This document shows, piece after piece, positions 1 to 64,000 of a stretch of 64,000 nucleotides of DNA. Under the pieces are notes generated by a model. It was not told the DNA's origin. It saw only the letters and a program-made list of their open reading frames with translations, and did not search any database. The stretch comes from Rugalucina vietnamica. Taxonomy: Eukaryota; Mollusca; Bivalvia; Lucinida; Lucinidae. Position 1 is the stretch's first letter, and the number at the start of each line of letters is the position of its first letter. The stretch spans positions 16,628,226 to 16,692,225 of the forward strand of contig OZ024876.1 in NCBI GenBank assembly GCA_964017185.1, in the 5' to 3' direction. Made by a program: the position numbers and the translations under genes.

Positions 1-1190
1 TTTTCTTATGCTACCAGATCGTTATTAAGGGTAAACATTACTATTGTTTATGAGCACATTGTTTGCGCAACGTCGGCGTTTAGTATGTATATGTTACGCG
101 TAGTTTTTAACGTCATTTTGTTTTGATTTCTCAATGACGTTGCAAGCTGTAGAATATTATTCTGTTTGTTTCTGCACAATTAAGTCCTAAAGCATGTATA
201 CATATTGTTTATTTTTATTTTTAAAGATGTTCTGTGGCAATTGTTATACCTAAATTCGTGTTTAAGGTTAATTATATGTGAAAACGTTTATTTCGCTGTT
301 GATGACTTCGCATAAATATACGCGACGTCAGTGCAACGTTTGGCGTTAAAACGAAAAAGGCGGGAATGTTGAACGTTTTTTTCTCTATATCTTCCAACGC
401 AATCTGGTGACCCCCACTTTTTATTTGAACTTTTAAATGGTAACCACGTTTCCTATCTGTTGGTGTAATTTAATCAAAATCATATGTGTAGTTTAGGAGA
501 TATCGCAAAAATACGTACTTTTTCCAGGTTTGAAAAGATGGCGGGAAAAATAATTTTGCATGTAATCTCCTCAGTTTAAGAGCAAATAGTATCAAAATGT
601 AAGAAAATAACACTCATCGTGTGTTTAAGTTGTTTTTGCAGTAATAACATATATATTAAAACGCATGTCCGCTACGAGTTCAGTTTTCTTAAATGCACGA
701 GAAACATCCAAAAAGTTCTGATACCATGGAAACGAGGCCGGTGACTCCCCACTTTTATTTCGATATTAGTCCAAGGATACAATTATCTTGAAGCATAAGA
801 AGTTTCATGAAAATCATATGCGGGAATTAAATAGTAATGTTTCCCTTTAATTGCGTTTTTTCATATTTTAATTGGGTAATTATGCAAATACGCAGCCTAA
901 TTAAGGTACTGATATGTTTTCGTGATGATGATTTAAACAGGCATAAGCCTTACTGTTAATAATGATAATTGGGTTGAAATAGTAATGCCTGTTAAGTGAA
1001 TCACATTGATGTTATTCTACAAAGCTTAAACTTGTCTTGCTATTGTTGTACCAAGTCGTCAATTTGAAACTTAAAATCAACAAAGAAGAGTGGTTGTCAT
1101 GTCCGAGATTGGTGCTCGTTTGTATCAATATCCACTATTTTCCGAAATTCCTTCCATGTTTGACAGAACCCCAGTTTCAGTGTCTGAGGA
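1..1190. other. AT-rich intronic sequence, no gene seen
   Basis: No exon with a good acceptor and donor is visible. Two stretches, about 360-540 and 720-840, loosely resemble each other (both carry a run like GTGACNCCCCACTTTTA followed by AATCATATG), which suggests an old diverged repeat. The preceding CTC1 exon must lie upstream of the window or be too short to see here. Confidence 0.5.
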
Positions 1191-1197
1191 GGTATAT

Positions 1198-1432
1198 GAG
1201 TCTGTGCATGAGAAAACCAACAATTTGGGTTCCGACCAGGTCTGACACAAACCAGCCTGAACAGTCACAGAAGCAGGCTAGAAGCTAGAAATTTCAGATA
1301 TAAGAAGAAGAAGGATTGTACTAGCTGTGTAGCGAAAACAAAGGCGCTGATCAGCTTCGCGGTTACTGCGAAGCTGATCTGCGCCTTTGTTTTCGCCCAA
1401 GCATTTTGTTGTTTTTTTTTATGCCGTGCCTC
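1198..1432 (-). repeat. MITE-A copy, TSD ATAT
   Basis: Full length; ATAT directly outside both ends. Strand '-' in MITE-A entries means the palindrome lies near the right end. Confidence 0.85.
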
Positions 1433-1484
1433 ATATATGACACAGACATGTTATCTTGATGTGAGTTTTTTTTTTTTATTGCAG

Positions 1485-1545
1485 AATTAAGCAGGTGGAA
1501 ATTTTTCTCATACAGCTATTGCCAGGATTGAATATCTTTGTCAAA
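1485..1545 (+). CDS. CTC1: CTC1 exon a (first visible)
   Basis: The acceptor is a T-run followed by TTGCAG and the donor is AAA|GTGAGT. The exon starts with the last base of a split codon and then reads IKQVEIFLIQLLPGLNIFVK, ending in phase 0. It joins in frame to the exon at 3533. The short hydrophobic segment is compatible with an OB-fold strand-helix region, but is too short to identify alone. Confidence 0.65.
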
Positions 1546-1564
1546 GTGAGTATTTGCTTGGTGC

Positions 1565-2150
1565 TATTACATTTGCGCACATTTTTCAAAAATTTCGTTT
1601 GCGCGCAGTTTTCATTTGCGCACAGATATACATATCATTTGTGCACAGTTTTAGTGTTACATTTGCGCGCATGTTTTTACGCATTTTCCTTGTCCATGCG
1701 CTCAAGGTATACGATCAATAAAATATAAGCACTGATACGCCTGTTTACCGACCTGCAGGTGGGAGAGTTTGAATAGGTTTACACAGTCATTTAAAAGTCA
1801 ATGTTTAGTTTAAGTTAAACATATTTATGTTTTGCTGCACTTTGTTTTGTTCATTTGGCATCGTCACGCGCTATCTTTATACTTTCTCAAGTTTTTATTT
1901 CACATATTCATCACAGGCTTTGCCTTGAATGTCATCTATCCAATAGATGTATAGCTTGGACTAGCTTATCTATACAGTCACAGGCTTGCGAGCGCAAAGA
2001 CACCACTTACCTGAGAAAATCTGATGTGCGCAAATGTAACATTTACCTTTGGAAATTGTGTGCGCAAATGAATATGTTTACCTGGGAAAATTGTGTGCGC
2101 AAATGAACCACATTCTTTCAAAAATGTGCGCAAATGTGCTGCCACCATTT
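1565..2150. repeat. Inverted arms with iterated CATTTGCGCACA motif
   Basis: The left arm (1565-1690) has about five copies of CATTTGCGCACA-like motifs and the right arm (2020-2150) about five of the complement, TGTGCGCAAATG. They are separated by about 330 bp without coding signs. Probably a MITE with repeated transposase-binding sites. Confidence 0.6.
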
Positions 2151-2160
2151 GCTTATAAAT

Positions 2161-2565
2161 GAGCCCCGACATGAGAAAACCAGATTTTGGGGGGTTCCGA
2201 CCAGGTCGGCCTGTACAGTCTCAGACAAAATCTAGACTCTTAACTTAAAATTTTGGATTTAAGAAAAAGAGGGATTGTACTATATGATTGTAGCAGAAAC
2301 AAAGACACTGATCAGCTGTGCAGTTACTGCATAGCTTATTTGTCTCTTTGTTTTCACATAGGCAAAAATCTGCATGTCAAAAGATTGTTGCTAGTCATAT
2401 AATATGAGTCACATCATGAGAAAACCAAAAATATTGTCTCCGAACAGGTCCAACACAAACCCAGCTGTACAAGCACAGACGATTGCTAGAGGCTGGAAAT
2501 TTAAATTTTGAAAGTGAAGGAATTGTACTATCCATGTGCTGATCAGCTTCACAGTTACAGAATCT
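2161..2565 (-). repeat. Two truncated MITE-A copies in tandem
   Basis: Starts at 2161 (AAAT before it) and 2406 (ATAT before it); both lose their right ends within or after the palindrome. Confidence 0.75.
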
Positions 2566-2856
2566 TGAAAGGGATGCTAAACTGAATATAGAAAAACAAA
2601 AGCATATCAGCTGTGTATACTTTTACTAGGACACTGCTTATCTGGGCTTTACTATTCTCAGAAGCCCTGTTTATGTCAAACTTGGTCCAAATCACGGAAA
2701 ACCCATTTTTCCTTCTCCGCTGATTCAAGAAGAGCAATTGTCAGTTTATGGCACTAAGCACTGATGATCTACATTCAGATAGCTTGCCATGATTAGTTTT
2801 GCTTGGATAACTGATCATAAAGATGACCTAAGATATTTAACTCGTTTAAGCCTAGC

Positions 2857-3175
2857 ATCCTTTTTGTGGCATATGCAAACAGAATAGCCCCAGATGTGAC
2901 GCCGCAGAACGCGGCGTTCCATCTGGGACCATTCTGTTTGCTTAGAGAATTTTCTTCCAAAAATTGAATAAAATTAAAAAATCACTCCTGACGCCCCTAA
3001 AAATGAAAGTGGACTCACCCAAATGATAATGATGGGAAAATCCATTTGTCAAATATGGGTTTAAGAAGAAAGCTATAAAGCGAACAAATAAAATCTTAAG
3101 AAATTAGCCAAACTTTTATGACATAAAAACAATTACATTCCGAAACATGCCGATGGAATATTCTGAAATTTTATT
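2857..3175. repeat. Repeat family C with GC-rich hairpin
   Basis: Shares sequence with 60165-60400 (GCATATGCAAACAGAATAG; CACCCAAATGATAA). At 2888-2937 a hairpin with stem CAGATGTGACGCCGC/GCGGCGTTCCATCTG is flanked by inverted AACAGAAT/ATTCTGTT. I recall closely related hairpins being very common in bivalve genomes. Confidence 0.6.
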
Positions 3176-3199
3176 GGTTGTAAAAAACCTAAAATTTCA

Positions 3200-3420
3200 T
3201 TATTTTTTTTTTTAAATATTTTTCTTATTTTTGCTCAAAACATAGATTTTTGGTACACGTTAGAACCGCCTCGGCGAGGCGGTTCTAACGAGTATCCACA
3301 GTTTATGTTTTGGAGCAAAAAAGAAGAAAAATGGGTACCGTTACCCCTGCAAACCCCAGTTTTGCTAAATAAAAGTGGGGTATAAGGGGGTATCTATTAC
3401 ACAGACATGTTATCCTGATG
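3200..3420 (-). repeat. MITE-B copy, partial
   Basis: Central palindrome with GTTAGAACCGCCTCGGCG and a right tip ending TTATCCTGATG. Confidence 0.75.
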
Positions 3421-3532
3421 CATGTATGTATTAGAATTGTTTCTTATACATAGTTTTATCAATTGCCAGAACTAAAGGCATATAAGACTCATAAGCTATC
3501 ACCATTTCATTTTTGTGCTTCTTGTTTTTCAG

Positions 3533-3712
3533 AAGAGAGAGTACATGGGTTGGCATGGCAACATCTTGCCGCAGCAGTCTTACATCTTTACCCATCTAAA
3601 ACCAACAGCACTGAACAAAGGGTGTAAAGTCCATCACCAGGTCTATACTGTTACTAAAAATAGCAAAGTTCTGGATGGGGATAGAGTGCCAAACGCAGAG
3701 CTCACTGTCAAG
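3533..3712 (+). CDS. CTC1: CTC1 exon b
   Basis: Sixty codons between TTTTTCAG and AAG|GTAAAG, phase 0 at both ends. It contains the segment GNILPQQSYIFTHLKPTALN, typical of an OB-fold entry strand (a short residue run, then a Y-F-T strand), and ends NAELTVK. Part of the N-terminal OB-fold array of CTC1 by position; the assignment depends on the downstream exons. Confidence 0.75.
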
Positions 3713-3939
3713 GTAAAGGACTGATAAAAACAAACAAACAAGAAAGAAAAAAAAACAAAAAAAAAACAAAAAAAACAATGAATTGGTAATTATTAACTTC
3801 AAAGTAATCATTTTTCTGGAAGTGCAAAGTATTGATGAAATCACTCTAAAATGAACTTACTGTATTGCAGTTACTGAAAAATGACTGATAAGACTGGATG
3901 GACTCCAGTGCTGTTCAGAAGATGCATTGCCCATAAAAT

Positions 3940-4147
3940 GAGCAGTGAGGCGAGAAGACGGGACTTTAGGGTTTCCAACCAGGTCTCACACAAACCAGTT
4001 TGTGCAGTCTCAGAAGAAGGCTAGAAGCTTGGAATTTTGAATTTTGGAAGGAGAGGAATTGTACTACCCGTGTAGCGAAAACAAAGGCACTGATCAGCTT
4101 CGCAGTTTTCCCATATGCAAAACTCAGTTTTCTCATGCATCTCAAAT
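3940..4147 (-). repeat. MITE-A copy, palindrome half lost
   Basis: Has the GTAGCGAAAACAAAGGC arm and a GCAGTTTTCCCATATGC junction instead of the return arm. Confidence 0.7.
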
Positions 4148-4164
4148 GATGCAATAAAATCAAG

Positions 4165-4335
4165 CATTTTAGAAGCCACTGTGGATGGTGGTAAAGTCGC
4201 TGACCTTGTAAATCAGGGGTCGTGGGTTCAATCCCTTATTTCTCCATTCTTTTGCATGATGTCCTATCTCCATAAGACCTTAATAGGTGTTGAGTGGGAT
4301 GTAAAACACCAAATCAATCAACCAACCAAACTCAA
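4165..4335 (+). repeat. tRNA-derived SINE
   Basis: Box A-like GGATGGTGGTAAAGTCGC, box B GTGGGTTCAATCC, then GGGATGTAAAACACCAAATC and a CAATCAAC tail. Confidence 0.65.
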
Positions 4336-4376
4336 TGTTTACACATGTTTTTAAAAATTAAAGGACCCAGTTATAT

Positions 4377-4612
4377 GAGCCGCATCATGAGAAAACCAAC
4401 AATTTGCATATATGCGAAAACAAAAGCGCTGATCAGCTTCACATTAACTGCGAAGCTGATCAGCGCCTTTGTTTTCGCTACACGGATGGTACTGTTCTTC
4501 TACTTTCTGAATCCAAAATTTCCAGCCTACAGTTGTCTTCTGTAGCTGTACAGGCCGGTTTGTGTCAGTCCTGTTTGGAAACCACATTGTTGGTTTTGCC
4601 ACAAGATGGCTC
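4377..4612 (+). repeat. MITE-A copy, TSD ATAT
   Basis: Ends GAGCCGCATCATGAGAAAAC and GGCTC, ATAT outside both. Confidence 0.88.
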
Positions 4613-4856
4613 ATATATTGTTGATTGTTTGAGATATTGACCTAGCATCCTGTTCATCCTTTTGAGTTTTGATGTTGAATCTTGTAGCGAAACATGTATT
4701 GAAACAGAGATGTCAGACAAAAATTATGTACCAGATAAGAGAATTTGGGCAGTTAAAAATGAGGGATGGGGGTGGGCATTCATATACCTAGCATTGCTGT
4801 AGTAAAAAAGGATCTAATAGGATGGCTTGTCCCTCTTCCACCCCCACCCCATCAGT

Positions 4857-6542
4857 GTTGCTCCAAAACATAGATTGTGGGTACTCGTTAGAACCACCAC
4901 AACGAGGCAGTTCTAATGTGTACCCACAATCTATGTTTTGAGCAAAAATAAGAAAAATATAAAAGAAAAAATCTACTGAAAAATTTCAGTTTTTACAACT
5001 TTGAAAATCTCTGTATATTGCCTGTGCAATTTTTAGCTCACCTGAGCCGTTAGGCTCACAAGGTGAGCTTATAGGATGGCCATGATCCGTCGTCCGTCCG
5101 TCCGTCTTCCGTCCACAATTTCAAAGATCTTCTCCTCTCAAACCGCTTGGCCAATCAAAGCCAAATTTTATATGAAGCATCTATAGGAAGGGGGAACCAA
5201 TGTATATATAAGAAATCCAGGTCACATGACCAAGATGGCCGCCATGCCCATATATGGTAAAAACCCTTCAAAAATCTTCTTCTCCCGAACCAGTGGACCG
5301 ATTTCAACGAAACTTGGCATGAAGCATCAATGGCTCAAGCACTACAATGTATATATAAATTATGACCCTGTGATGACCTTGACCTATTTTACAGCAAGGT
5401 CAACATAGGTCACCAATGCATTTGAATGGGGAAAACTTTTAAAATGTCATTTAAAGTGAAAGTCTTGCAGGAAATGGGCAGTAGAACTGAATATTAATGA
5501 TTCTGAAAAAAAATTGGACCCCAGGGGCTCATGTGCCCCTACCCCGGTCCAATATACATGTATAGCTTCACTATATTCAAACGTCTGCTCCTCTGAAACC
5601 GCTTGACCAATCAAAGCCAAATTTTATGTAAAGCATCAATAGGAAGGGATAACCAATCTATATATAAATAATCCAGGTCACATGACCAAGATGGCCGACA
5701 TGCCCATATATGGTAAAAACCCTTCAAAAATCTTTTTCTCTGGAACCGATGGACCAATTTTAATGAAACTTGGCATGAAACATCGATGGCTAAAGCACTA
5801 CAATGTATATATAAATCATGACCCTGTGATGACCTTGACCTATTTTATGGCAAGGTCAACATAGGTCGCCAATGCATTTGAATGGGGAAAACTTTTAAAA
5901 TGTCATTTAAAGTGAAAGTCTTGCAGGAAATGGGCATTAGGACTGACTATTAATGATTCTGACAAAAAATGGACCACAGGGGCTCATATGCCCCCACCCC
6001 GGGGCAATATACATGTATATCTCCATAATATTCAAACATCTGCTCCTCTGAAACCACTTGGCCAATCAAAGCCAAATTTTATGTGAAGCATCTATAGGAT
6101 GGGATAATCAATGTATATATAAATAATCCAGGTCACATGGCCGCCAGGCCCATATATGGTAAAAATCTCTCAAAAATCTTCTTCTCCGGAACCAGTGGAC
6201 CGATTTCAAGGAAACTTGGCTTGAAGCATCGATGGCTCAAGTACTACAATGTATATATAAATCATGACCCTGTGATGACCTTGACTCAGTTTATGGCAAG
6301 GTCAACATGGGTTGCCAATGCATTTGAATGGGAATAACTGTTAAAATGTCATTTGAAGGAAAAAGCCAGCAGGAAATTGGCAAATGGACAAAATATTGAT
6401 TATTCTGAAAAAGAAAATGGCCCAAGGGCTTCATCTGCCCCTGCACTGGGATTAAATACCATAATATTCAAACATGTTTATTGGTATATGCAGCAGATCT
6501 CAGGTGAGTGTTTACAGGACCATTGGTCCTCTGGTTCATAAT
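4857..6542 (+). repeat. MITE-B split by HINE-1
   Basis: Left part 4857-5034, right tip TCATAATG at 6536. Confidence 0.82.
5033..6535 (+). mobile_element. HINE-1 copy 1, inserted in MITE-B
   Basis: 5' end TTAGCTCACCTGAGCCG; 3' region CTCAGGTGAGTG, hairpin AGGACCATTGGTCCT, then CTGGT. The core has three tandem ~450-bp units with CAAGATGGCCGCCATGCCCA and TGACCTTGACCTATTTTA. On its left is MITE-B sequence ending GCAATTTT, and on its right the MITE-B tip TCATAATG, so both ends are exact. Confidence 0.85.
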
Positions 6543-6589
6543 GAACTGAGTATATTGCATGTTGATTTTGTTTCTTCTCAATTCTACAG

Positions 6590-6694
6590 GAGTGGTTGGA
6601 GTTGTCTGGTATAGATGAAGGCTCAGTGGTACTACCAGTAGATACAGGAGATCATTTAGAGCCCAACAAAGCTCCAAAACTGGTCTCATACCAG
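6590..6694 (+). CDS. CTC1: CTC1 exon c
   Basis: Thirty-five codons between TTCTACAG and CAG|GTAATG, phase 0 at both ends. It encodes an acidic, proline-containing linker that begins EWLELSGIDEGSVVLPV. The acceptor lies only about 50 nt after the end of a HINE-1 inserted in a MITE-B, so the whole upstream intron end is transposon-derived. Confidence 0.7.
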
Positions 6695-6934
6695 GTAATG
6701 GCAAAGAAAGACTAAATAATGGTTTCTATAAGTTAGGAAATGTTTGTGAGACAGATAGTTTGCAAATTTTCTATTTCTGAACTATTAGCAACTTCTTGAA
6801 TCCATGAGCAAGTACTCGGACAGCTTGTAAAGTTTATATGAAATCTTAATTTGGCAGAAGTTTGAAATTGTGTGGCAACATTTCAGGGATGCCAGAAAAT
6901 TTATATGAACATTCTTTGTTCATTTCAGGATTTC

Positions 6935-7107
6935 ATTTTGAAAACAAGCCTTTGCAATACACAAAACATGTATTGTTTTCGGCTGTAAAAACTTGTATAT
7001 CTTTTATTTTGCTCAAAACATGGATCGTGAGTACATGTTAGAACCTCTTCACCGGGACAGTTCTAACGAGTACCCACAATCTATGTTTTGAAGAAAAATA
7101 AGAAAAA
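6935..7107 (-). repeat. MITE-B copy, truncated
   Basis: Palindrome arms around ACCTCTTCACCGGGACAGTT; right half lost after AAGAAAAAT. Confidence 0.7.
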
Positions 7108-7138
7108 TGTACACACCTTCACCCAAGTTTTACTATAT

Positions 7139-7372
7139 GAGCAGCCTCATGAGAAAACCAACAATTTGCATAGGCGAAAAAAACGACGCAGATCAGCTTC
7201 GCGGTAACCGCGAAGCTGATCAGCGCCTTTGTTTTCGCTACACTGATAGTACAATTCCTCTTCTTTCTAAATCAAAAGTTTCAAGCTTCTGGCCTGTTTC
7301 TGATACTGTACAGGCCAGTTTGTGTCATACCTGGACAGAACCCAAATTGTTGGTTTTCTCACGCACAGGCTC
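7139..7372 (+). repeat. MITE-A copy before CTC1 exon d
   Basis: Full length; flanks ATAT and AATT do not match. Its right end is 52 nt before the exon. Confidence 0.82.
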
Positions 7373-7424
7373 AATTATAAAAGTGGGGTGTGAGGGTGGA
7401 CGTTATGTTGCCAGTGTTTTTCAG

Positions 7425-7486
7425 GGAGTAGTAACTGCTGTTCTAGATGAAGCTCTGGGTGTGTATGAGCTAGATCATAGAGTCAG
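7425..7486 (+). CDS. CTC1: CTC1 exon d, donor ambiguous
   Basis: The acceptor is GTGTTTTTCAG. The peptide reads GVVTAVLDEALGVYELDHR, an OB-fold strand pattern. Two donors are possible. CAG|GTACTG after 7486 leaves two bases over and does not fit the next recognised exon. AGA|GTCAGG after 7481 is weaker but leaves phase 0, which fits. Alternatively a small exon between 7487 and 12327 has been missed. Confidence 0.65.
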
Positions 7487-7506
7487 GTACTGTACATCTC
7501 CTAGTT

Positions 7507-7738
7507 GAGTCGCTTCACAAGGAAACAAGATTTTTGCATATGCGAAAACAAAGGCGCAGATCAGCTATGCAGTAGCTGCATAGCTGATCAGCGCCTTTGT
7601 TTTGGCTACATAGATAGTACATTCTCTCTTTTTAAATCTGAAAATTTTAGGCTTACAGCCTTATTCTGTGACTGTACAGGCCATTTTGTGTTGGATCTGG
7701 CCATAAATCCTAAGACTGGATTTCTTGCCTTGCATCTC
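7507..7738 (+). repeat. MITE-A copy after CTC1 exon d
   Basis: Palindrome subtype AGCTATGCAGT/ACTGCATAGCT with both arms altered together. Flanks AGTT and AATT. Confidence 0.8.
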
Positions 7739-7753
7739 AATTATAGGTCATTT

Positions 7754-8032
7754 CATCAGGAAAACATGACCATGTAATGTATAACCCCTTGAACCCCACT
7801 TTCATATAGTAAAACTGGGGTATGCAGGGGTATACTTATTTTTCTTATTTTTGCTCCAAAACATAGATTGTGGGTACTCGTTAGAACCGCCTCGGTCAGG
7901 CGGTTCTAACATGTACTCGCAATCTATGTTTTGAGCGAAAATAAGAAAATTATCATACTTTTTCAGCTGAAAATGTTCAATTTTTAAAGCTCTAAAAATC
8001 TCTGTTTATTGCATGGGCAAGTTTTCGTAATG
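7754..8032 (+). repeat. MITE-B copy, complete
   Basis: Tips CATCAGGAAAACATG and AAGTTTTCGTAATG; palindrome CAAAACATAGATTGTGGGTA ... TACTCGCAATCTATGTTTTG. Confidence 0.85.
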
Positions 8033-8141
8033 AAAATGTTTAATCATCCTAAATGGTACTTTCCTTCAGAGAGGGGAAGCGGTTACAGGGTGAAATAAAA
8101 AATTCCAAACCCTCAGGGATTAGTGCGCCTAGATCTTAATT

Positions 8142-8369
8142 GAGCCTGTGCGTGAGAAAACCAACAATTTGGTTTCCGACCAGATCCGACCACAAACTGG
8201 GCTGTACAGTCACAGAAGATGGTTAGAGGCTGGAAATTTTGAATTCAGAAAGTAGAGGAATTGTACTATATGTGTAGCAAAAACAAAGGCGCTGATCAGC
8301 TTCACTGCAATGCTGGTCTGCACCTTTAATTTCGCTTTTGCAGATTGTTTGTTTTTCCATGCGGCGGCT
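8142..8369 (-). repeat. MITE-A copy, eroded palindrome
   Basis: AATT on the left; right end GCGGCGGCT with AATT one base further on. Confidence 0.75.
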
Positions 8370-9836
8370 AAATTGGTTACATTATCCTATATTTAATATA
8401 GTCTACAAATCTATAAATCTACCTAAAATAATATTCATTCTTCTAATTAGTATATAATATACTTTATTTTATTTATATATCTGAAATAGTATGTGATATT
8501 TGTGTGAACCATTTTTAAACACACATCAAAAGACAGAATGTTGCTTAGAACACCCTGTATACCGTTGATGCAACTGAATATGTTACGGCACAGATTGATG
8601 CAACATTTCACGAGGGTAGGGAAAAACGGAGAACGGTAAGTTGACGATTATTTCAATTTACAGTCATAAATACGAGGATGTCTGGGTCGTGAGTTGTAGG
8701 GAGAACAAAGTACGGATGCTTTCAGTTTTTGCCATAAGAAGTTTGTTAGAAAACCTTACCTTGTTGATAGAAATTATACATTTTATTGGAGGAATATGCC
8801 ACCAGAGACACGAAAATTGATTTCGTTTGCTAATTGCTCGAATCCTTCATCATCGTTTTTCAATGTCAAAGTTTCGGTATATACCGGAATCATTCCTTGT
8901 TTCATACCACCAAACGACAATCCCGAACTCAAACCGGCTTTTGTACAATACGGTGTTTACACACCTAGATTGGAATGTTTGGGAAACAACGTACGTCAAT
9001 GTGTTCATTGCCTGGATGCAAGCTACGTCTAAGATGTGTTGTTAAAGAATGAGGCTACGTACGGCGGATCTTTGGGCCGAAAATGATATTTCTTACGGCG
9101 GACAAATGGTAGAATGGAAATAATGTTCAATTTTAGACATTTTCTGCTGTGAATTGAGAGATTCAATATCAATTTGGATAAACATATAATTTTTTATATA
9201 TCGCTTAACATATTTGTTGTACTTATCTACACGCGTTGCAGAATTATTAATATACTTAAGGAATAAAGAAACGCAACAAACACTTTGGGTCACTGTAGTC
9301 AGGATGTGTGATGCAAGTCTGTGGTGAAACTGGTCTTACTACATGATCGCAATATCTTTACGTCAAATTACAGCAGTTAAAGCCTTTATGTCGGTTAAGT
9401 TTGCTTGATGGCGTGCGCATAACCTCACTGGCCCACAGTCTCGCACTCTGGAAACATGATCAATAAAAGTCAAATTTGAACCAAAACCAATTTTATTGTT
9501 TCCAAATCTGCTAAAAGTGATTGCAGAGGTGATCATTGACCGTGGGTAGCATTTGTTGTGATTTGGGACGTTTAACGCCACCTACGTCAATGCCAAAACA
9601 AATGTTAGGTGCACCATTACTACAGTAATTGTGGCGTCATTGTTGCTTGAAAAGCATGCCGTGTTGTCTTTTGGTTCGATGACTACCGTATAAACACAAA
9701 ACGTCCACATCGAAAATTGTAAATGACGTTAATTGCTTATCATTCATTATTGTGCACTTTTGCAGTTTTGAAGCAACATGGCATGACACCCAAGTATGCA
9801 ATCACGCCAGTCTCAATGCATATTTTCTAGTCGATG

Positions 9837-10264
9837 TCATATTACCAAGCATGTACAGTATTTGGAATATTCACCTTCGCCCCGACGCTTGCGTAACAAT
9901 TTGCTTTTTTCCATGGTTTTTGACGTTTTGACGTTAATTTTATCAACAAAATGACGTTTTCTCATTTCATCACATGCCACATGCAGTCTGCAAGACATTT
10001 CTAAAAAGGATTTCATCAAAATGTTAAAAGCATACGTTACAGTTGAACTTGTATGTGTTGCGTATTTTAATTCCTTAAGTATGATGAAGAGTATGGAACC
10101 ATATATACACATTGTACCTATCCACCCTAATGCAGCGAGTACCTTACATTTGACGGAAGGATAAATTTCCACAAATATTGCACAAATCGGGCATATAAAG
10201 TTTGAAAAGAATAAAATATATAAGTTAGATCCTTTGGAAGCAGTAAAAACGTTGAAAGATATGT
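9837..10264 (-). pseudogene. Membrane-protein-like ORF fragment in foldback element
   Basis: An open stretch of about 140 residues with two or three hydrophobic segments (FFSNFICPICAIFVEIYPSV; VLAALGWIGTMCIYGSILFI), then a basic, hydrophilic tail ending in CLVI, which has the form of a CaaX prenylation box. The EIYPSVKCKVLAALG stretch faintly recalls a loop of major-facilitator transporters, too weakly to assign. The 5' end of the frame runs into an inserted MITE-A, so any original start is lost. It sits in the spacer between the two arms of the foldback element and may be captured host sequence. Confidence 0.35.
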
Positions 10265-10267
10265 AAT

Positions 10268-10513
10268 ATAATATGGGTCGCATCGTGAGAAAACCGGATT
10301 TTTGCCTATGCGAAAACAAAGGCGCAGATCAGCTTCGCAGTGACTGCGAAGCTGATCAACGTCTTTGTTTTCGCTACTCGGATATCACGTTTTCTACTTC
10401 CTACATCTGAAATTTCAAGCTTCTAGCCATCTTCTGTGCTTGTACAGCTCGGTTAGTGTCAGACCTGGTTGGAAACCCCGAAGGCCGATTTTCTCGCGTC
10501 GAGGCTAAATTAT
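10268..10513 (+). repeat. MITE-A copy inside the foldback element
   Basis: Sits in the spacer and cuts into the membrane-protein-like frame. Confidence 0.8.
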
Positions 10514-11509
10514 GATATGTGACGCCGGTAAAGATATTGCGATCATGTAGTAAGACCAGTTTCACCACAGACTTGCATCACACATCCTGACTACAGTGAC
10601 CCAAAGTGTTTGTTGCATTTCTTTATTCCTTAAGTATATTGATAATTCTGCAACGCGTGTAGATAAGTACAACAAATATGTTAAGCGATATATATATGTT
10701 TATCCAAATTGATATTGAATCTGTCAATTCACAGCAGAAAATGTCTAAAATTGAACATTATTTCCATTCTGCGATTTGTCCGCCGTAAGAAATATCATTT
10801 TCGGCCCAAAGATCTGTCGTACGTAGCCTCATTCTTTAACAACACATCTTAGACGTAGCTTGCATCCAGGCAATGAACACCTTGACGTACGTTGTTTCCA
10901 AAACGTTCCAATCAAGGTGTGTAAACACCGTATTGTGCAAAAGTCGGCTTGAGGTCATGATTGTCGTTTGGTGGTATGAAACAGGGAATGATTCCGGTAT
11001 ATACCGAAACTTTGACATTGACAAACGATGATGAAGAATTCGAGCAATTAGCAAACGTAATCAATTTTCGTGTCTCTGGTGGCATATTGCTCCAATAAAA
11101 TGTATATTTTCTGTCACAAGGTAAGGATTTTTAACAAACTACTTATGGCAAAAAATGAAGGCATCCTTACTGTGGTTTCCCTAAAACTCACGACTCGACA
11201 TCGTCACTTTAATTGAAATAATCGTCAACTTACCGTTTTACATTCCTCACTAACCTCGTGAAATGTTGCATCAATCTGTGCCGTAACATATTCAGTTGCA
11301 TCAACGGTATACAGGGTGTAGAAGCTGAAAACAAGAGTTTGTGCCAGTTGCAGTTACTATTTTTCTTGTAGGTTATATGTCAGCGCAGTCCCCGCAGTAC
11401 ACAAGTATGCATTCATCCATGAAGGCATTTCTCTGACATTACACAATGTTCATTGTGTCATTTCTAAAGAGGTAGATGAATCACTGATTTTGTTTCAGTT
11501 GGTATGAAT

Positions 11510-11742
11510 GAGCCATGTCATGAGAAAACCAGATCTTTGCCTATGTGAAAATGAAAGGTGCAGATCAGTTGTGCAGTAACTGCACAGCTGATCGTCCCCT
11601 TTGTTTTCACTTCACGGATAATACAATCCCTCCTCTTCCGAAATCCAAAATTTTAAGCTTCTAGCCATCTTCTCTAGGTGCACAAGCCTGTTTGTGTCAG
11701 ACCTGGTCAGAACCCCAAAGACCAGTTTTCTCGTGTCACGGC
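11510..11742 (+). repeat. MITE-A copy
   Basis: GAGCCATGTCATGAGAAAAC to GTGTCACGGC; palindrome subtype with GTGCAGTAACTGCAC. Confidence 0.75.
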
Positions 11743-11819
11743 ATAAATAGTCTCGGTCAATAGTATCTAACATTATGAAAACCCGTCCCATGTTATATAC
11801 TTACTTTTTCCTAAGATGA

Positions 11820-12005
11820 AAAATTGAAAGTTTTCATTAGAAAAATTTTGCTATTTTTTATTATTTTTGCTCAAAATATAGATAGTGGGTACACGTTAGA
11901 ACCGCTTCGCCGAGGCTGTTCTAACGAGTACCCATAATCTATATTTTGGATCAAAAATAAGAAAAATAGGTATACCCCTGCCTACCCCAGTTTTACTATA
12001 TAAAA
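11820..12005 (-). repeat. MITE-B copy, right end lost
   Basis: Complete palindrome, then TATACCCCTGCCTACCCCAG. Confidence 0.75.
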
Positions 12006-12190
12006 GTGGGTTTGAACACCATTGTTGGCAACGAGTGCCATGGAACAATAGAAGACACAAGCATTGAAATGATTAAAATCCCATCCTAGACACCTTCTTA
12101 ATTTTAATACCAATGAAATAGTGGCTTTGTCCCAATATGGCTGAAAAATTGTTGACTTTGACATTAAAACCAGAAAACAAAGCAACAATT

Positions 12191-12287
12191 GAGCCGTCTC
12201 ATGGGAAAACCAACAATGTCGTTTCCGAAGAGGTCCGACACAGACAGGCTGCATATGTAGATTGTTGGATTTCTCATGAGGCGGCTC
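12191..12287. repeat. 97-bp internally deleted MITE-A, TSD AATT
   Basis: Retains both ends only; AATT directly outside each end. A comparable derivative is at 43813-43874. Confidence 0.8.
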
Positions 12288-12327
12288 AATTATATATTCT
12301 TATACTCTTTCACCTATCTATTTACAG

Positions 12328-12405
12328 TTACCAAAGGTACGGCTGTATTGCTGTATCTTCTCCACGGTAGAACCAGACAGGAAGACTATTGGAGGGAAAA
12401 CCAGA
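12328..12405 (+). CDS. CTC1: CTC1 exon e
   Basis: Twenty-six codons between TATTTACAG and AGA|GTAAGT, phase 0. It reads LPKVRLYCCIFSTVEPDRKT and ends GGKTR. Only this frame is open. The acceptor lies 40 nt after an internally deleted MITE-A. The upstream intron holds the 2.8-kb foldback element. Confidence 0.65.
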
Positions 12406-12704
12406 GTAAGTCTGCTTAACATCAATTTAGCCGCGATACCAGAATACGGGTCTTTGGAGGTTCTGACCAGGTTCGACATAAACAGGCACATGGTCAGGGA
12501 AAAAATGAATGAAGTTCATGGTCGATCAGGGAAAAGTCAGGGAATTTTAAATATTTGAAATTTTGGCAAAAGTCAGGGAAAAGTCAGAATATTAAAATGT
12601 GTTATATTTTTTATAATAATTGTAAGGAGGTCTATTTGTATTTATGATTATGAGAATGTCCAAACCTGAAAATGAACTATGATATATATAAATGAAAATC
12701 AAAT

Positions 12705-12771
12705 GAGGCCCGACATGAGAAAACCGGTCTTCGGGGTGTACGACCAGGTGCGACACAAATCGGCCTGTTGT
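12705..12771 (-). repeat. MITE-A left-end fragment fused to SINE
   Basis: Stops at CAAATCGGCCTGTTG, where the tRNA-related repeat begins. Confidence 0.65.
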
Positions 12772-13004
12772 TATGTCCCATTGCACCACTCATTCATTTG
12801 AGATTATCTGTCGTGGTTGGACGGTTGGGTTGGCAGATCGCATGATGCGTAGCTTATATAAATAGCACAGCTATTCGATACAGTGTTTCATATAAGTACA
12901 ATCTCTGACATACTGCGTCAGAGAGTCGACTCTTTGGCTCAGTGGTTAGAGCATAGGATTTCTACCCCAGCGGTCCGGGTTCGAATCCCATCAGGGACTT
13001 GGGA
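12772..13004 (+). repeat. tRNA-related repeat (copy 1)
   Basis: Contains TGGCTCAGTGGTTAGAGC (box A) and GGTTCGAATCCC (box B) downstream of a ~150-bp leader shared with 52705-52915. The acceptor stem does not pair well, so it is not called as a tRNA gene. Confidence 0.65.
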
Positions 13005-13012
13005 CTTGAAAA

Positions 13013-13105
13013 AAATAGGCATACCCCCCTGTAAACCCAAGTTTTTTTTTTTTTATAAAAGTGGGGTTTAAGGGGGTGTACATTTCACCGACATGTTTTC
13101 CTGAT
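13013..13105 (-). repeat. MITE-B right end next to CTC1 exon f
   Basis: Only the AAAGTGGGGTTTAAGGGGGT end and the tip ACATGTTTTCCTGATG remain. Confidence 0.75.
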
Positions 13106-13118
13106 GTTGTTTGTTTAG

Positions 13119-13246
13119 AGTTTGTTTCCTGATGAAAGTCTCCAGAAGTTGCTGTATGTACACAATGTTGCTGTAGCACAGTTAGACTGGATCTATATGA
13201 CTAGGAAAGTTGTGTTAGACAATATGAAGACTGTTTGTGGCAAAAG
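13119..13246 (+). CDS. CTC1: CTC1 exon f
   Basis: The acceptor is TTGTTTGTTTAG and the donor AAAAG|GTAAAG; the exon starts in phase 0 and ends with two bases of a split codon. It begins SLFPDESLQKLLYVHNVAV and ends NMKTVCGKR. A MITE-B copy ends 14 nt before the exon, so the branch point is probably inside that element. Confidence 0.72.
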
Positions 13247-13579
13247 GTAAAGTACACCTCAACCTTTTTATGACACTATTGATGGGGTCCAAGCCAATTT
13301 CCGTGTTAGCTAACAAATCTGTGTTATAACAAGAGTTTAATGTATAGAGATATAGCAAAAAATAGTCTAATTGGGGTTTAACAGTGATCAGTGTTATATC
13401 CAAAACTGTGTTGTAACGAACCATGTTATAAAGAGGTCCAGGTGTATATATAACAGTTATTTTCACAAACACTGCTAGCCCTGTGTCGGGCTTACGGCCA
13501 AGACATATTGAATCCCCACAGAACTGCTGTTTAATACTCAGGAAGTTTTATCTAAAAACCACAATACAAACAAACAATT

Positions 13580-13789
13580 GAGCCACGCATGAGAAAGCCA
13601 ACAATTTGCATAGGCACAAACAAAGCGGCAGAGCTGATCCGCGCCTTTGTTTTCACTGCATGGATAGTACAGTCCTTCTTCTTCTTTAATCCGAAATTTC
13701 AGTGTTCTAGCCTGCTGTGACTGTAAAGGCCGGTTTGTGTCCGACCTGGTCGGAAACCCAAATTGTTGGGTTTTTTTATACACAGACTC
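13580..13789 (+). repeat. MITE-A copy, TSD AATT
   Basis: Second palindrome arm retained, first mostly lost; AATT outside both ends. Confidence 0.8.
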
Positions 13790-13794
13790 AATTT

Positions 13795-13985
13795 GTTTTC
13801 AACAGAGTAGCATGTCTTTGTTTGAATTTAAGCTTTATGTCCCAGTCAGCAGCTATGGTCATGTTGGGACATTACCTCCATTTTATGGGACTAGAATGTG
13901 CTTCCAAAATGTAAGCACATAATTAGCCTTATTATGGATGGTTTGACTAAACCACATTCCCTGGGCAGGCTCAGACCTTTTGGAT
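13795..13985 (-). repeat. SINE (exon-like look-alike)
   Basis: Aligns in reverse with 26440-26665: CATAAAATGGAGG, CATGACCAT and GGTTTAGTCAAACC occur in both. Confidence 0.7.
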
Positions 13986-14414
13986 GGTTGACCAGTAATT
14001 TGATGGTTAGTCTATAGTATGTGTATGTGTACAGACTACGTCCATAAGTCAGGTCGAAGAACTAGGTCCCTTGGACTTAACACATTAGGCACAAGGTAGA
14101 TCTTAGCCATTCGTAGTCAAATTCGTACTTAAGGCTCGAAATGTAGAATAACTGAATGGTACTTACATGCTACTACAAAGCCGGGGTGTCAGGGAGAGGG
14201 AGGAAAGGTATGCTGGCAGGTAACTTCCAGACACCACAAGCATATTCAGTTATCATGGCCACCAATGCGACCTAGATCAACTCGCTGTTGAAGGTGTTGA
14301 AGATGGGACCATGTTAGCTTCCCTGGAGGCACAAGCAGCCTATCTACTAACGGCCCCAGTGGGCAGGGGCATGTGACATAATGTTGCCTTCTGGCTTCCG
14401 GGGATCAGGCCCTG

Positions 14415-14610
14415 AGGTTCTAAAATGCTTTTCATGCTCAACTCAGCTGAGCATGAAATATCAATCCCTCATAGATACTGAAATAGCCCAAATTAATTGA
14501 AATATTTGGTTAAGACTAGCAAGGCCAGTAATTTATTCTGCTTAATTATTGTTGGCATTTTAATATGAGCAGGATAAATTTTAGTCTCAGCTGAACGGAG
14601 CATTAAAAAG
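14415..14610. repeat. Repeat family D, copy 1
   Basis: Shares CTCAACTCAGCTGAGCATGA, ATACTGAAAT and GTCTCAGCTGAAC-like sequence with 56745-56915. Confidence 0.6.
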
Positions 14611-14739
14611 TCTTATAACCTTGGGGTCATGCCACGAAGCAAGCTTTACAGTCGCAGAGAATAAACATCCAAGAAACTAGCTAGATACAGGCTAGATTTA
14701 GAAAGTAGAGGGATAAAGTGGACTTTGGGGCATTGGGGG

Positions 14740-15870
14740 TGGTGTGGGGGGTCCGGCCAGGTCTAACACAAACCAGCGTCTACGTAGGTGATCCAAGAAG
14801 TAATGCGAACACAACTATATTTTTGTAACCAATGCAGATACATGTAAATAATTTAGCATGTTTACACGTGTATATATGTGCAGTAATTAGGTGTAATGTC
14901 GTGAAGTTCGGATGACGTGTTGAGATTTAAGGATTATTTGATTTGTCGACCCGAAGTCGACATGGACGCGAAATTGACTGAACACGTAATTTTTGTTAGG
15001 GGTACAGGGAAAGATTTTGTGCTCCAGTTTTTTAAATTGACATTTATATACACATAAATCATATTCGTTGTGTTATATATGCCTTATATTTGGAAATAAA
15101 AGAGAAAACGAAATGCAAAGATCAGTAGGGACTATTCTATGTTGCCTAGCAACGGCATCTGACAAAAATATCTCAATTTCGACGAAGTAGGACAAATACC
15201 CATAATTCATGCGTATATTTGATTCCGATAAGGATGTAAATATAGACATTTATGCTCACAGCCTATCACAACGAAGAATTTCTATTCAAAAAATAAATAT
15301 TGTATAGAATTTGACCTTTTTGGTTAAGCAGAAAGGGCGTTGATGAAAATGTGGAGATTTTGAGAGATCAAATTTGACTCAAATTCTAGGGGGTACAGAT
15401 AGCCAAATCTCAATAATTTGCGCTGCGTTAAACTCATTAAGGTGTGTACAGTAAATCTGTTCAAGGGATTATTGTACTTTTGAATAAAACGATTATTGGC
15501 GTAATTATGCTTTGCATATGACACTTTTTTACATAAATAAAATCCATTTTAACCGTGGCCAAGGGCGTTTACCTTGCATTCTCTTGTTGCTAGGTAACGA
15601 GGGTTGCTATGTGATTCAGTCTAAATAGTAATCGGATCTGGTAAAATCGATAATGCATCATAATTCTGATGTAAACTATCTTGAAAAATGACAATGGTGA
15701 AAGAAATTACGCACGAGTTCGCATTACTTCTTGGATCACCCTCGTATAGTCACTGAAAAAGGCTAGAAGCTTGAAAGTAGAAGAGGCATTGTACTATCTT
15801 AAGAGTGAAAACAAAGGCACTGATCAGCTGTACAGTTACTGAACAGCTGATCTGCATCTTTGTTTTTGCA
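14740..15870 (-). repeat. MITE-A split by mariner-like MITE
   Basis: Left part 14740-14782 (GTCCGGCCAGGTCTAACACA), right part 15745-15870 with the palindrome. Confidence 0.65.
14783..15744. mobile_element. Mariner-like MITE inserted in a MITE-A
   Basis: Ends CGTAGGTGATCCAAGAAGTA and the complement of CGAGGGTGATCCAAGAAGTA, flanked by TA on both sides. It carries no transposase frame. Flanking MITE-A sequence resumes on each side (…CAAACCAGCGTC before, GTCACTGAAAAAGGCTAG after). Confidence 0.75.
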
Positions 15871-15876
15871 TGTCAC

Positions 15877-16153
15877 CATCAGGAAAACATATCCATGTAA
15901 TGTATACCCCCTTGAACCCCACTTTTACATAGCAAAACTGGGGTATGCAGGGGTATACCTGTTTTTCTTATTTTTGCTCCAAAACATAGATTGTGGGTAC
16001 TTGTTAGAACTGCCTCGGCGAGGCGGTTCTAACATGTACCCACAATCTATGTTTTGAGCAAAAATAAGAAAAAAATCAAAATTTTTCTGATGAAATTTTC
16101 ATTTTTTACAACAGAAAAAAATCTCTGTATATTGCATGGGCAAGTTTATGTAT
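15877..16153 (+). repeat. MITE-B copy, complete
   Basis: Between a MITE-A and CTC1 exon g; perfect central arms. Confidence 0.82.
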
Positions 16154-16208
16154 TGGCAGATTGTTGGGTTTCTGGTATGGTGGCTCAATAGATTTGTATG
16201 GTTTTCAG

Positions 16209-16338
16209 AAATGTTGAGAGTATATTCTCCGTGTTATTTGCATCACCACCATGGTCACAAGATCCAAGGGACTACAGGAATATTTTGGACGAATTCCTCT
16301 CTCGTGGTCATGCTTGTTGTTTGACGGCTGGATCTCGG
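16209..16338 (+). CDS. CTC1: CTC1 exon g
   Basis: Lies between GGTTTTCAG and CGG|GTAAGT. The single leading base completes the split codon left by the exon ending at 13246, so no exon is needed between them. It contains NVESIFSVLFASPPW and RDYRNILDEFLSRGHACCL, a conserved-looking helix between OB folds. The donor opens a 15.2-kb intron. Confidence 0.78.
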
Positions 16339-16411
16339 GTAAGTTTCCTAATTCAGTATTACCGTCTCTTAAAACCTGTGAGCTATGAGACAGATTTCGG
16401 AAAACTGATAT

Positions 16412-16651
16412 AAGCCTTTGCATGAAAAAACAAATAATTTGCGTTCCGAACAGGTCCGACACTAACCAGGCTGTACGTTCACAGAAGATGGTTAGAGGCT
16501 GGAAATTTTGGATTTAGAAAATAGAGAAATTGTACTGTCTGTGTAGCGATAACAAAGGCGCTGATCAGCTTCGCAGTTACTGCAAAGCTGATCTGCACCT
16601 TTGTTTTCCCCTATGCAGATTGTTGGTTTTCTTATGTGGTGGCTCATATAA
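16412..16651 (-). repeat. MITE-A copy after CTC1 exon g
   Basis: GCATGAAAAAACAAATAATT start; complete palindrome; ends GTGGTGGCTC. Confidence 0.8.
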
Positions 16652-16830
16652 TTTTAGATGCTGTTTCAGTGTACATTCTACATAGTTCAAATAAATTGTG
16701 ACCCTGCGATGACCTTGACCTATGTAACTTCAAGGTCAACTTGACACATGTCAGGTGAATGTTTGAGGGCCCATGGTTCTTTGGTTTGGGTGTAACATAG
16801 GCCTTATAATTTTGACGTGATGAGATATGA

Positions 16831-16945
16831 GCCATGTCATGAGAAAGCAGGATTTTTTCACATGCGAACATCTGCAGTATCTGCACAGCTGATCAGCACC
16901 TTTGTTTTCACTACATGGATAGTACAATTTCTCTTCTACCTAAAT
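16831..16945 (+). repeat. MITE-A fragment
   Basis: Left end and second palindrome arm only. Confidence 0.65.
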
Positions 16946-17019
16946 CAGCATGTCAATTAGAGTGAGAATATGTCTGTTTCTAATAGCAACACAAGCTCAT
17001 TTGCATTTCCATGGCAACC

Positions 17020-17765
17020 AGTAGCAAATTTTTTCAAATTATTCAAAGATCTTCTTCTCTGAAACCACTTGGCCAATAAACTTCTTATGGAGCATCCTTA
17101 GGAAAGGTGAACGAAACTATATATAAATGGTCCAGGTCACATGACCGAGATGGCCACCATGGCTATAAATAGCAAAAACTTTTAAAAATCTTCTCCAGAA
17201 CCAGAAGGCCTATGATTTTGAAACTTGGCATAAAGCATCAGGGAGAGGAGCTCTACAAAGTATATATAAATCATGACCCTGGGATGACCTTGACCTATAG
17301 AGCAAGGTCAACATAGGTTGTCTATGCATTTGAATGAGGAAAATTGTCAAAATGTCATTTGATTGGGAAAACTTGAAGGAAATGGGCAAATGGACTGAAG
17401 ATTTATGAATCTGAAAAAAATTGAAGGAAATGGGCAAATGGACTGAAGATTTATGAATCTGAAAAAAAAAAAAAATTGGTCCCAAGGGGCCGGTTTGCCT
17501 CACCACAGTGCAATATACATGTATATTACCATAATATTCAAGGATTCTTTTTGTCTGAAATAGCTTGGCCAATCAAAGGCAAATTTGATATAAAGCATCT
17601 ATAGGAAGGGGGAGCCAATGTGTACATAAATAATCCAGGTCACATGACAAAGATGGCTGCCATGCCCATATATGGTAAAAATTCTTCAAAAACTAGAGTA
17701 CTACAATGTGTACATAAATTATGACCCTGTGATGACCTTGACCTGTTTTTCGGCAAGACAATTTT
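17020..17765 (+). mobile_element. HINE-1 internal fragment
   Basis: HINE-1 core units (GGTCCAGGTCACATGACCGA; TGACCTTGACCTATAGAGCA) without either terminus. A ~48-bp unit is duplicated at about 17365-17470. A smaller core fragment lies at 16690-16800. Confidence 0.7.
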
Positions 17766-17769
17766 TCTG

Positions 17770-18235
17770 ATATTATTATACAGATCACATGCACAATCAA
17801 AACTTACTCATAGTTAAAAATTTCATTGATATTCAGTTTTTCCAAAAATGAGTAATTTTACTCTCTTTGCTTTAAAAAACATTATCAACATTATTGAATT
17901 CGCTGCAAAGTCAAAGATTTGATTTTGAAATTGACCAAAAGTAATGTTAGAAATAAAAGGAAGTCTAGTCGACAATAAAAATTACCGAAAAGAGGGTGGT
18001 GCATGACTTTTGATTTTCAGTATATTTAAATGGGTGGTCAAAAGCAATTGATAAAAGCAAGAAGGTTAATACATGTACCAACATAAAACCTACATGATGT
18101 AGCTGATCTTTATCATGTCTGACAATGCATAAACCTACCGTAGATTTGTAAGCATTAAGGAAAACGTTTTACATGCTCTTCATATTAGGTGCTGGAATAG
18201 CCTACTTACTACAAATTTAGTCCAGATCGTTCAAA
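17770..18235. other. Intronic, nothing recognised
   Basis: AT-rich, no repeat ends or exon-like signal in the giant CTC1 intron. Confidence 0.4.
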
Positions 18236-18450
18236 TGGGGGCATGGTGGTGTAGTGGTAGAGCGTGGGACTTGGAATTGAGAGAACCTGGGCTCGACCCC
18301 CACAGGCGTCACCGTGTTGTGTCTTTGAGCAAGACACATTAACTCCCTACATTACTTGTTAAACCCAGGAAGCATTGGCTCCATCCCGACATGACTGAAA
18401 AATTGTTGACTGGGACGTTAAGCCTCTATACAAACAAACAAACTAATCGT
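18236..18450 (+). repeat. tRNA-derived SINE with CAAA tail
   Basis: Box A TGGTGTAGTGGTAGAGCG, box B GGGCTCGACCCC, body TTTGAGCAAGACACATTAAC, tail ACAAACAAACAAAC. Confidence 0.75.
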
Positions 18451-18879
18451 TCAATTCCATTATTTGCTGGTGGATAAAGTTGCATTTTATATGAAAACTT
18501 TAGTATATCTGCTCTGACATTATTTGGACCCGAAAAATCACACAACCAATCAAATTGCGGAAAGTAATGCATAAGTTTGCAATGTGTTGCAAAGATAAAC
18601 GTATCATAAAATGAGCCGTGTCATGAGAAAACCGGATTTTTAGCTCACCTGAGCCGAAGGCTCATGGGGAGCTTATAGTATAGTAGTAGTTGAGCCGGCG
18701 TCTGTGCGTGCGTCCGTTCACATTTTCAAACTTGAATATCTCTAAGACAACAAGTCCAATCGTGATCAAATTTAATCTAAAGCATCATTGAGGAAGGGGA
18801 AAGGTTGCATTAGGTTTTTGGCCAGGTCGGATCAGAATTCTGGTTTCCATGGCAACAGATAGCTCCCATAGACTTACAC

Positions 18880-19990
18880 TGGGAAAAACATAAAAAAATC
18901 TTCTTCTCAGAAACCACAAGGCCCAGAGCTTTCATATTTTGTGTGTAGCAATGTATAATGGTCCTCTTTATAAATCCTGCCTAGCATGCCCCTGGGGTCC
19001 ATACGGGCCCCGCCCCGGGGGTGTCATGGGAAAAACATGAAAAAATCTTCTCCAAAACCACAAGGCCCAAAGCTGTCATATTTTGTATGTAGCAATGTTT
19101 AGTGGTCCTCTACATAAATCCTGCCAATCATGCCCCTGGGGTCAAAAATCCGGGGGTCATTAGCTCCCATAGACTTACAATGGGAAAAACTTAAAAAAAT
19201 CTTCTTCTCTGAAACCACAAGGCCCAGAGCTTTCATATTTTGTCAGTAGCAATGTATAGTGGTCCTCTTTATAAATCCTGCCAACCGTGCCCCTGGGGTC
19301 CATACGGGCCCCGCCCCGGGGGCATCTTGGGAAAAACTTTAAAAAATCTTCTTCTCCAAAAACACAAGACCCAAAGCTTTCATATTTTGTGTGTAGCAAT
19401 GTATAGTGGTCCTCTTTATAAATCCTGCCAACCGTGCCCCTGGGGTCCATACGGGCCCCGCCCTAGGGGGTCATGGGTAAAACATAAAAAAGTCTTCCTC
19501 TCCGAATCCACAAGGCCCAGAGCTCCCATAGACTTACAATGGGGAAAAACATAAAAAAATCTTCTTCTCAGAAACCACAAGGCCCAGAGCTTTCATATTT
19601 TGTTTGTAGCAATGTATAGTGGTCCTCTTTATAAATCCTGCCAACCGTGCCCCTGGGGTCCATACGGACCCCGCCCCAGGGGTGTCATGGGAAAAGTCTT
19701 CTTCTCTGAAACCACAAGGCCCAAAGCTTTCATATTTTGTGTGTAGCAATGTATAGTGGTCCTCTTTATAAATCCTGCTATAAATCCTGCCAACCATGCC
19801 CCTGGGGTCCATACGAGCCCCGCCCCGGGGGCATCATGGGAAAAACATAAAAAAAAATCTTCTTCTCCAAAACCATATGGCCCAGAGCTTTCATATGTTG
19901 TGTGGACCAATGTATAATACTCTCCTTTATAAATGCTGCCAACGGTGCCCCTGGGGTCCATACAGGCCACCCCCAGGCATGTCATTATCT
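18880..19990 (+). repeat. Six or so tandem ~140-190-bp units
   Basis: Units repeat AAAATCTTCTTCTC, ACCACAAGGCCCAGAGCTTT, TAGTGGTCCTCTTTATAAAT and CCCTGGGGTCCATACGGGCC. Long ORFs on both strands here are by-products of the repeat. Confidence 0.85.
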
Positions 19991-20019
19991 ACCATAGACT
20001 TATAATGAAAATATATGAA

Positions 20020-21060
20020 AAAATCTTCTGGGTGTTTATTGGTATATATACTAGGCAAAATAAATTTAGCAATTTTCATAACATTCGCCTGTCTCTACAC
20101 ATAATGAATAAAAGTCATATTTTGGAATATGAGAGTAAGTGCTTATTTTTCGGCAAGAACTTGTTAGCGAAAACTTTCGAAAAAATCAAACCTTTCGGCG
20201 ATACTGCCGTGACGTTACAATTTAAGGCACATGATCAAAACTTGCAGGTCTGCTTAAAGTGAGAAACCAAAATCATGCTTAAGAAACTGTTTAGTCATCA
20301 AAACAAAGAAAAACATTTAAAACGTTTGGAAACAAAATTTTATCGGCGAGAAATAAAGATCGTAAGTTTTTTAATTCAACGTTATTTCTTTCGCTCCTAC
20401 ATTATCGCCTTACAATTACGTTTCTAATTGGAATTTCCCAAAAATCGACAATGCGTTTACATGTCTGATGCATAACGATATGTTTAAATAAAGAGATATT
20501 GCAAAATTGCTATCTTGGCTTCAAAACGTGAGCTTAAATAATGAGTTTAACGTCAGCGTTATCTCATTAGCATGACGCATTATGGCTCTAAATCTTTCAA
20601 GTGTTACTGACCGCGGTATTGGCTACATTGTGCTTTGTTTATCTTTTGTTTTTATGAAAATCCATGGAAACCAAGTAACCCGAAATTAAGGCAATTTCGA
20701 CAACTTGACGTCGCGTTGACGTCGTTTTTTTTTTATTTTTATTATTTTTATTGTTTTTTTTTTTGGCAGTGAAAGTTTTTACCGAAAAGCCCAATATCAT
20801 TTGTCGTTCATAAAGAAGGGGTGAAAAGGATGGGCCTAATGGACACAACGAAAGTCAGCTGTTTGCACTGTGTTCAATGGTTGAGAATTTTACATTCACA
20901 CTCTTTCTGTATTTCTTGGTTGTTCCAGAAGCCTCTTTAAAGGATGGCGTTTTAAAATTCATCGTATCGTGCGCCCAAGGCACTGTTCTTGTCATTTAAA
21001 TTAAAGAAATGTCCAAAATTGCTCTAAGGTGATCAAAAATATATGCAACATCAAAAGTTG
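20020..21060. other. AT-rich stretch, no feature recognised
   Basis: No exon-like signals or known repeat ends. It holds a T-rich run near 20727-20765 and a CGTC-containing stretch beside it. Confidence 0.4.
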
Positions 21061-21344
21061 CTAAATTTATTTTGCATAGTATATCTCAGATCTCAGGTGA
21101 CCATTTACAGGACCTTTTGTCCTCTAGTTTATTGAAATAAGCCTACTACATAAATGCAAAGCTAAGTTCAGATATGCTCTCCATTCTAGATTTAAATAGT
21201 CATTTAAAAGCTTGTATGCTACCAAAGACGTCAAGCACGGTAATCAGCATAATAAATACTGACCTTGTATAGCATGGTGTCAAAGTATCCTCGATATAAC
21301 AATTGCTATATCCTGTGTACATTGATAGTATACAGTTATTTCAT

Positions 21345-21720
21345 GCTTCAGCAGGCAAAAGTGCAAAATATTTTCCCCGAGGTGCAGGTACCGTTTTGGC
21401 AGGCTATTGCTCGAGGCGAAGCCGAGGGCAATAGCGTGTCAGGTCGGTACCTGCACCGAGGGGAAAATGTTTTGCACTATTGCCTGTTTAAGCTTGAAAT
21501 AACTGTTTTATTACCTAATTACATTCCAGTCACGTGACTAATCATGTGACCAGGCAATAGACGGCTGACCAGGCCATAGAATTTTCTACTGCCTGGTACT
21601 ATTTCAAGTTCTTACCTTGTAACATTCCAGTCATGTGACATATCATATGATCAGGCAATAGACTGATCACTGGCCAGGCAATAGAATTTTCTATTGCCCG
21701 GTACTATTTCCTGGTATTAA
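21345..21720. repeat. Palindromic element with GGCAATAG repeats
   Basis: An interrupted palindrome at 21358-21482 (TCCCCGAGGTGCAGGTACC / GGTACCTGCACCGAGGGGA) followed by two ~100-bp units with CCAGGCAATAG and TTTTCTATTGCC. Confidence 0.7.
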
Positions 21721-21827
21721 AAATAAGTACTGGAATAGAAGAAAATAACAAATAGGCATTTCTATACAATTTTTGATGTAATTAGGTAATACCGGTAAAT
21801 GGTAATAACAACCACAACAGCAGTATG

Positions 21828-22184
21828 AAAACTTGTACATGCATTATAGAGATATTTTTTCAGCTGTAAAAATTGAAAATTTCAGTAGAAAAATTTTGAT
21901 ATTTTTCTTAGTTTTGCTCCAAAACATAGATTGTGGGTACATGTTAGAACAAGTACCCACAATCTATGTTTTGGAGCAAAATAAGAAAATTTTGCTCCAA
22001 AGCATAGATTGTGGGTACTCATTAGAACCGCCTCTGTGAGGCAGTTCTAACGTGTACCGACAATCTATGTTTTGGAGCAAAATAAGAAAAATAGGTATAC
22101 CCCTGCATACCCCAGTTTTGCTATATAAAAGTGGTGGGGTATGAGGGGTATACAATTTTCACGAACATGCTATCCTGATGGGAG
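21828..22184 (-). repeat. MITE-B copy with two palindromes, 3' of GPCR
   Basis: The palindrome is present twice in tandem (about 21916-21975 and 21993-22083). Confidence 0.82.
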
Positions 22185-22189
22185 TATCA

Positions 22190-22495
22190 CCGTGGAAGGA
22201 TCAGTAATATAAAATAACTGGGCCTTACCTCACTCTCAGCTTCTGCAGTGGTTCACGTCATTTAGTTAGTTGTTTGGTCCTCATACTGAATCTCTAACTA
22301 GTGAATGAATCATCATGGACAAACAATTAAATTATGAAGTTTGGATTCTTCACAAATGACCTCTTTCTATGCAGAGAAATGGAAAGGTCACTGCCTGGAA
22401 AGGTCACTGCCTAAAGAAATCCATAACATATTTCTTACTAAACAAAGGAATGAAATGGGCCATATTGTCCTTCACTGCTCAATTAAATTCACATC
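22190..22495. other. GPCR 3' flank
   Basis: No clear polyA signal in AATAAA form for the minus-strand GPCR; a tandem AAAGGTCACTGCCT unit lies near 22380-22410. Confidence 0.4.
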
Positions 22496-23542
22496 TCATT
22501 TTTTTGTAAACACAGAAATGAGCTGTGTCGTATTTTCCTTCATTGCTATACGGAATTGTCGACTCTGCAGTGCGTACATCCATGGATTGAAAAATGAGTT
22601 ATTCATTGGTATCAAGATCATAAGTTGAAAAAGAACTTTTGACAACTGGACCGATGTTTCGTAACTAGCTATGAAGTTGATACCAATAGGTGCACCGACA
22701 GACAGATTTATCCAGAGCAGAATTGCGCCAATAAGATAAATTCCCTGTTTTTGATTATCTCTCCCTTCTCCTCCGTAAACTAGTAAATGTTTGTTCCTGT
22801 TTTGTCTATTGCGGTGGGAGATGTCTCTCACGTTCAGCAGTCTTATTGCTCCAGCTCCAGCGCTGTTGATGTCTGTTTGGTCATGATACTTTTGCCTTCG
22901 TTTTAAGATTTTATGTAAATTGTAGAGCAGTACGCAGTAAAGCACATCAGTACATACCAATAGTAAACCAAACCCAGTACCCATATATACTCCATATTTT
23001 TGCAAATTATCACCAAATAGCTGCGGTATTGAGCATTCCTCTAGTTCGTATTTTTCTGTCCATCCCAGAATAAGTGGAATACAGCTGTATATTGTGCATA
23101 TTACAAGGCTTAGTGTAACCTGAGTCAATGTTGTCTTTGCCGTCCAACCGAATCTGAATCTTCCAGATTTTATCAGGAAAAGTAACCGATAAACGCAGAT
23201 TCCTAAAATATTGCACAAAAATGTCATTTCGTTGATTGTGATAAACAGCCATAGAATGGTGCAAGTATCAGCATTTATTAACGTTGAACGTAGGTAGGAT
23301 AGAAGAAGAATAAGTACTCCAGTAAATAAATCATGGCTAGTTAAACTTACGAGTTGCAGCCAGAATTCTTTCTTCGGGAATCTGGTTCTGTGGGTGAATA
23401 AGCATATGGCGACAATTAAATTTTCAGTTAGTATCAGAAATGCATTGATTCTTTCACACCACAGGAAGATAAGGGGATATTCAACATACTCGCCAGATGA
23501 ATTTGTTTCATTTGCCATTTTGGTTTCACAAAGATGCTCCAT
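22496..23542 (-). CDS. Intronless rhodopsin-like (class A) GPCR
   Basis: One uninterrupted frame of 348 residues with seven hydrophobic segments. An alternative start is Met9, followed by NETNSS with two N-glycosylation sequons. Landmarks: TM1 TENLIVAICLF (N1.50); TM2 LVSLTSHDLF (D2.50); a Cys before TM3 (DTCTILW) and one in loop 2 (EECSIP) for the usual disulfide; TM7 SFFNPWMYAL in place of NPxxY. DRY after TM3 is replaced by VYR, and the TM6 CWxP motif is absent (LLWINLSVGAP). The ligand cannot be guessed. It lies antisense inside a CTC1 intron, with MITE-B copies in inverted orientation on each side. Confidence 0.85.
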   Translation of the reverse strand: MEHLCETKMANETNSSGEYVEYPLIFLWCERINAFLILTENLIVAICLFTHRTRFPKKEFWLQLVSLTSHDLFTGVLILLLSYLRSTLINADTCTILWLFITINEMTFLCNILGICVYRLLFLIKSGRFRFGWTAKTTLTQVTLSLVICTIYSCIPLILGWTEKYELEECSIPQLFGDNLQKYGVYMGTGFGLLLVCTDVLYCVLLYNLHKILKRRQKYHDQTDINSAGAGAIRLLNVRDISHRNRQNRNKHLLVYGGEGRDNQKQGIYLIGAILLWINLSVGAPIGINFIASYETSVQLSKVLFQLMILIPMNNSFFNPWMYALQSRQFRIAMKENTTQLISVFTKK

Positions 23543-23587
23543 TTGCCATTGTTTTCAATATTTTCATTTATTCATCATTCCTCTATC

Positions 23588-23872
23588 ATCAGGAAAACAT
23601 GTCCGTGTAATGTATACCCCCTTGAACCTCACTTTTATATAGCAAAACTGTGGTATGCAGGAGTATACCTATTTTTTCTTATTTTCACTCCAAAACTTTT
23701 GACGTGAAAATTGTGTCAAAAGTTTGACGTATGTTTGACGTAACTGCCTCGGCGAGGCAGTTCTAACGTGTACCCACAATCCATGTTTTGAGCAAAAATA
23801 AGAAAAATATCAAAGAAATTCTATTACAACTTCAGAAAAATCTGTATATTACATGCGCATGTTTTCATAATG
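23588..23872 (+). repeat. MITE-B copy, 5' of GPCR
   Basis: Inverted relative to the copy at 21828. Part of one arm is replaced by a TTTGACGT repeat. Confidence 0.8.
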
Positions 23873-24144
23873 TCCTGTGTTAATTATAAAGCATGTATTC
23901 TGAGTCTTATGATTCAATACGACAAACTATTGAGTTCATGTTAAATGTCCATTTATAACAAATCTTGGGCACATGTTTGATTAATAACTTATCACCACAC
24001 ATTTGTAACAGTATAGTATAATCATTATTTCATATACATTTTGTTAAAAATATTTTTGGTTAGAATACTACATAACTTTTAAGAAGTCTATTGGCCCCAG
24101 TTGTTTATATCTGATATAGCGTTTGCTAAAACATGTATATATAT

Positions 24145-24500
24145 GAGCTGCATCATGAGAAAACTAAAAATGTGGCTTCTGAACAGGTCCGACACAAACC
24201 AAGTTGTACAAGCACAAAAGATGGCTAGAGGCTGAACATTTTAGATTTAGAAAGAAGAGGAATCTATATGTATAGCGAAAACAAAGGGCACTGATCAGCT
24301 TCGCAGTTACTGAGAAGCTGATCTGCGCCTTTGTTTTTACCTACACAAAATGTTGGTTTTCTCATGACAAGGCTCATTTATATAAGAGCCGCATGGTAAC
24401 AGAGTCAGTCAAGCTTCAGACCTGCAGGTCCGCCACAAATAAGGCCATGTAGTCACAAAGATTGGCTAGAGGCCTGCAATGTCATGCAGTCTTGGGGAGA
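24145..24500 (-). repeat. MITE-A copy plus adjacent truncated copy
   Basis: 24145-24375 is full length (flanks ATAT and ATTT); 24386-24500 is a decayed second copy. Confidence 0.7.
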
Positions 24501-24621
24501 GAGAGAAAAAAAGACTGATCAGCTACAAAGTTACTGCTTGGCTGAGCTTCGCCTCTATCGCTTTTATTCATGAAAAACACAACAAATCAGGTTGTCTTAT
24601 GACCATTCCATTGTGGCAAGT

Positions 24622-24842
24622 GAGCCTGTGCATGAGAAAACCAACAATTTGGGTTCCGACCAGGTCTGACACAAACTGGCCTGTAGTCAGTCACAGAATA
24701 AAGACATAAGATAAGTAGAGGATGAATTGTACTATCCGTGTAGCGAAAACAAAGGCTCTGATCAGCTTCGCAGTTACTGCGAAGCTTATCTGTGTCTTTG
24801 TTTTTGCATAGGCAAAAATCCGGTTTGCTCATGGCGTGGCTC
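24622..24842 (-). repeat. MITE-A copy, TSD AAGT
   Basis: AAGT immediately outside both ends. Confidence 0.85.
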
Positions 24843-24849
24843 AAGTACA

Positions 24850-25620
24850 TGTTGTCATACAACTAAGAAGAAACTTGATATCTGTGATACAAACTGAGAA
24901 AATAATTAGTATTCCATAAAGACATGTAAATGTAGATCCAGACCTTCAGCTGTTGTTTACAGTCTCCATGTATACACAGTAGCGTTGAGAATGTGTCATA
25001 CAGCTGCAGTTCCATGCGTGTACTTAGTGTGAAAAAAATGTTTCACTTTGCACATCACCATTTCAAACACAAAACTCACTGTGAAAAACGAAATCCTGCT
25101 CACCTGCACTTCACATACTGGTTGAAAAGCTATTACACTTAAATTCTGATGCCAAATGATGTTTCATAAAAAAAGTCTCTGATTTCCTGCCTAAATTCAA
25201 AATTTCTGTGAGATTTACTTATTCAGCTTACGCATTTGCTCTCATGTTTAGGGCTCTGGGCTCAGCCAATCAGAAAGCAGCTCTAGTGAGACATGCCAAA
25301 GTGCACTCTGTAACGTCGCCGTGACGTCATGGTCAAGTTTGTAGGCACTCACCACATTGATCAAATCCAACCATCAAGGTCCGCAATGGAACGTTGTGGA
25401 GTGAGGTTTCGCAACTAATGTAAATGAGGCTTTTTGCTTGAAAAACAGCGGCTTTTTGCTTGAAAAACAGCAAAATGTCGATTTTTACTCTCCTGTACCG
25501 AAGGTTCATAACAAGGTGAGCTCATAGAGCAAAACAAAAAGTAAAGCAAAGCATATTTACTAAAATATCAGGAAAATGCAATGCCTTTGGCTGTGCAATA
25601 ATTATACTGCAATAGGACAA
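24850..25620. other. Intronic, little recognised
   Basis: Contains a short tandem (CTTTTTGCTTGAAAAACAGC twice, about 25432-25470) and a fragment resembling a HINE-1 5' end (AAGGTGAGCTCATA at 25514). Confidence 0.4.
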
Positions 25621-25639
25621 ATGTGTACATTACAAAAAC

Positions 25640-26092
25640 TCGCCCGTGCAATAATTACAGTAACTGCACAGCAGACCAGCGCTTTTGTTTTCGCTACATG
25701 GCTAGTACAAGTGCTCCACCACTTGTATACAAAATTTCTAGCCTCCGTCTGTCACAATACAGGCCTGTTTGTGTCAAATTGGTCGGTAACTCCAAAGAGC
25801 GATTTTCTCCCGACGCCGAATGTGACCTTGGTTTTATTATGAGCCTTCACATGAGAAAGCCAACAATCTTAGTTTCCGACGAGGTCCGACACAAATCAGT
25901 CACAGAAAATAGCTAAAGGCTTGAAATTCCAGATTTAAGAAGAAGAGTGATTATCTATCCATGTAGCGAAAACAAAGGCACTGATCAGCTGTGCTGTTAC
26001 TGCATAACTGATTTGCGTCTTTGTTTTTGCCTATGCATATTGATGCCGCGTGTTATGTATTGGCAAAAGTCTGGTTTCCCATGACGCGGCTC
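25640..26092. repeat. Two adjacent MITE-A copies, opposite orientation
   Basis: 25640-25825 is a right-hand fragment (+); 25841-26092 is full length (-), palindrome subtype with GTGCTGTTACTGCATAAC partly decayed. Confidence 0.72.
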
Positions 26093-26439
26093 TAATTTAG
26101 GAATTGTGAGGACTAGTAGTCTATTGCCACACCTTGGTTGCTGTCACAATCTATATATAATGTTACATATGATTAATTTTGTAGTGTCAATACAAATATT
26201 TTGTATAATTAATTAGTAAGTCATGCTTATATACTTTTTCTGAGAATCTGATTAATCAAGAGACGAGATTGTGACAGAATCGAGGAGAATTTTACACTTT
26301 ATTTTGTTTCTTGTCAGTCATTTTGTAGCCTCGGTTGTTATTTGCGTCAAACCGAGGGCGCAGTCACAAGGCTTGCCTTGTTTGACAACACCTTGCTACT
26401 TTTAATTTGCACTGACGGGGAAAACCAACTATTACTGGT

Positions 26440-26672
26440 TAACCAATCATGTTTGAGCCTGCCCAGGAAAAGTGGTTTAGTCAAACCTTCCACACATATA
26501 AGCCTTATTGGCTTTGTTGAGTGGTTATATTTACGAAGCACATTTTGAGTGTCATGACATCCTAATGTTTGATAAAAGTCCCATAAAATGGAGGCAACGT
26601 CCCGACATGACCATTGCTGTTGACTGGGCCGTAAGGCATTAATTTAAACAAACAAACAAACAAACAAACAAT
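26440..26672 (+). repeat. SINE body with CAAA tail
   Basis: Shares GTCCCGACATGACCATTGCT and GTTGACTGGGCCGTAAG with the SINE class at 18236; tail AAACAAACAAACAAAC. Confidence 0.68.
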
Positions 26673-26744
26673 CTGCATAGGCGAAAACAAAGACGCAGAT
26701 CAGCTTCGCAGTTTCAAAAATGATGGAAAAAAAATTGATGACTT

Positions 26745-26937
26745 TAATATTAATATTTTTGCTCAAAGCATTGATTGTGGGTAAACATTAGAACCACGTC
26801 AATAAGACGGTTCTAACGAGTACCCACAATCTCTGTTTTGGATCAAAAATAAGAAAAATGGTATACCCCTGTATACCTCAGTTTTACTAAACAAAAGTGG
26901 GGTATAAGAGGGTGTACATTACACGGACATGTTATAC
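26745..26937 (-). repeat. MITE-B copy, partial
   Basis: Palindrome and right end; followed by the mariner-like MITE. Confidence 0.72.
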
Positions 26938-27145
26938 AGTATGTAAAGGGTGTTAAGAAAGTTTGTTCCACAGTTAACCACATTTTATTGGCAAAAGCTA
27001 ATTAAATAGTGCATTTTCCATGAATTTGTTGTTTTCTCAGATACAATACAGCAGTTGAAATGCTGTCTAACTTTGAGTTGCTTCAGTCAGATGAATATTT
27101 TCTAAGGATACTATATTTTACATAAGGTTCATATCACAAATATAT

Positions 27146-27378
27146 GAGCCGCCCCATGGGAAAACCAACAATCTGCATAGGCGAAAACAAAGACGCAGAT
27201 CAGTTTCGCGGTACCGCGAAGCTGATCAGCGCCTTTGTTTTCGCTACTTGGATAGTACAATTCCTCTTCTGCTTAAATCCAAAAGTTCAAGCTTCTAGCT
27301 CTTTTGTGTGACTGCACAGGCCGGTTTGTGTCAGACCTGTTCGAAAACCACATTGTTGGTTTTCCCACGAGGCGGCTC
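27146..27378 (+). repeat. MITE-A copy, TSD ATAT
   Basis: ATAT outside both ends; inserted in the mariner-like MITE. Confidence 0.88.
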
Positions 27379-27483
27379 ATATAATAGTTTTAAAATAAAT
27401 GGCGTATAAGTAGTGAGTTTAGGCTTTATTCATTACATTGTAGAGGATTTTCACGCATTGGTCCTGGCATGGCAAAGATATTT

Positions 27484-28700
27484 TTAGCTCGCCTGCACGA
27501 AGTGCATAGAGCTATTGTAGTCACCTTGGTCATGCGCGTTTACGTTTACGTTTACGTTTACGTGTGCGTCCGCGTCACACTTTCGGTTAAAGTTTTTTAA
27601 AAGTCTATATCTCTTGACCGTGTTGATGGATCAAGTTGATACTTTGCATGTTGCTAGATATTGGTCTGAAGTTTTACGCAGTACCATCATGACCCACCCT
27701 GGGTGACATTGAGGTCAAGGTCACAGACTTAGAAATTTTGTGTTTAAGTTTTTGGTTAAAGTTTTTTAAAAGTCTATATCTCTTGACCATGTTGATGAAT
27801 CAAGTTGATACTTTGCATGTTGCTAGATATTGGTCTGAAGTTTTACCCAGTACCATCATGACCCACCCTGGGTGACCTTGAGGTCAAGGTCACAGACTTA
27901 GAAATTTTGTGTTTAAGTTTTTGGTTAAAGTTTTTTAAAAGTCTTTATCTCTTGACCATGTTGATGGATCAAGTTGATACTTTGCATGTTGCTAGATATT
28001 GGTCTGAAGTTTTACGCAGTACCATCATGGCCCACCCTGGGTGACCCTGAGGTCAAGGTCACAGACTTAGAAATTTTGTGTTTAAGTTTTTGGTTAATGT
28101 TTTTGTTAGTCTATATCTCTTGACCATATTGATGGATTGAGTTAATACTTTGCATGTTGCTTAGCAGCTAGATATTGGTCTGAAGTTTTACGCAGTACCA
28201 TCATGACCCACCCTGGGTGACCTTGAGGTCAAGGTCACGGACTTAGAAATTTTGTGTTTAAGTTTTTGGTTAAAGTTTTTGTAAGTCTATATCTCTTGAC
28301 CTTAATAGCTCGCCTACACGAAGTGCACAGAGCTATTGTTGTAAGTCTAGGTATATGTATCTTTTGAATATGTATATGGATCAAGTTGATACTTTGCATG
28401 TTGATAGATATTGGTTCCACCATGACCCACCTGAGTGACATATAGGTCAAGGTCACGGACTTAGAAATGTTGTGTTAAAGTTTTTGGTAAAAGTTTTTAT
28501 TTGTCTATCTCTTGAATATGTAGATGGATAAAGTTGATATTTTGCATCTTGGTAGATACATGTATTGGTCTGAAGTTTTATGCTGTACCATCACTGCCCC
28601 CTGAGAGGCCTTGAGGTCAAGGTCATGGGTCATAGATTTTAATAGATTTAGTGACAAAGCACAAGTCAGGCGAGCTACGCTGTCCTGCGACAGCTCTTAT
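27484..28700 (+). mobile_element. HINE-2 copy 1
   Basis: 5' TTAGCTCGCCTGCACGAAGT; 3' CAGGCGAGCT at 28667-28676, hairpin GCTGTCCTGCGACAGC, then TCTTATT. The core has about five units of ~180 bp with TGACCCACCCTGGGTGACCT and CTTTGCATGTTGCTAGATAT. A second 5' start (TAGCTCGCCTACACGAAGTG) lies inside at about 28306, so two elements may be joined. Near 27540 is a CGTTTA microsatellite. Confidence 0.82.
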
Positions 28701-29086
28701 TTAGTATACGTCCATTTTTGTGTAAAAGTTCAAGGGTTAGAAAATGGGTGCCAGTGTTTGATGGCTATTTTGTTCATGATCAGGTATCTGATTGAAAACG
28801 GCTTTGCTTTTATCTTTTCATATAAATCCAAATTAAAGTCTGGTTATGCCATTTTTTAATTTTGAAGCATTACAATAGAGCTACCAGGAAAGCAAATTTT
28901 GTTCGGAATGAACTTTCTTAACACCCTTTAGTAGCAATTACTAAAAACATGTTAGGCGTTTTCAAGAGACAGCTATAGGTCTCGCAATTTCTAGTGACAC
29001 TATCTTCATCAAAAAAGTTTGTAAACAGAGAATTTTGTTGTTTGTAGGTGCAATAAAGAATCAAATTATAATATTGAATACATAAG

Positions 29087-29190
29087 TGTGTGGGCTGGAT
29101 AGTCGAGTGGTCACACACTCTGACTCAATTAAGTTTAATCTTTTCATATTGGACGAGGTTCAAATCTCAGTGCCATGCACATTTTTCTTC
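29087..29190 (+). repeat. tRNA-like fragment
   Basis: GGGCTGGATAGTCGAGTGGT and GAGGTTCAAATCTC have the spacing of A and B boxes. Confidence 0.45.
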
Positions 29191-29884
29191 TTTTTTTTTA
29201 TCAAAGTTATGTTTGTACCTATTTATATTTTTTACTTCTTTTATTCTTTTTAATTTAGTAATAACTTCAGGACAGACATGTATAATGAAAAGGAAAGTTA
29301 TTGAAACAGTGTTACCATGAAATGAAACAAAATGTAAAGTGAAATTATAACCATGAATGAATTATGTAGCATGTGGCACAAAAAAAGAGAGAGAAAAAAA
29401 AGAAATAAAAAAGAAGAAAATATGCTTTGCTGAAACTGGTTCCAAGCTTGTTTGGGAGAAAAGAAGATATCTCATTGGCAAACCAGGGACCTTCAGGTAT
29501 AGGTCATCAGCGTAACCACTTAACTGGTGGAGTTGGAACTCTGCTTGCAGAGGAATGATGGGAGAATGTTTTTGAGGTTGACTGAGTCTCAGACACTGGA
29601 CCATTCTCGTTCAAATGACCATTGGCAAGACAGTGTTTGTCTTTGTGGGTGTGTATGCACCACAAGCTAACCTCAGTGACATTGAGAAGCCCTGTTTCTA
29701 CCAGTAGCTGCAGGGGTGGATCCAGGATTTCTGGAATCCATCAAGAGGGGGTTAGATTTCAATATTTACCAGAGTTTTCATAAATTTCCCCATGAAATTG
29801 AAATACTTTGGTCCAAGAGGGGGGTTCTAGCGAACTACCCGAACCCCCTCTAAAAAGAACATCTGGGCTTAGAATTGTAATAAA

Positions 29885-30095
29885 GATTAGGAAGACCTTA
29901 GTTAAGGTGACAAATTTTGACTCGATATTTTACTGTTGAAATAAGTAACTGTTTTTACAAATATTTACAGACGTGTATTAAAATAAAATGTAATTTACAT
30001 AATAAAGCAGATAAATTTGAGTTCAGTATGCTTTAAATGTATCTTGTTGGCTGCTTTAATTTGTCACCTTAAGGTCTTCCTTAACTTAAAGGGAG
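29885..30095. repeat. Small MITE inside the LINE
   Basis: Inverted ends GGAAGACCTTAGTTAAGGTG and the complement of GGAAGACCTTAAGGTGACAA, about 200 bp apart, AT-rich centre. Confidence 0.6.
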
Positions 30096-30317
30096 GATTG
30101 TAATTCTGGGTCCTGGTCACTTACCAGTCTGGAGTAGCTGCTACCCAGATAGACTTCATCCTGTACCGCCATAGCTTCAGGAATCAGGTATGCAATTTAA
30201 GTCATCATTGGAGAGGTGTGTGCATCACAACAAAGGCTGTTGATTGGAGACTTCAAAGTTTCTATCCCTCCTCAACCCAAGCACAAGTTTGTGCCTCACA
30301 TCAAAGTGTGGAAGCTA

Positions 30318-30414
30318 CCCAGCAAGCACATGACGTCAGATCAACGTCGATGCGACGTCATGACGTCGCATCGACGTTGATATGACGTCATAATGACGTC
30401 ATGTGCCCGCTGGG
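30318..30414. repeat. Palindromic MITE carrying TGACGTCA sites
   Basis: A 97-bp near-palindrome with tips CCCAGCAAGCACATGACGTC and GACGTCATGTGCCCGCTGGG. It contains three full TGACGTCA octamers and further GACGTC cores. It splits the LINE linker frame (VWKL before, DKRPREVQ after). Confidence 0.8.
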
Positions 30415-30602
30415 ATAAAAGACCCAGAGAAGTGCAAGCAGAGCTCTCTGAAGTGTTCAAAGCCAAAACACAAGAAAGTCAGCTGTCACAGACAAGTACA
30501 GTAAATGAGCATTGGACTTTTCTGAGGACAACCTCCTGCAGGCTACAAAAGAAGTATGTGGTGTTTCCTGGAATCACAATGGACTATAAAACGGATATAA
30601 AT

Positions 30603-30849
30603 GAGTCACCTCGTGGGAAAACCAACAATGTGGTTTCCGACCAGGTCCAACACAAACCGGCCTGTACAAGCACAGAAAAGAGCTAGAAAGTTGAACTTTT
30701 GGATTTAAGTAGAGGAGGAATTGTACTATCCGAGAAGTGAAAACAAAGGCGCTGATCAGCTTCGCGGAAAAGCTTCGCGGTTACCGCGAAGCTGATCTGC
30801 GCCTTTGTTTTCGCCTATGCAGATTGTTGATTTTCCCATGAGGCGGCTC
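30603..30849 (-). repeat. MITE-A copy, TSD AAAT
   Basis: AAAT outside both ends. Part of the palindrome (AGCTTCGCGG) is tandemly repeated. Confidence 0.86.
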
Positions 30850-30854
30850 AAATG

Positions 30855-31250
30855 ATGATGATATCTGCACAAGGATCCCGATTACAACATGCTTTCCAAT
30901 AGTACAATGCTTGACCAATTACTCACCTGTTGGGGTTCTTTTAAAAGATTAAGCTCAAAATAGATTATTGTTTTTGATAAATCATTTTTGGTAAACAAAA
31001 ACTATCAGTATGCCAGAATACATGAATGGTCGTGCCTTTCTGTATTTCTATTAGGATGGGACTGAGGGGATGTCTGTCTTAGCTATCTGTGCATTTGCTC
31101 ACATCCTTTCTGCATACATGTATTATGCTTGCCCAACATATTAACACATCCAACCATCAATATCTTTGAGACTCGAAGGCCAACCATAATTATACTTAAG
31201 AAAACTTCCAAAGCTACTGGTGGAATTGTTGCTATATCTCAGAGCAATAA
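30855..31250. other. Intronic, nothing recognised
   Basis: Between a MITE-A and the duplicated exon-h acceptors; no repeat ends seen. Confidence 0.4.
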
Positions 31251-31254
31251 TTAT

Positions 31255-31560
31255 TGAGGTACTGTACAGTGAGTCAGTATGCAAGAAGATGCTTTTGTGT
31301 TACTTCAATTCATCCACATTTTTTTAGTGTGATGTTAAAGACTTGCCGAGGTACTGTAATGAGTCAGTATGCAAGATGTTTTGTGTTACATGTAGTTCAA
31401 TTCATCCACATTATTTTCAGTGTGAAGTTAGAGCATTGCCAAGGTACTGTACTGTGAGTTAGTATGTAAGAAGTTTAATGTCATTTCAATTCATCCACAT
31501 CTTTTTCAGTGTGAAGTTGAGGCCTTGCCGAGGTACTGTACTGTGAGCCAGCTGAGATAT
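31255..31560 (+). repeat. Tandem duplication of CTC1 exon h acceptor
   Basis: Acceptor plus TGTGATGTT/TGTGAAGTT starts at 31328, 31421 and 31510, spaced 93 and 89 nt, with a partial fourth unit at 31256. Confidence 0.85.
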
Positions 31561-31641
31561 GACATAGAGGCCAACAGCACCAGCTGTGTGACAGGGGGAG
31601 ACTACTGGCAGTTTGAGAAGAAAGAATATCTTAATGATCAG
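31510..31641 (+). CDS. CTC1: CTC1 exon h
   Basis: Forty-four codons, phase 0 at both ends, from CTTTTTCAG to CAG|GTATGC. It begins CEVEALPRYCTVSQL and continues with an acidic stretch ending EYLNDQ. Its first ~45 nt and acceptor are repeated upstream in at least two degenerate tandem copies (see findings). Confidence 0.78.
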
Positions 31642-31879
31642 GTATGCTACATGTAACATGAGATACATCTTCAGCTTGTACAGCCTGCACAAAACCAGTT
31701 AAATTGTCTGAGTCTTTTTTCCTATATAGTCTATATGTTTCAATGTTTCACTGAAAGTAATGGATGCCCTAGGATTTCTGTGGGGGTTTATGCAATATAT
31801 GTCAACTTGGCCTTTCAAACTAGGCAACCAAGCTGTACAGCCACAAAGAAAGCTACTTGTTATCTTATTTTGTTACTAT

Positions 31880-32083
31880 CCCTAATCATTTGATCATCTC
31901 ACCAGTGTGTTCATTGTGGCTTTGAGCCCAGCACAGGACATAAGGGTACTACTGTTTTTTCCCCACCCACTGGTTGAAACTTGGCATGTAGCATCAGGGA
32001 CTCAAGGTCTTGGGTAAACTTAACCTATTTTACACCAACATTTTCTGATCTTATGTCAGATGAGCATTTCAGGACCACCTCTT
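31880..32083 (+). mobile_element. Degenerate HINE-1 tail next to a CTC1 acceptor
   Basis: Contains GTTGAAACTTGGCATGTAGC and ends TCAGATGAGCATTTCAGGAC, CACCTCTTGTTTA, about 25 nt before exon i. Confidence 0.6.
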
Positions 32084-32108
32084 GTTTATAGTTTCATTAC
32101 TATTTCAG

Positions 32109-33239
32109 ATTCTGATAGGCATCTTGGAGATCAGCTCAGAAACTGCTAGACCTAGGTTGTATGATAAAAGTGGTTGCCTAGATACTGTTATTGCTGGCTG
32201 TCATGGTGATAGCCTAGCTCATCTTGGTTGTCATGACAACTGTTGCTGTGATACAGGACAACTCGGCAATCATTTCTCATGTCCATATCTGCATAATTGC
32301 TGTGTAGGAAAGATAGTTGCTATAAATAGATATACTGTTGCCATGGAAACATTTGTAACTCGGGGAGACCAGCAGCAAGGATCAGATGGATTGAAATATC
32401 ATAGAGTTTTATATGTTGAATTTTCTTTCACAGATGCTATTTTATTGTGTGATACTTTGAAAAAGAATAAAAACATTTTCCAAGAATCAAACAAACAAAG
32501 GTGTAAAACTGCCAAAAATCCAGCCTCATTTGATAAGATTGTGAACTTTACAGATGAAACTCCTGAAGTTGAAATATCAGAGGTTGAGGACAAACGGAAG
32601 ATTGATATTGAAAATAGGTGTCTGATTGAAAATGTGAATGTAGAAGACGATCTTGTATTATCTAAAGTGGTTAATGCTACCAAAAATAAAGACAAAGATT
32701 TAAATGAGGCAATTGATACAAATACATGTACAGATGTTGTAATGAAGAAATCTATACTCCACAGACATGTAAGTGCAGCAGGTGGAGGCTATTTCTGTAG
32801 AAAAATGAATTGTTCAGAAGTGATTGGAAAAGATAAGTATGCTCCAGTTATAAATGTTAAACCTCTAGTTAAGAAGAGAAAATCTCCAGAAAGCCACGAT
32901 AAAGCGAGGAGTAAAGTACTGTGTCTCAGTAAAGATAGGTCACAGGAAAACCCTGACCTGGAGAGGAGATGCATGGAACACAGTGGTATTACAAAATATG
33001 ACAATGCAATAAGCGATACTAGAAAGATTGTCACAGAAACAAATCCAGAGTCAGAGCAGTCTCTGGAAGGTCATACAAGACTTAAATCTCAGTTTGATTC
33101 GGAGTGTAGCGACAACTGCTGTATTGTGAAAGTGACTAGTAGAGAATCAGCTGTAATTGATACTTGTACAAAGGACAGTATGTCGGTGATGTTTAATGTT
33201 CAGGCACAGATCTGGACAAAGGGAAAATTTGAGCCAGAG
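32109..33239 (+). CDS. CTC1: CTC1 large exon i with charged insertion
   Basis: A 377-codon exon from ACTATTTCAG to GAG|GTTAGT, phase 0. It starts as an OB fold: ILIGILEISSETARPRLYDK, then SGCLDTVIAG. Next comes an unusual Cys/His-rich stretch (CHGDSLAHLGCHDNCCCD, then CPYLHNCCVG). After YVEFSFTDAILLCDTL there are over 200 charged, Ser/Lys/Glu-rich residues that look disordered, before MSVMFNVQAQIWTKGKFEP resumes ordered sequence. A compact OB fold does not need so long a loop, so this is probably a lineage-specific insertion, perhaps a phosphorylated linker (inference). Confidence 0.85.
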
Positions 33240-33251
33240 GTTAGTTTATTT

Positions 33252-33537
33252 CATCATTACAAAAACACGCCCATGTGATATATACAGATTTTTTTCAAAG
33301 TTGTAAAAATTGAAAATTTTCAGAAGAAAAATTTTGATATTTTTCTTATTTTTGGTCAAAACATAGATTTTGAGTACACTATAACGTAGAACCGCCTCGC
33401 CGAGGCTGTTCTAACGAGTACCCACAATCTATGTTTTGGATCAAAAAGAAGAAAAAATATAGGTATGCCCCAGTTTTACTTTATCAAAGTGGGGTATAAA
33501 GGGGTATACATTTCACGGACATGTTTTCCTGATGTTC
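33252..33537 (-). repeat. MITE-B copy after CTC1 exon i
   Basis: Starts 13 nt after the exon; complete. Confidence 0.82.
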
Positions 33538-33910
33538 TTGCATAGCACATATAGCAGACTGAGCATCTACTTGATGTAGATTGATCTACTTGATCTGTTA
33601 TCAATGTAGTAGTGCTCATGGTCACTATAGTTTTGTTGACTTTCTCGTCAACGGACTGGATGCACAGTAGTATGATTGATAACTTGACTATTTCCTATTT
33701 TAAAGTGGATTTGTGGTCAATCTTTATGTCTATCACATTTTGTAATGTTGGTTTATAATGAGCTGACACATTTACCATTTTGTGGGCATCGCTATTATAA
33801 CAGAAACTTTTAAGTTCAGACAAAATATAGAATTAACGATGTTCTGTCTATTTTTTACCACTGCAGCAATCAGTTTTAAATTTACATTTTTATCCTAATA
33901 AAACCATTAT

Positions 33911-34111
33911 GAGCCATCGCATAAAAAAAATATGCATAGGTGAAAACAAAGGCGCAGATCAGCGTCTTTGTTTTCACTACGCGGGTATTACAATCACTCA
34001 TAGTCTTAAATCCAAAATTTCAAGCTTTAAGCCTGCTTCTGTGACTGTACAGGCGGGTTTGTGTCAGATGTGGTCAGAAACCCAGATTGTTGGTTTTCTT
34101 GTGCAAAGGCT
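33911..34111 (+). repeat. MITE-A copy just before CTC1 exon j
   Basis: Ends 15 nt before the exon. The palindrome is largely deleted. Confidence 0.75.
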
Positions 34112-34126
34112 TATTTTTCTTTTCAG

Positions 34127-34404
34127 ATGGTCATCATATTTAGAGGGAAGTCAGTTAGATGGTACCCAATATTGTGGCCACACACAATATACAAGTTCTC
34201 CATTCCAGAAGAGTACAGTCCCTTGTTTAAAACTGGACTCTCCAATAGTAAGGTAGAAAAGGTAGTGGAGAGGTCAAAGGTTAAAAGATGTCTGCTGGTT
34301 CATGATGTTGTGGGGGTTGAGCAGGTTTTTGAGAGAGATTTGGGTTCTTCAGGAGGTGACATAGAGCTTGTGGATATTCCCATCATTGTAGATAGTAATG
34401 CACA
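34127..34404 (+). CDS. CTC1: CTC1 exon j
   Basis: From TTTCTTTTCAG to GCACA|GTAAGT, phase 0 in and two bases out. It begins MVIIFRGKSVRWYPILWP, which matches the CTC1 pattern of a basic strand followed by a W-Y-P turn. It ends DIPIIVDSNAQ with the next exon's first base. The exon is bracketed closely by two MITE-A copies in opposite orientation. Confidence 0.85.
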
Positions 34405-34414
34405 GTAAGTGATT

Positions 34415-34622
34415 GAGCCTAAACACGAGAATAGTGATCTTCAGGGTTTCCGACTATTCCCGACACAAACCAGGCTGTACAGTTACAGAAGAAGCTTGCT
34501 TGAAATTTCGGACCAAGGAAGAAGAGGGATTATCCGTGAAGCGAAAGGCGTTGAATAGCTGTCCAGAAACTGTGTGTTTGTTTTTGCGTATGCAAAAAGC
34601 CAGTTTTTGTCATGACGAGGCT
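34415..34622 (-). repeat. MITE-A copy just after CTC1 exon j
   Basis: Starts 10 nt after the exon, opposite orientation to the upstream copy. Confidence 0.75.
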
Positions 34623-34696
34623 CAAATGATAAGTTTATATAAAGGTATATAAACCTTAGCTACCAACAATGTTTATCCTGCTTATAAATGTTGAAA

Positions 34697-34858
34697 TGCT
34701 AGTAACTGCACAACAGATCAGCGCCTTTGTTTTCGCTACACCTTGTTCTTCCTAAATCAGAAATTTCAATCTTCTAGCTTTATTCTGTAGCTGTACAAGC
34801 CAGTTTGTGTTGGTCCTTGTCATAATCCCAAATTGTTGGTTTTCTCATGCAGTGGCTT
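34697..34858 (+). repeat. MITE-A right-hand part
   Basis: Lacks the left end and first arm. Its right flank is duplicated at 35498. Confidence 0.7.
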
Positions 34859-34924
34859 AAATAAAACCATAGCTCTTCATATGAACTGTCTTTTAAATTT
34901 TTACTATAATAATTAATTGAACTT

Positions 34925-35206
34925 ACATTACGAAAACTTGCCCATGCAATGAACAGATATTTTTAGTTTTAAAACTTAAAAATTTTCAGCTAAAAATTTT
35001 TCATATTTCTCTTATTTTTGCTCAAAACATAGATTGTGGGTACACGTTAGAACCACCTCACCTCGGAGGCGGTTCTGACCAGTACCAACAATCTATTTTT
35101 TGGAGAAAAAATAAGAAAAATAGGTATACCCCTGCATACCCCAGTTTTGCTATATAAAAGTGCAGTTCAAAGGGGTATACATTACACGTACATGTTTTCG
35201 TGATGG
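34925..35206 (-). repeat. MITE-B copy, complete
   Basis: Palindrome centre ACCTCACCTCGGAGGCGGTT has a small insertion. Confidence 0.8.
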
Positions 35207-35257
35207 ATTAATAACAGTCTTTGAAATTTAAAGTTTTACATGTTGCAGACATAATTT

Positions 35258-35497
35258 GAGCTGCATCGTGACAAAACCGGATTATTGCCTATGCGAAAAC
35301 AAAGGCGCAGATCAGCTTCGCGGTAACCGCGAAGCTGATCAGCGCCTTTGTTTTCGCTACACGGATAGTACAATTCCTCTTCTTCCTAAATCCAAAATTT
35401 CAAGCTTCTAGCCTTATTCTGTAGCCAGTTTGTACAGGCCAGTTTGTGTCGGGCCTGGTCATAATCCTTAATTGTTGGTTTTCTTATGCAGTGGCTC
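35258..35497 (+). repeat. MITE-A copy, mismatched flanks
   Basis: ATTT left, AAAT right. Both flanks recur elsewhere, suggesting a recombinant copy. Confidence 0.8.
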
Positions 35498-35576
35498 AAA
35501 TAAAACCGTAGCTCTTCATATGAATTTTAGATTTTCACTACAAGAATTAATTATTGAACTTAGATTAATAATAGGA

Positions 35577-35808
35577 GCCTCAACGTGAGAAAACCGGTCC
35601 TCGGGGTTTCTGACCTGGTCTGACACAAACCGGTCTGTGCAGCTACAGAAGCAGGCTAGAGGTATGAGATTTTGGCTATAAGTAGAAGAGGAATTGTACT
35701 ATCCGAGTAGCAAAAACAAAGGCGCTGATCAGCTGTGCAGTCACTGCACAGCTGATCTGCGCCTTTGTTTTTGCATATGCAAAATTCCGGTTTTCTCATG
35801 ATGTGGCT
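35577..35808 (-). repeat. MITE-A copy
   Basis: Complete palindrome of the TGTGCAGT/ACTGCACA subtype. Confidence 0.82.
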
Positions 35809-35882
35809 CACATGTTGCAGACATAATTTTGTTGTTTGCTGATTTTACTGGTTGAAGGATTAGTCTTGGATTTTGATGATTT

Positions 35883-36117
35883 GAGCCGCATCGTGAGAAA
35901 ACCGGATTTTTGCCTATGCGAAAACAAAGGCGCAGATCAGCTTCGCGGTAACCGCGAAGCTGATCAGCGCCTTTGTTTTCGCTACACGGATAGTACAATT
36001 CCTCTTCTTCTTATATCCGAAATTTCAAGCTTCTAGCTCTTTTCTGAGCTTGTACAGGCCGGTTTGTGTCGGACCTGGTCGAAAACCCCGAAGACCGGTT
36101 TTCTCGCGTCGCGGCTC
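35883..36117 (+). repeat. MITE-A copy, TSD ATTT
   Basis: Best-preserved palindrome: CAGCTTCGCGGT/ACCGCGAAGCTG; ATTT outside both ends. Confidence 0.88.
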
Positions 36118-36182
36118 ATTTTGTTGTTTGCTGATTTTACTGGTTAAAGGATTAATCTTGGTTTTGATGAATTTATTTTCAG

Positions 36183-36387
36183 AGGTCTTACTAAATTTGT
36201 AAGTTTCAAGGGCCAGATAATATCCAGAACCTATAGTGAGCCTGAACCACCGAAAGGCAGATTGCCAAGAAATGTGGGCCAGTTATCCCCCCTGTACAGT
36301 GACTGGTCCAAATATCAGGTCTCTACCCCTGAAAACAGGTGTATTAGACTTCGAGTGAGAGATCTGGGCTCAAGAGCAGAAATTATG
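36183..36387 (+). CDS. CTC1: CTC1 exon k
   Basis: From TTATTTTCAG to ATG|GTATGT; one base completes the previous codon. The strand pattern FVSFKGQIISRTYSEPE is followed by the loop GRLPRNVGQLSPLYSDWS and then CIRLRVRDLGSRAEIM. This is a C-terminal CTC1 OB fold of the kind involved in CST DNA binding and complex assembly. Confidence 0.87.
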
Positions 36388-36965
36388 GTATGTAGCTTAT
36401 AGGAATGTTCTTCATGCCAAAATCAATGTTTGAATCATTTACAGTTACGTGCTAAATTAATGTCTTCAACATCGGAAACTCCATAGACTTCATCCATAGT
36501 GCAGATTATATTTTCCTTTTGGTCCTTTGAGATCAGTTGGGTATTCTGAGAAATCAGAAAATTATTATCGGTTTGGATTCATTTTCTGACCTACAGTTAA
36601 TTTATTTGGCCCCATTTGGATACTAGACCCTGTTGAAAGTTTCAAAATTAAGTAATTCTATCTGGCTCCACATTGCCAAATCTATAGGGTCACTGAAGAG
36701 GTTCAAGTAGCAGAACCTGTGGTATGGTCCATCCCCTTTCTCATTAATATGTTCATTGCTCGTAAAAATCTCAGTTTTATTTTTATTCTATGTATTTTCT
36801 TGTTTACAAGAAAGAAATATTCTGCTTCGAAAAAGTCATTTTCCCATAGACATCAATGGTGAAGTTGTCCAAAAATTGTATTAAAACTAGTACAATTTCT
36901 TTAAAAATTACAGCTTTAAAACGCATGGATAGAATTGAATGAAAATAACATGTTTATGGTTTTAT
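36388..36965. other. Intronic, nothing recognised
   Basis: Follows CTC1 exon k; a CGGAAACTCCATAGACTTC phrase also occurs near 44632, hinting at an old shared repeat. Confidence 0.4.
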
Positions 36966-36969
36966 ACGT

Positions 36970-37190
36970 TAACTCACCTGTACGAAAGTACAGGAAGAGC
37001 TATTGCACTCACCCTGGCTTTAGCGTTGGTGTAGCGTTGCTCAAATGTTAAAGTTTTTGGTTAAAGTTTTTATAAGTCTATATCTCCTGAACACGTTGAT
37101 GGATCTAGTTGAATTACTTTGCATGTTGTTAGATATTGGTCTGAAGTTTTATGCTGTACCATCATGACCCACCTGAAAGGGTCATTTAAA
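36970..37190 (+). mobile_element. HINE-2 5' fragment
   Basis: Starts AACTCACCTGTACGAAAGTA and continues into one core unit (TGGATCTAGTTGAATTACTT), then stops; no 3' end. Confidence 0.6.
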
Positions 37191-37890
37191 AAAAAAGCTT
37201 GTTTTTTTTTCTTTGTAATTATCTTGATTCCTATACGTTGTAATAAATGATACTTAATAATTTCAACATTAATTTTTTTTTTTTCAAAAATGTTTGCTTT
37301 AATCTTTGTAGACAGTCAGCCTCTATGTTATCAATAAAACATTAAATTATTAACTGTCGAAAAAGAGCCACAAAATCAGCATTTGATACCAAATATCACA
37401 ATGTTGCAAGCACCTGTCAGATGAGATTTAACATTGCGATTAAATATTGGTTTTCTGGAGAAAGTAAATATCTAAGCAAAGAGTATGATAGTTTCATTGG
37501 TCCATAACACATGTTCCATGCTGATAAACAGAATCAGAAGCTTATGATAAAAAATCAAATATAAGAAACCCTGCTAAAATAAGCCATTTACTCATCGGTA
37601 CGTTGATAGCTTGTTTACTGTACGTAAAAACTTGTTGCCTGTACGTAAAGACAGAACAGTGTGTTTCTTGTAAACTTGAAAATGCATTGAAGTCTATGGA
37701 GTTTTTGACGTTGAGCACATTAATTTGGCCTGCAACTGTATATTTGAATAAAGATGGAATGAAAGTGTGCTGGAATGTACATATTAATCATTAAATCGTT
37801 TAAAGTAAAAAAGATATATTTTGATTCTAACATTACCAAAAACGAATTCTTAATTTTTGCATCATTTACAATTGGACAAAAAACAGCAAA
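37190..37890. other. Intronic, nothing recognised
   Basis: AT-rich between a HINE-2 fragment and a HINE-1; a direct repeat CTGTACGTAAA near 37617-37650. Confidence 0.4.
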
Positions 37891-37891
37891 A

Positions 37892-39390
37892 AACCAATGG
37901 TCCTATAAACGCTCACCTGAGACCTGAGATATATACATGTACCAATAAACATATTAGACTAGAATGGTACAGTGCAAGTATATAACCCCAGGGTAGGGTC
38001 AGAATAACACCTGGAGTCACTGTCTTTTTCAAATCATAAAAATTCAGTTCATTTGCCAATTAGCTGCAAGTTTTGTCCTTCAAATGACATTTTAACAATT
38101 TTCTCCATAAGTTGACCATCCCAGTGTGATGATTTATATAAATTTTGTAGACCGTCGTTCCTTGATGCTTCATGCCAAGTTTCAAAATCATAGGCCTTCT
38201 AGTTCTGAAGAAGAAGATTTTTGAAGATTTTTGCTATTTATAGCCATGGCGGCCATCTTGATCATATATATAATATGCCCGGATAATATGACCTTTACCA
38301 TTTATACAAACTTTCATTCCCTCATCCTAAGGATGCTCCACATAAAGTTTGGCTTTGATTGGCTAAGCAGTTTCTGAGAAGAAGCTGTTTGAATATTATG
38401 GTCATCTACATGTATATAGCTCCGGGGCAGGGGCAGACAACCCCTGGGCCTAAAATATTTTCATAAGCATAAATCTTCGGTCCATTTGCTCATTCCTAGC
38501 AAGTTTTCTGCCATTACATGACATTTTCCTATTTTTCCCCATTCAAATGCATGGGCGACCTAAGTTGACCTTGCCGTAAAAAAAGGTCAAGGTCATCCCA
38601 GGGTCATGATTTATATAAACTTTGTAGAGCTTCATCGCCTGATGCTTCATGCCAAGTTTCAATATCATAGGCCTTTTGATTCTGAAGAAGATTTTTAAAT
38701 GTTTTTGCTATTTATAGCCATGTCGGCCATCTTGGTCATGTGACCTTGACCATTTGTACAAACTTTCATTCCCTCTTCCTAAGGATGCTCCACATAAAGT
38801 TTGGCTTTGATTGGCCTGCGGTTTCAGAGAAGAAGATGTTTGAATATTATGGTCATATACATGTATATAGCCCCGGGGCAGGGGCAGACAACCCCCTGGG
38901 CCCAAAATATTTTCATAAACATAAATCTTCTGTCCATTTGCTAATTTCTAGCAAGTTTTCTGCCAATACATGACATTTTCCTATTTTTTCCCATTCAAAT
39001 GCATGGACTACCTAAGTTGACCTTGCCGTAAAATAGGTAAAAGTTCATCCCAGGGTCATGATTTATACAAACTTTGTAGAGCTTCATTGCCTGATGCTTC
39101 ATGCCAAGTTTCAAAATCATAGGCCTTCTGGTTCTGGAGAAGAAGATTTTTAAAGGTTTTTGCTATTTATAGCCATGGCGGCCATCTTGGTCATGTGACC
39201 TGGACAATTTATACAAACTTCCATTCCCCCTTCCTATGGATTCTCCACATGAAGTTTGGCTTTGATTGGCCCAGTGGTTTCAGAGGAGAAGATCTTTGAA
39301 AATGTGAACGACGGACGACGATGACGCTGGACGCCGGAGCATGGGTATACTATAAGCTCACCTGTGAGCCTTCGGCTCAGGCGAGCTAAA
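37892..39390 (-). mobile_element. HINE-1 copy, minus orientation
   Basis: Reads right to left: 5' TTAGCTCGCCTGAGCCGAAG at 39390, three core units, 3' CTCAGGTGAGCGTTTATAGG ending near 37892. The donor of CTC1 exon k and the acceptor of exon l flank this intron. Confidence 0.78.
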
Positions 39391-39483
39391 AAAAACAACA
39401 ACAAAAAAAACAACACCACCACCATCATTCCACCATCCACCATCATTACACACTCAAGTTTTCTACAGTTTGAAACATTCTAG

Positions 39484-39653
39484 GTGTTCATGAACCTTGA
39501 GAACACAGTTTACCCCCTGGGGCTCCTACCCGGGGCGGTGGTAATGTTTACACGGGTGGAGAGGAAGGTGTCAAGGCTTGGAAATATCTATGCCAGATTT
39601 GTCTCGGTCTCCTCAGCTCACTTAGTCAAGCTATCCAGCTCAGGGATCACACT
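39484..39653 (+). CDS. CTC1: CTC1 exon l
   Basis: From CATTCTAG to ACACT|GTAAGT. It contains VYPLGLLPGAVVMFTRVERK and VSRLGNIYARFVSVSSAHLV. The run P-x-G-L-L-P-G-A followed by a basic strand and an N-x-Y turn is, as I recall, a hallmark of vertebrate CTC1 at the same place, and is among the strongest evidence for the family call. Confidence 0.9.
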
Positions 39654-40019
39654 GTAAGTCAGTGGTGCAGGTACATTCATGGACATTCATGGATATAGAG
39701 GATCTTACACCCGTGGTCATTTCATATGAAATTTATTAAACGAGCTTGGGCGAGTTTAATAAATTTCATATGAAATGACCACGAGTGTAAGATTCGTTTT
39801 ATCATATGACTTTTGAAATAGGATTTTATTGCCTTCAAAGTGGACATATTTTCAATGAAAATTTACATTGTTGTTATGGACGTCATCAATGACGTTACAT
39901 ATTCCCGCAAAAGTGTTAATACACGTGTGGTCATAACACTTTTTAGCTCGACTGCACGAAGTGCATAGAGCTATTGCAGTCACCCCGGTCGTCCACGTTC
40001 CCGTTCCCGTGCGCGTTCC

Positions 40020-40730
40020 CGTGCGCGTTCGCGTCACACTTGCGTTAAAGTTTTCTAGAAGTCCATATCTTGGCAACCACTCATCAGAAAGCATTCATAC
40101 TTGGACCATAGATACCCTGTAGGGTTAGCTTTCATTCCATGGCATCGGGCCCCTGGGTCCAGGCCAGGGGGTGGGGCTGGAGGTTAAAATCTAGAACACC
40201 TTTAAAAATGGCAATTCTTGCGTTAAAGTTTTCTAGAAGTCTACATCTTGACAACCACTCATCAGAAAGCATTGATATTTGGGCCATTGATACCCTGTAG
40301 GGTCGGCTTTCATTCCATGGCATCAGATCCCTGGGTCCATGCCAGGGGGTGGGGCTAGAGGTTAAAATCTAGAACACCATTAATAATAATGGCTTTTCTG
40401 TGATATTGTATTCTAGAAGTCCATATCTTGAAAACTTTTTATCAGAGGGCTTTCATACTCGGACCATAGGTACCCTGTAGGGTTGAGTTTCATTTCATGG
40501 CATCGGATCCTTGGGTCCATGCCTGGGGGGTGGGGCTGGAGGTTAAAAACTAGAACACTGGAAAAAATAGATGTACTGCTGTGTAACTTTAAAAAGGAGT
40601 CCATATCTCGACAACAACTTATCATAAAGCATTCATACTTCATACACTTTAGGTTCCATGACATCGGACATCTGGGTCGGAGTCAGGGGGGCGGGGCTAG
40701 AGGTCAAAATCTAGAACTCCCCAAATTTTT
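40020..40730 (+). repeat. Four ~180-bp tandem units in HINE-2
   Basis: Each unit has GTTTTCTAGAAGTCCATATC, CCTGTAGGGTTAGCTTTCAT and CCAGGGGGTGGGGCTGGAGG, with decay toward the last unit. Confidence 0.85.
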
Positions 40731-40849
40731 TTTTTTATTTTTTTTTCTAAATAGAAACAACTTAGGAAGATGGTTGGTCATTCATCTTTTGACTTTGTGA
40801 CACAGACTAGTGTGTCATGACGGTAAGGGTCCGTTGACCTACTTTCCAT

Positions 40850-41965
40850 GGTTCAGTGATTTTGCCTTATATCTTGACACTCAATTAGTATATTTTCTTA
40901 CTTCTTTCAGATTATGAGTGAGTACGACCAGGCCTTTGACCCCAATATACTTGTAGGTCACTGTGACCTAAGTTCACGGTTCAGTGATTTTGCCTTATAT
41001 CTTGACACTCAATTAGTATATTTTCATACTTTTTTCAGATTATGAGTGAGTATGACCAGACCTTTGACCCCAATATACTTATAGGTCACTGTGACCTAAT
41101 TTCACGGTTCAGTGATTTTGCCTTATATCTCGGTACTCAAATGGATTATGAACAAACTTCTTTCAAAGTATGTTTGCGTATGACAAGACCTTTGACCCTG
41201 AAGTAGTCCTAGGTCACTGTGACCTAATTTCACGGTTCAGTGATTTTGCCTTATATCTTGACACTCAAGTAGTATATTTTCATACTTTTTTCAGATTATG
41301 AGTGAGTATGACCAGACCTTTGACCCCAATATACTTATAGGTCACTGTGACCTAATGTCATGGTTCAGTGACTTTACCTTATATCTCGACACTCAAGTAG
41401 TTTATGAACAAACTTCTTTCACACTATGTTTGCGTATGACAAGACCTTGACCCTAAAGTAGTCCTAGGTCAATATGACCTAATTTCACGGTTCAGTGATA
41501 TTCCTTTATATCTCGGCACTCAATTGGTATATGAACATACTTCTTTCACGATATGTATGAGTATGATAAGACCTTTAACCGTAAAGTATTCCTGGGTCAC
41601 TGTGACCTAATTTCATGGTTCAGTGATTTTGCCTTATATCTCGACACTCAGTTGGTATTTTTTCATACTTCTTTCTGATTATGAATGAGTATGACCAGAC
41701 CTTTAACCCAAACATACTTATAGGTCACTATGACCTAATTTCATGGTTCAGTGATTTTGCTTTATATCTCAACACTGAATGGGTATATGATCATATTTCT
41801 TTCACATTATGAGTAAGTATCACTAGACTTTTGACCCTGAAATACTTATAGGTCAGTGTGACCTTATTTCATGGTTCAGTGATTTCAGTTGGTATATGAA
41901 CACACTTCTTTCACAATATGAGTGAGACCTTTAAATCTTAGGTAGTTATAGTTAACTTTCATGGT
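40850..41965 (+). repeat. About nine ~122-bp tandem units in HINE-2
   Basis: Each unit has GGTTCAGTGATTTTGCCTTA, ATTATGAGTGAGTATGACCA and TAGGTCACTGTGACCTAATT. The GGTCACTGTGACC part is itself a palindrome resembling nuclear-receptor half-site pairs; no function is claimed. Confidence 0.85.
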
Positions 41966-42374
41966 TCAGTGATTTTGCCTTATTGCATCAAGGCAAAAAG
42001 ATGTATGAGCATAATGCTTTGGGTTTCTGGTCAGGTTTGGCCTTATGTTTGACAAAGGTCAGAAGCAGTCGAGCACGCTGTCCTGCGACAGCTCTTATTA
42101 TTACATGACGTTATTCACTAAAAACAGAGACATCATATGATAAAACATATTCTCGTGTTAAAGTCCACAGTTTTATACCCAGAATAAGCTGTACAAAATT
42201 TGGGGCACATTATAAATAACAAAACAACTATTTTGGACTTTTTTCCCAAAAGTTTCAAAGTCGCGAAAACTCATTACACTAGCTAAAAACGGCTAAAGAG
42301 CTTTGAAATGTGTACACATTAAGTAAGAAAATGTGAGGATTCATTGTTTTACAAGCATTAAGTGAATCACAGAT

Positions 42375-42621
42375 GAGCGGTCACAAGTGAAAACCAACAA
42401 TTTGAGGGGTCCGACCAGGTCCTACACAAACAGGCCTGTACAGTCATAGAAGCAGGCTAGAAGCAGGCTAAAAGCTTGAAATTTCGGATTTAAAAAGAAG
42501 TGGGATTGTACTATCCTTGTAGCAAAAACAAAGGTGCTGATCAGCTGTGCAGTTACTGCACAGCTGATCTGCACCTTTATTTTCGCATAGGCAGATTGTT
42601 GTTTTTCTGATGTGGCTGCTC
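42375..42621 (-). repeat. MITE-A copy, TSD AGAT
   Basis: AGAT outside both ends; the non-AT middle base makes this duplication informative. Confidence 0.84.
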
Positions 42622-42754
42622 AGATGATTTTTAAAATCACTGATGGTCAAGTTGTCACAACACAGGTATTTGCATCTTATAGCCTTCTATTGATAACAAT
42701 CATCTGCATTAGTTGTTTAAAGTCACCAGTGTGAAGATTTCAAACTTTTTTCAG

Positions 42755-43012
42755 GAACGAGAAAGCATCAGATATAGACACCAGCATTTCCACGGAGACA
42801 GTGAACAGAGTGTTTCCCAGGCAGAGACTGGTAGACTTGTGGCATTCGAAGACGGCCTCCTCAGAGTTTCAGTGTGCTTGTGATGTGCTACAGATTCTGA
42901 AACTTTCTCTCAAGTGTGTTTGCGGTTGTTGTGGTGCTACCATAGTAACGGCGGGTTGTTCCAGTGCAGGCTGTCGTATGGAAAATGGAAGCAAGATGGT
43001 TGCCAGAGCAAG
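42755..43012 (+). CDS. CTC1: CTC1 exon m with zinc-ribbon cysteines
   Basis: From TTTTTTCAG to GCAAG|GTAATA. After an acidic N-terminal part come DVLQILKLSLKCVCGCCGAT and then TAGCSSAGCR. The cysteines C-x-C-x2-C and C-x4-C are arranged as in the C-terminal OB fold of CTC1, which carries a small Cys-rich ribbon. Whether zinc is bound cannot be seen from sequence. Confidence 0.88.
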
Positions 43013-43174
43013 GTAATAATGCAGATAGCAATGTTTTCTCACCAAGTGGGGGCAGTTGTTTACGCATAAGGAATTAGCCAAGTTTAAAAGTCTGGGATCT
43101 AATTCCCGACTCGTGTCAAAATGAAGTTTCAAATATTCCTTTGTTAGGCCATCAGACCTGTTATGATTTAGCTG

Positions 43175-43470
43175 CCGAATCAGAAAACTAACAATTTGCA
43201 TATGCGAAAACAAAGGCGCAGATCAACTGTGCAGTAACTGCACAGCTGGTTAGCGCCTTTTTTCCGCTACAGAGATAGTACCATTACAGACCGGTCTGTG
43301 TCAGACCTGGTCGGAAAAGCAAATTGTTGGTTTTCTCACACAATGATGGCTAATTTCAGACTTCTAAATTTTATCTGGTCAACGTCTTTGTTTTCGCTCC
43401 ACGGATAATACACATCCTTTTCTTCTTAAATCTGAAATTTCAAGCTTTTAACCATCTTCGGTGACTGTAA
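43175..43470 (+). repeat. MITE-A copy plus fragment
   Basis: 43175-43352 shortened copy; 43380-43470 right-hand fragment. Confidence 0.65.
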
Positions 43471-43656
43471 ATTCTGTTTTGACTTATCTAAAACAAGAAA
43501 AACGCTTGAATTCTATAAAATATTGGACGGTCACTCCCACTATTTCTCTCCAAGCGTTTATGTCACTTATAAGTGCAAACCAACAAAAAAAATATTCTGC
43601 CTAGCATGATCTGCCCATATAATTTAGTCCTCATTGCAGTTGCTTCACTGTTGTAG

Positions 43657-43798
43657 CTTTATTGTTGATGATGGCACCTCAGTTGCTATGGTTACCCAGA
43701 CAGGAAGTGGTATTCAGAGGCTTCTGGGATTGTCACATGACCAGTGGGCGTGTCTAGAGGAGGAGATAAGACAACATGGAGAAGTGTTTGTTCAGCGG
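43657..43798 (+). CDS. CTC1: CTC1 exon n
   Basis: From CACTGTTGTAG to CGG|GTAAGA, one base in and phase 0 out. It encodes FIVDDGTSVAMVTQTGSGI, then QRLLGLSHDQWACLEEEI. The order D-D-G-T-x-x-A-x-V, then L-L-G-L, then W is characteristic of the last OB fold of CTC1. Confidence 0.88.
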
Positions 43799-43812
43799 GT
43801 AAGATTATAGGA

Positions 43813-43874
43813 GCCATAACATGAGAAAACTGGTCTTCTGGGTCCAAATTGTTGGTTTTCTCACACACAGGCTC
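43813..43874. repeat. Internally deleted MITE-A
   Basis: Only the two ends remain; starts 15 nt after CTC1 exon n. Confidence 0.65.
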
Positions 43875-43927
43875 TAATACCTTTGTTCTGAAATAACTGC
43901 AATATGAGAAAATCTTCTTTTAACATA

Positions 43928-44180
43928 TGAGAAAACTGAAGCAGATCAATTCGTGCAGCTGATCAGTACCTTTGTTTTCACTTCATCGAAACTTATTAAT
44001 CCAAGATGGTAATTGCACAGCTGATCAGCGCCTTTGTTTTTGGCTACACTGATAGTACAATTCCTCCTCTACCTATATGCAAAATTTCAAGATTCTGGCT
44101 TTCTTCTGTTACTGCACACACTGGTTTATGTCGGACCTTTGTCGGTTACCCCGCTGCCCAGTTTTCTCGCATCATGGTAC
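43928..44180 (+). repeat. MITE-A copy before CTC1 exon o
   Basis: Ends about 20 nt before the exon; first arm damaged. Confidence 0.72.
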
Positions 44181-44199
44181 AAATGTAATTTTGTTTCAG

Positions 44200-44356
44200 A
44201 CTTATCCTGTGTACGGCTCAGTACTTGAGAGGTTTGTGTATAAGTTATGTGACAACAGACTGGTCAAGAAAACCTGGCTGATGACCCTCAGAACAAAACA
44301 ATACAATAAATCAGGGACCAGGGCAGATATTGACTTCAACTCTCTCTCACTAGATG
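44200..44356 (+). CDS. CTC1: CTC1 exon o
   Basis: From TTTTGTTTCAG to GATG|GTAGGT, ending after one base of a codon. It begins TYPVYGSVLERFVYKLCDNR and ends DFNSLSLD. MITE-A copies end about 20 nt upstream and start 17 nt downstream. Confidence 0.82.
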
Positions 44357-44373
44357 GTAGGTTGTGTTTAGGT

Positions 44374-44574
44374 GAGCCGCGACGTGAGAAAACCAGTCTT
44401 TGTGGTCTCTGACCAGGTCCGACACAAACCGGCCTGTGCAGTCACTGAAGATGGCTAGAATCTTGAAATTTTGGATTTAGGTAGAAATTGTACTATCCAT
44501 GTAGCGAAAACGAACACGCTGATCAGCTGTGATTTCGCATAGGCAAAAATCTGTTTTTTTTTGTGACGCGGCTC
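44374..44574 (-). repeat. MITE-A copy after CTC1 exon o, TSD AGGT
   Basis: AGGT outside both ends; return arm deleted; inverted relative to the upstream copy. Confidence 0.82.
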
Positions 44575-44749
44575 AGGTGATGTCATTGTCGAAGTCATTA
44601 CAGTCAAGGACCAAAAGATTTTTCAAAAAAATCGGAAACTTCATAGACTTATAATGCCATTTTGTAAACATGTCGGGGCAAAGGTCATATTGGTTCCCTG
44701 TTCCGTTAACTAAACAGTTAAAATAGGATTGAGTCAGTCACTGTTATTT

Positions 44750-44983
44750 GAGCCGCCTCGTTGGAAAACCAACAATGTGGTTTCCGAACAGGTCCGACAC
44801 AAATCGGCCTGTACAAGCACAGAAAACAGCTAGAAGCTTGAAATTTCAGATTTAAGTAGAAGAGGAATTGTACTATCCGAGTAGCGAAAACAAAGGCGCT
44901 GATCAGCTTCGCGGTTACCGCGAAGCTGATCTGCGTCTTTGTTTTCGCCTATGCAGATTGTTGGTTTTCCCATGAGGCGGCTC
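44750..44983 (-). repeat. MITE-A copy, TSD ATTT
   Basis: ATTT outside both ends; complete palindrome. Confidence 0.88.
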
Positions 44984-45259
44984 ATTTACCTGTTCTTGCA
45001 AAAATGGTATAGCCTTATTATTATAGATCTGAATGGACTGCACAATCATGTGTTATCAATAATACAAATTGGTGAAACCACAACGATACGCAGATCATTA
45101 TGATCCATATAAAGTCGTTTTGATATTATTTGCTTTCATCGTTCTCAGTCATGGTGGTAGACCTCTGGCAGATCAAAAGTCAGAAACAGCATGTGAATGA
45201 AAGTAAATGTGGTCTAATTGCTGTAATTTGTTTGTTCTTCAGTAGCACAAATACAAAAT

Positions 45260-45493
45260 GAGCCGCCTCATGGGAAAACTAACAATCTGCATAGGCGAAA
45301 ACAAAGACGCAGATCAGCTTCGCAGTAACCGCGAAGCTGATCAGCGCCTTTGTTTTCGCCACTTGGGTAGTATAATTCCTCTTCTACTTAAATCCGAAAT
45401 TTCAAGCTTCTAGCTCTTTTCTGTGCTTGTACAGGCCGGTTTGTGTGGAACCTGTTCGGAAACCACATTGTTGGTTTTCCCACGAGGCGGCTC
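45260..45493 (+). repeat. MITE-A copy, TSD AAAT
   Basis: AAAT outside both ends; last intron of CTC1. Confidence 0.88.
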
Positions 45494-45603
45494 AAATGTT
45501 TGTACCACTATTACAATCTGAATATCCATTCACATCCTATTAAATAGGTCGGTCCAGTCTTTGATCTGCCAGAGGTCAAACCAAATTTTCATTGCCGTTT
45601 CAG

Positions 45604-45737
45604 ATTTCACAGAGAAATCAATGGACACTGGACTGGGTACAATAAAAACACGATGTTTACCCTTCTTACAGCTTGATTGTATTGGCCTCCAGCAATTTGA
45701 TGCTTCTGCCTCAGCTCTGCACTGCCTTACTGTTTAG
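45604..45737 (+). CDS. CTC1: CTC1 terminal exon p with stop codon
   Basis: The acceptor is TTGCCGTTTCAG. The exon completes the split Asp codon and reads DFTEKSMDTGLGTIKTRCLP, then FLQLDCIGLQQFDASASALH before CLTV and the stop TAG. Vertebrate CTC1 ends with a similar L-P-F-L...L-x-C-L strand, so this is taken as the true C-terminus. Confidence 0.86.
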
Positions 45738-45910
45738 GTGGTAGATTATGCCAGCCCAAACACCCGAAAAATGTGTGTGAAGTACATGTAATAGATTTTG
45801 AAAACACTGTGACATATTTCTTAAGTCATAGAATTGTATTTGTTACCATTCTAACTGAAGGTATACTTCAACAAGATTTCAATATTCACATATTGTATAT
45901 TTTGATACTA

Positions 45911-45916
45911 AATAAA
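45911..45916 (+). promoter_or_regulatory. CTC1 polyadenylation signal AATAAA
   Basis: A canonical AATAAA 174 nt after the CTC1 stop, followed by a GT-containing stretch (TGTGTT). Nothing coding on + follows before HINE sequence at about 45970. Confidence 0.6.
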
Positions 45917-45969
45917 GCATTTACTGTGTTATACCTGTATCGATTTATTGAAAATACCTATCGACGTCA

Positions 45970-46785
45970 GTGAGCTTATAGTATACCCATGCTCCATCAT
46001 CGTCTATCGTCGTCCACAATTTCAAACATCTTCTCCTCTAAAACCGCTGGGCCAATCAAAGCCAAACTTCATGTGGAGCATCCTTGGGAAGGGGGAACAA
46101 AAGCCAGGTCACTTGACCAAGATGGCTGCCATGGCTATAAATAGCAAAAACCTTTAAAAATTTTCTTCTCCAGAACCAGAAGGCCTATGATTTTGAAACT
46201 TGGCATGAAGCATCAGGCAATGGAGCTCTACAAAGTTTGTATAAATCTTGACCCTGGGATGACCTTGACCTGTTTTACGGCAAGGTCAACTTAGGTCGCT
46301 AATGCATTTGAATGATGAAAATAAGTACAATGTAATTAAATGAGGGGAAACTTGAAGGGAGTATGCAAATGGACAGAAGATTTATGAAAAAAAAATGACC
46401 TCAGGGGGTTGTCTGCCCCTGTCCCAGGGCTATATACATGTATATTACCATAATATTCAAATATCTTCTTTGAAACAGCTTGACCAATTAAAGCCAAACT
46501 TTATGTGGAGCATCGTTAGGTAGGTGGAATGAAACTTTGTATAAAAGGTCAAGGTCACATAACCAAGATGGCCACCATTGCTATACATGTAAATAGCAAA
46601 AACTTAAAAATCTTCTTCAGAACCAGAAGGGCTATGATTTTGAAACTTGGCATGAAGCATCAGGGAATGGAGCTCTACAAAGTTTATATAAATCATGACC
46701 TTTACCTATTTTATGGAAAGGTCAACTTAAGTCGCACATCCCAGATCTCAGGTGAGCATTTACAGGACCATTTGTCCTCTGGTAT
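45970..46785 (+). mobile_element. HINE-1 copy lacking its 5' tip
   Basis: Begins at GTGAGCTTATAGTATACCCA, has two core units, and ends CTCAGGTGAGCATTTACAGG, hairpin, TCTGGT. First repeat after the CTC1 polyA signal. Confidence 0.75.
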
Positions 46786-47003
46786 AATCATATTTCGATG
46801 TTGTACATGGTGATTTCAGATGCATAGAAATTGCATTTGAGCCGCCGCATCAAAAACCAACAATTTATACTGACAGACAAAAGAAACGCTACAGGTATAA
46901 TATGTCAAAAAAGCAATTTATCCGTATTGTATATTTGAAAACATAAAGAGTGATTATCATTTGATTAGCAACACAAAAAAGAATCTGAAATCACCTTCAG
47001 TTT

Positions 47004-48340
47004 TTAGCTCACCTGAGCCGAAGGCTCACAAGGTGAGCTTATAGGATGGCCATGCTCCGTCGTCCGTCCGTCCATCTGTCGTCGTCCGTCCACAATTTCA
47101 AAGATCTTCTTCTCTGAAACCGCTTGGCCAATCAAAGCCAAACTTCATGTGGAGCATCCTTAGGAAGGGGGAACAAAAGTATATATAAATGATCCAGGTC
47201 ACATGACCAAGATGGCCGCCATGCCCATATATGGTAAAAACCAAAAAAAATTCTTCTCTGGTACTGGTGGACCGATTTCAGCAAAACTTGGTATGTAGCA
47301 TAGGGGACTTTGGTCCATCATAGTTTATATAAATCATGACCTTGGGTTGACCTTGACCTATTTTATAGCAAGGTCAATTTTGGTTACATTGGCTTTTCAA
47401 TGGAAAAAAAGTGAAAACATTGAATTTTTCAGGAAGTTTTGTAGACTGTGACCTGAAAGTTGGTAGATACAGACAACATGCTGAGCTAATGAAGTGATGT
47501 GAGTATTAAAGGTCAAGGTTATTTCTTGACCTTGGCCAAAGGTCATTTACAAATTAAATGTTAAACTTAATTTTCTCAGTAACCGGCTAACCGCTCAAAC
47601 AATCAAAGCCAAATTTTATATGTAGTATCCTTAGGATGAGGGAATGAAAGTTAGTATAAATAGTCAAGGTCACATGACCAAGATGGCCGCCATGGCTATA
47701 AATAGCAAAAACCTTTAAAAATCTTCTCCAGAACCAAAAGGCCTATGATTTTGAAACCTGGCATGAAGCATCATGGGGAGGAGCTCTACAAAATTTATAT
47801 AAATCATGACTCTGGGATGACCTTGACCAATTTTACGGCAAGGTCAACATAGGTCGCTCATGAATTTGAATGGGGAAAATTATCAAAATGTCATTTGACA
47901 GGAAAAACTTTATGGAAATGGGTAAATGGACTGAATATTTATGATTCTGAAAAAAAGGACCCCAGGGCCAGCTCTGCCCAAATCCGGGTGGCAATATACA
48001 TGTATCTATTACCATGATATTCAAAGATCTTTTTCTCTGAAACCGTTTGGCCAATCAAAGCCAAACGTCTTGTTGGGTATTCTTAGGAAGGGAGAATGAA
48101 AGTTTATATAAATGGTCAAAGTCACATGACCAAGATGGCCACCATGGCTATAAATAGCAAAAAACCTTTAAAATCTTCTTCTCCAGACCCAGAAGGCCTA
48201 TGATTTTGAAACTTGGCATGAAGCATCAGGGAAAGGAGCTCTACAAAGTTTATATAAATCATGACCTTGGGATGACCTTGACCTATTTTATATATCCCAG
48301 TTCTCAGGTGAGCGTTTACAGGACCATTGGTCCTCTTGTT
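47004..48340 (+). mobile_element. HINE-1 copy inside the Tc1 element
   Basis: 5' TTAGCTCACCTGAGCCGAAG, three core units, 3' CTCAGGTGAGCGTTTACAGG, hairpin, TCTTGTT. The Tc1 sequence resumes as TCACAATAGCGTC. Confidence 0.82.
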
Positions 48341-48377
48341 TCACAATAGCGTCTAACGTCACACTACCCTCATTTCA

Positions 48378-49377
48378 AGTTTCACAAGAATCAGTATCTG
48401 GTAAAAGCACCCCTGTTGTTGATCACCGCTACACATCGACGTCATATGGAGGCTATAAGTCTGTTAATTGACGCTTGTGGTATACACTGCCACTCTTCCG
48501 TTAGGGCGGCCCGCAGCTGATCTAACGTCGCTGACTGCTGACGACGTTTACGTACCCTCCTATCCAATTGATCTCATAAATGCTCTATCGGCGATAGATC
48601 TGGTGATAGAGCTGGCCATGGTAGCACATAGATTGTTATTCCATCTTAGATAGTCCATATTGTCCCGTGCAACATGTGGACGGGCGTTGTCCTGCTGAAA
48701 TGTACCGCCATTTCTCCTGATAAATGGAACAACATGAGGGGTCAAAATGTCGGTATTTCTGAGCATTTAAAGTTCCGTTCATAAACACTAGATCTGTTCT
48801 CCCATGTGCTGTGATTCCACCCCAAACCATCACACTGCCACCACCATAACGATCGTGACGCAGTACACATTTTTTACGGAATCTCTCGCCAGGTCTACGT
48901 AACATCCTTGCTCGGCCGTCCACACGACGTAACAGAAATCTGGACTCATCACTGAATAGGACTCGTCCCCACTGACGAATTGTCCATCTTAAGAACCTGC
49001 GAGCCCATTGCAAATGTTGACGTAACGTTGTATGAAAAGAGGACCACGGTATGGTCTCCGTGGACGTGAACCGATTGCAGCAAGCCGGCGTAAAACTGTC
49101 TGGGAACTAATCCTATGTCGAAACGGCAAGTCTGCAGCAATTTCCACAGCGTTTGCGAACCTAGTAACCGGATGAAGCGATCCTGAACATGTGACATCAC
49201 GCGTGGCCTACCAGATCTGGGTCGGTCATCTGTGGTCTGAGTGTTTCTAACACGGCTCACAAGACGATTTATTGTGGTTCTGTGCATACCAAAGCGTCGG
49301 GCTACCTCGCCTTGGGAAACTCCAGCATCAAGCATACCAATCGCTCGCTCCCAATTGACTTTGTCGAGACATGGCAT
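48378..49377 (-). pseudogene. Dead Tc1-like (DDE) transposase
   Basis: On the minus strand, in order: a helix-turn-helix DNA-binding region (MPCLDKVNWERAIGML; GEVARRFGMHRTTINRLVSR; RPRSGRPR), the first catalytic Asp in LFSDESRF, a VMVWGG motif, the second in QQDNARPHVA, and a Glu in LSPIEHL. The spacing fits a Tc1/mariner DDE transposase. At least two frame breaks separate these blocks and a stop follows SPIEHL, so it is inactive. It is the core of the element at 46868-52092. Confidence 0.88.
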
Positions 49378-49604
49378 AACAGCAATATTCGGGAACTAAA
49401 GTGTTGCGTGTTTTTCTAAACAGTGATAATGAGTAGATTGCATGCATGTTGCAAAAATCGAATTTTGCTTTTATCATGCCAATAAAATCACAAAAATCAT
49501 GTTTTTAGACAAACAAAGTTATCATGTGTAAGTACAGGCAAAATTGAATCGAACAACCTCAGTTGACCTTGTGTGAAAGGGGGAAATATAGGGCAATAAG
49601 GAAA

Positions 49605-52032
49605 ACCAGAGGATCAATGGTCCTGTAAACGCTCACCTGAGATCTGCTGTATATACGAATGTTATAGAAAATAGTCCCAGTATAGGGGCAGGTGAAGCCC
49701 TTGGGCCATTATTTTTTCAGAATAATCAATATACTGTCTATACATTCCCTTCAAATGACATTTTAACAGTTTACCCATTCAAACACATAGGCAACCCATG
49801 TTAACCTTGCCTTAAAATAGGTCAAGGTCATCACAGGGTCATGATTTATACATAAATTGTAGTACTTGAGTCATTGATGCTTCATGCCAAGTTTCTTCGA
49901 AATCGGTCCACCGGTTCCAGAGAAGAAGATTTTTTAAGGGTTTATACCATATATGGGCATGGCAGCCATCTTGGTCATGTGACCTTGATTATTGCTTGGC
50001 GCGACACCTCATTGAAACGGAATGAGGATTTCTTCTCAATCTGTTGGGCTTTTCCTTTAATCTGTGGGGTTTCCCTTTGACATCCAGGGGCCTGGTTCCA
50101 GTCGCAATGTTTTTATACACTTCTTGCATAATAAATAAATTGAAGACGGAAACCAGACTTGCTCTCCGCCGTTTTTATTAGGACTTGTGGGAAGAATGAC
50201 GTACTTGGATCTAACGTTAAACATTTAGTTGGCGTTCTGGACGGATAATGCTAAAACCCGGAACTTTGTCCTAGGACCGACCAAGTACGAAAGCTTGAAA
50301 TCCACCGTAGCGAGGAAGTGTTCATGACCGATGCGACCCATCGAGTTACCGAAAAACTCCACAAACCTACGAAAAACCACAACACACAGACAAATATTGG
50401 TATATACAGACTAGCCAAGCGTTCCTTTTAACAAGGAAAATTTATTTATATACACATTGATTCCCCCATTCTATAAATTTGGCTTTGATTGGCCAAGCAG
50501 TTTCAGAGGAGAAGATGTTTGAATATTATGGTAATATACATGTATAATGCCCCAGGGCTGGGGCAAATGAGCCCCTGGGGTCCAATTTTTTTCAGAATCA
50601 TTAATATTCAGTCCTTCTGCCCATTTCCTGCAAAACTTTCACTTGAAATGACATTTTAAAAGTTTTCCCCCATTCAAGTGCATTGGCGACCTATGTTGAC
50701 CTTGCTGTAAAATAGGTCAAGGTCAATCCAAAGGTCATAATTTATATATACACATACATGTGATGAGTTGAAAAGTGGCTTCAGGGAGATTTTTATTTCA
50801 TTTCAGGGAGGTTTTTGGAAAATGTATAGAATATATATAGGAAAATTCCTGATCCATTTCAGGGAGACTTTGAATTTTGTTCAAAAAAAAGGTATATTTT
50901 AGAAGATTTTCAGTCAGTTTTAAGGCTCATTTCCTGGAGTCTCCCTGATGATGAGGGAGGTATCACATGTATGTATACATTGTAGTACTTCAGTCCCTGA
51001 TGGTTCATGCAAAGTTTTGTTGAAATTGGTCTGTTGGTTCAGGAGAAAAAGAATTTTAAACGGTTTTTACCATATATGGGCATGGCGGCCATCTTGGTCA
51101 TGTGACCTGGATTATTTATAAAGACATTGATTCCCCCTTCCCATAGATGCTTCCTATAAAATTTGGCTTTGATTGGCCAAGTGGTTTCAGAGAAGAAGAT
51201 CTTTGAATATTTTTGTAATATACATGTCAAGGTCATCCAACGGTCATAATTTATAAACATATTGTAGTACTCTAGTCCCCAATGCTTCATGCCAAGTTTC
51301 GTTGAAATCAGTCCAGTGGTTCCGGAGAAGAAGAATTTTGAAGGGTTTTTACCATATATGGGCATGGCAACCATCTTGATCATGTGACCTGGATTATTTA
51401 TAAACACATTGATTCCCCCTTCCCATAGATGCTTCAAATAAAATTTGGCTTTGATTGGCCAAGTGGTTTCAGAGAAGATGATCTTTGAATATTTTTGTAA
51501 TAAACATGTATATTGCCCCGGGGTGGGGGCAGACCAACCCCTGGGGTCCAAATTTTTCCAGAATTACCTACCTTCAGTCCATTTGCCCATTTCCTGCAAG
51601 ATTTGCCTTTCAAATGACATTTTAACAATTTTCCCCATTCAAATGCATGGGCGACCTATGTTGACCTTGCCGTAAAATAGGTCAAGGTCATCCAAAGGTC
51701 ATAATTTATAAAAACATTGTAGTACTCTAGACCCCGATGCTTCATGCCAAGTTTGGTTGAAATCGGTCCAGTGGTTCCGGAGAAGAATTTTGAAGGGTTT
51801 TTACCATATATGGGCATGGCGGCCATCTTGGTCATGTGACCTGGATTATTTATAAACACATTGGTTCCCCCTTCCTATAGATGCTTCATATAAAATTTGG
51901 CTTTGATTGGCCAAGCGGTTTCAGAGAAGAAGATCTTTGAAAATGGTGGTCGATGGACGGACGACGGACGGACGCCGGATCATGGCCATCCTATAAGGTC
52001 ACCTTGTGAGCCTAACGGCTCAGGTGAGCTAA
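49605..52032 (-). mobile_element. Second HINE-1 inside the Tc1, minus orientation
   Basis: 3' end ACCAGAGGATCAATGGTCCT at 49605 and 5' end CTCAGGTGAGCTAA at 52031. Four or five core units are interrupted by a foreign ~445-bp segment at 49996-50440. Confidence 0.8.
49996..50440. mobile_element. 445-bp insertion of unknown class in HINE-1 core
   Basis: The HINE core normally reads GGATTATTTATATACACATT. Here GATTATT is followed by foreign sequence and then TTATTTATATACACATT, so about 5 bp (TTATT) may be duplicated. The insert has AATAAATAAA near 50131 but no frame. It could be a solo LTR; TG...CA ends are not clear. Confidence 0.45.
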
Positions 52033-52439
52033 AAATAAACTTTTTTCAAAATTTGCATAATTAGGGTGTAGTGTTTCTTTTGTCCGTCAGTATACATATG
52101 CGAAAACAAAGGTGCAGATCAGCTGTGTAGTAATTGCACAGCTCATCAGCGTCTTTGTTTTCACTACACTGATAATATAATTCTTCTTCTCCCTAAATCC
52201 GAAATTAAAGCTTCTAGCCTGCTTCTGTGACTATGCACGCCAGTTTGTGTCAGACCTGGTCGTAAACCCAAATTGATGGTTTTCTCATACGAAGGCTCAA
52301 ATGAGCTTGTTATTATGCGAGAACAGATTGCTCTCCTTGAATGAAGACAATGAAGGAGAAAATATGTTTTCTTGAAAGAATGTGCTTGATGGTATTAGTC
52401 CTACTGCTTGCAACCTGGCAGAGCTCTTTATCTTTAAAT

Positions 52440-52673
52440 GAGCCGCCTCGTGGGAAAACCAGCAATGTGGTTTCCGACCAGGTCTGACATAAACCAAGCT
52501 GTACAAACACAGAAAGGAGATAAAAGCTTGAAATTTCGGATTTAAGTAGAAGAGGAATTGTACTATCCGAGTAGCGAAAACAAAGGCGCTGATCAGCTTC
52601 GCGGTCACCACGAAGCTGATCTGCGTCTTTGTTTTCACCTATGCAGATGGTTGGTTTTCCCATGGGGCGGCTC
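52440..52673 (-). repeat. MITE-A copy
   Basis: Complete; flanks AAAT and TTTT differ. Confidence 0.82.
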
Positions 52674-52704
52674 TTTTAATGGTAGGAAACTGTGTCATAT
52701 TATT

Positions 52705-52915
52705 GTCCCATTGCACCACTCATTCATTTGAGATTATCGGCCGTCGTTTGAAGGTCATGTTGGCAGATCATATAAATAGCACAGCTATTCGATACAATGT
52801 ATCATATAAGTACAATCTCTGACATACTGCGTCAGGAAGTCAACTCTCTGGCTCAGTGGTTAGAGCATTGGATTTCTACCCAAGCGATCCCGGTTCGAAT
52901 CCCATCAGGGACGTG
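52705..52915 (+). repeat. tRNA-related repeat (copy 2)
   Basis: Same leader (GACATACTGCGTCAG) and boxes A and B as 12772-13004; ends CCCATCAGGGACGTGG. Confidence 0.65.
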
Positions 52916-53139
52916 GGATTTGTTCAAGCTATGCATCATTTCTTATTTACGAATTTTCATATTCGTAAGAAGACGTACAGGAAAAAACGAAAATAAAAAT
53001 ATCATTATAATGTTATTTTATTATTACAAATTAATACTGAGGAAATAAAAACTAACAGATGAGACAGATGGATGTTAAATTATGGATGTTAACTGATGAA
53101 AAAAAGTTGCACACCGATATTTAATGATTTTAATTATCT

Positions 53140-53316
53140 GCATATGTGAAAACAAACAGTAACTGCCAAGCTGATCAGCGCCTTTGTTTTCGCTATGCGA
53201 ATAGTAGAATTCCTCTACTTTTTAAATCCAAAATAGCCATTTTCTATGCTTGTACAGCTTGGTTTGTGTCGGACCTGATCGGAAACTGCATTATTGGTTT
53301 TCTCAACGCCGTTCAA
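53140..53316 (+). repeat. MITE-A fragment
   Basis: Left end missing; second arm and right half present. Confidence 0.65.
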
Positions 53317-53356
53317 ATGCTTGTTGCTACAATACCTGCATGCTAATTGTTGATTT

Positions 53357-54862
53357 TTAGCTCACCTGAGCCGTCAGGCTCACAAGGTGAGCTTATAGTA
53401 TACCCATGCTCCGTCGTCCGTCCGTCCGTCCGTCGTCCACCATTTTCAAAGATCTTCTTCTCTGAAACAGCTTGGCCAATCAAAGCCAAATTTTACATGA
53501 AGCATCTATGGGAAGGGGGAACCAATGTGTATATAAATAATCCAGGTCACATGACCAAGATGGCCGCCATGCCCATATATGGTAAAAACCCTTCAAAAAT
53601 CTTCTTCTCCGGAACCACTGGACCGATTTCAACCAAACTTGGCATGAAGCATCGATGACTCAAGTACTACAATGTGTATATAAATCATGACCTTGCGGTG
53701 ACCCTGACCTATTTTACGGCAAGGTCAACATAGGTCGCCTTTGCATTTGAATGGGAAAAATTGTTAAATTGTCATTTAAAGGAAAAATCTTGCAGAAAAT
53801 GAGCAGTAGGACTGAATATTAATGATTCTGAAAAAAATTGGGCACCAGGGGCTCATCCGCCCCCACCCCGAGGCAATATACATGTGTATTATCATAATAT
53901 TCAAACATCTTCTCCTCTGAAACCGCTTGGCCAATCAAAGCCAAATTTTACATGAAGCATCTATGGGAAGGGGGAACCAATGTGTATATAAATAATCCAG
54001 GTCACATGACCAAGATGGCAGCCATGCCCATATATGGTAAAAACCCTTCAAACCCTCCGGAACTGGTGGACCGATTTCAAAGAAACATGGCTTGAAGCAT
54101 CGATGGCTAAAGTACTACAATGTGTATATAAATCATGACCCTGTGGTGACCTTGACCTATTTTACGACAAGGTCAACATAGGTCGCCTATGCAAGTGAAT
54201 GGGGAAAACTTTTAAAAAGTCATTTGAGGTGAAAATCTTGCAGCAAATAGTTAGCAGGACTGAATATTAATGATTCTGAAAAAAAGTTGGACCCAAGGAC
54301 TTATATGGCCCCACCCCGAGGCAATATACATGTAAATTGCAATAATATTCAAACATCTTCACCTCTGAAACCGCTTGGCCAATTAAAGCCAAATTTTATG
54401 TGAAGCATCCATAGGATGGGGGAATTAATGTGTATATAAATAATTTAGGTCACATGACCAAGATGGCCGCCATGCCCATATATGGTAAAAACCCTTCAAA
54501 AATCTTCTCTGAAACCAATAGACTGATTTCAAGGAAACTTCGTGTGAAGCATCAATGGCTAAAGTACTCCAATGTATATATATAAATCATGACCCTGTGA
54601 TGACCTTGACCAAGTTTATGGCAAGGTCAGCATGGGTTGCCTATGCATTTGAATGGGGAAAACTTTTAAAAATGTCATTTGAAGAGAAAAGCCAGCAGGA
54701 TATTGGCAAATGGACGAATATTGATTATTTTGAAAAAAGAAAATGGCCCAAGGGCGTCATCTGCCCCTGCACTGGGGTTAAATACCATAATAGTCAAACA
54801 TGTTTATTGGTATATGCAGCAGATCTCAGGTGAGCGTTTACAGGACCATTGGTCCTCTGGTT
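53357..54862 (+). mobile_element. HINE-1 copy, complete, + orientation
   Basis: 5' TTAGCTCACCTGAGCCGTCA, three core units, 3' CTCAGGTGAGCGTTTACAGG, hairpin, TCTGGTT. The 5' part contains CGTCCGTCCGTCC microsatellite. Confidence 0.85.
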
Positions 54863-55290
54863 TTTAATTTTGAGAGGAAACTGATTCAAGCAACACTATC
54901 TGTATTGAAACAATATCAGCCAACTACATCTGATGACTACCAACCACTACTGTACTATAGGTAAAATACTTTTGACCTTGCCGCTTGAACTCACGTGACT
55001 GAATCAAGCGCATATATTGTTATTAGGTAGAGCAATCATCGTAATTCAGATATGTGTGTGATAGTCATAAACCGTTAGTGTAGTGGGGCAATATGCAGTC
55101 AAAAAACACGTGAAAATTGACATTACATATTTCTCATCATGAAATATTCACATGAATATGTATAGCGTGGTATCAAGTGGCACAGTCAAAGTTATTTACC
55201 TATACTGGTACTTGGGAACTCATTTCATGAGGCTATACAATATCAACTTAACAATAAAATTACTACTATAGCTTGAATTTGACCTCTGGC
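54863..55290. other. Intergenic, nothing recognised
   Basis: A short open stretch at 54877-54960 that ends with a GT looks exon-like but connects to no gene (see rejected). The remainder is AT-rich. Confidence 0.4.
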
Positions 55291-55293
55291 ATG

Positions 55294-55557
55294 TCCATGA
55301 AATAAATACCCCCTTATACCCCACTTTTATATAGTAAAGCTGGGATATGCAGGAGTATACCTCCAAAACATAGATTGTGGGTACTCGTTAGAACCGCCTC
55401 GCCGGGGCAGTTCTAACATCTCGCCGAGGCGGTTCTAACGTGTATCCACAATCTATGTATCGAGCAAAAATCAGAAAAATATCAATAAATAATTTTCATT
55501 TTTTTACAACTTTAAAAATCTCTGTATATTGCATGGGCAAGTTTTCTTAATGAGTCA
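55294..55557 (+). repeat. MITE-B copy with duplicated centre
   Basis: GCAGTTCTAACATCTCGCCG and GGCGGTTCTAACG repeat the inner arm. Confidence 0.78.
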
Positions 55558-55560
55558 GCA

Positions 55561-55691
55561 GAGTCCATGAAGTAGCATGTCACACGTAAATGAGGACAAA
55601 ATGTCGGTTGCAAGTTTTCTGTTAGGCTTCGGTTGCACATGCAGTGACTGCTATTAACTGAATACCCTTTCACGTGCTACTTCATGGACTC
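55561..55691. repeat. 131-bp MITE
   Basis: Inverted ends GAGTCCATGAAGTAGCATGT and the complement of GAGTCCATGAAGTAGCACGT. Confidence 0.65.
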
Positions 55692-55719
55692 GCCTAGAGG
55701 TCAAGGTCGAGCTATATAG

Positions 55720-56146
55720 GAGCCATGTCAACTAAAAACATTGCATTTTGCAAATCAAAGACACAGATTAGATAAAAGGTTAAGGCACAGGATAAATACC
55801 TTTGTTTTTGATACAAAGCCAGTACAATTTTTCTGTCTAAATCTGAAATTTTGAGCACTTAGCAAACTGTATTTGTAACACCTCTTTGTGTAAGGTCATA
55901 TAGTAGTTTTTCTAGTGACATGGCTCATACCTACTATTGCACATTATTTGAGCCCCATCATGAGAAAACCAACAATGTGGTTTCTGAATAGGTCCGACAT
56001 AAACTGAGCTGTACAAGCACAAGATGGCTAGAGGCTGGAAATTTTAGATTTATAAACAATAGGAATTGCACTTTCCATGTAGCAAAACAAAGGCGCTGAT
56101 CAGCTTTGCAGTTTGAAAATGTTAGTTTTCTCATGACACAGCTCAT
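55720..56146. repeat. Two decayed MITE-A copies
   Basis: 55720-55925 is highly diverged; 55950-56146 (-) lacks the return arm. Confidence 0.6.
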
Positions 56147-56172
56147 TTCATTTTACAACACAAATTTCAATT

Positions 56173-56406
56173 GAGCCTGTGCATGAGAAAACCAGCAATT
56201 TGCATAGGCGAAAACAAAGCCGCAGATCAGCTTCGCGGTGACCGCGAAGCTGATCAGCGCCTTTGTTTTCGCTACACGGATAGTACAATCCCTCTTCTAC
56301 TTAAATGCAAAATTTCAAGCCTCTAACCATCTTCTGTGACTGTACAGGTCAGTTTGTGTCAGACCTGGTCGAAACCCAAATTGTTGGTTTTCTCATGCAC
56401 AGGCTC
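56173..56406 (+). repeat. MITE-A copy, TSD AATT
   Basis: AATT outside both ends; complete palindrome. Confidence 0.88.
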
Positions 56407-56502
56407 AATTGTTCTCATTATGGAGAGCATTACACACTCCAGTGAGAAATCCCGGGTTCAAGCTCAACTGTAACAAAGTTGCTTGAACTATTTTCATACT
56501 TG

Positions 56503-56760
56503 CGGCCCCCATGGCCAAGCGGTTAAGAGCGCTGTTTCTTAATCACTCGATCATTTCACCGCTGTGTCTGGTGTGGGTTCGAGCCCCCGCACTGGCCACA
56601 TGTGAGACAAGCCAAGTTCTGCTTGCAGGTGTGTCAGGTGGTTTTTCTCGGGGTTCTCCCGTTTTCGCCCACCTACAGATTGGTCCGTCTCATATGAGCT
56701 GAAATAATCTTGAAAGGGATGTAAAACTCAATAATAATAATAATATTTTCATACTCAACT
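56503..56760 (+). repeat. tRNA-derived SINE with ATA tail
   Basis: CATGGCCAAGCGGTTAAGAG (box A), GTGTGGGTTCGAGCCCC (box B), body GGTTTTTCTCGGGGTTCTCC, then GATGTAAAACTC and an AATAATAAT tail. A tRNA-Leu-like head is likely. Confidence 0.78.
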
Positions 56761-56915
56761 CAGCTGAGCATGAAATTTCAAATCCTCATAAATACTGAAA
56801 TCACCCAAATTATTGAAATCGAAGGAGCCTGTAATTTATCCCGCTCATAAAATGTTAAAATGTCTTTGTTTCTGTCACTGTAAACAGAAAGCCTGAGTCC
56901 AGCTGAACCTCTGTT
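56745..56915. repeat. Repeat family D, copy 2
   Basis: Same blocks as 14415-14610; directly follows the SINE tail, downstream of Furry. Confidence 0.6.
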
Positions 56916-56929
56916 GCAGTCAGGATTGA

Positions 56930-57100
56930 AGCTAGTAGTTTTTGATTGGTCTACAACATGTTAAGTAGTTTTTGATTGGTCTACTTGTAAAGTGGTTTTT
57001 GATTGGTCTACAATGTACTGGAGTCTGGTTGATCCTCAATGTCTATCTGTGTTGGCTGTGGAGAGGCTGGTGCCCAGTTTAGTAGTTTTTGATTGGTCTC
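56930..57100 (-). repeat. Tandem copies of a Furry exon segment
   Basis: AGTAGTTTTTGATTGGTCT or AGTGGTTTTTGATTGGTCT recurs at about 56933, 56964 and 56991 in the 3' UTR and at 57081 within the coding exon. Confidence 0.8.
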
Positions 57101-57159
57101 TACAAGTTGATTCTTTATCAGACTGATATCAAAGTCCAGCTTTGTCAGTACAAACAATC
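57008..57159 (-). CDS. FRY: Furry terminal exon with stop codon
   Basis: The acceptor is TTTTCTTTCAG. After completing a Gly codon it reads LFVLTKLDFDISLIKNQLVE, then TNQKLLNWAPASPQPTQID, and ends DSSTL with stop TAG (57010-57008 on this strand). FRY also ends with a hydrophobic strand, a helix and a loose tail. The part encoding ETNQKLL is repeated three times in the 3' UTR. No AATAAA was found within about 500 nt downstream. Confidence 0.75.
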
Positions 57160-57195
57160 CTGAAAGAAAAAGGAATGAACGTCAATACATTATAT

Positions 57196-57417
57196 GAGCC
57201 GTGACGCGAGAAAACTGGTCTTCAGATCTGACATAAAATGGCCTGTGCAGTCACAGAATATAGCTAGAGGCTGGAAATTTCCGATTTGGGAAAAAGGAAT
57301 TGTACTATAGCTGTAGCGAAAACAAAGGCACTGATCAGCTTCGCAGTTACTGCAAAGCTGATCTGCGCCTTTTTTTTTTTGCGTAGGCAAAAATCTGGTT
57401 TTCTCATGACATGGCTC
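57196..57417 (-). repeat. MITE-A copy next to Furry last exon
   Basis: Ends 37 nt upstream (in gene sense) of the terminal exon acceptor. Confidence 0.8.
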
Positions 57418-57616
57418 ATTTGGTTCCATGTGTTTTGAGTTCAGCAACAACCCAGGCCACAGGTAGACACAATAAGCATTGCACCCAATTACTTAAAATT
57501 ACTTCAGATTTTTGACACAATAAATCATCATCTGACTTTAAGTACAGCGCTATACTCACCAATTCATCTATAAATGGCCTAATGTTGTAACTAAGGTTCT
57601 TCATAATATTCTCTCA

Positions 57617-59145
57617 ACCAGAGGACCAATGGTCCTGTAAACGCTCACCTGAGATCAGCTGCATATACCAATAAACATGTTTGAATATTATGGTATTTAA
57701 CTCCAGTGCAGGGGCAGATAAGCCCTTGGGCCATTTTCTTTTTTCAGAATCTTCAATATTCTGTCCATTTGCCAATTTCCTGTAGGCTTTTGCCTTCAAA
57801 TGGCATTTTAACAGTTTTCCCAATTCAGATGCACAGGCAACCCATGTTGAACTTGCCATAAACTTGGTCAAGGTCATCACAGGGTCATGATTTATATATA
57901 CATTGGAGTACTTTAGCCATCGATGCCTCACGTCAAGTTTCCTTGAAATCAGTCTATTGGTTTCAGAGAAGATGATTTTTGATGGGTTTTTACCATATAT
58001 GGGCATGGCGGCCATCTTGGTCATGTGACCTAGATTATTTATATACACATTGATTCCCCCATTCTATAGATGCTTCACTTAAAATTTGGCTTTGTTTGGC
58101 CAAGCGGTTTCAGAGGAGAAGACGTTTGAATATTATGGAAATATACATGTATATTGCCCCGGGGTGGGGGCACATGAGCCCCTGGGGTCCAATTTTTTTC
58201 AGAATCATTAATATCCAGTCCTACTGCCCATTTCCTGCAAGACTTTCACTTTAAATGACATTTTAAAAGTTTTCCCCATTCAAATGCATTGGTGACCTAT
58301 GTTGACCTTCCCGTAAAATAGGTCAAGGTCATCACAGGGTCATGACTTATATACACATTGTAGTGCTTGAGCCATCAATGCTTCGTGCCAAGTTTCGTTG
58401 AAATCGGTCAACCGGTTCTGGAGAAGAAGATTTTTGAACGGTTTTTACCATATATGGGCATGGCGGCCATCTTGGTCATGTGACCTGGATTTTTTATATA
58501 CATATTTGTTACCCCTTCCTATTGATGCTTCACATAAAATTTCGCTTTGATTGGCCAAGCGGTTTCAGAGGAGATGTTTGAATATTATGGAGATATACAT
58601 GTATATTGCCCCGGGGTGGGGGCGGATGAGCCCCTGGTGCCCAATTTTTTTCAGAATCATTAATATTCAGTCCTACTGCTCATTTTCTGCAAGATTTTTC
58701 CTTTAAATGACAATTTAACAATTTTTCCCATTCAAATGCATTCGCGACCTATGTTGACCTTGCCGTAAAATAGGTCAAGGTCATCATAAGGTCATGATTT
58801 ATATACACATTGTAGTGCTTGAGCCATTAATGCTTCATGCCAAGTTTGGTTGAAATCGGTCCAGTGGTTCCGGAGAAGAAGATTTTTGAAGGGTTTTTAC
58901 CATATATGGGCATGGCGGCCATCTTGGTCATGTGACCTGGATTATTTATATACACATTGGTTCCCCCTTCCCATAGATGCTTCATGTAAAATTTGGCTTT
59001 GATTGGCCAAGCGGTTTTAGAGTAGAAGATCTTTGAAAATGGTGGACGACGGACGGACGACGGACGGACGGACGACGGACGGACGACGGAGCATGGGTAT
59101 ACTATAAGCTCACCTTGTGAGCCTGACGGCTCAGGTGAGCTAAAA
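57617..59145 (-). mobile_element. HINE-1 copy, complete, minus orientation, Furry last intron
   Basis: 3' end CCAGAGGACCAATGGTCCTG at 57617; 5' end CTCAGGTGAGCTAA at 59143. GACGGACG microsatellite near 59048-59090. Confidence 0.85.
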
Positions 59146-59277
59146 ATGAGCAGAGATTTATTTTATTTCTTTCTTTTGTGTGTGTGTGTGAGGGGGGGGG
59201 GGCAGGAGAGGGGGAGGAAAAATATCTTATTTTACCAATTTTGCATATCATATATCCATTTTAAAGCCTGTTTAGTT

Positions 59278-59747
59278 GAGCAGTGACGCGAGAAATCGGT
59301 CTTCAGGATTTCCGACCAGGTCTGACAGAAATCAACCTGTACAATCACAGAAGCAGGCTAGAAGCTTGAAATTTTGAATTTAAGAAGAAGAGAAATGAGC
59401 CGCCCCATGGGAAAACCAACAATCTGCATAGGCGAAAACAAAGACACATCAGATTCACGGTAACCGCGAAGCTGATCAGCGTCTTTATTTTCGCTACTCG
59501 GTTAGTACAATTCCTCTTCTACTTAAATCCGAAATTTCAGGCTTCTAGCTCTTTTCTGTGCTTGTACAGGTCGGTTTGTGTCGAACCTGTTCGAAAACCA
59601 CATTGTTGGTTTTCCCACGGGGCGGCTCAAATGTACTATCTGTGTGGCAAAATCAAAGGCACTGATGAGCTTCACAGTTACTGTGAAGCTGATCTGCGCC
59701 TTTGTTTTCACATAGGCAAATATCCGGTTTTCTCACAACTGCTGCTC
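59278..59747 (-). repeat. MITE-A host split by another MITE-A
   Basis: Left half 59278-59396, right half from 59633; together they form one full copy. Confidence 0.85.
59397..59628 (+). repeat. MITE-A inserted in a MITE-A, TSD AAAT
   Basis: AAAT on both sides; the host sequence continues without loss. Confidence 0.9.
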
Positions 59748-59797
59748 ACTTATGAGCTTCAGTTTATCATGCAATACAATAAAGAATTGACACTGAC

Positions 59798-59895
59798 CTG
59801 TTCTCTTTTCTGCTAGTCCAGTACAGTACATGTTGAGCAGTGTGATAACATCATCGTCACTTGATTGACCAAACATGTCACCTGGCCATATTGAT
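59798..59895 (-). CDS. FRY: Furry exon (second from last)
   Basis: From AATATTTCAG to AACAG|GTCAGT on the minus strand. The first base completes the Arg codon. It reads SIWPGDMFGQSSDDDVITLL, then NMYCTGLAEKRT. This is the diagnostic Furry segment in this window. Confidence 0.82.
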
Positions 59896-59964
59896 CTGAA
59901 ATATTGGAAATAGTAGTTCAACCATCTATCAGTCCAGATTTGATAAAAATGTTTTATAATAACT

Positions 59965-60130
59965 GAGCAACATCATGAGAAAACCAACAATGTGTTTCAA
60001 ATGGATCGGAAGCAAACTGAGCTGTACAAGCAAAAAAGATGGCTAGAGGCTGGAAATTTTGGATTTAGAAAGTAGAGGAAAATTTTGTACTGTGTGGCGA
60101 AAACAAAGGCGCGGATCAGCTTCACAGTTA
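59965..60130 (-). repeat. Truncated MITE-A
   Basis: Left end through first palindrome arm. Confidence 0.65.
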
Positions 60131-60164
60131 CAAGGATTAAAAAGATAGTTAAACAAGGATCTTT

Positions 60165-60400
60165 TCAACACATGTGCCAGGTGCCTTCTTTTTGGCATAG
60201 GCAAACAGTATAGCACAAGAATGTGGCATCACTTCTGGAACTATTCTGTATGCTGGAGGGGTTTTGTCAAAAAATGAAATAAAATATTAATCAAGAATCC
60301 CCAAAAATTCGAAGTTGACTCATCCAAATCATAACAACAGAAAAGTTCATTTGTCGTAAAGAGGTATAGCTTGTCAAATAGATTACTGCGTAGGAGGCAA
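60165..60400. repeat. Repeat family C, second copy without full hairpin
   Basis: Aligns with 2857-3175 in the order GGCATAGGCAAACAGTATAG, AATGTGGCATCACTTCTGGA, then AAATCATAACAACAG. The GC-rich hairpin has been lost or never copied. Confidence 0.55.
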
Positions 60401-60715
60401 CATTAGTATTCATATTTGGGAGGCGTGATTGGCTAGTCCATCCATTCATGGAGGGGTCATAGAAAAGTCTGACTCAGTAAGCGTAGATCGCCGTCACATG
60501 TTAACCCTTTGAAATCAGCTACCAGGTCCTGTATTTTGTTAAATCCAATAAATTGGGTACTCTTGTATTTTTCATTCATATTTCCTACAAAAAATCTGTG
60601 AGTTGGGTCTTTTAACTGTTTACTGATAGCTTTTACCTATGTCTAAAGTAGACCATACCCGATAAAGTATTCATGAGGTAACACCCACACAGTAACCCAC
60701 ATGTGAAGCTATACA

Positions 60716-60950
60716 TTACGAAAACATGCCCATGTAATATGTAGATTTTTCTTATGTTGTAAAAATTGAAAACTTTCAGCAGAAAAATTTCGATATTTTT
60801 CTTAATATTGCGAGGCGGTTCTAACGTGTACCCACAATCTCTGTTTTAGAGCAAAAATAAGAAAAATAGGTATACCCCTGCAAACCCCAGCTTTACTATA
60901 TAAAAGTGGGGTATAAGGGGATATACATTTCCCGGACATGTTTTCCTGAT
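60716..60950 (-). repeat. MITE-B copy, first arm deleted
   Basis: Left end, one arm, then the right end; lies just beyond the Furry exon at 60967. Confidence 0.75.
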
Positions 60951-60966
60951 GACTGTATAGACTCAC

Positions 60967-61166
60967 CTGAATGTTCTCAGCAGCTGTAAGGCCTTTAAAC
61001 ATTGCTGACCTTTGAGGTATTCCATCAAGCTACTACAGGCCTCCTGTTTCGTGAGTGATTTCGGCGAGTCGACATTCAGTGGTGAGACCTGTCCGTTCTC
61101 CAGCTCCGTCTGTGCAGCGGTTATCCCTTCCTTGACACCAGACACTGACACGGACATGTCTACTAC
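60967..61166 (-). CDS. FRY: Furry exon (third from last)
   Basis: The acceptor is the weak TACTTAAAG and the donor is TTCAG|GTGAGT. A hydrophilic linker (GITAAQTELENGQVSPLNVD) leads into a helix, SLMEYLKGQQCLKALQLLRT, ending F-R with a split Arg codon. The helix and the F-R junction fit the FRY C-terminal segment. A MITE-B ends about 15 nt beyond its donor. Confidence 0.78.
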
Positions 61167-61185
61167 CTTTAAGTACAACAAAATA

Positions 61186-62945
61186 TGAGCCTTCACATGA
61201 GACCAGAGGATCATTGTTCCTGAGAACGCTCACCTGAAGCCTGATCTTGGAGTATTAAGTCATAATGAAATGACCTTGACCTTGAATACTCACACACCTT
61301 CATTGACTTCATAAGTTGTCTGCATCTGCAAAGTTTCAGGTCTCAGGCTGCAATAGTTTCCAAACCCAGTGATTTCTGAGAAAACCATAATTTTAATTTT
61401 GATATTTAAATGACCTTGGGCCAAGGTCAAGACATGACCTTGGCCATCATGAATTACTTACCTTCATTGACTCCATTAGTTGTCTGCATCTAGCAACTTT
61501 CAGGTCTCAGGATGCAACAGTTTGTTTTCGCCTTTTCCCATGTGAAAGCCTATGTTTCCAAAATTGACCTTGCCGTTAAATAGGTCAAGGTCATCATAGG
61601 GTCATCATTTCAACAAACTATGATGGGCTGGAGTCCCAAATGCTACATACCAAGTTTCATGAAAATTGGCCTGCCGGTTCTGGAGAAGATTTTCGAAAGG
61701 CTTTTACCATATATGGGTGTGGCGGCCATCTTGGTCATGTGACCTGGATTTCGCAATCAAACTTTCGTCTCCCCTACCCATGGATGCTCCACATAAAATT
61801 TCACTTTGATTTGCCAAGCAGTTTCAGAGAAGAAGATCTTTGAAAATGTGTATGGACAACAGACTGGCCAAGGTCAAGAGATGACCTTGACCTATATTAA
61901 TCACATACCTTCATCTACTCCATTAGTTGTTTGCATCTACCACTTTTCAGGCCTCAGGCTGCAATAGTTTTCAAAAAATTCCATACTTTTCACTTTTTCC
62001 TATGTAAAAGCCTATGTTTCCAAATTTGACCTTGCCATAAAATAGGTCAAGGTCATCCAAGGGTCATCATTTTATCAAACTATGATGGGCTGAGGTCCTT
62101 GATGCAACATACCAAGTTTCGTGGAAATCGGCCCACCGGTTCTGGAGAAGATTTTTGAGTGGTTTTTACCATATATGGGCGTGGCGGCCATCTTGGTCAT
62201 GTGACCTGGATTTCGCGATCAAACTTTCGTCTCCCCTACCCATGGATGCTCCACATAAAATTTCACTTTGATTGGCCAAGAAGTTTCAGAGAAGAAGCTC
62301 TTTGAAAAGTGTGTATGGTTAACAGACTGGCCAAGGTCAAGAGATGACCTTGACCTATATTAATCACATACCTTCATCTACTCCATTAGCTGTTTGCATC
62401 TACCACTTTTCAGGCCTCAGGCTGCAATAGTTTTCAAAAAATCCATAGTTTTCACTTTTTCCCATGTAAAAGCCTATGTTTCCAAATTTGACCTTGCTGT
62501 AAAATAGGTCAAGGTCATCCAAGGGTCATCATTTTATCAAACTATGATGGGCTGAAGTCCCCGATGCTACATACCAAGTTTCGTGGAAATCAGCCCAACG
62601 GTTCTGGAGAAGAAGATTTTTGAAGGGTTTTTACCATATATGGGCGTGGCTGCCATCTTGGTCATGTGACCTGGATTTCGCGATCAAACTTGAAATGCCA
62701 CTACCCAAGGAGGCTCCACATAAAATTTCAACTAGATCGGCCAAGCGGTTTCAGAGAAGAAGATCTTTGAACTTGTGGACGACGGACGGACGCCGGATCA
62801 TGGCCATCTTGTTTTTAGCTCACCTTGTGAGCCTTCGGCTCAGGTGAGCTAAAAACCAATAATCTTGGTTTCTCATCAGGTCCAACACAAACCGGCCTGT
62901 ACAGTCACAGAAGCAGGCTAGAGATTTAACTCTAGAAGAGCAATT
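61186..62945 (-). repeat. MITE-A split by HINE-1
   Basis: GAGCCTTCACATGAG before and AAACCAATAATCTTGG after the HINE; the copy is truncated on the right. Confidence 0.75.
61202..62853 (-). mobile_element. HINE-1 copy inserted in a MITE-A, Furry intron
   Basis: 3' end ACCAGAGGATCATTGTTCCT at 61202; 5' end CTCAGGTGAGCTAAAA at 62850. Core with three ~450-bp units (CTTCATCTACTCCATTAG). Left flank GAGCCTTCACATGAG and right flank ACCAATAATCTTGG are the two halves of one MITE-A. Confidence 0.85.
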
Positions 62946-63063
62946 GTACAATCACTGAAACAAACAATACAACTTCTGACACAGGTCAAGGTGCCTTTAC
63001 AAATAACAGCAACATAATTGCCATACTTTATACAAGAAATGCTATCTTGTTGCCATACTATAC

Positions 63064-63174
63064 CTGTGGGGAAGACTGGATTGTGTCAAACTTCTCCAGC
63101 AGCTTCAAGTAGTTCTCAAACAATAGAAATAGTTGGAAAAGAAGACGATACAACTTCTGACACAGGTCCAGTTT
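63064..63174 (-). CDS. FRY: Furry exon (fourth from last)
   Basis: Thirty-seven codons, phase 0 at both ends, acceptor CATTTTTTCAG and donor CCACAG|GTATAG on the minus strand. The peptide KLDLCQKLYRLLFQLFLLFE continues NYLKLLEKFD. This amphipathic helix resembles the helix before the C-terminal motif of FRY/FRYL. Confidence 0.78.
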
Positions 63175-63229
63175 CTGAAAAAATGAGAATCAATTCAAAG
63201 TATTAAAACTTTTTTTTATTGTTATGATA

Positions 63230-64000
63230 CAACCAGAGGCCCATGGACCACAAAGCTCACCTGATTTAACAGCTATCGTTGAATGTAAAATTTATGGCCA
63301 CTCAACAATTTATAACTGATAAAATTCTGTAATATTCTATCCAATGTCTTTGCAAAAACACCATCTTAGAAGTCAAATAAAACATAGAAGACTACTCCAA
63401 AAACATTTATGCAAAAACAAAATTCAAATATCCGAAATAAGACTGCAGAAACGGCCAATTTCTACTTTTCCCATTATAAGTCTCTGCAAACTGAAAGTTG
63501 CCATAGCAACCAGAGTTCTTATCTGATTGGAACAACAACAACAAAAAAACAATTTCTTTGTAGAGGTTAATGCCAGGAACATAAATGCAAAGTATCAGCT
63601 TCATACAGCAAACAGTTTCTGAGGAAAAGATTTTTAAAGATTTTTTCTCTCGAAAATTTGCTCTTTTAGGGGCCCCAGCAACCAATCAAAGTAAGGGATT
63701 AGGATGAAGTTCATCTGCAACATTAGAGGACTACTCAATAAACATTTCTGAAAAAAAAAATCCAATAGACTGCAGAAATACAAAATTTTCACTTTTCCCA
63801 TAGTAAGTCCATGGAAACTGAAAGTTGCCGTAGCAACCAGAGTTCTTATCTGACTGGAACAAAAAACAACTGTTTTGTAGAGGCTAATGCTAGGAAGATG
63901 TATGCAAAGTATCAGCTTCATAACCAAAACAGTTTCTGAAGAGAAGATTTTGTAAGATTATTTTCGAAAATTTAAGCAACCAAGTCTGTAACTTATCCTG
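63230..64000 (-). mobile_element. HINE subfamily with two ~350-bp tandem units, runs off window
   Basis: The 3' end on the minus strand is CAGGTGAGCTTTGTGGTCCA, then a GGTCCATGGGCC-like hairpin and CTCTGGTTG. Units at about 63340-63690 and 63700-64000 share GTTGCCATAGCAACCAGAGT and TTCTTATCTGATTGGAACA. Confidence 0.7.

Follow-up and report, generated by a model that had tools for sequence, protein, structure and literature searches.

The repeat that interrupts a second copy of itself at positions 59278-59747 of the window, the whole 64,000-nucleotide stretch of Rugalucina vietnamica DNA analysed here, is almost certainly a MITE, very abundant and non-autonomous, and represents a new MITE family of an already known kind. 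It ends in GAGCC and GGCTC, duplicates 4 bp of its target with a strong preference for ANNT, folds into a hairpin and is present in very high copy number. Taken as a whole, it is probably a MITE moved by cut-and-paste in trans by a transposase of the Sola2 group, with a 4-bp A-W-W-T-like target duplication. With ends and target rule fixed for so abundant a repeat, it becomes possible to call and date its copies and to predict their insertion-free flanks, and the combination of GAGCC ends with a 4-bp AWWT duplication offers a sharp criterion for finding the mobilising enzyme.

The nested pair and the structure of the element

An earlier note on this DNA had placed one copy of the family inside another with AAAT on both sides, and both the coordinates and the letters of the window bear this out. 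The first AAAT (59393-59396) is followed by the inserted copy, which runs from GAGCC to GGCTC on the plus strand (59397-59628), then by the second AAAT (59629-59632) and by GTACTATCTG. The insert is 232 bp long with 94% identity to the family consensus, and its 27-bp terminal inverted repeats lie at 59397-59423 (plus strand) and 59602-59628 (minus strand). The outer, host copy lies on the minus strand, its left part with tip GAGCAGTGACGCGAGAAA at 59278-59396, including the first AAAT, and its right part, ending in CAACTGCTGCTC, at 59633-59747. Once the insert and one AAAT are subtracted, the host returns to 234 bp exactly, which is the length of the consensus; its own flanks, AGTT and ACTT, differ by one mismatch. 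The accompanying claim of a paralogous empty site holds, with a qualification. Empty sites are indeed present among the paralogues, many sister copies carrying GAGGAATTGTACTATCC at the insertion point (30 of 71 spanning alignments listed). Relative to them the host lacks one base and has one or two substitutions, and the empty site for the nested insertion is thus a good match, though an imperfect one.

The consensus, derived from 18 near-full copies, has left and right terminal inverted repeats matching at 26 of the outer 27 positions and at 28 of the outer 30, and its left half contains an inner palindrome of 65 bp (consensus positions 36-100, 94%). As a single DNA strand, the inserted copy forms a much more stable fold than its shuffles (z = -9.15). 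The element is recognised as a MITE by a length that leaves no room for a transposase gene, by its high copy number, inverted ends and fold-back, and by its fixed 4-bp duplication.

The sequence next to the ends was tabulated for 111 tip ends chosen for GAGCC and at most three mismatches to the tip pattern. A occupies 85% of these at position -4 and T 89% at position -1, with A or T in 94-97% between them, and a weaker bias extends from -5 to -7, where G is scarce at -5 and -6 and C at -6 and -7. As GAGCC was itself a selection criterion, this table does not prove the first five letters of the tip, which are proved instead by the nested pair and by the 4-bp register described below. The GAGCC/GGCTC ends proposed earlier hold in both of these and in the genome-wide counts.

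Immediately before the nested MITEs, an inverted-repeat scan of the window showed repeats spaced about 450 bp apart in both orientations (53394-59106), with ACCAAGATGGCCGCCATGCC, or sequence nearly identical to it, at 53554, 54009 and 54457 and inverted near 58021, 58476 and 58928.

A 4-bp target duplication with a preference for ANNT

Copies were sampled from the window, from 20 stretches of 10 kb at round-number positions, from the seven best-match loci L002-L008, which bias the sample towards young copies, and from L029, L031 and L033; L001, L030 and L032 were omitted because they duplicate other loci. From 77 full-length copies called, 13 were dropped for more than one tip mismatch to GAGCC, leaving 64: the window supplied 26, the spread stretches 22, L002-L008 14, and L029 and L033 together two. 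Identical 4-bp flanks were found in 42 of the 64, compared with a mean of 8.7 and a maximum of 20 in 5000 shuffles of the right flank. Identical flanks of 2, 3 and 5 bp numbered 16, 2 and 0, and no copy had identical flanks of 6 or 8 bp. Position by position, the two flanks match at 0.92, 0.83, 0.81 and 0.88 in the 4-bp register and at no more than 0.58 in any other (2, 3 and 5 to 8 bp).

The 42 matched duplications were mainly ATTT (12), ATAT (10), AAAT (6), AATT (4), ATTG (2) and ATAA (2), with GTAT, AGAT, AAGT, TTTT, ATCT and AGGT seen once each. ANNT accounts for 36 and AWWT for 32 of them, and TTAA for none. It had been claimed that all matched duplications have A as their first and T as their last base. 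This is true of the window, where 16 of 26 copies are matched and all 16 are ANNT, but elsewhere the proportion is 20 of 26 (among 38 copies), the exceptions being ATTG and ATAA, twice each, GTAT and TTTT. With 36 of 42, ANNT is a strong preference, not an absolute rule. The broader claim of a 4-bp duplication preferring ANNT was upheld in every test, genome-wide counts included.

Besides the nested AAAT, 13 duplications in the window had been listed, and all 13 are present. ATAT flanks the copies at 1198-1432 (minus strand), 4377-4612 (plus) and 27146-27378 (plus), and AATT those at 13580-13789 (plus) and 56173-56406 (plus) as well as a short copy of 97 bp at 12191-12287. ATTT is found at 35883-36117 (plus) and at 44750-44983 (minus), the latter with 98% identity to the consensus, and AAAT at 30603-30849 (minus) and 45260-45493 (plus). 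The remaining three, all on the minus strand, are AAGT at 24622-24842, AGAT at 42375-42621 and AGGT at 44374-44574.

Flank pairs that differ were mismatched by one base in 10 cases, by two in 10 and by three in 2 (22 of 64). ANNT stands on both sides in 8 of the 22, on one side in 12 and on neither in 2. Copies of this kind had been thought to look recombined, which the comparison does not establish. Their median identity to the consensus is 80.0% versus 86.6% for copies with matched flanks; they are thus older, and mutation explains many of them, ten of the pairs being only one base apart. Recombination is possible for some, and the best candidate for recombination or rearrangement is a young copy (93%) at 52440-52673 on the minus strand, with the unlike flanks AAAT and TTTT.

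Genome-wide counts and abundance

Counting ANNT beside the tips throughout the genome (1.09 Gb, 47 contigs), along the lines of the check that had been suggested, gave a clear excess. Exact matches to the tip pattern GAGCCNNNNCRTGRGAAAACC number 109,746, and its reversed control has none. ANNT directly precedes 94,274 of these tips (85.9%) against a background of about 9.8% of 4-mers in the sampled sequence, and in the first 100 ANNT-preceded tips listed, 97 are AWWT. Pairing was assessed with ATAT in elements 218-242 bp long that carry GAGCCGCC at each end. Among 6,197 ATAT-flanked ends, 4,646 (75%) have a partner end that is also ATAT, which amounts to 2,323 elements; the share of ATAT in the sampled flanks is 28 of 128 (22%). 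Of the window, 14.9% belongs to the family; in the 20 spread stretches (200 kb) the share is 3.1%, with copies in 11 stretches and none in 9, so that the window is rich in this MITE.

Search for an autonomous partner

The second check suggested, a search for an autonomous element with the same tips, identified MITE copies and fragments among the recurring interiors that were read. Three patterns combining the tips with a non-MITE interior gave 46, 409 and 332 matches. The listing is complete for the first and covers about 100 matches for each of the other two, and no autonomous element with GAGCC...GGCTC tips was found among the listed matches or in the loci read. The interior ATGGGCGGTA (two matches to the first pattern) belongs to a MITE fragment within a larger repeat (L029/L030), and AATTAAGGT (L033) to a MITE copy whose far tip has decayed. 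Another interior, AATGCAGTT, recurs at least six times among the matches listed for the second pattern, and most single interiors listed resemble, by eye, gapped MITE sequence. The interior CACTTCAGGT, seen nine times among the listed matches to the second pattern, is likewise a MITE fragment in a larger repeat (L031/L032). The repeat with a MITE fragment in L031, L032 and L037 is 99% identical over about 700 bp, and at least nine places have the same tip and interior; MITE fragments are thus spread further as passengers of larger repeats. The interior AATGATTTTC (9 of 46 matches to the first pattern) has a partner tip at MITE distance in all nine cases, and these places, being of full MITE length, are MITE copies. 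They form a nine-copy variant with this changed interior beside one tip (C4:6023143-6023368 and eight other places), either a small subfamily or copies that spread together.

Within the sampled sequence, tips that lie 260-12,000 bp from each other and have the same 4-bp flank did not reveal a clean long element, and in all 23 such pairs at least two other tips lie between. A de novo search for inverted repeats bordered by 4-bp duplications gave output too noisy for calling elements. One exact 27-base tip pattern had no match in viral and prokaryote contigs, and peptide readings of the same tip presumably occur in predicted proteins of several bivalves.

Candidate transposases were considered from the side of the protein. 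DUF7869 (PF25273), which we take to be transposase-like, has 144 matches genome-wide, several of them in multi-copy repeats and some in open frames of 580-690 aa. A 2.9-kb stretch is common to L034 and L035 at 99%, and its left edge is not GAGCC (the right edge lies beyond the sequence read); the repeat in L038 extends past the 5.5 kb compared, and that of L039-L041, whose left edge falls outside the stretch read, has a right edge other than GGCTC. No element with the MITE tips was found in the DUF7869 loci L034-L041. In L034, L035, L037 and L038 the close tip matches belong to MITE insertions or fragments, and L036 and L039-L041 have none, save look-alikes with five mismatches. DUF7869 looks like an uncharacterised transposase lineage, and no tie to the MITE or to Sola2 was found for it in these loci. 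An 882-aa open frame in L019 with weak similarity to DUF6589, below the family cut-off, is not accompanied by matching tips.

Proposed mode of movement and alternatives

If the MITE moves by cut-and-paste, a DDE transposase, probably of the Sola2 group, would be supplied in trans and bind the inverted repeats. The element would be cut out at GAGCC/GGCTC and joined to target DNA that has been opened at A-W-W-T-like sites with a 4-bp stagger, and repair of the gaps would leave the 4-bp duplication. The nested pair would then be a single event of this sort, in which a younger copy entered an older one at AAAT.

A less probable alternative assigns the same kind of MITE to a transposase from a different superfamily, or from one without a name, whose cuts at ANNT likewise have a 4-bp stagger. 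No partner was found among the matches listed, and several uncharacterised families of candidate transposases, DUF7869 for example, occur in multiple copies in the genome, both of which would fit such a mover; on the other hand the DUF7869 loci read gave no element bearing the MITE tips, and Sola2, as described in the available part of the source, already fits both the length and the letters of the duplication (PMC3627910). A more specific proposal, which we consider unlikely, is an unnamed non-Sola2 lineage, distinguished by GAGCC ends and an ANNT rule of its own, which has left intact tips worth more than 50,000 elements and whose driver is now extinct or very rare in the genome.

The flanks could also be read quite differently. 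If the ends were T-GAGCC...GGCTC-A and insertion took place between A and T, only the two middle bases would be duplicated, and most flanks, which fit A-NN-T, are predicted equally well; the TWA duplication of Chapaev3, between A and T, is comparable according to the accessible part of its description (PMC4079192). Atypical outer bases speak against this very improbable reading, as they are common to both flanks far more often than by chance. The same non-A first base occurs in both flanks of 3 copies, against 0.22 expected (P 0.0003, n=64), and the same non-T last base in both flanks of 4, against 0.34 expected (P 0.0001, n=64), which means that all four bases are duplicated. Least probable of all is a spread mainly by recombination or within larger repeats, where matching flanks would reflect common ancestry. 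Some tips do ride in larger repeats, and L029/L030 as well as L031/L032/L037 have flanks in common, but a flank inherited in this way would extend beyond 4 bp, and the absence of identical 5-, 6- or 8-bp flanks from all 64 copies argues against it.

Other features of the window and the loci read

Two overlapping open frames on the minus strand of the window (48636-49395) read like a decayed Tc1/mariner transposase, as we take them to be, and a 352-aa open frame at 22496-23554, also on the minus strand, gives the impression of a seven-helix receptor. L010 (2479-6195) contains a large inverted repeat of about 3.7 kb end to end, whose arms at many points agree in 16-20 of 20 bases and which is possibly a foldback element, and L009 (788-6841) an open frame of 2018 aa that consists of a short peptide repeated in tandem (KLRNKLSQEGHRKQKTPQQKAREKQTDIL...). 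At C6:60487638-60733294 (L042-L045) lies a cluster of intronless globin genes with single long open frames. The frames of three of the four loci read have an MGC-S-like start, and the fourth locus is without a long forward frame. Such a start is presumably that of N-terminally lipidated globins.

Comparison with known systems

The usual duplications of several superfamilies differ from the one described here: piggyBac, Kolobok and Sola3 duplicate TTAA, PIF-Harbinger TWA and hAT 8 bp. That of Tc1-mariner is TA, as given in the part of the source available (PMC10741241). None of these agrees with the flanks of the MITE, where only the 4-bp register matches and the letters are ANNT. Chapaev (CMC) elements, in the accessible part of their description, resemble it in a short duplication of 3-4 bp, AT-rich in Chapaev3, but differ in the TWA duplication of Chapaev3 and in invariable 5'-CAC and GTG-3' ends (PMC4079192), and the GAGCC...GGCTC ends of the MITE exclude this identity.

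The earlier note could name no superfamily; Sola2 can now be proposed as a candidate. The literature search on MITEs and 4-bp duplications did not find the ANNT rule itself described, and the closest published target rule found for the GAGCC/GGCTC MITE, in the portions of the sources available, is that of Sola2, which has AWWT duplications of 4 bp in Dictyostelium fasciculatum and ATAT, AAAT or ATTT in Polysphondylium pallidum (PMC3627910). The likeness lies in short terminal inverted repeats and in the AT-rich AWWT duplication, which accounts here for 32 of 42 and is a preference rather than a strict rule. The MITE differs in being without a transposase, and it is likened to Sola2 by the letters of the duplication, not by terminal sequences. 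Sola2 inverted repeats are short, 12-13 bp or 21 bp and imperfect (PMC3627910), and the ends of Sola elements are very variable (PMC10741241); for non-autonomous elements the Repbase rule asks that end positions 1-11 agree with at most one mismatch (PMC4455052), each as given in the accessible text. Sola2 is counted, likewise in the available part, among the MITE superfamilies of insects (PMC5199201), and a curated library of autonomous bivalve transposons includes 14 Sola2 elements (PMC10294476, available part). As an AT-rich 4-bp duplication is weak evidence of superfamily and the search yielded no autonomous partner, membership in Sola2 is something that we infer from the target letters.

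A further comparison is offered by 'consensus sequence 1', a repeat from the haemoglobin genes of Lucina pectinata. As described in the available part of that paper, it is 210 bp long and folds stably, its inverted ends of 30 bp are imperfect (27 of 30), it contains a self-complementary segment of 77 bp with 96% identity, and similar sequences occur in other molluscs (PMC4732748). Compared by architecture, not by letters, the MITE is alike, with 234 bp, 28 of 30 and a segment of 65 bp with 94%. The tip letters of the MITE are absent from the text of that paper, which prints its repeat sequence in a figure. The difference lies in the target: within the same available part, the authors found no target duplication (PMC4732748), whereas a 4-bp duplication is present here. 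The Lucina pectinata repeat is possibly an earlier sighting of the same element, in which case the ends and the ANNT preference described here may bear on that clam repeat as well.
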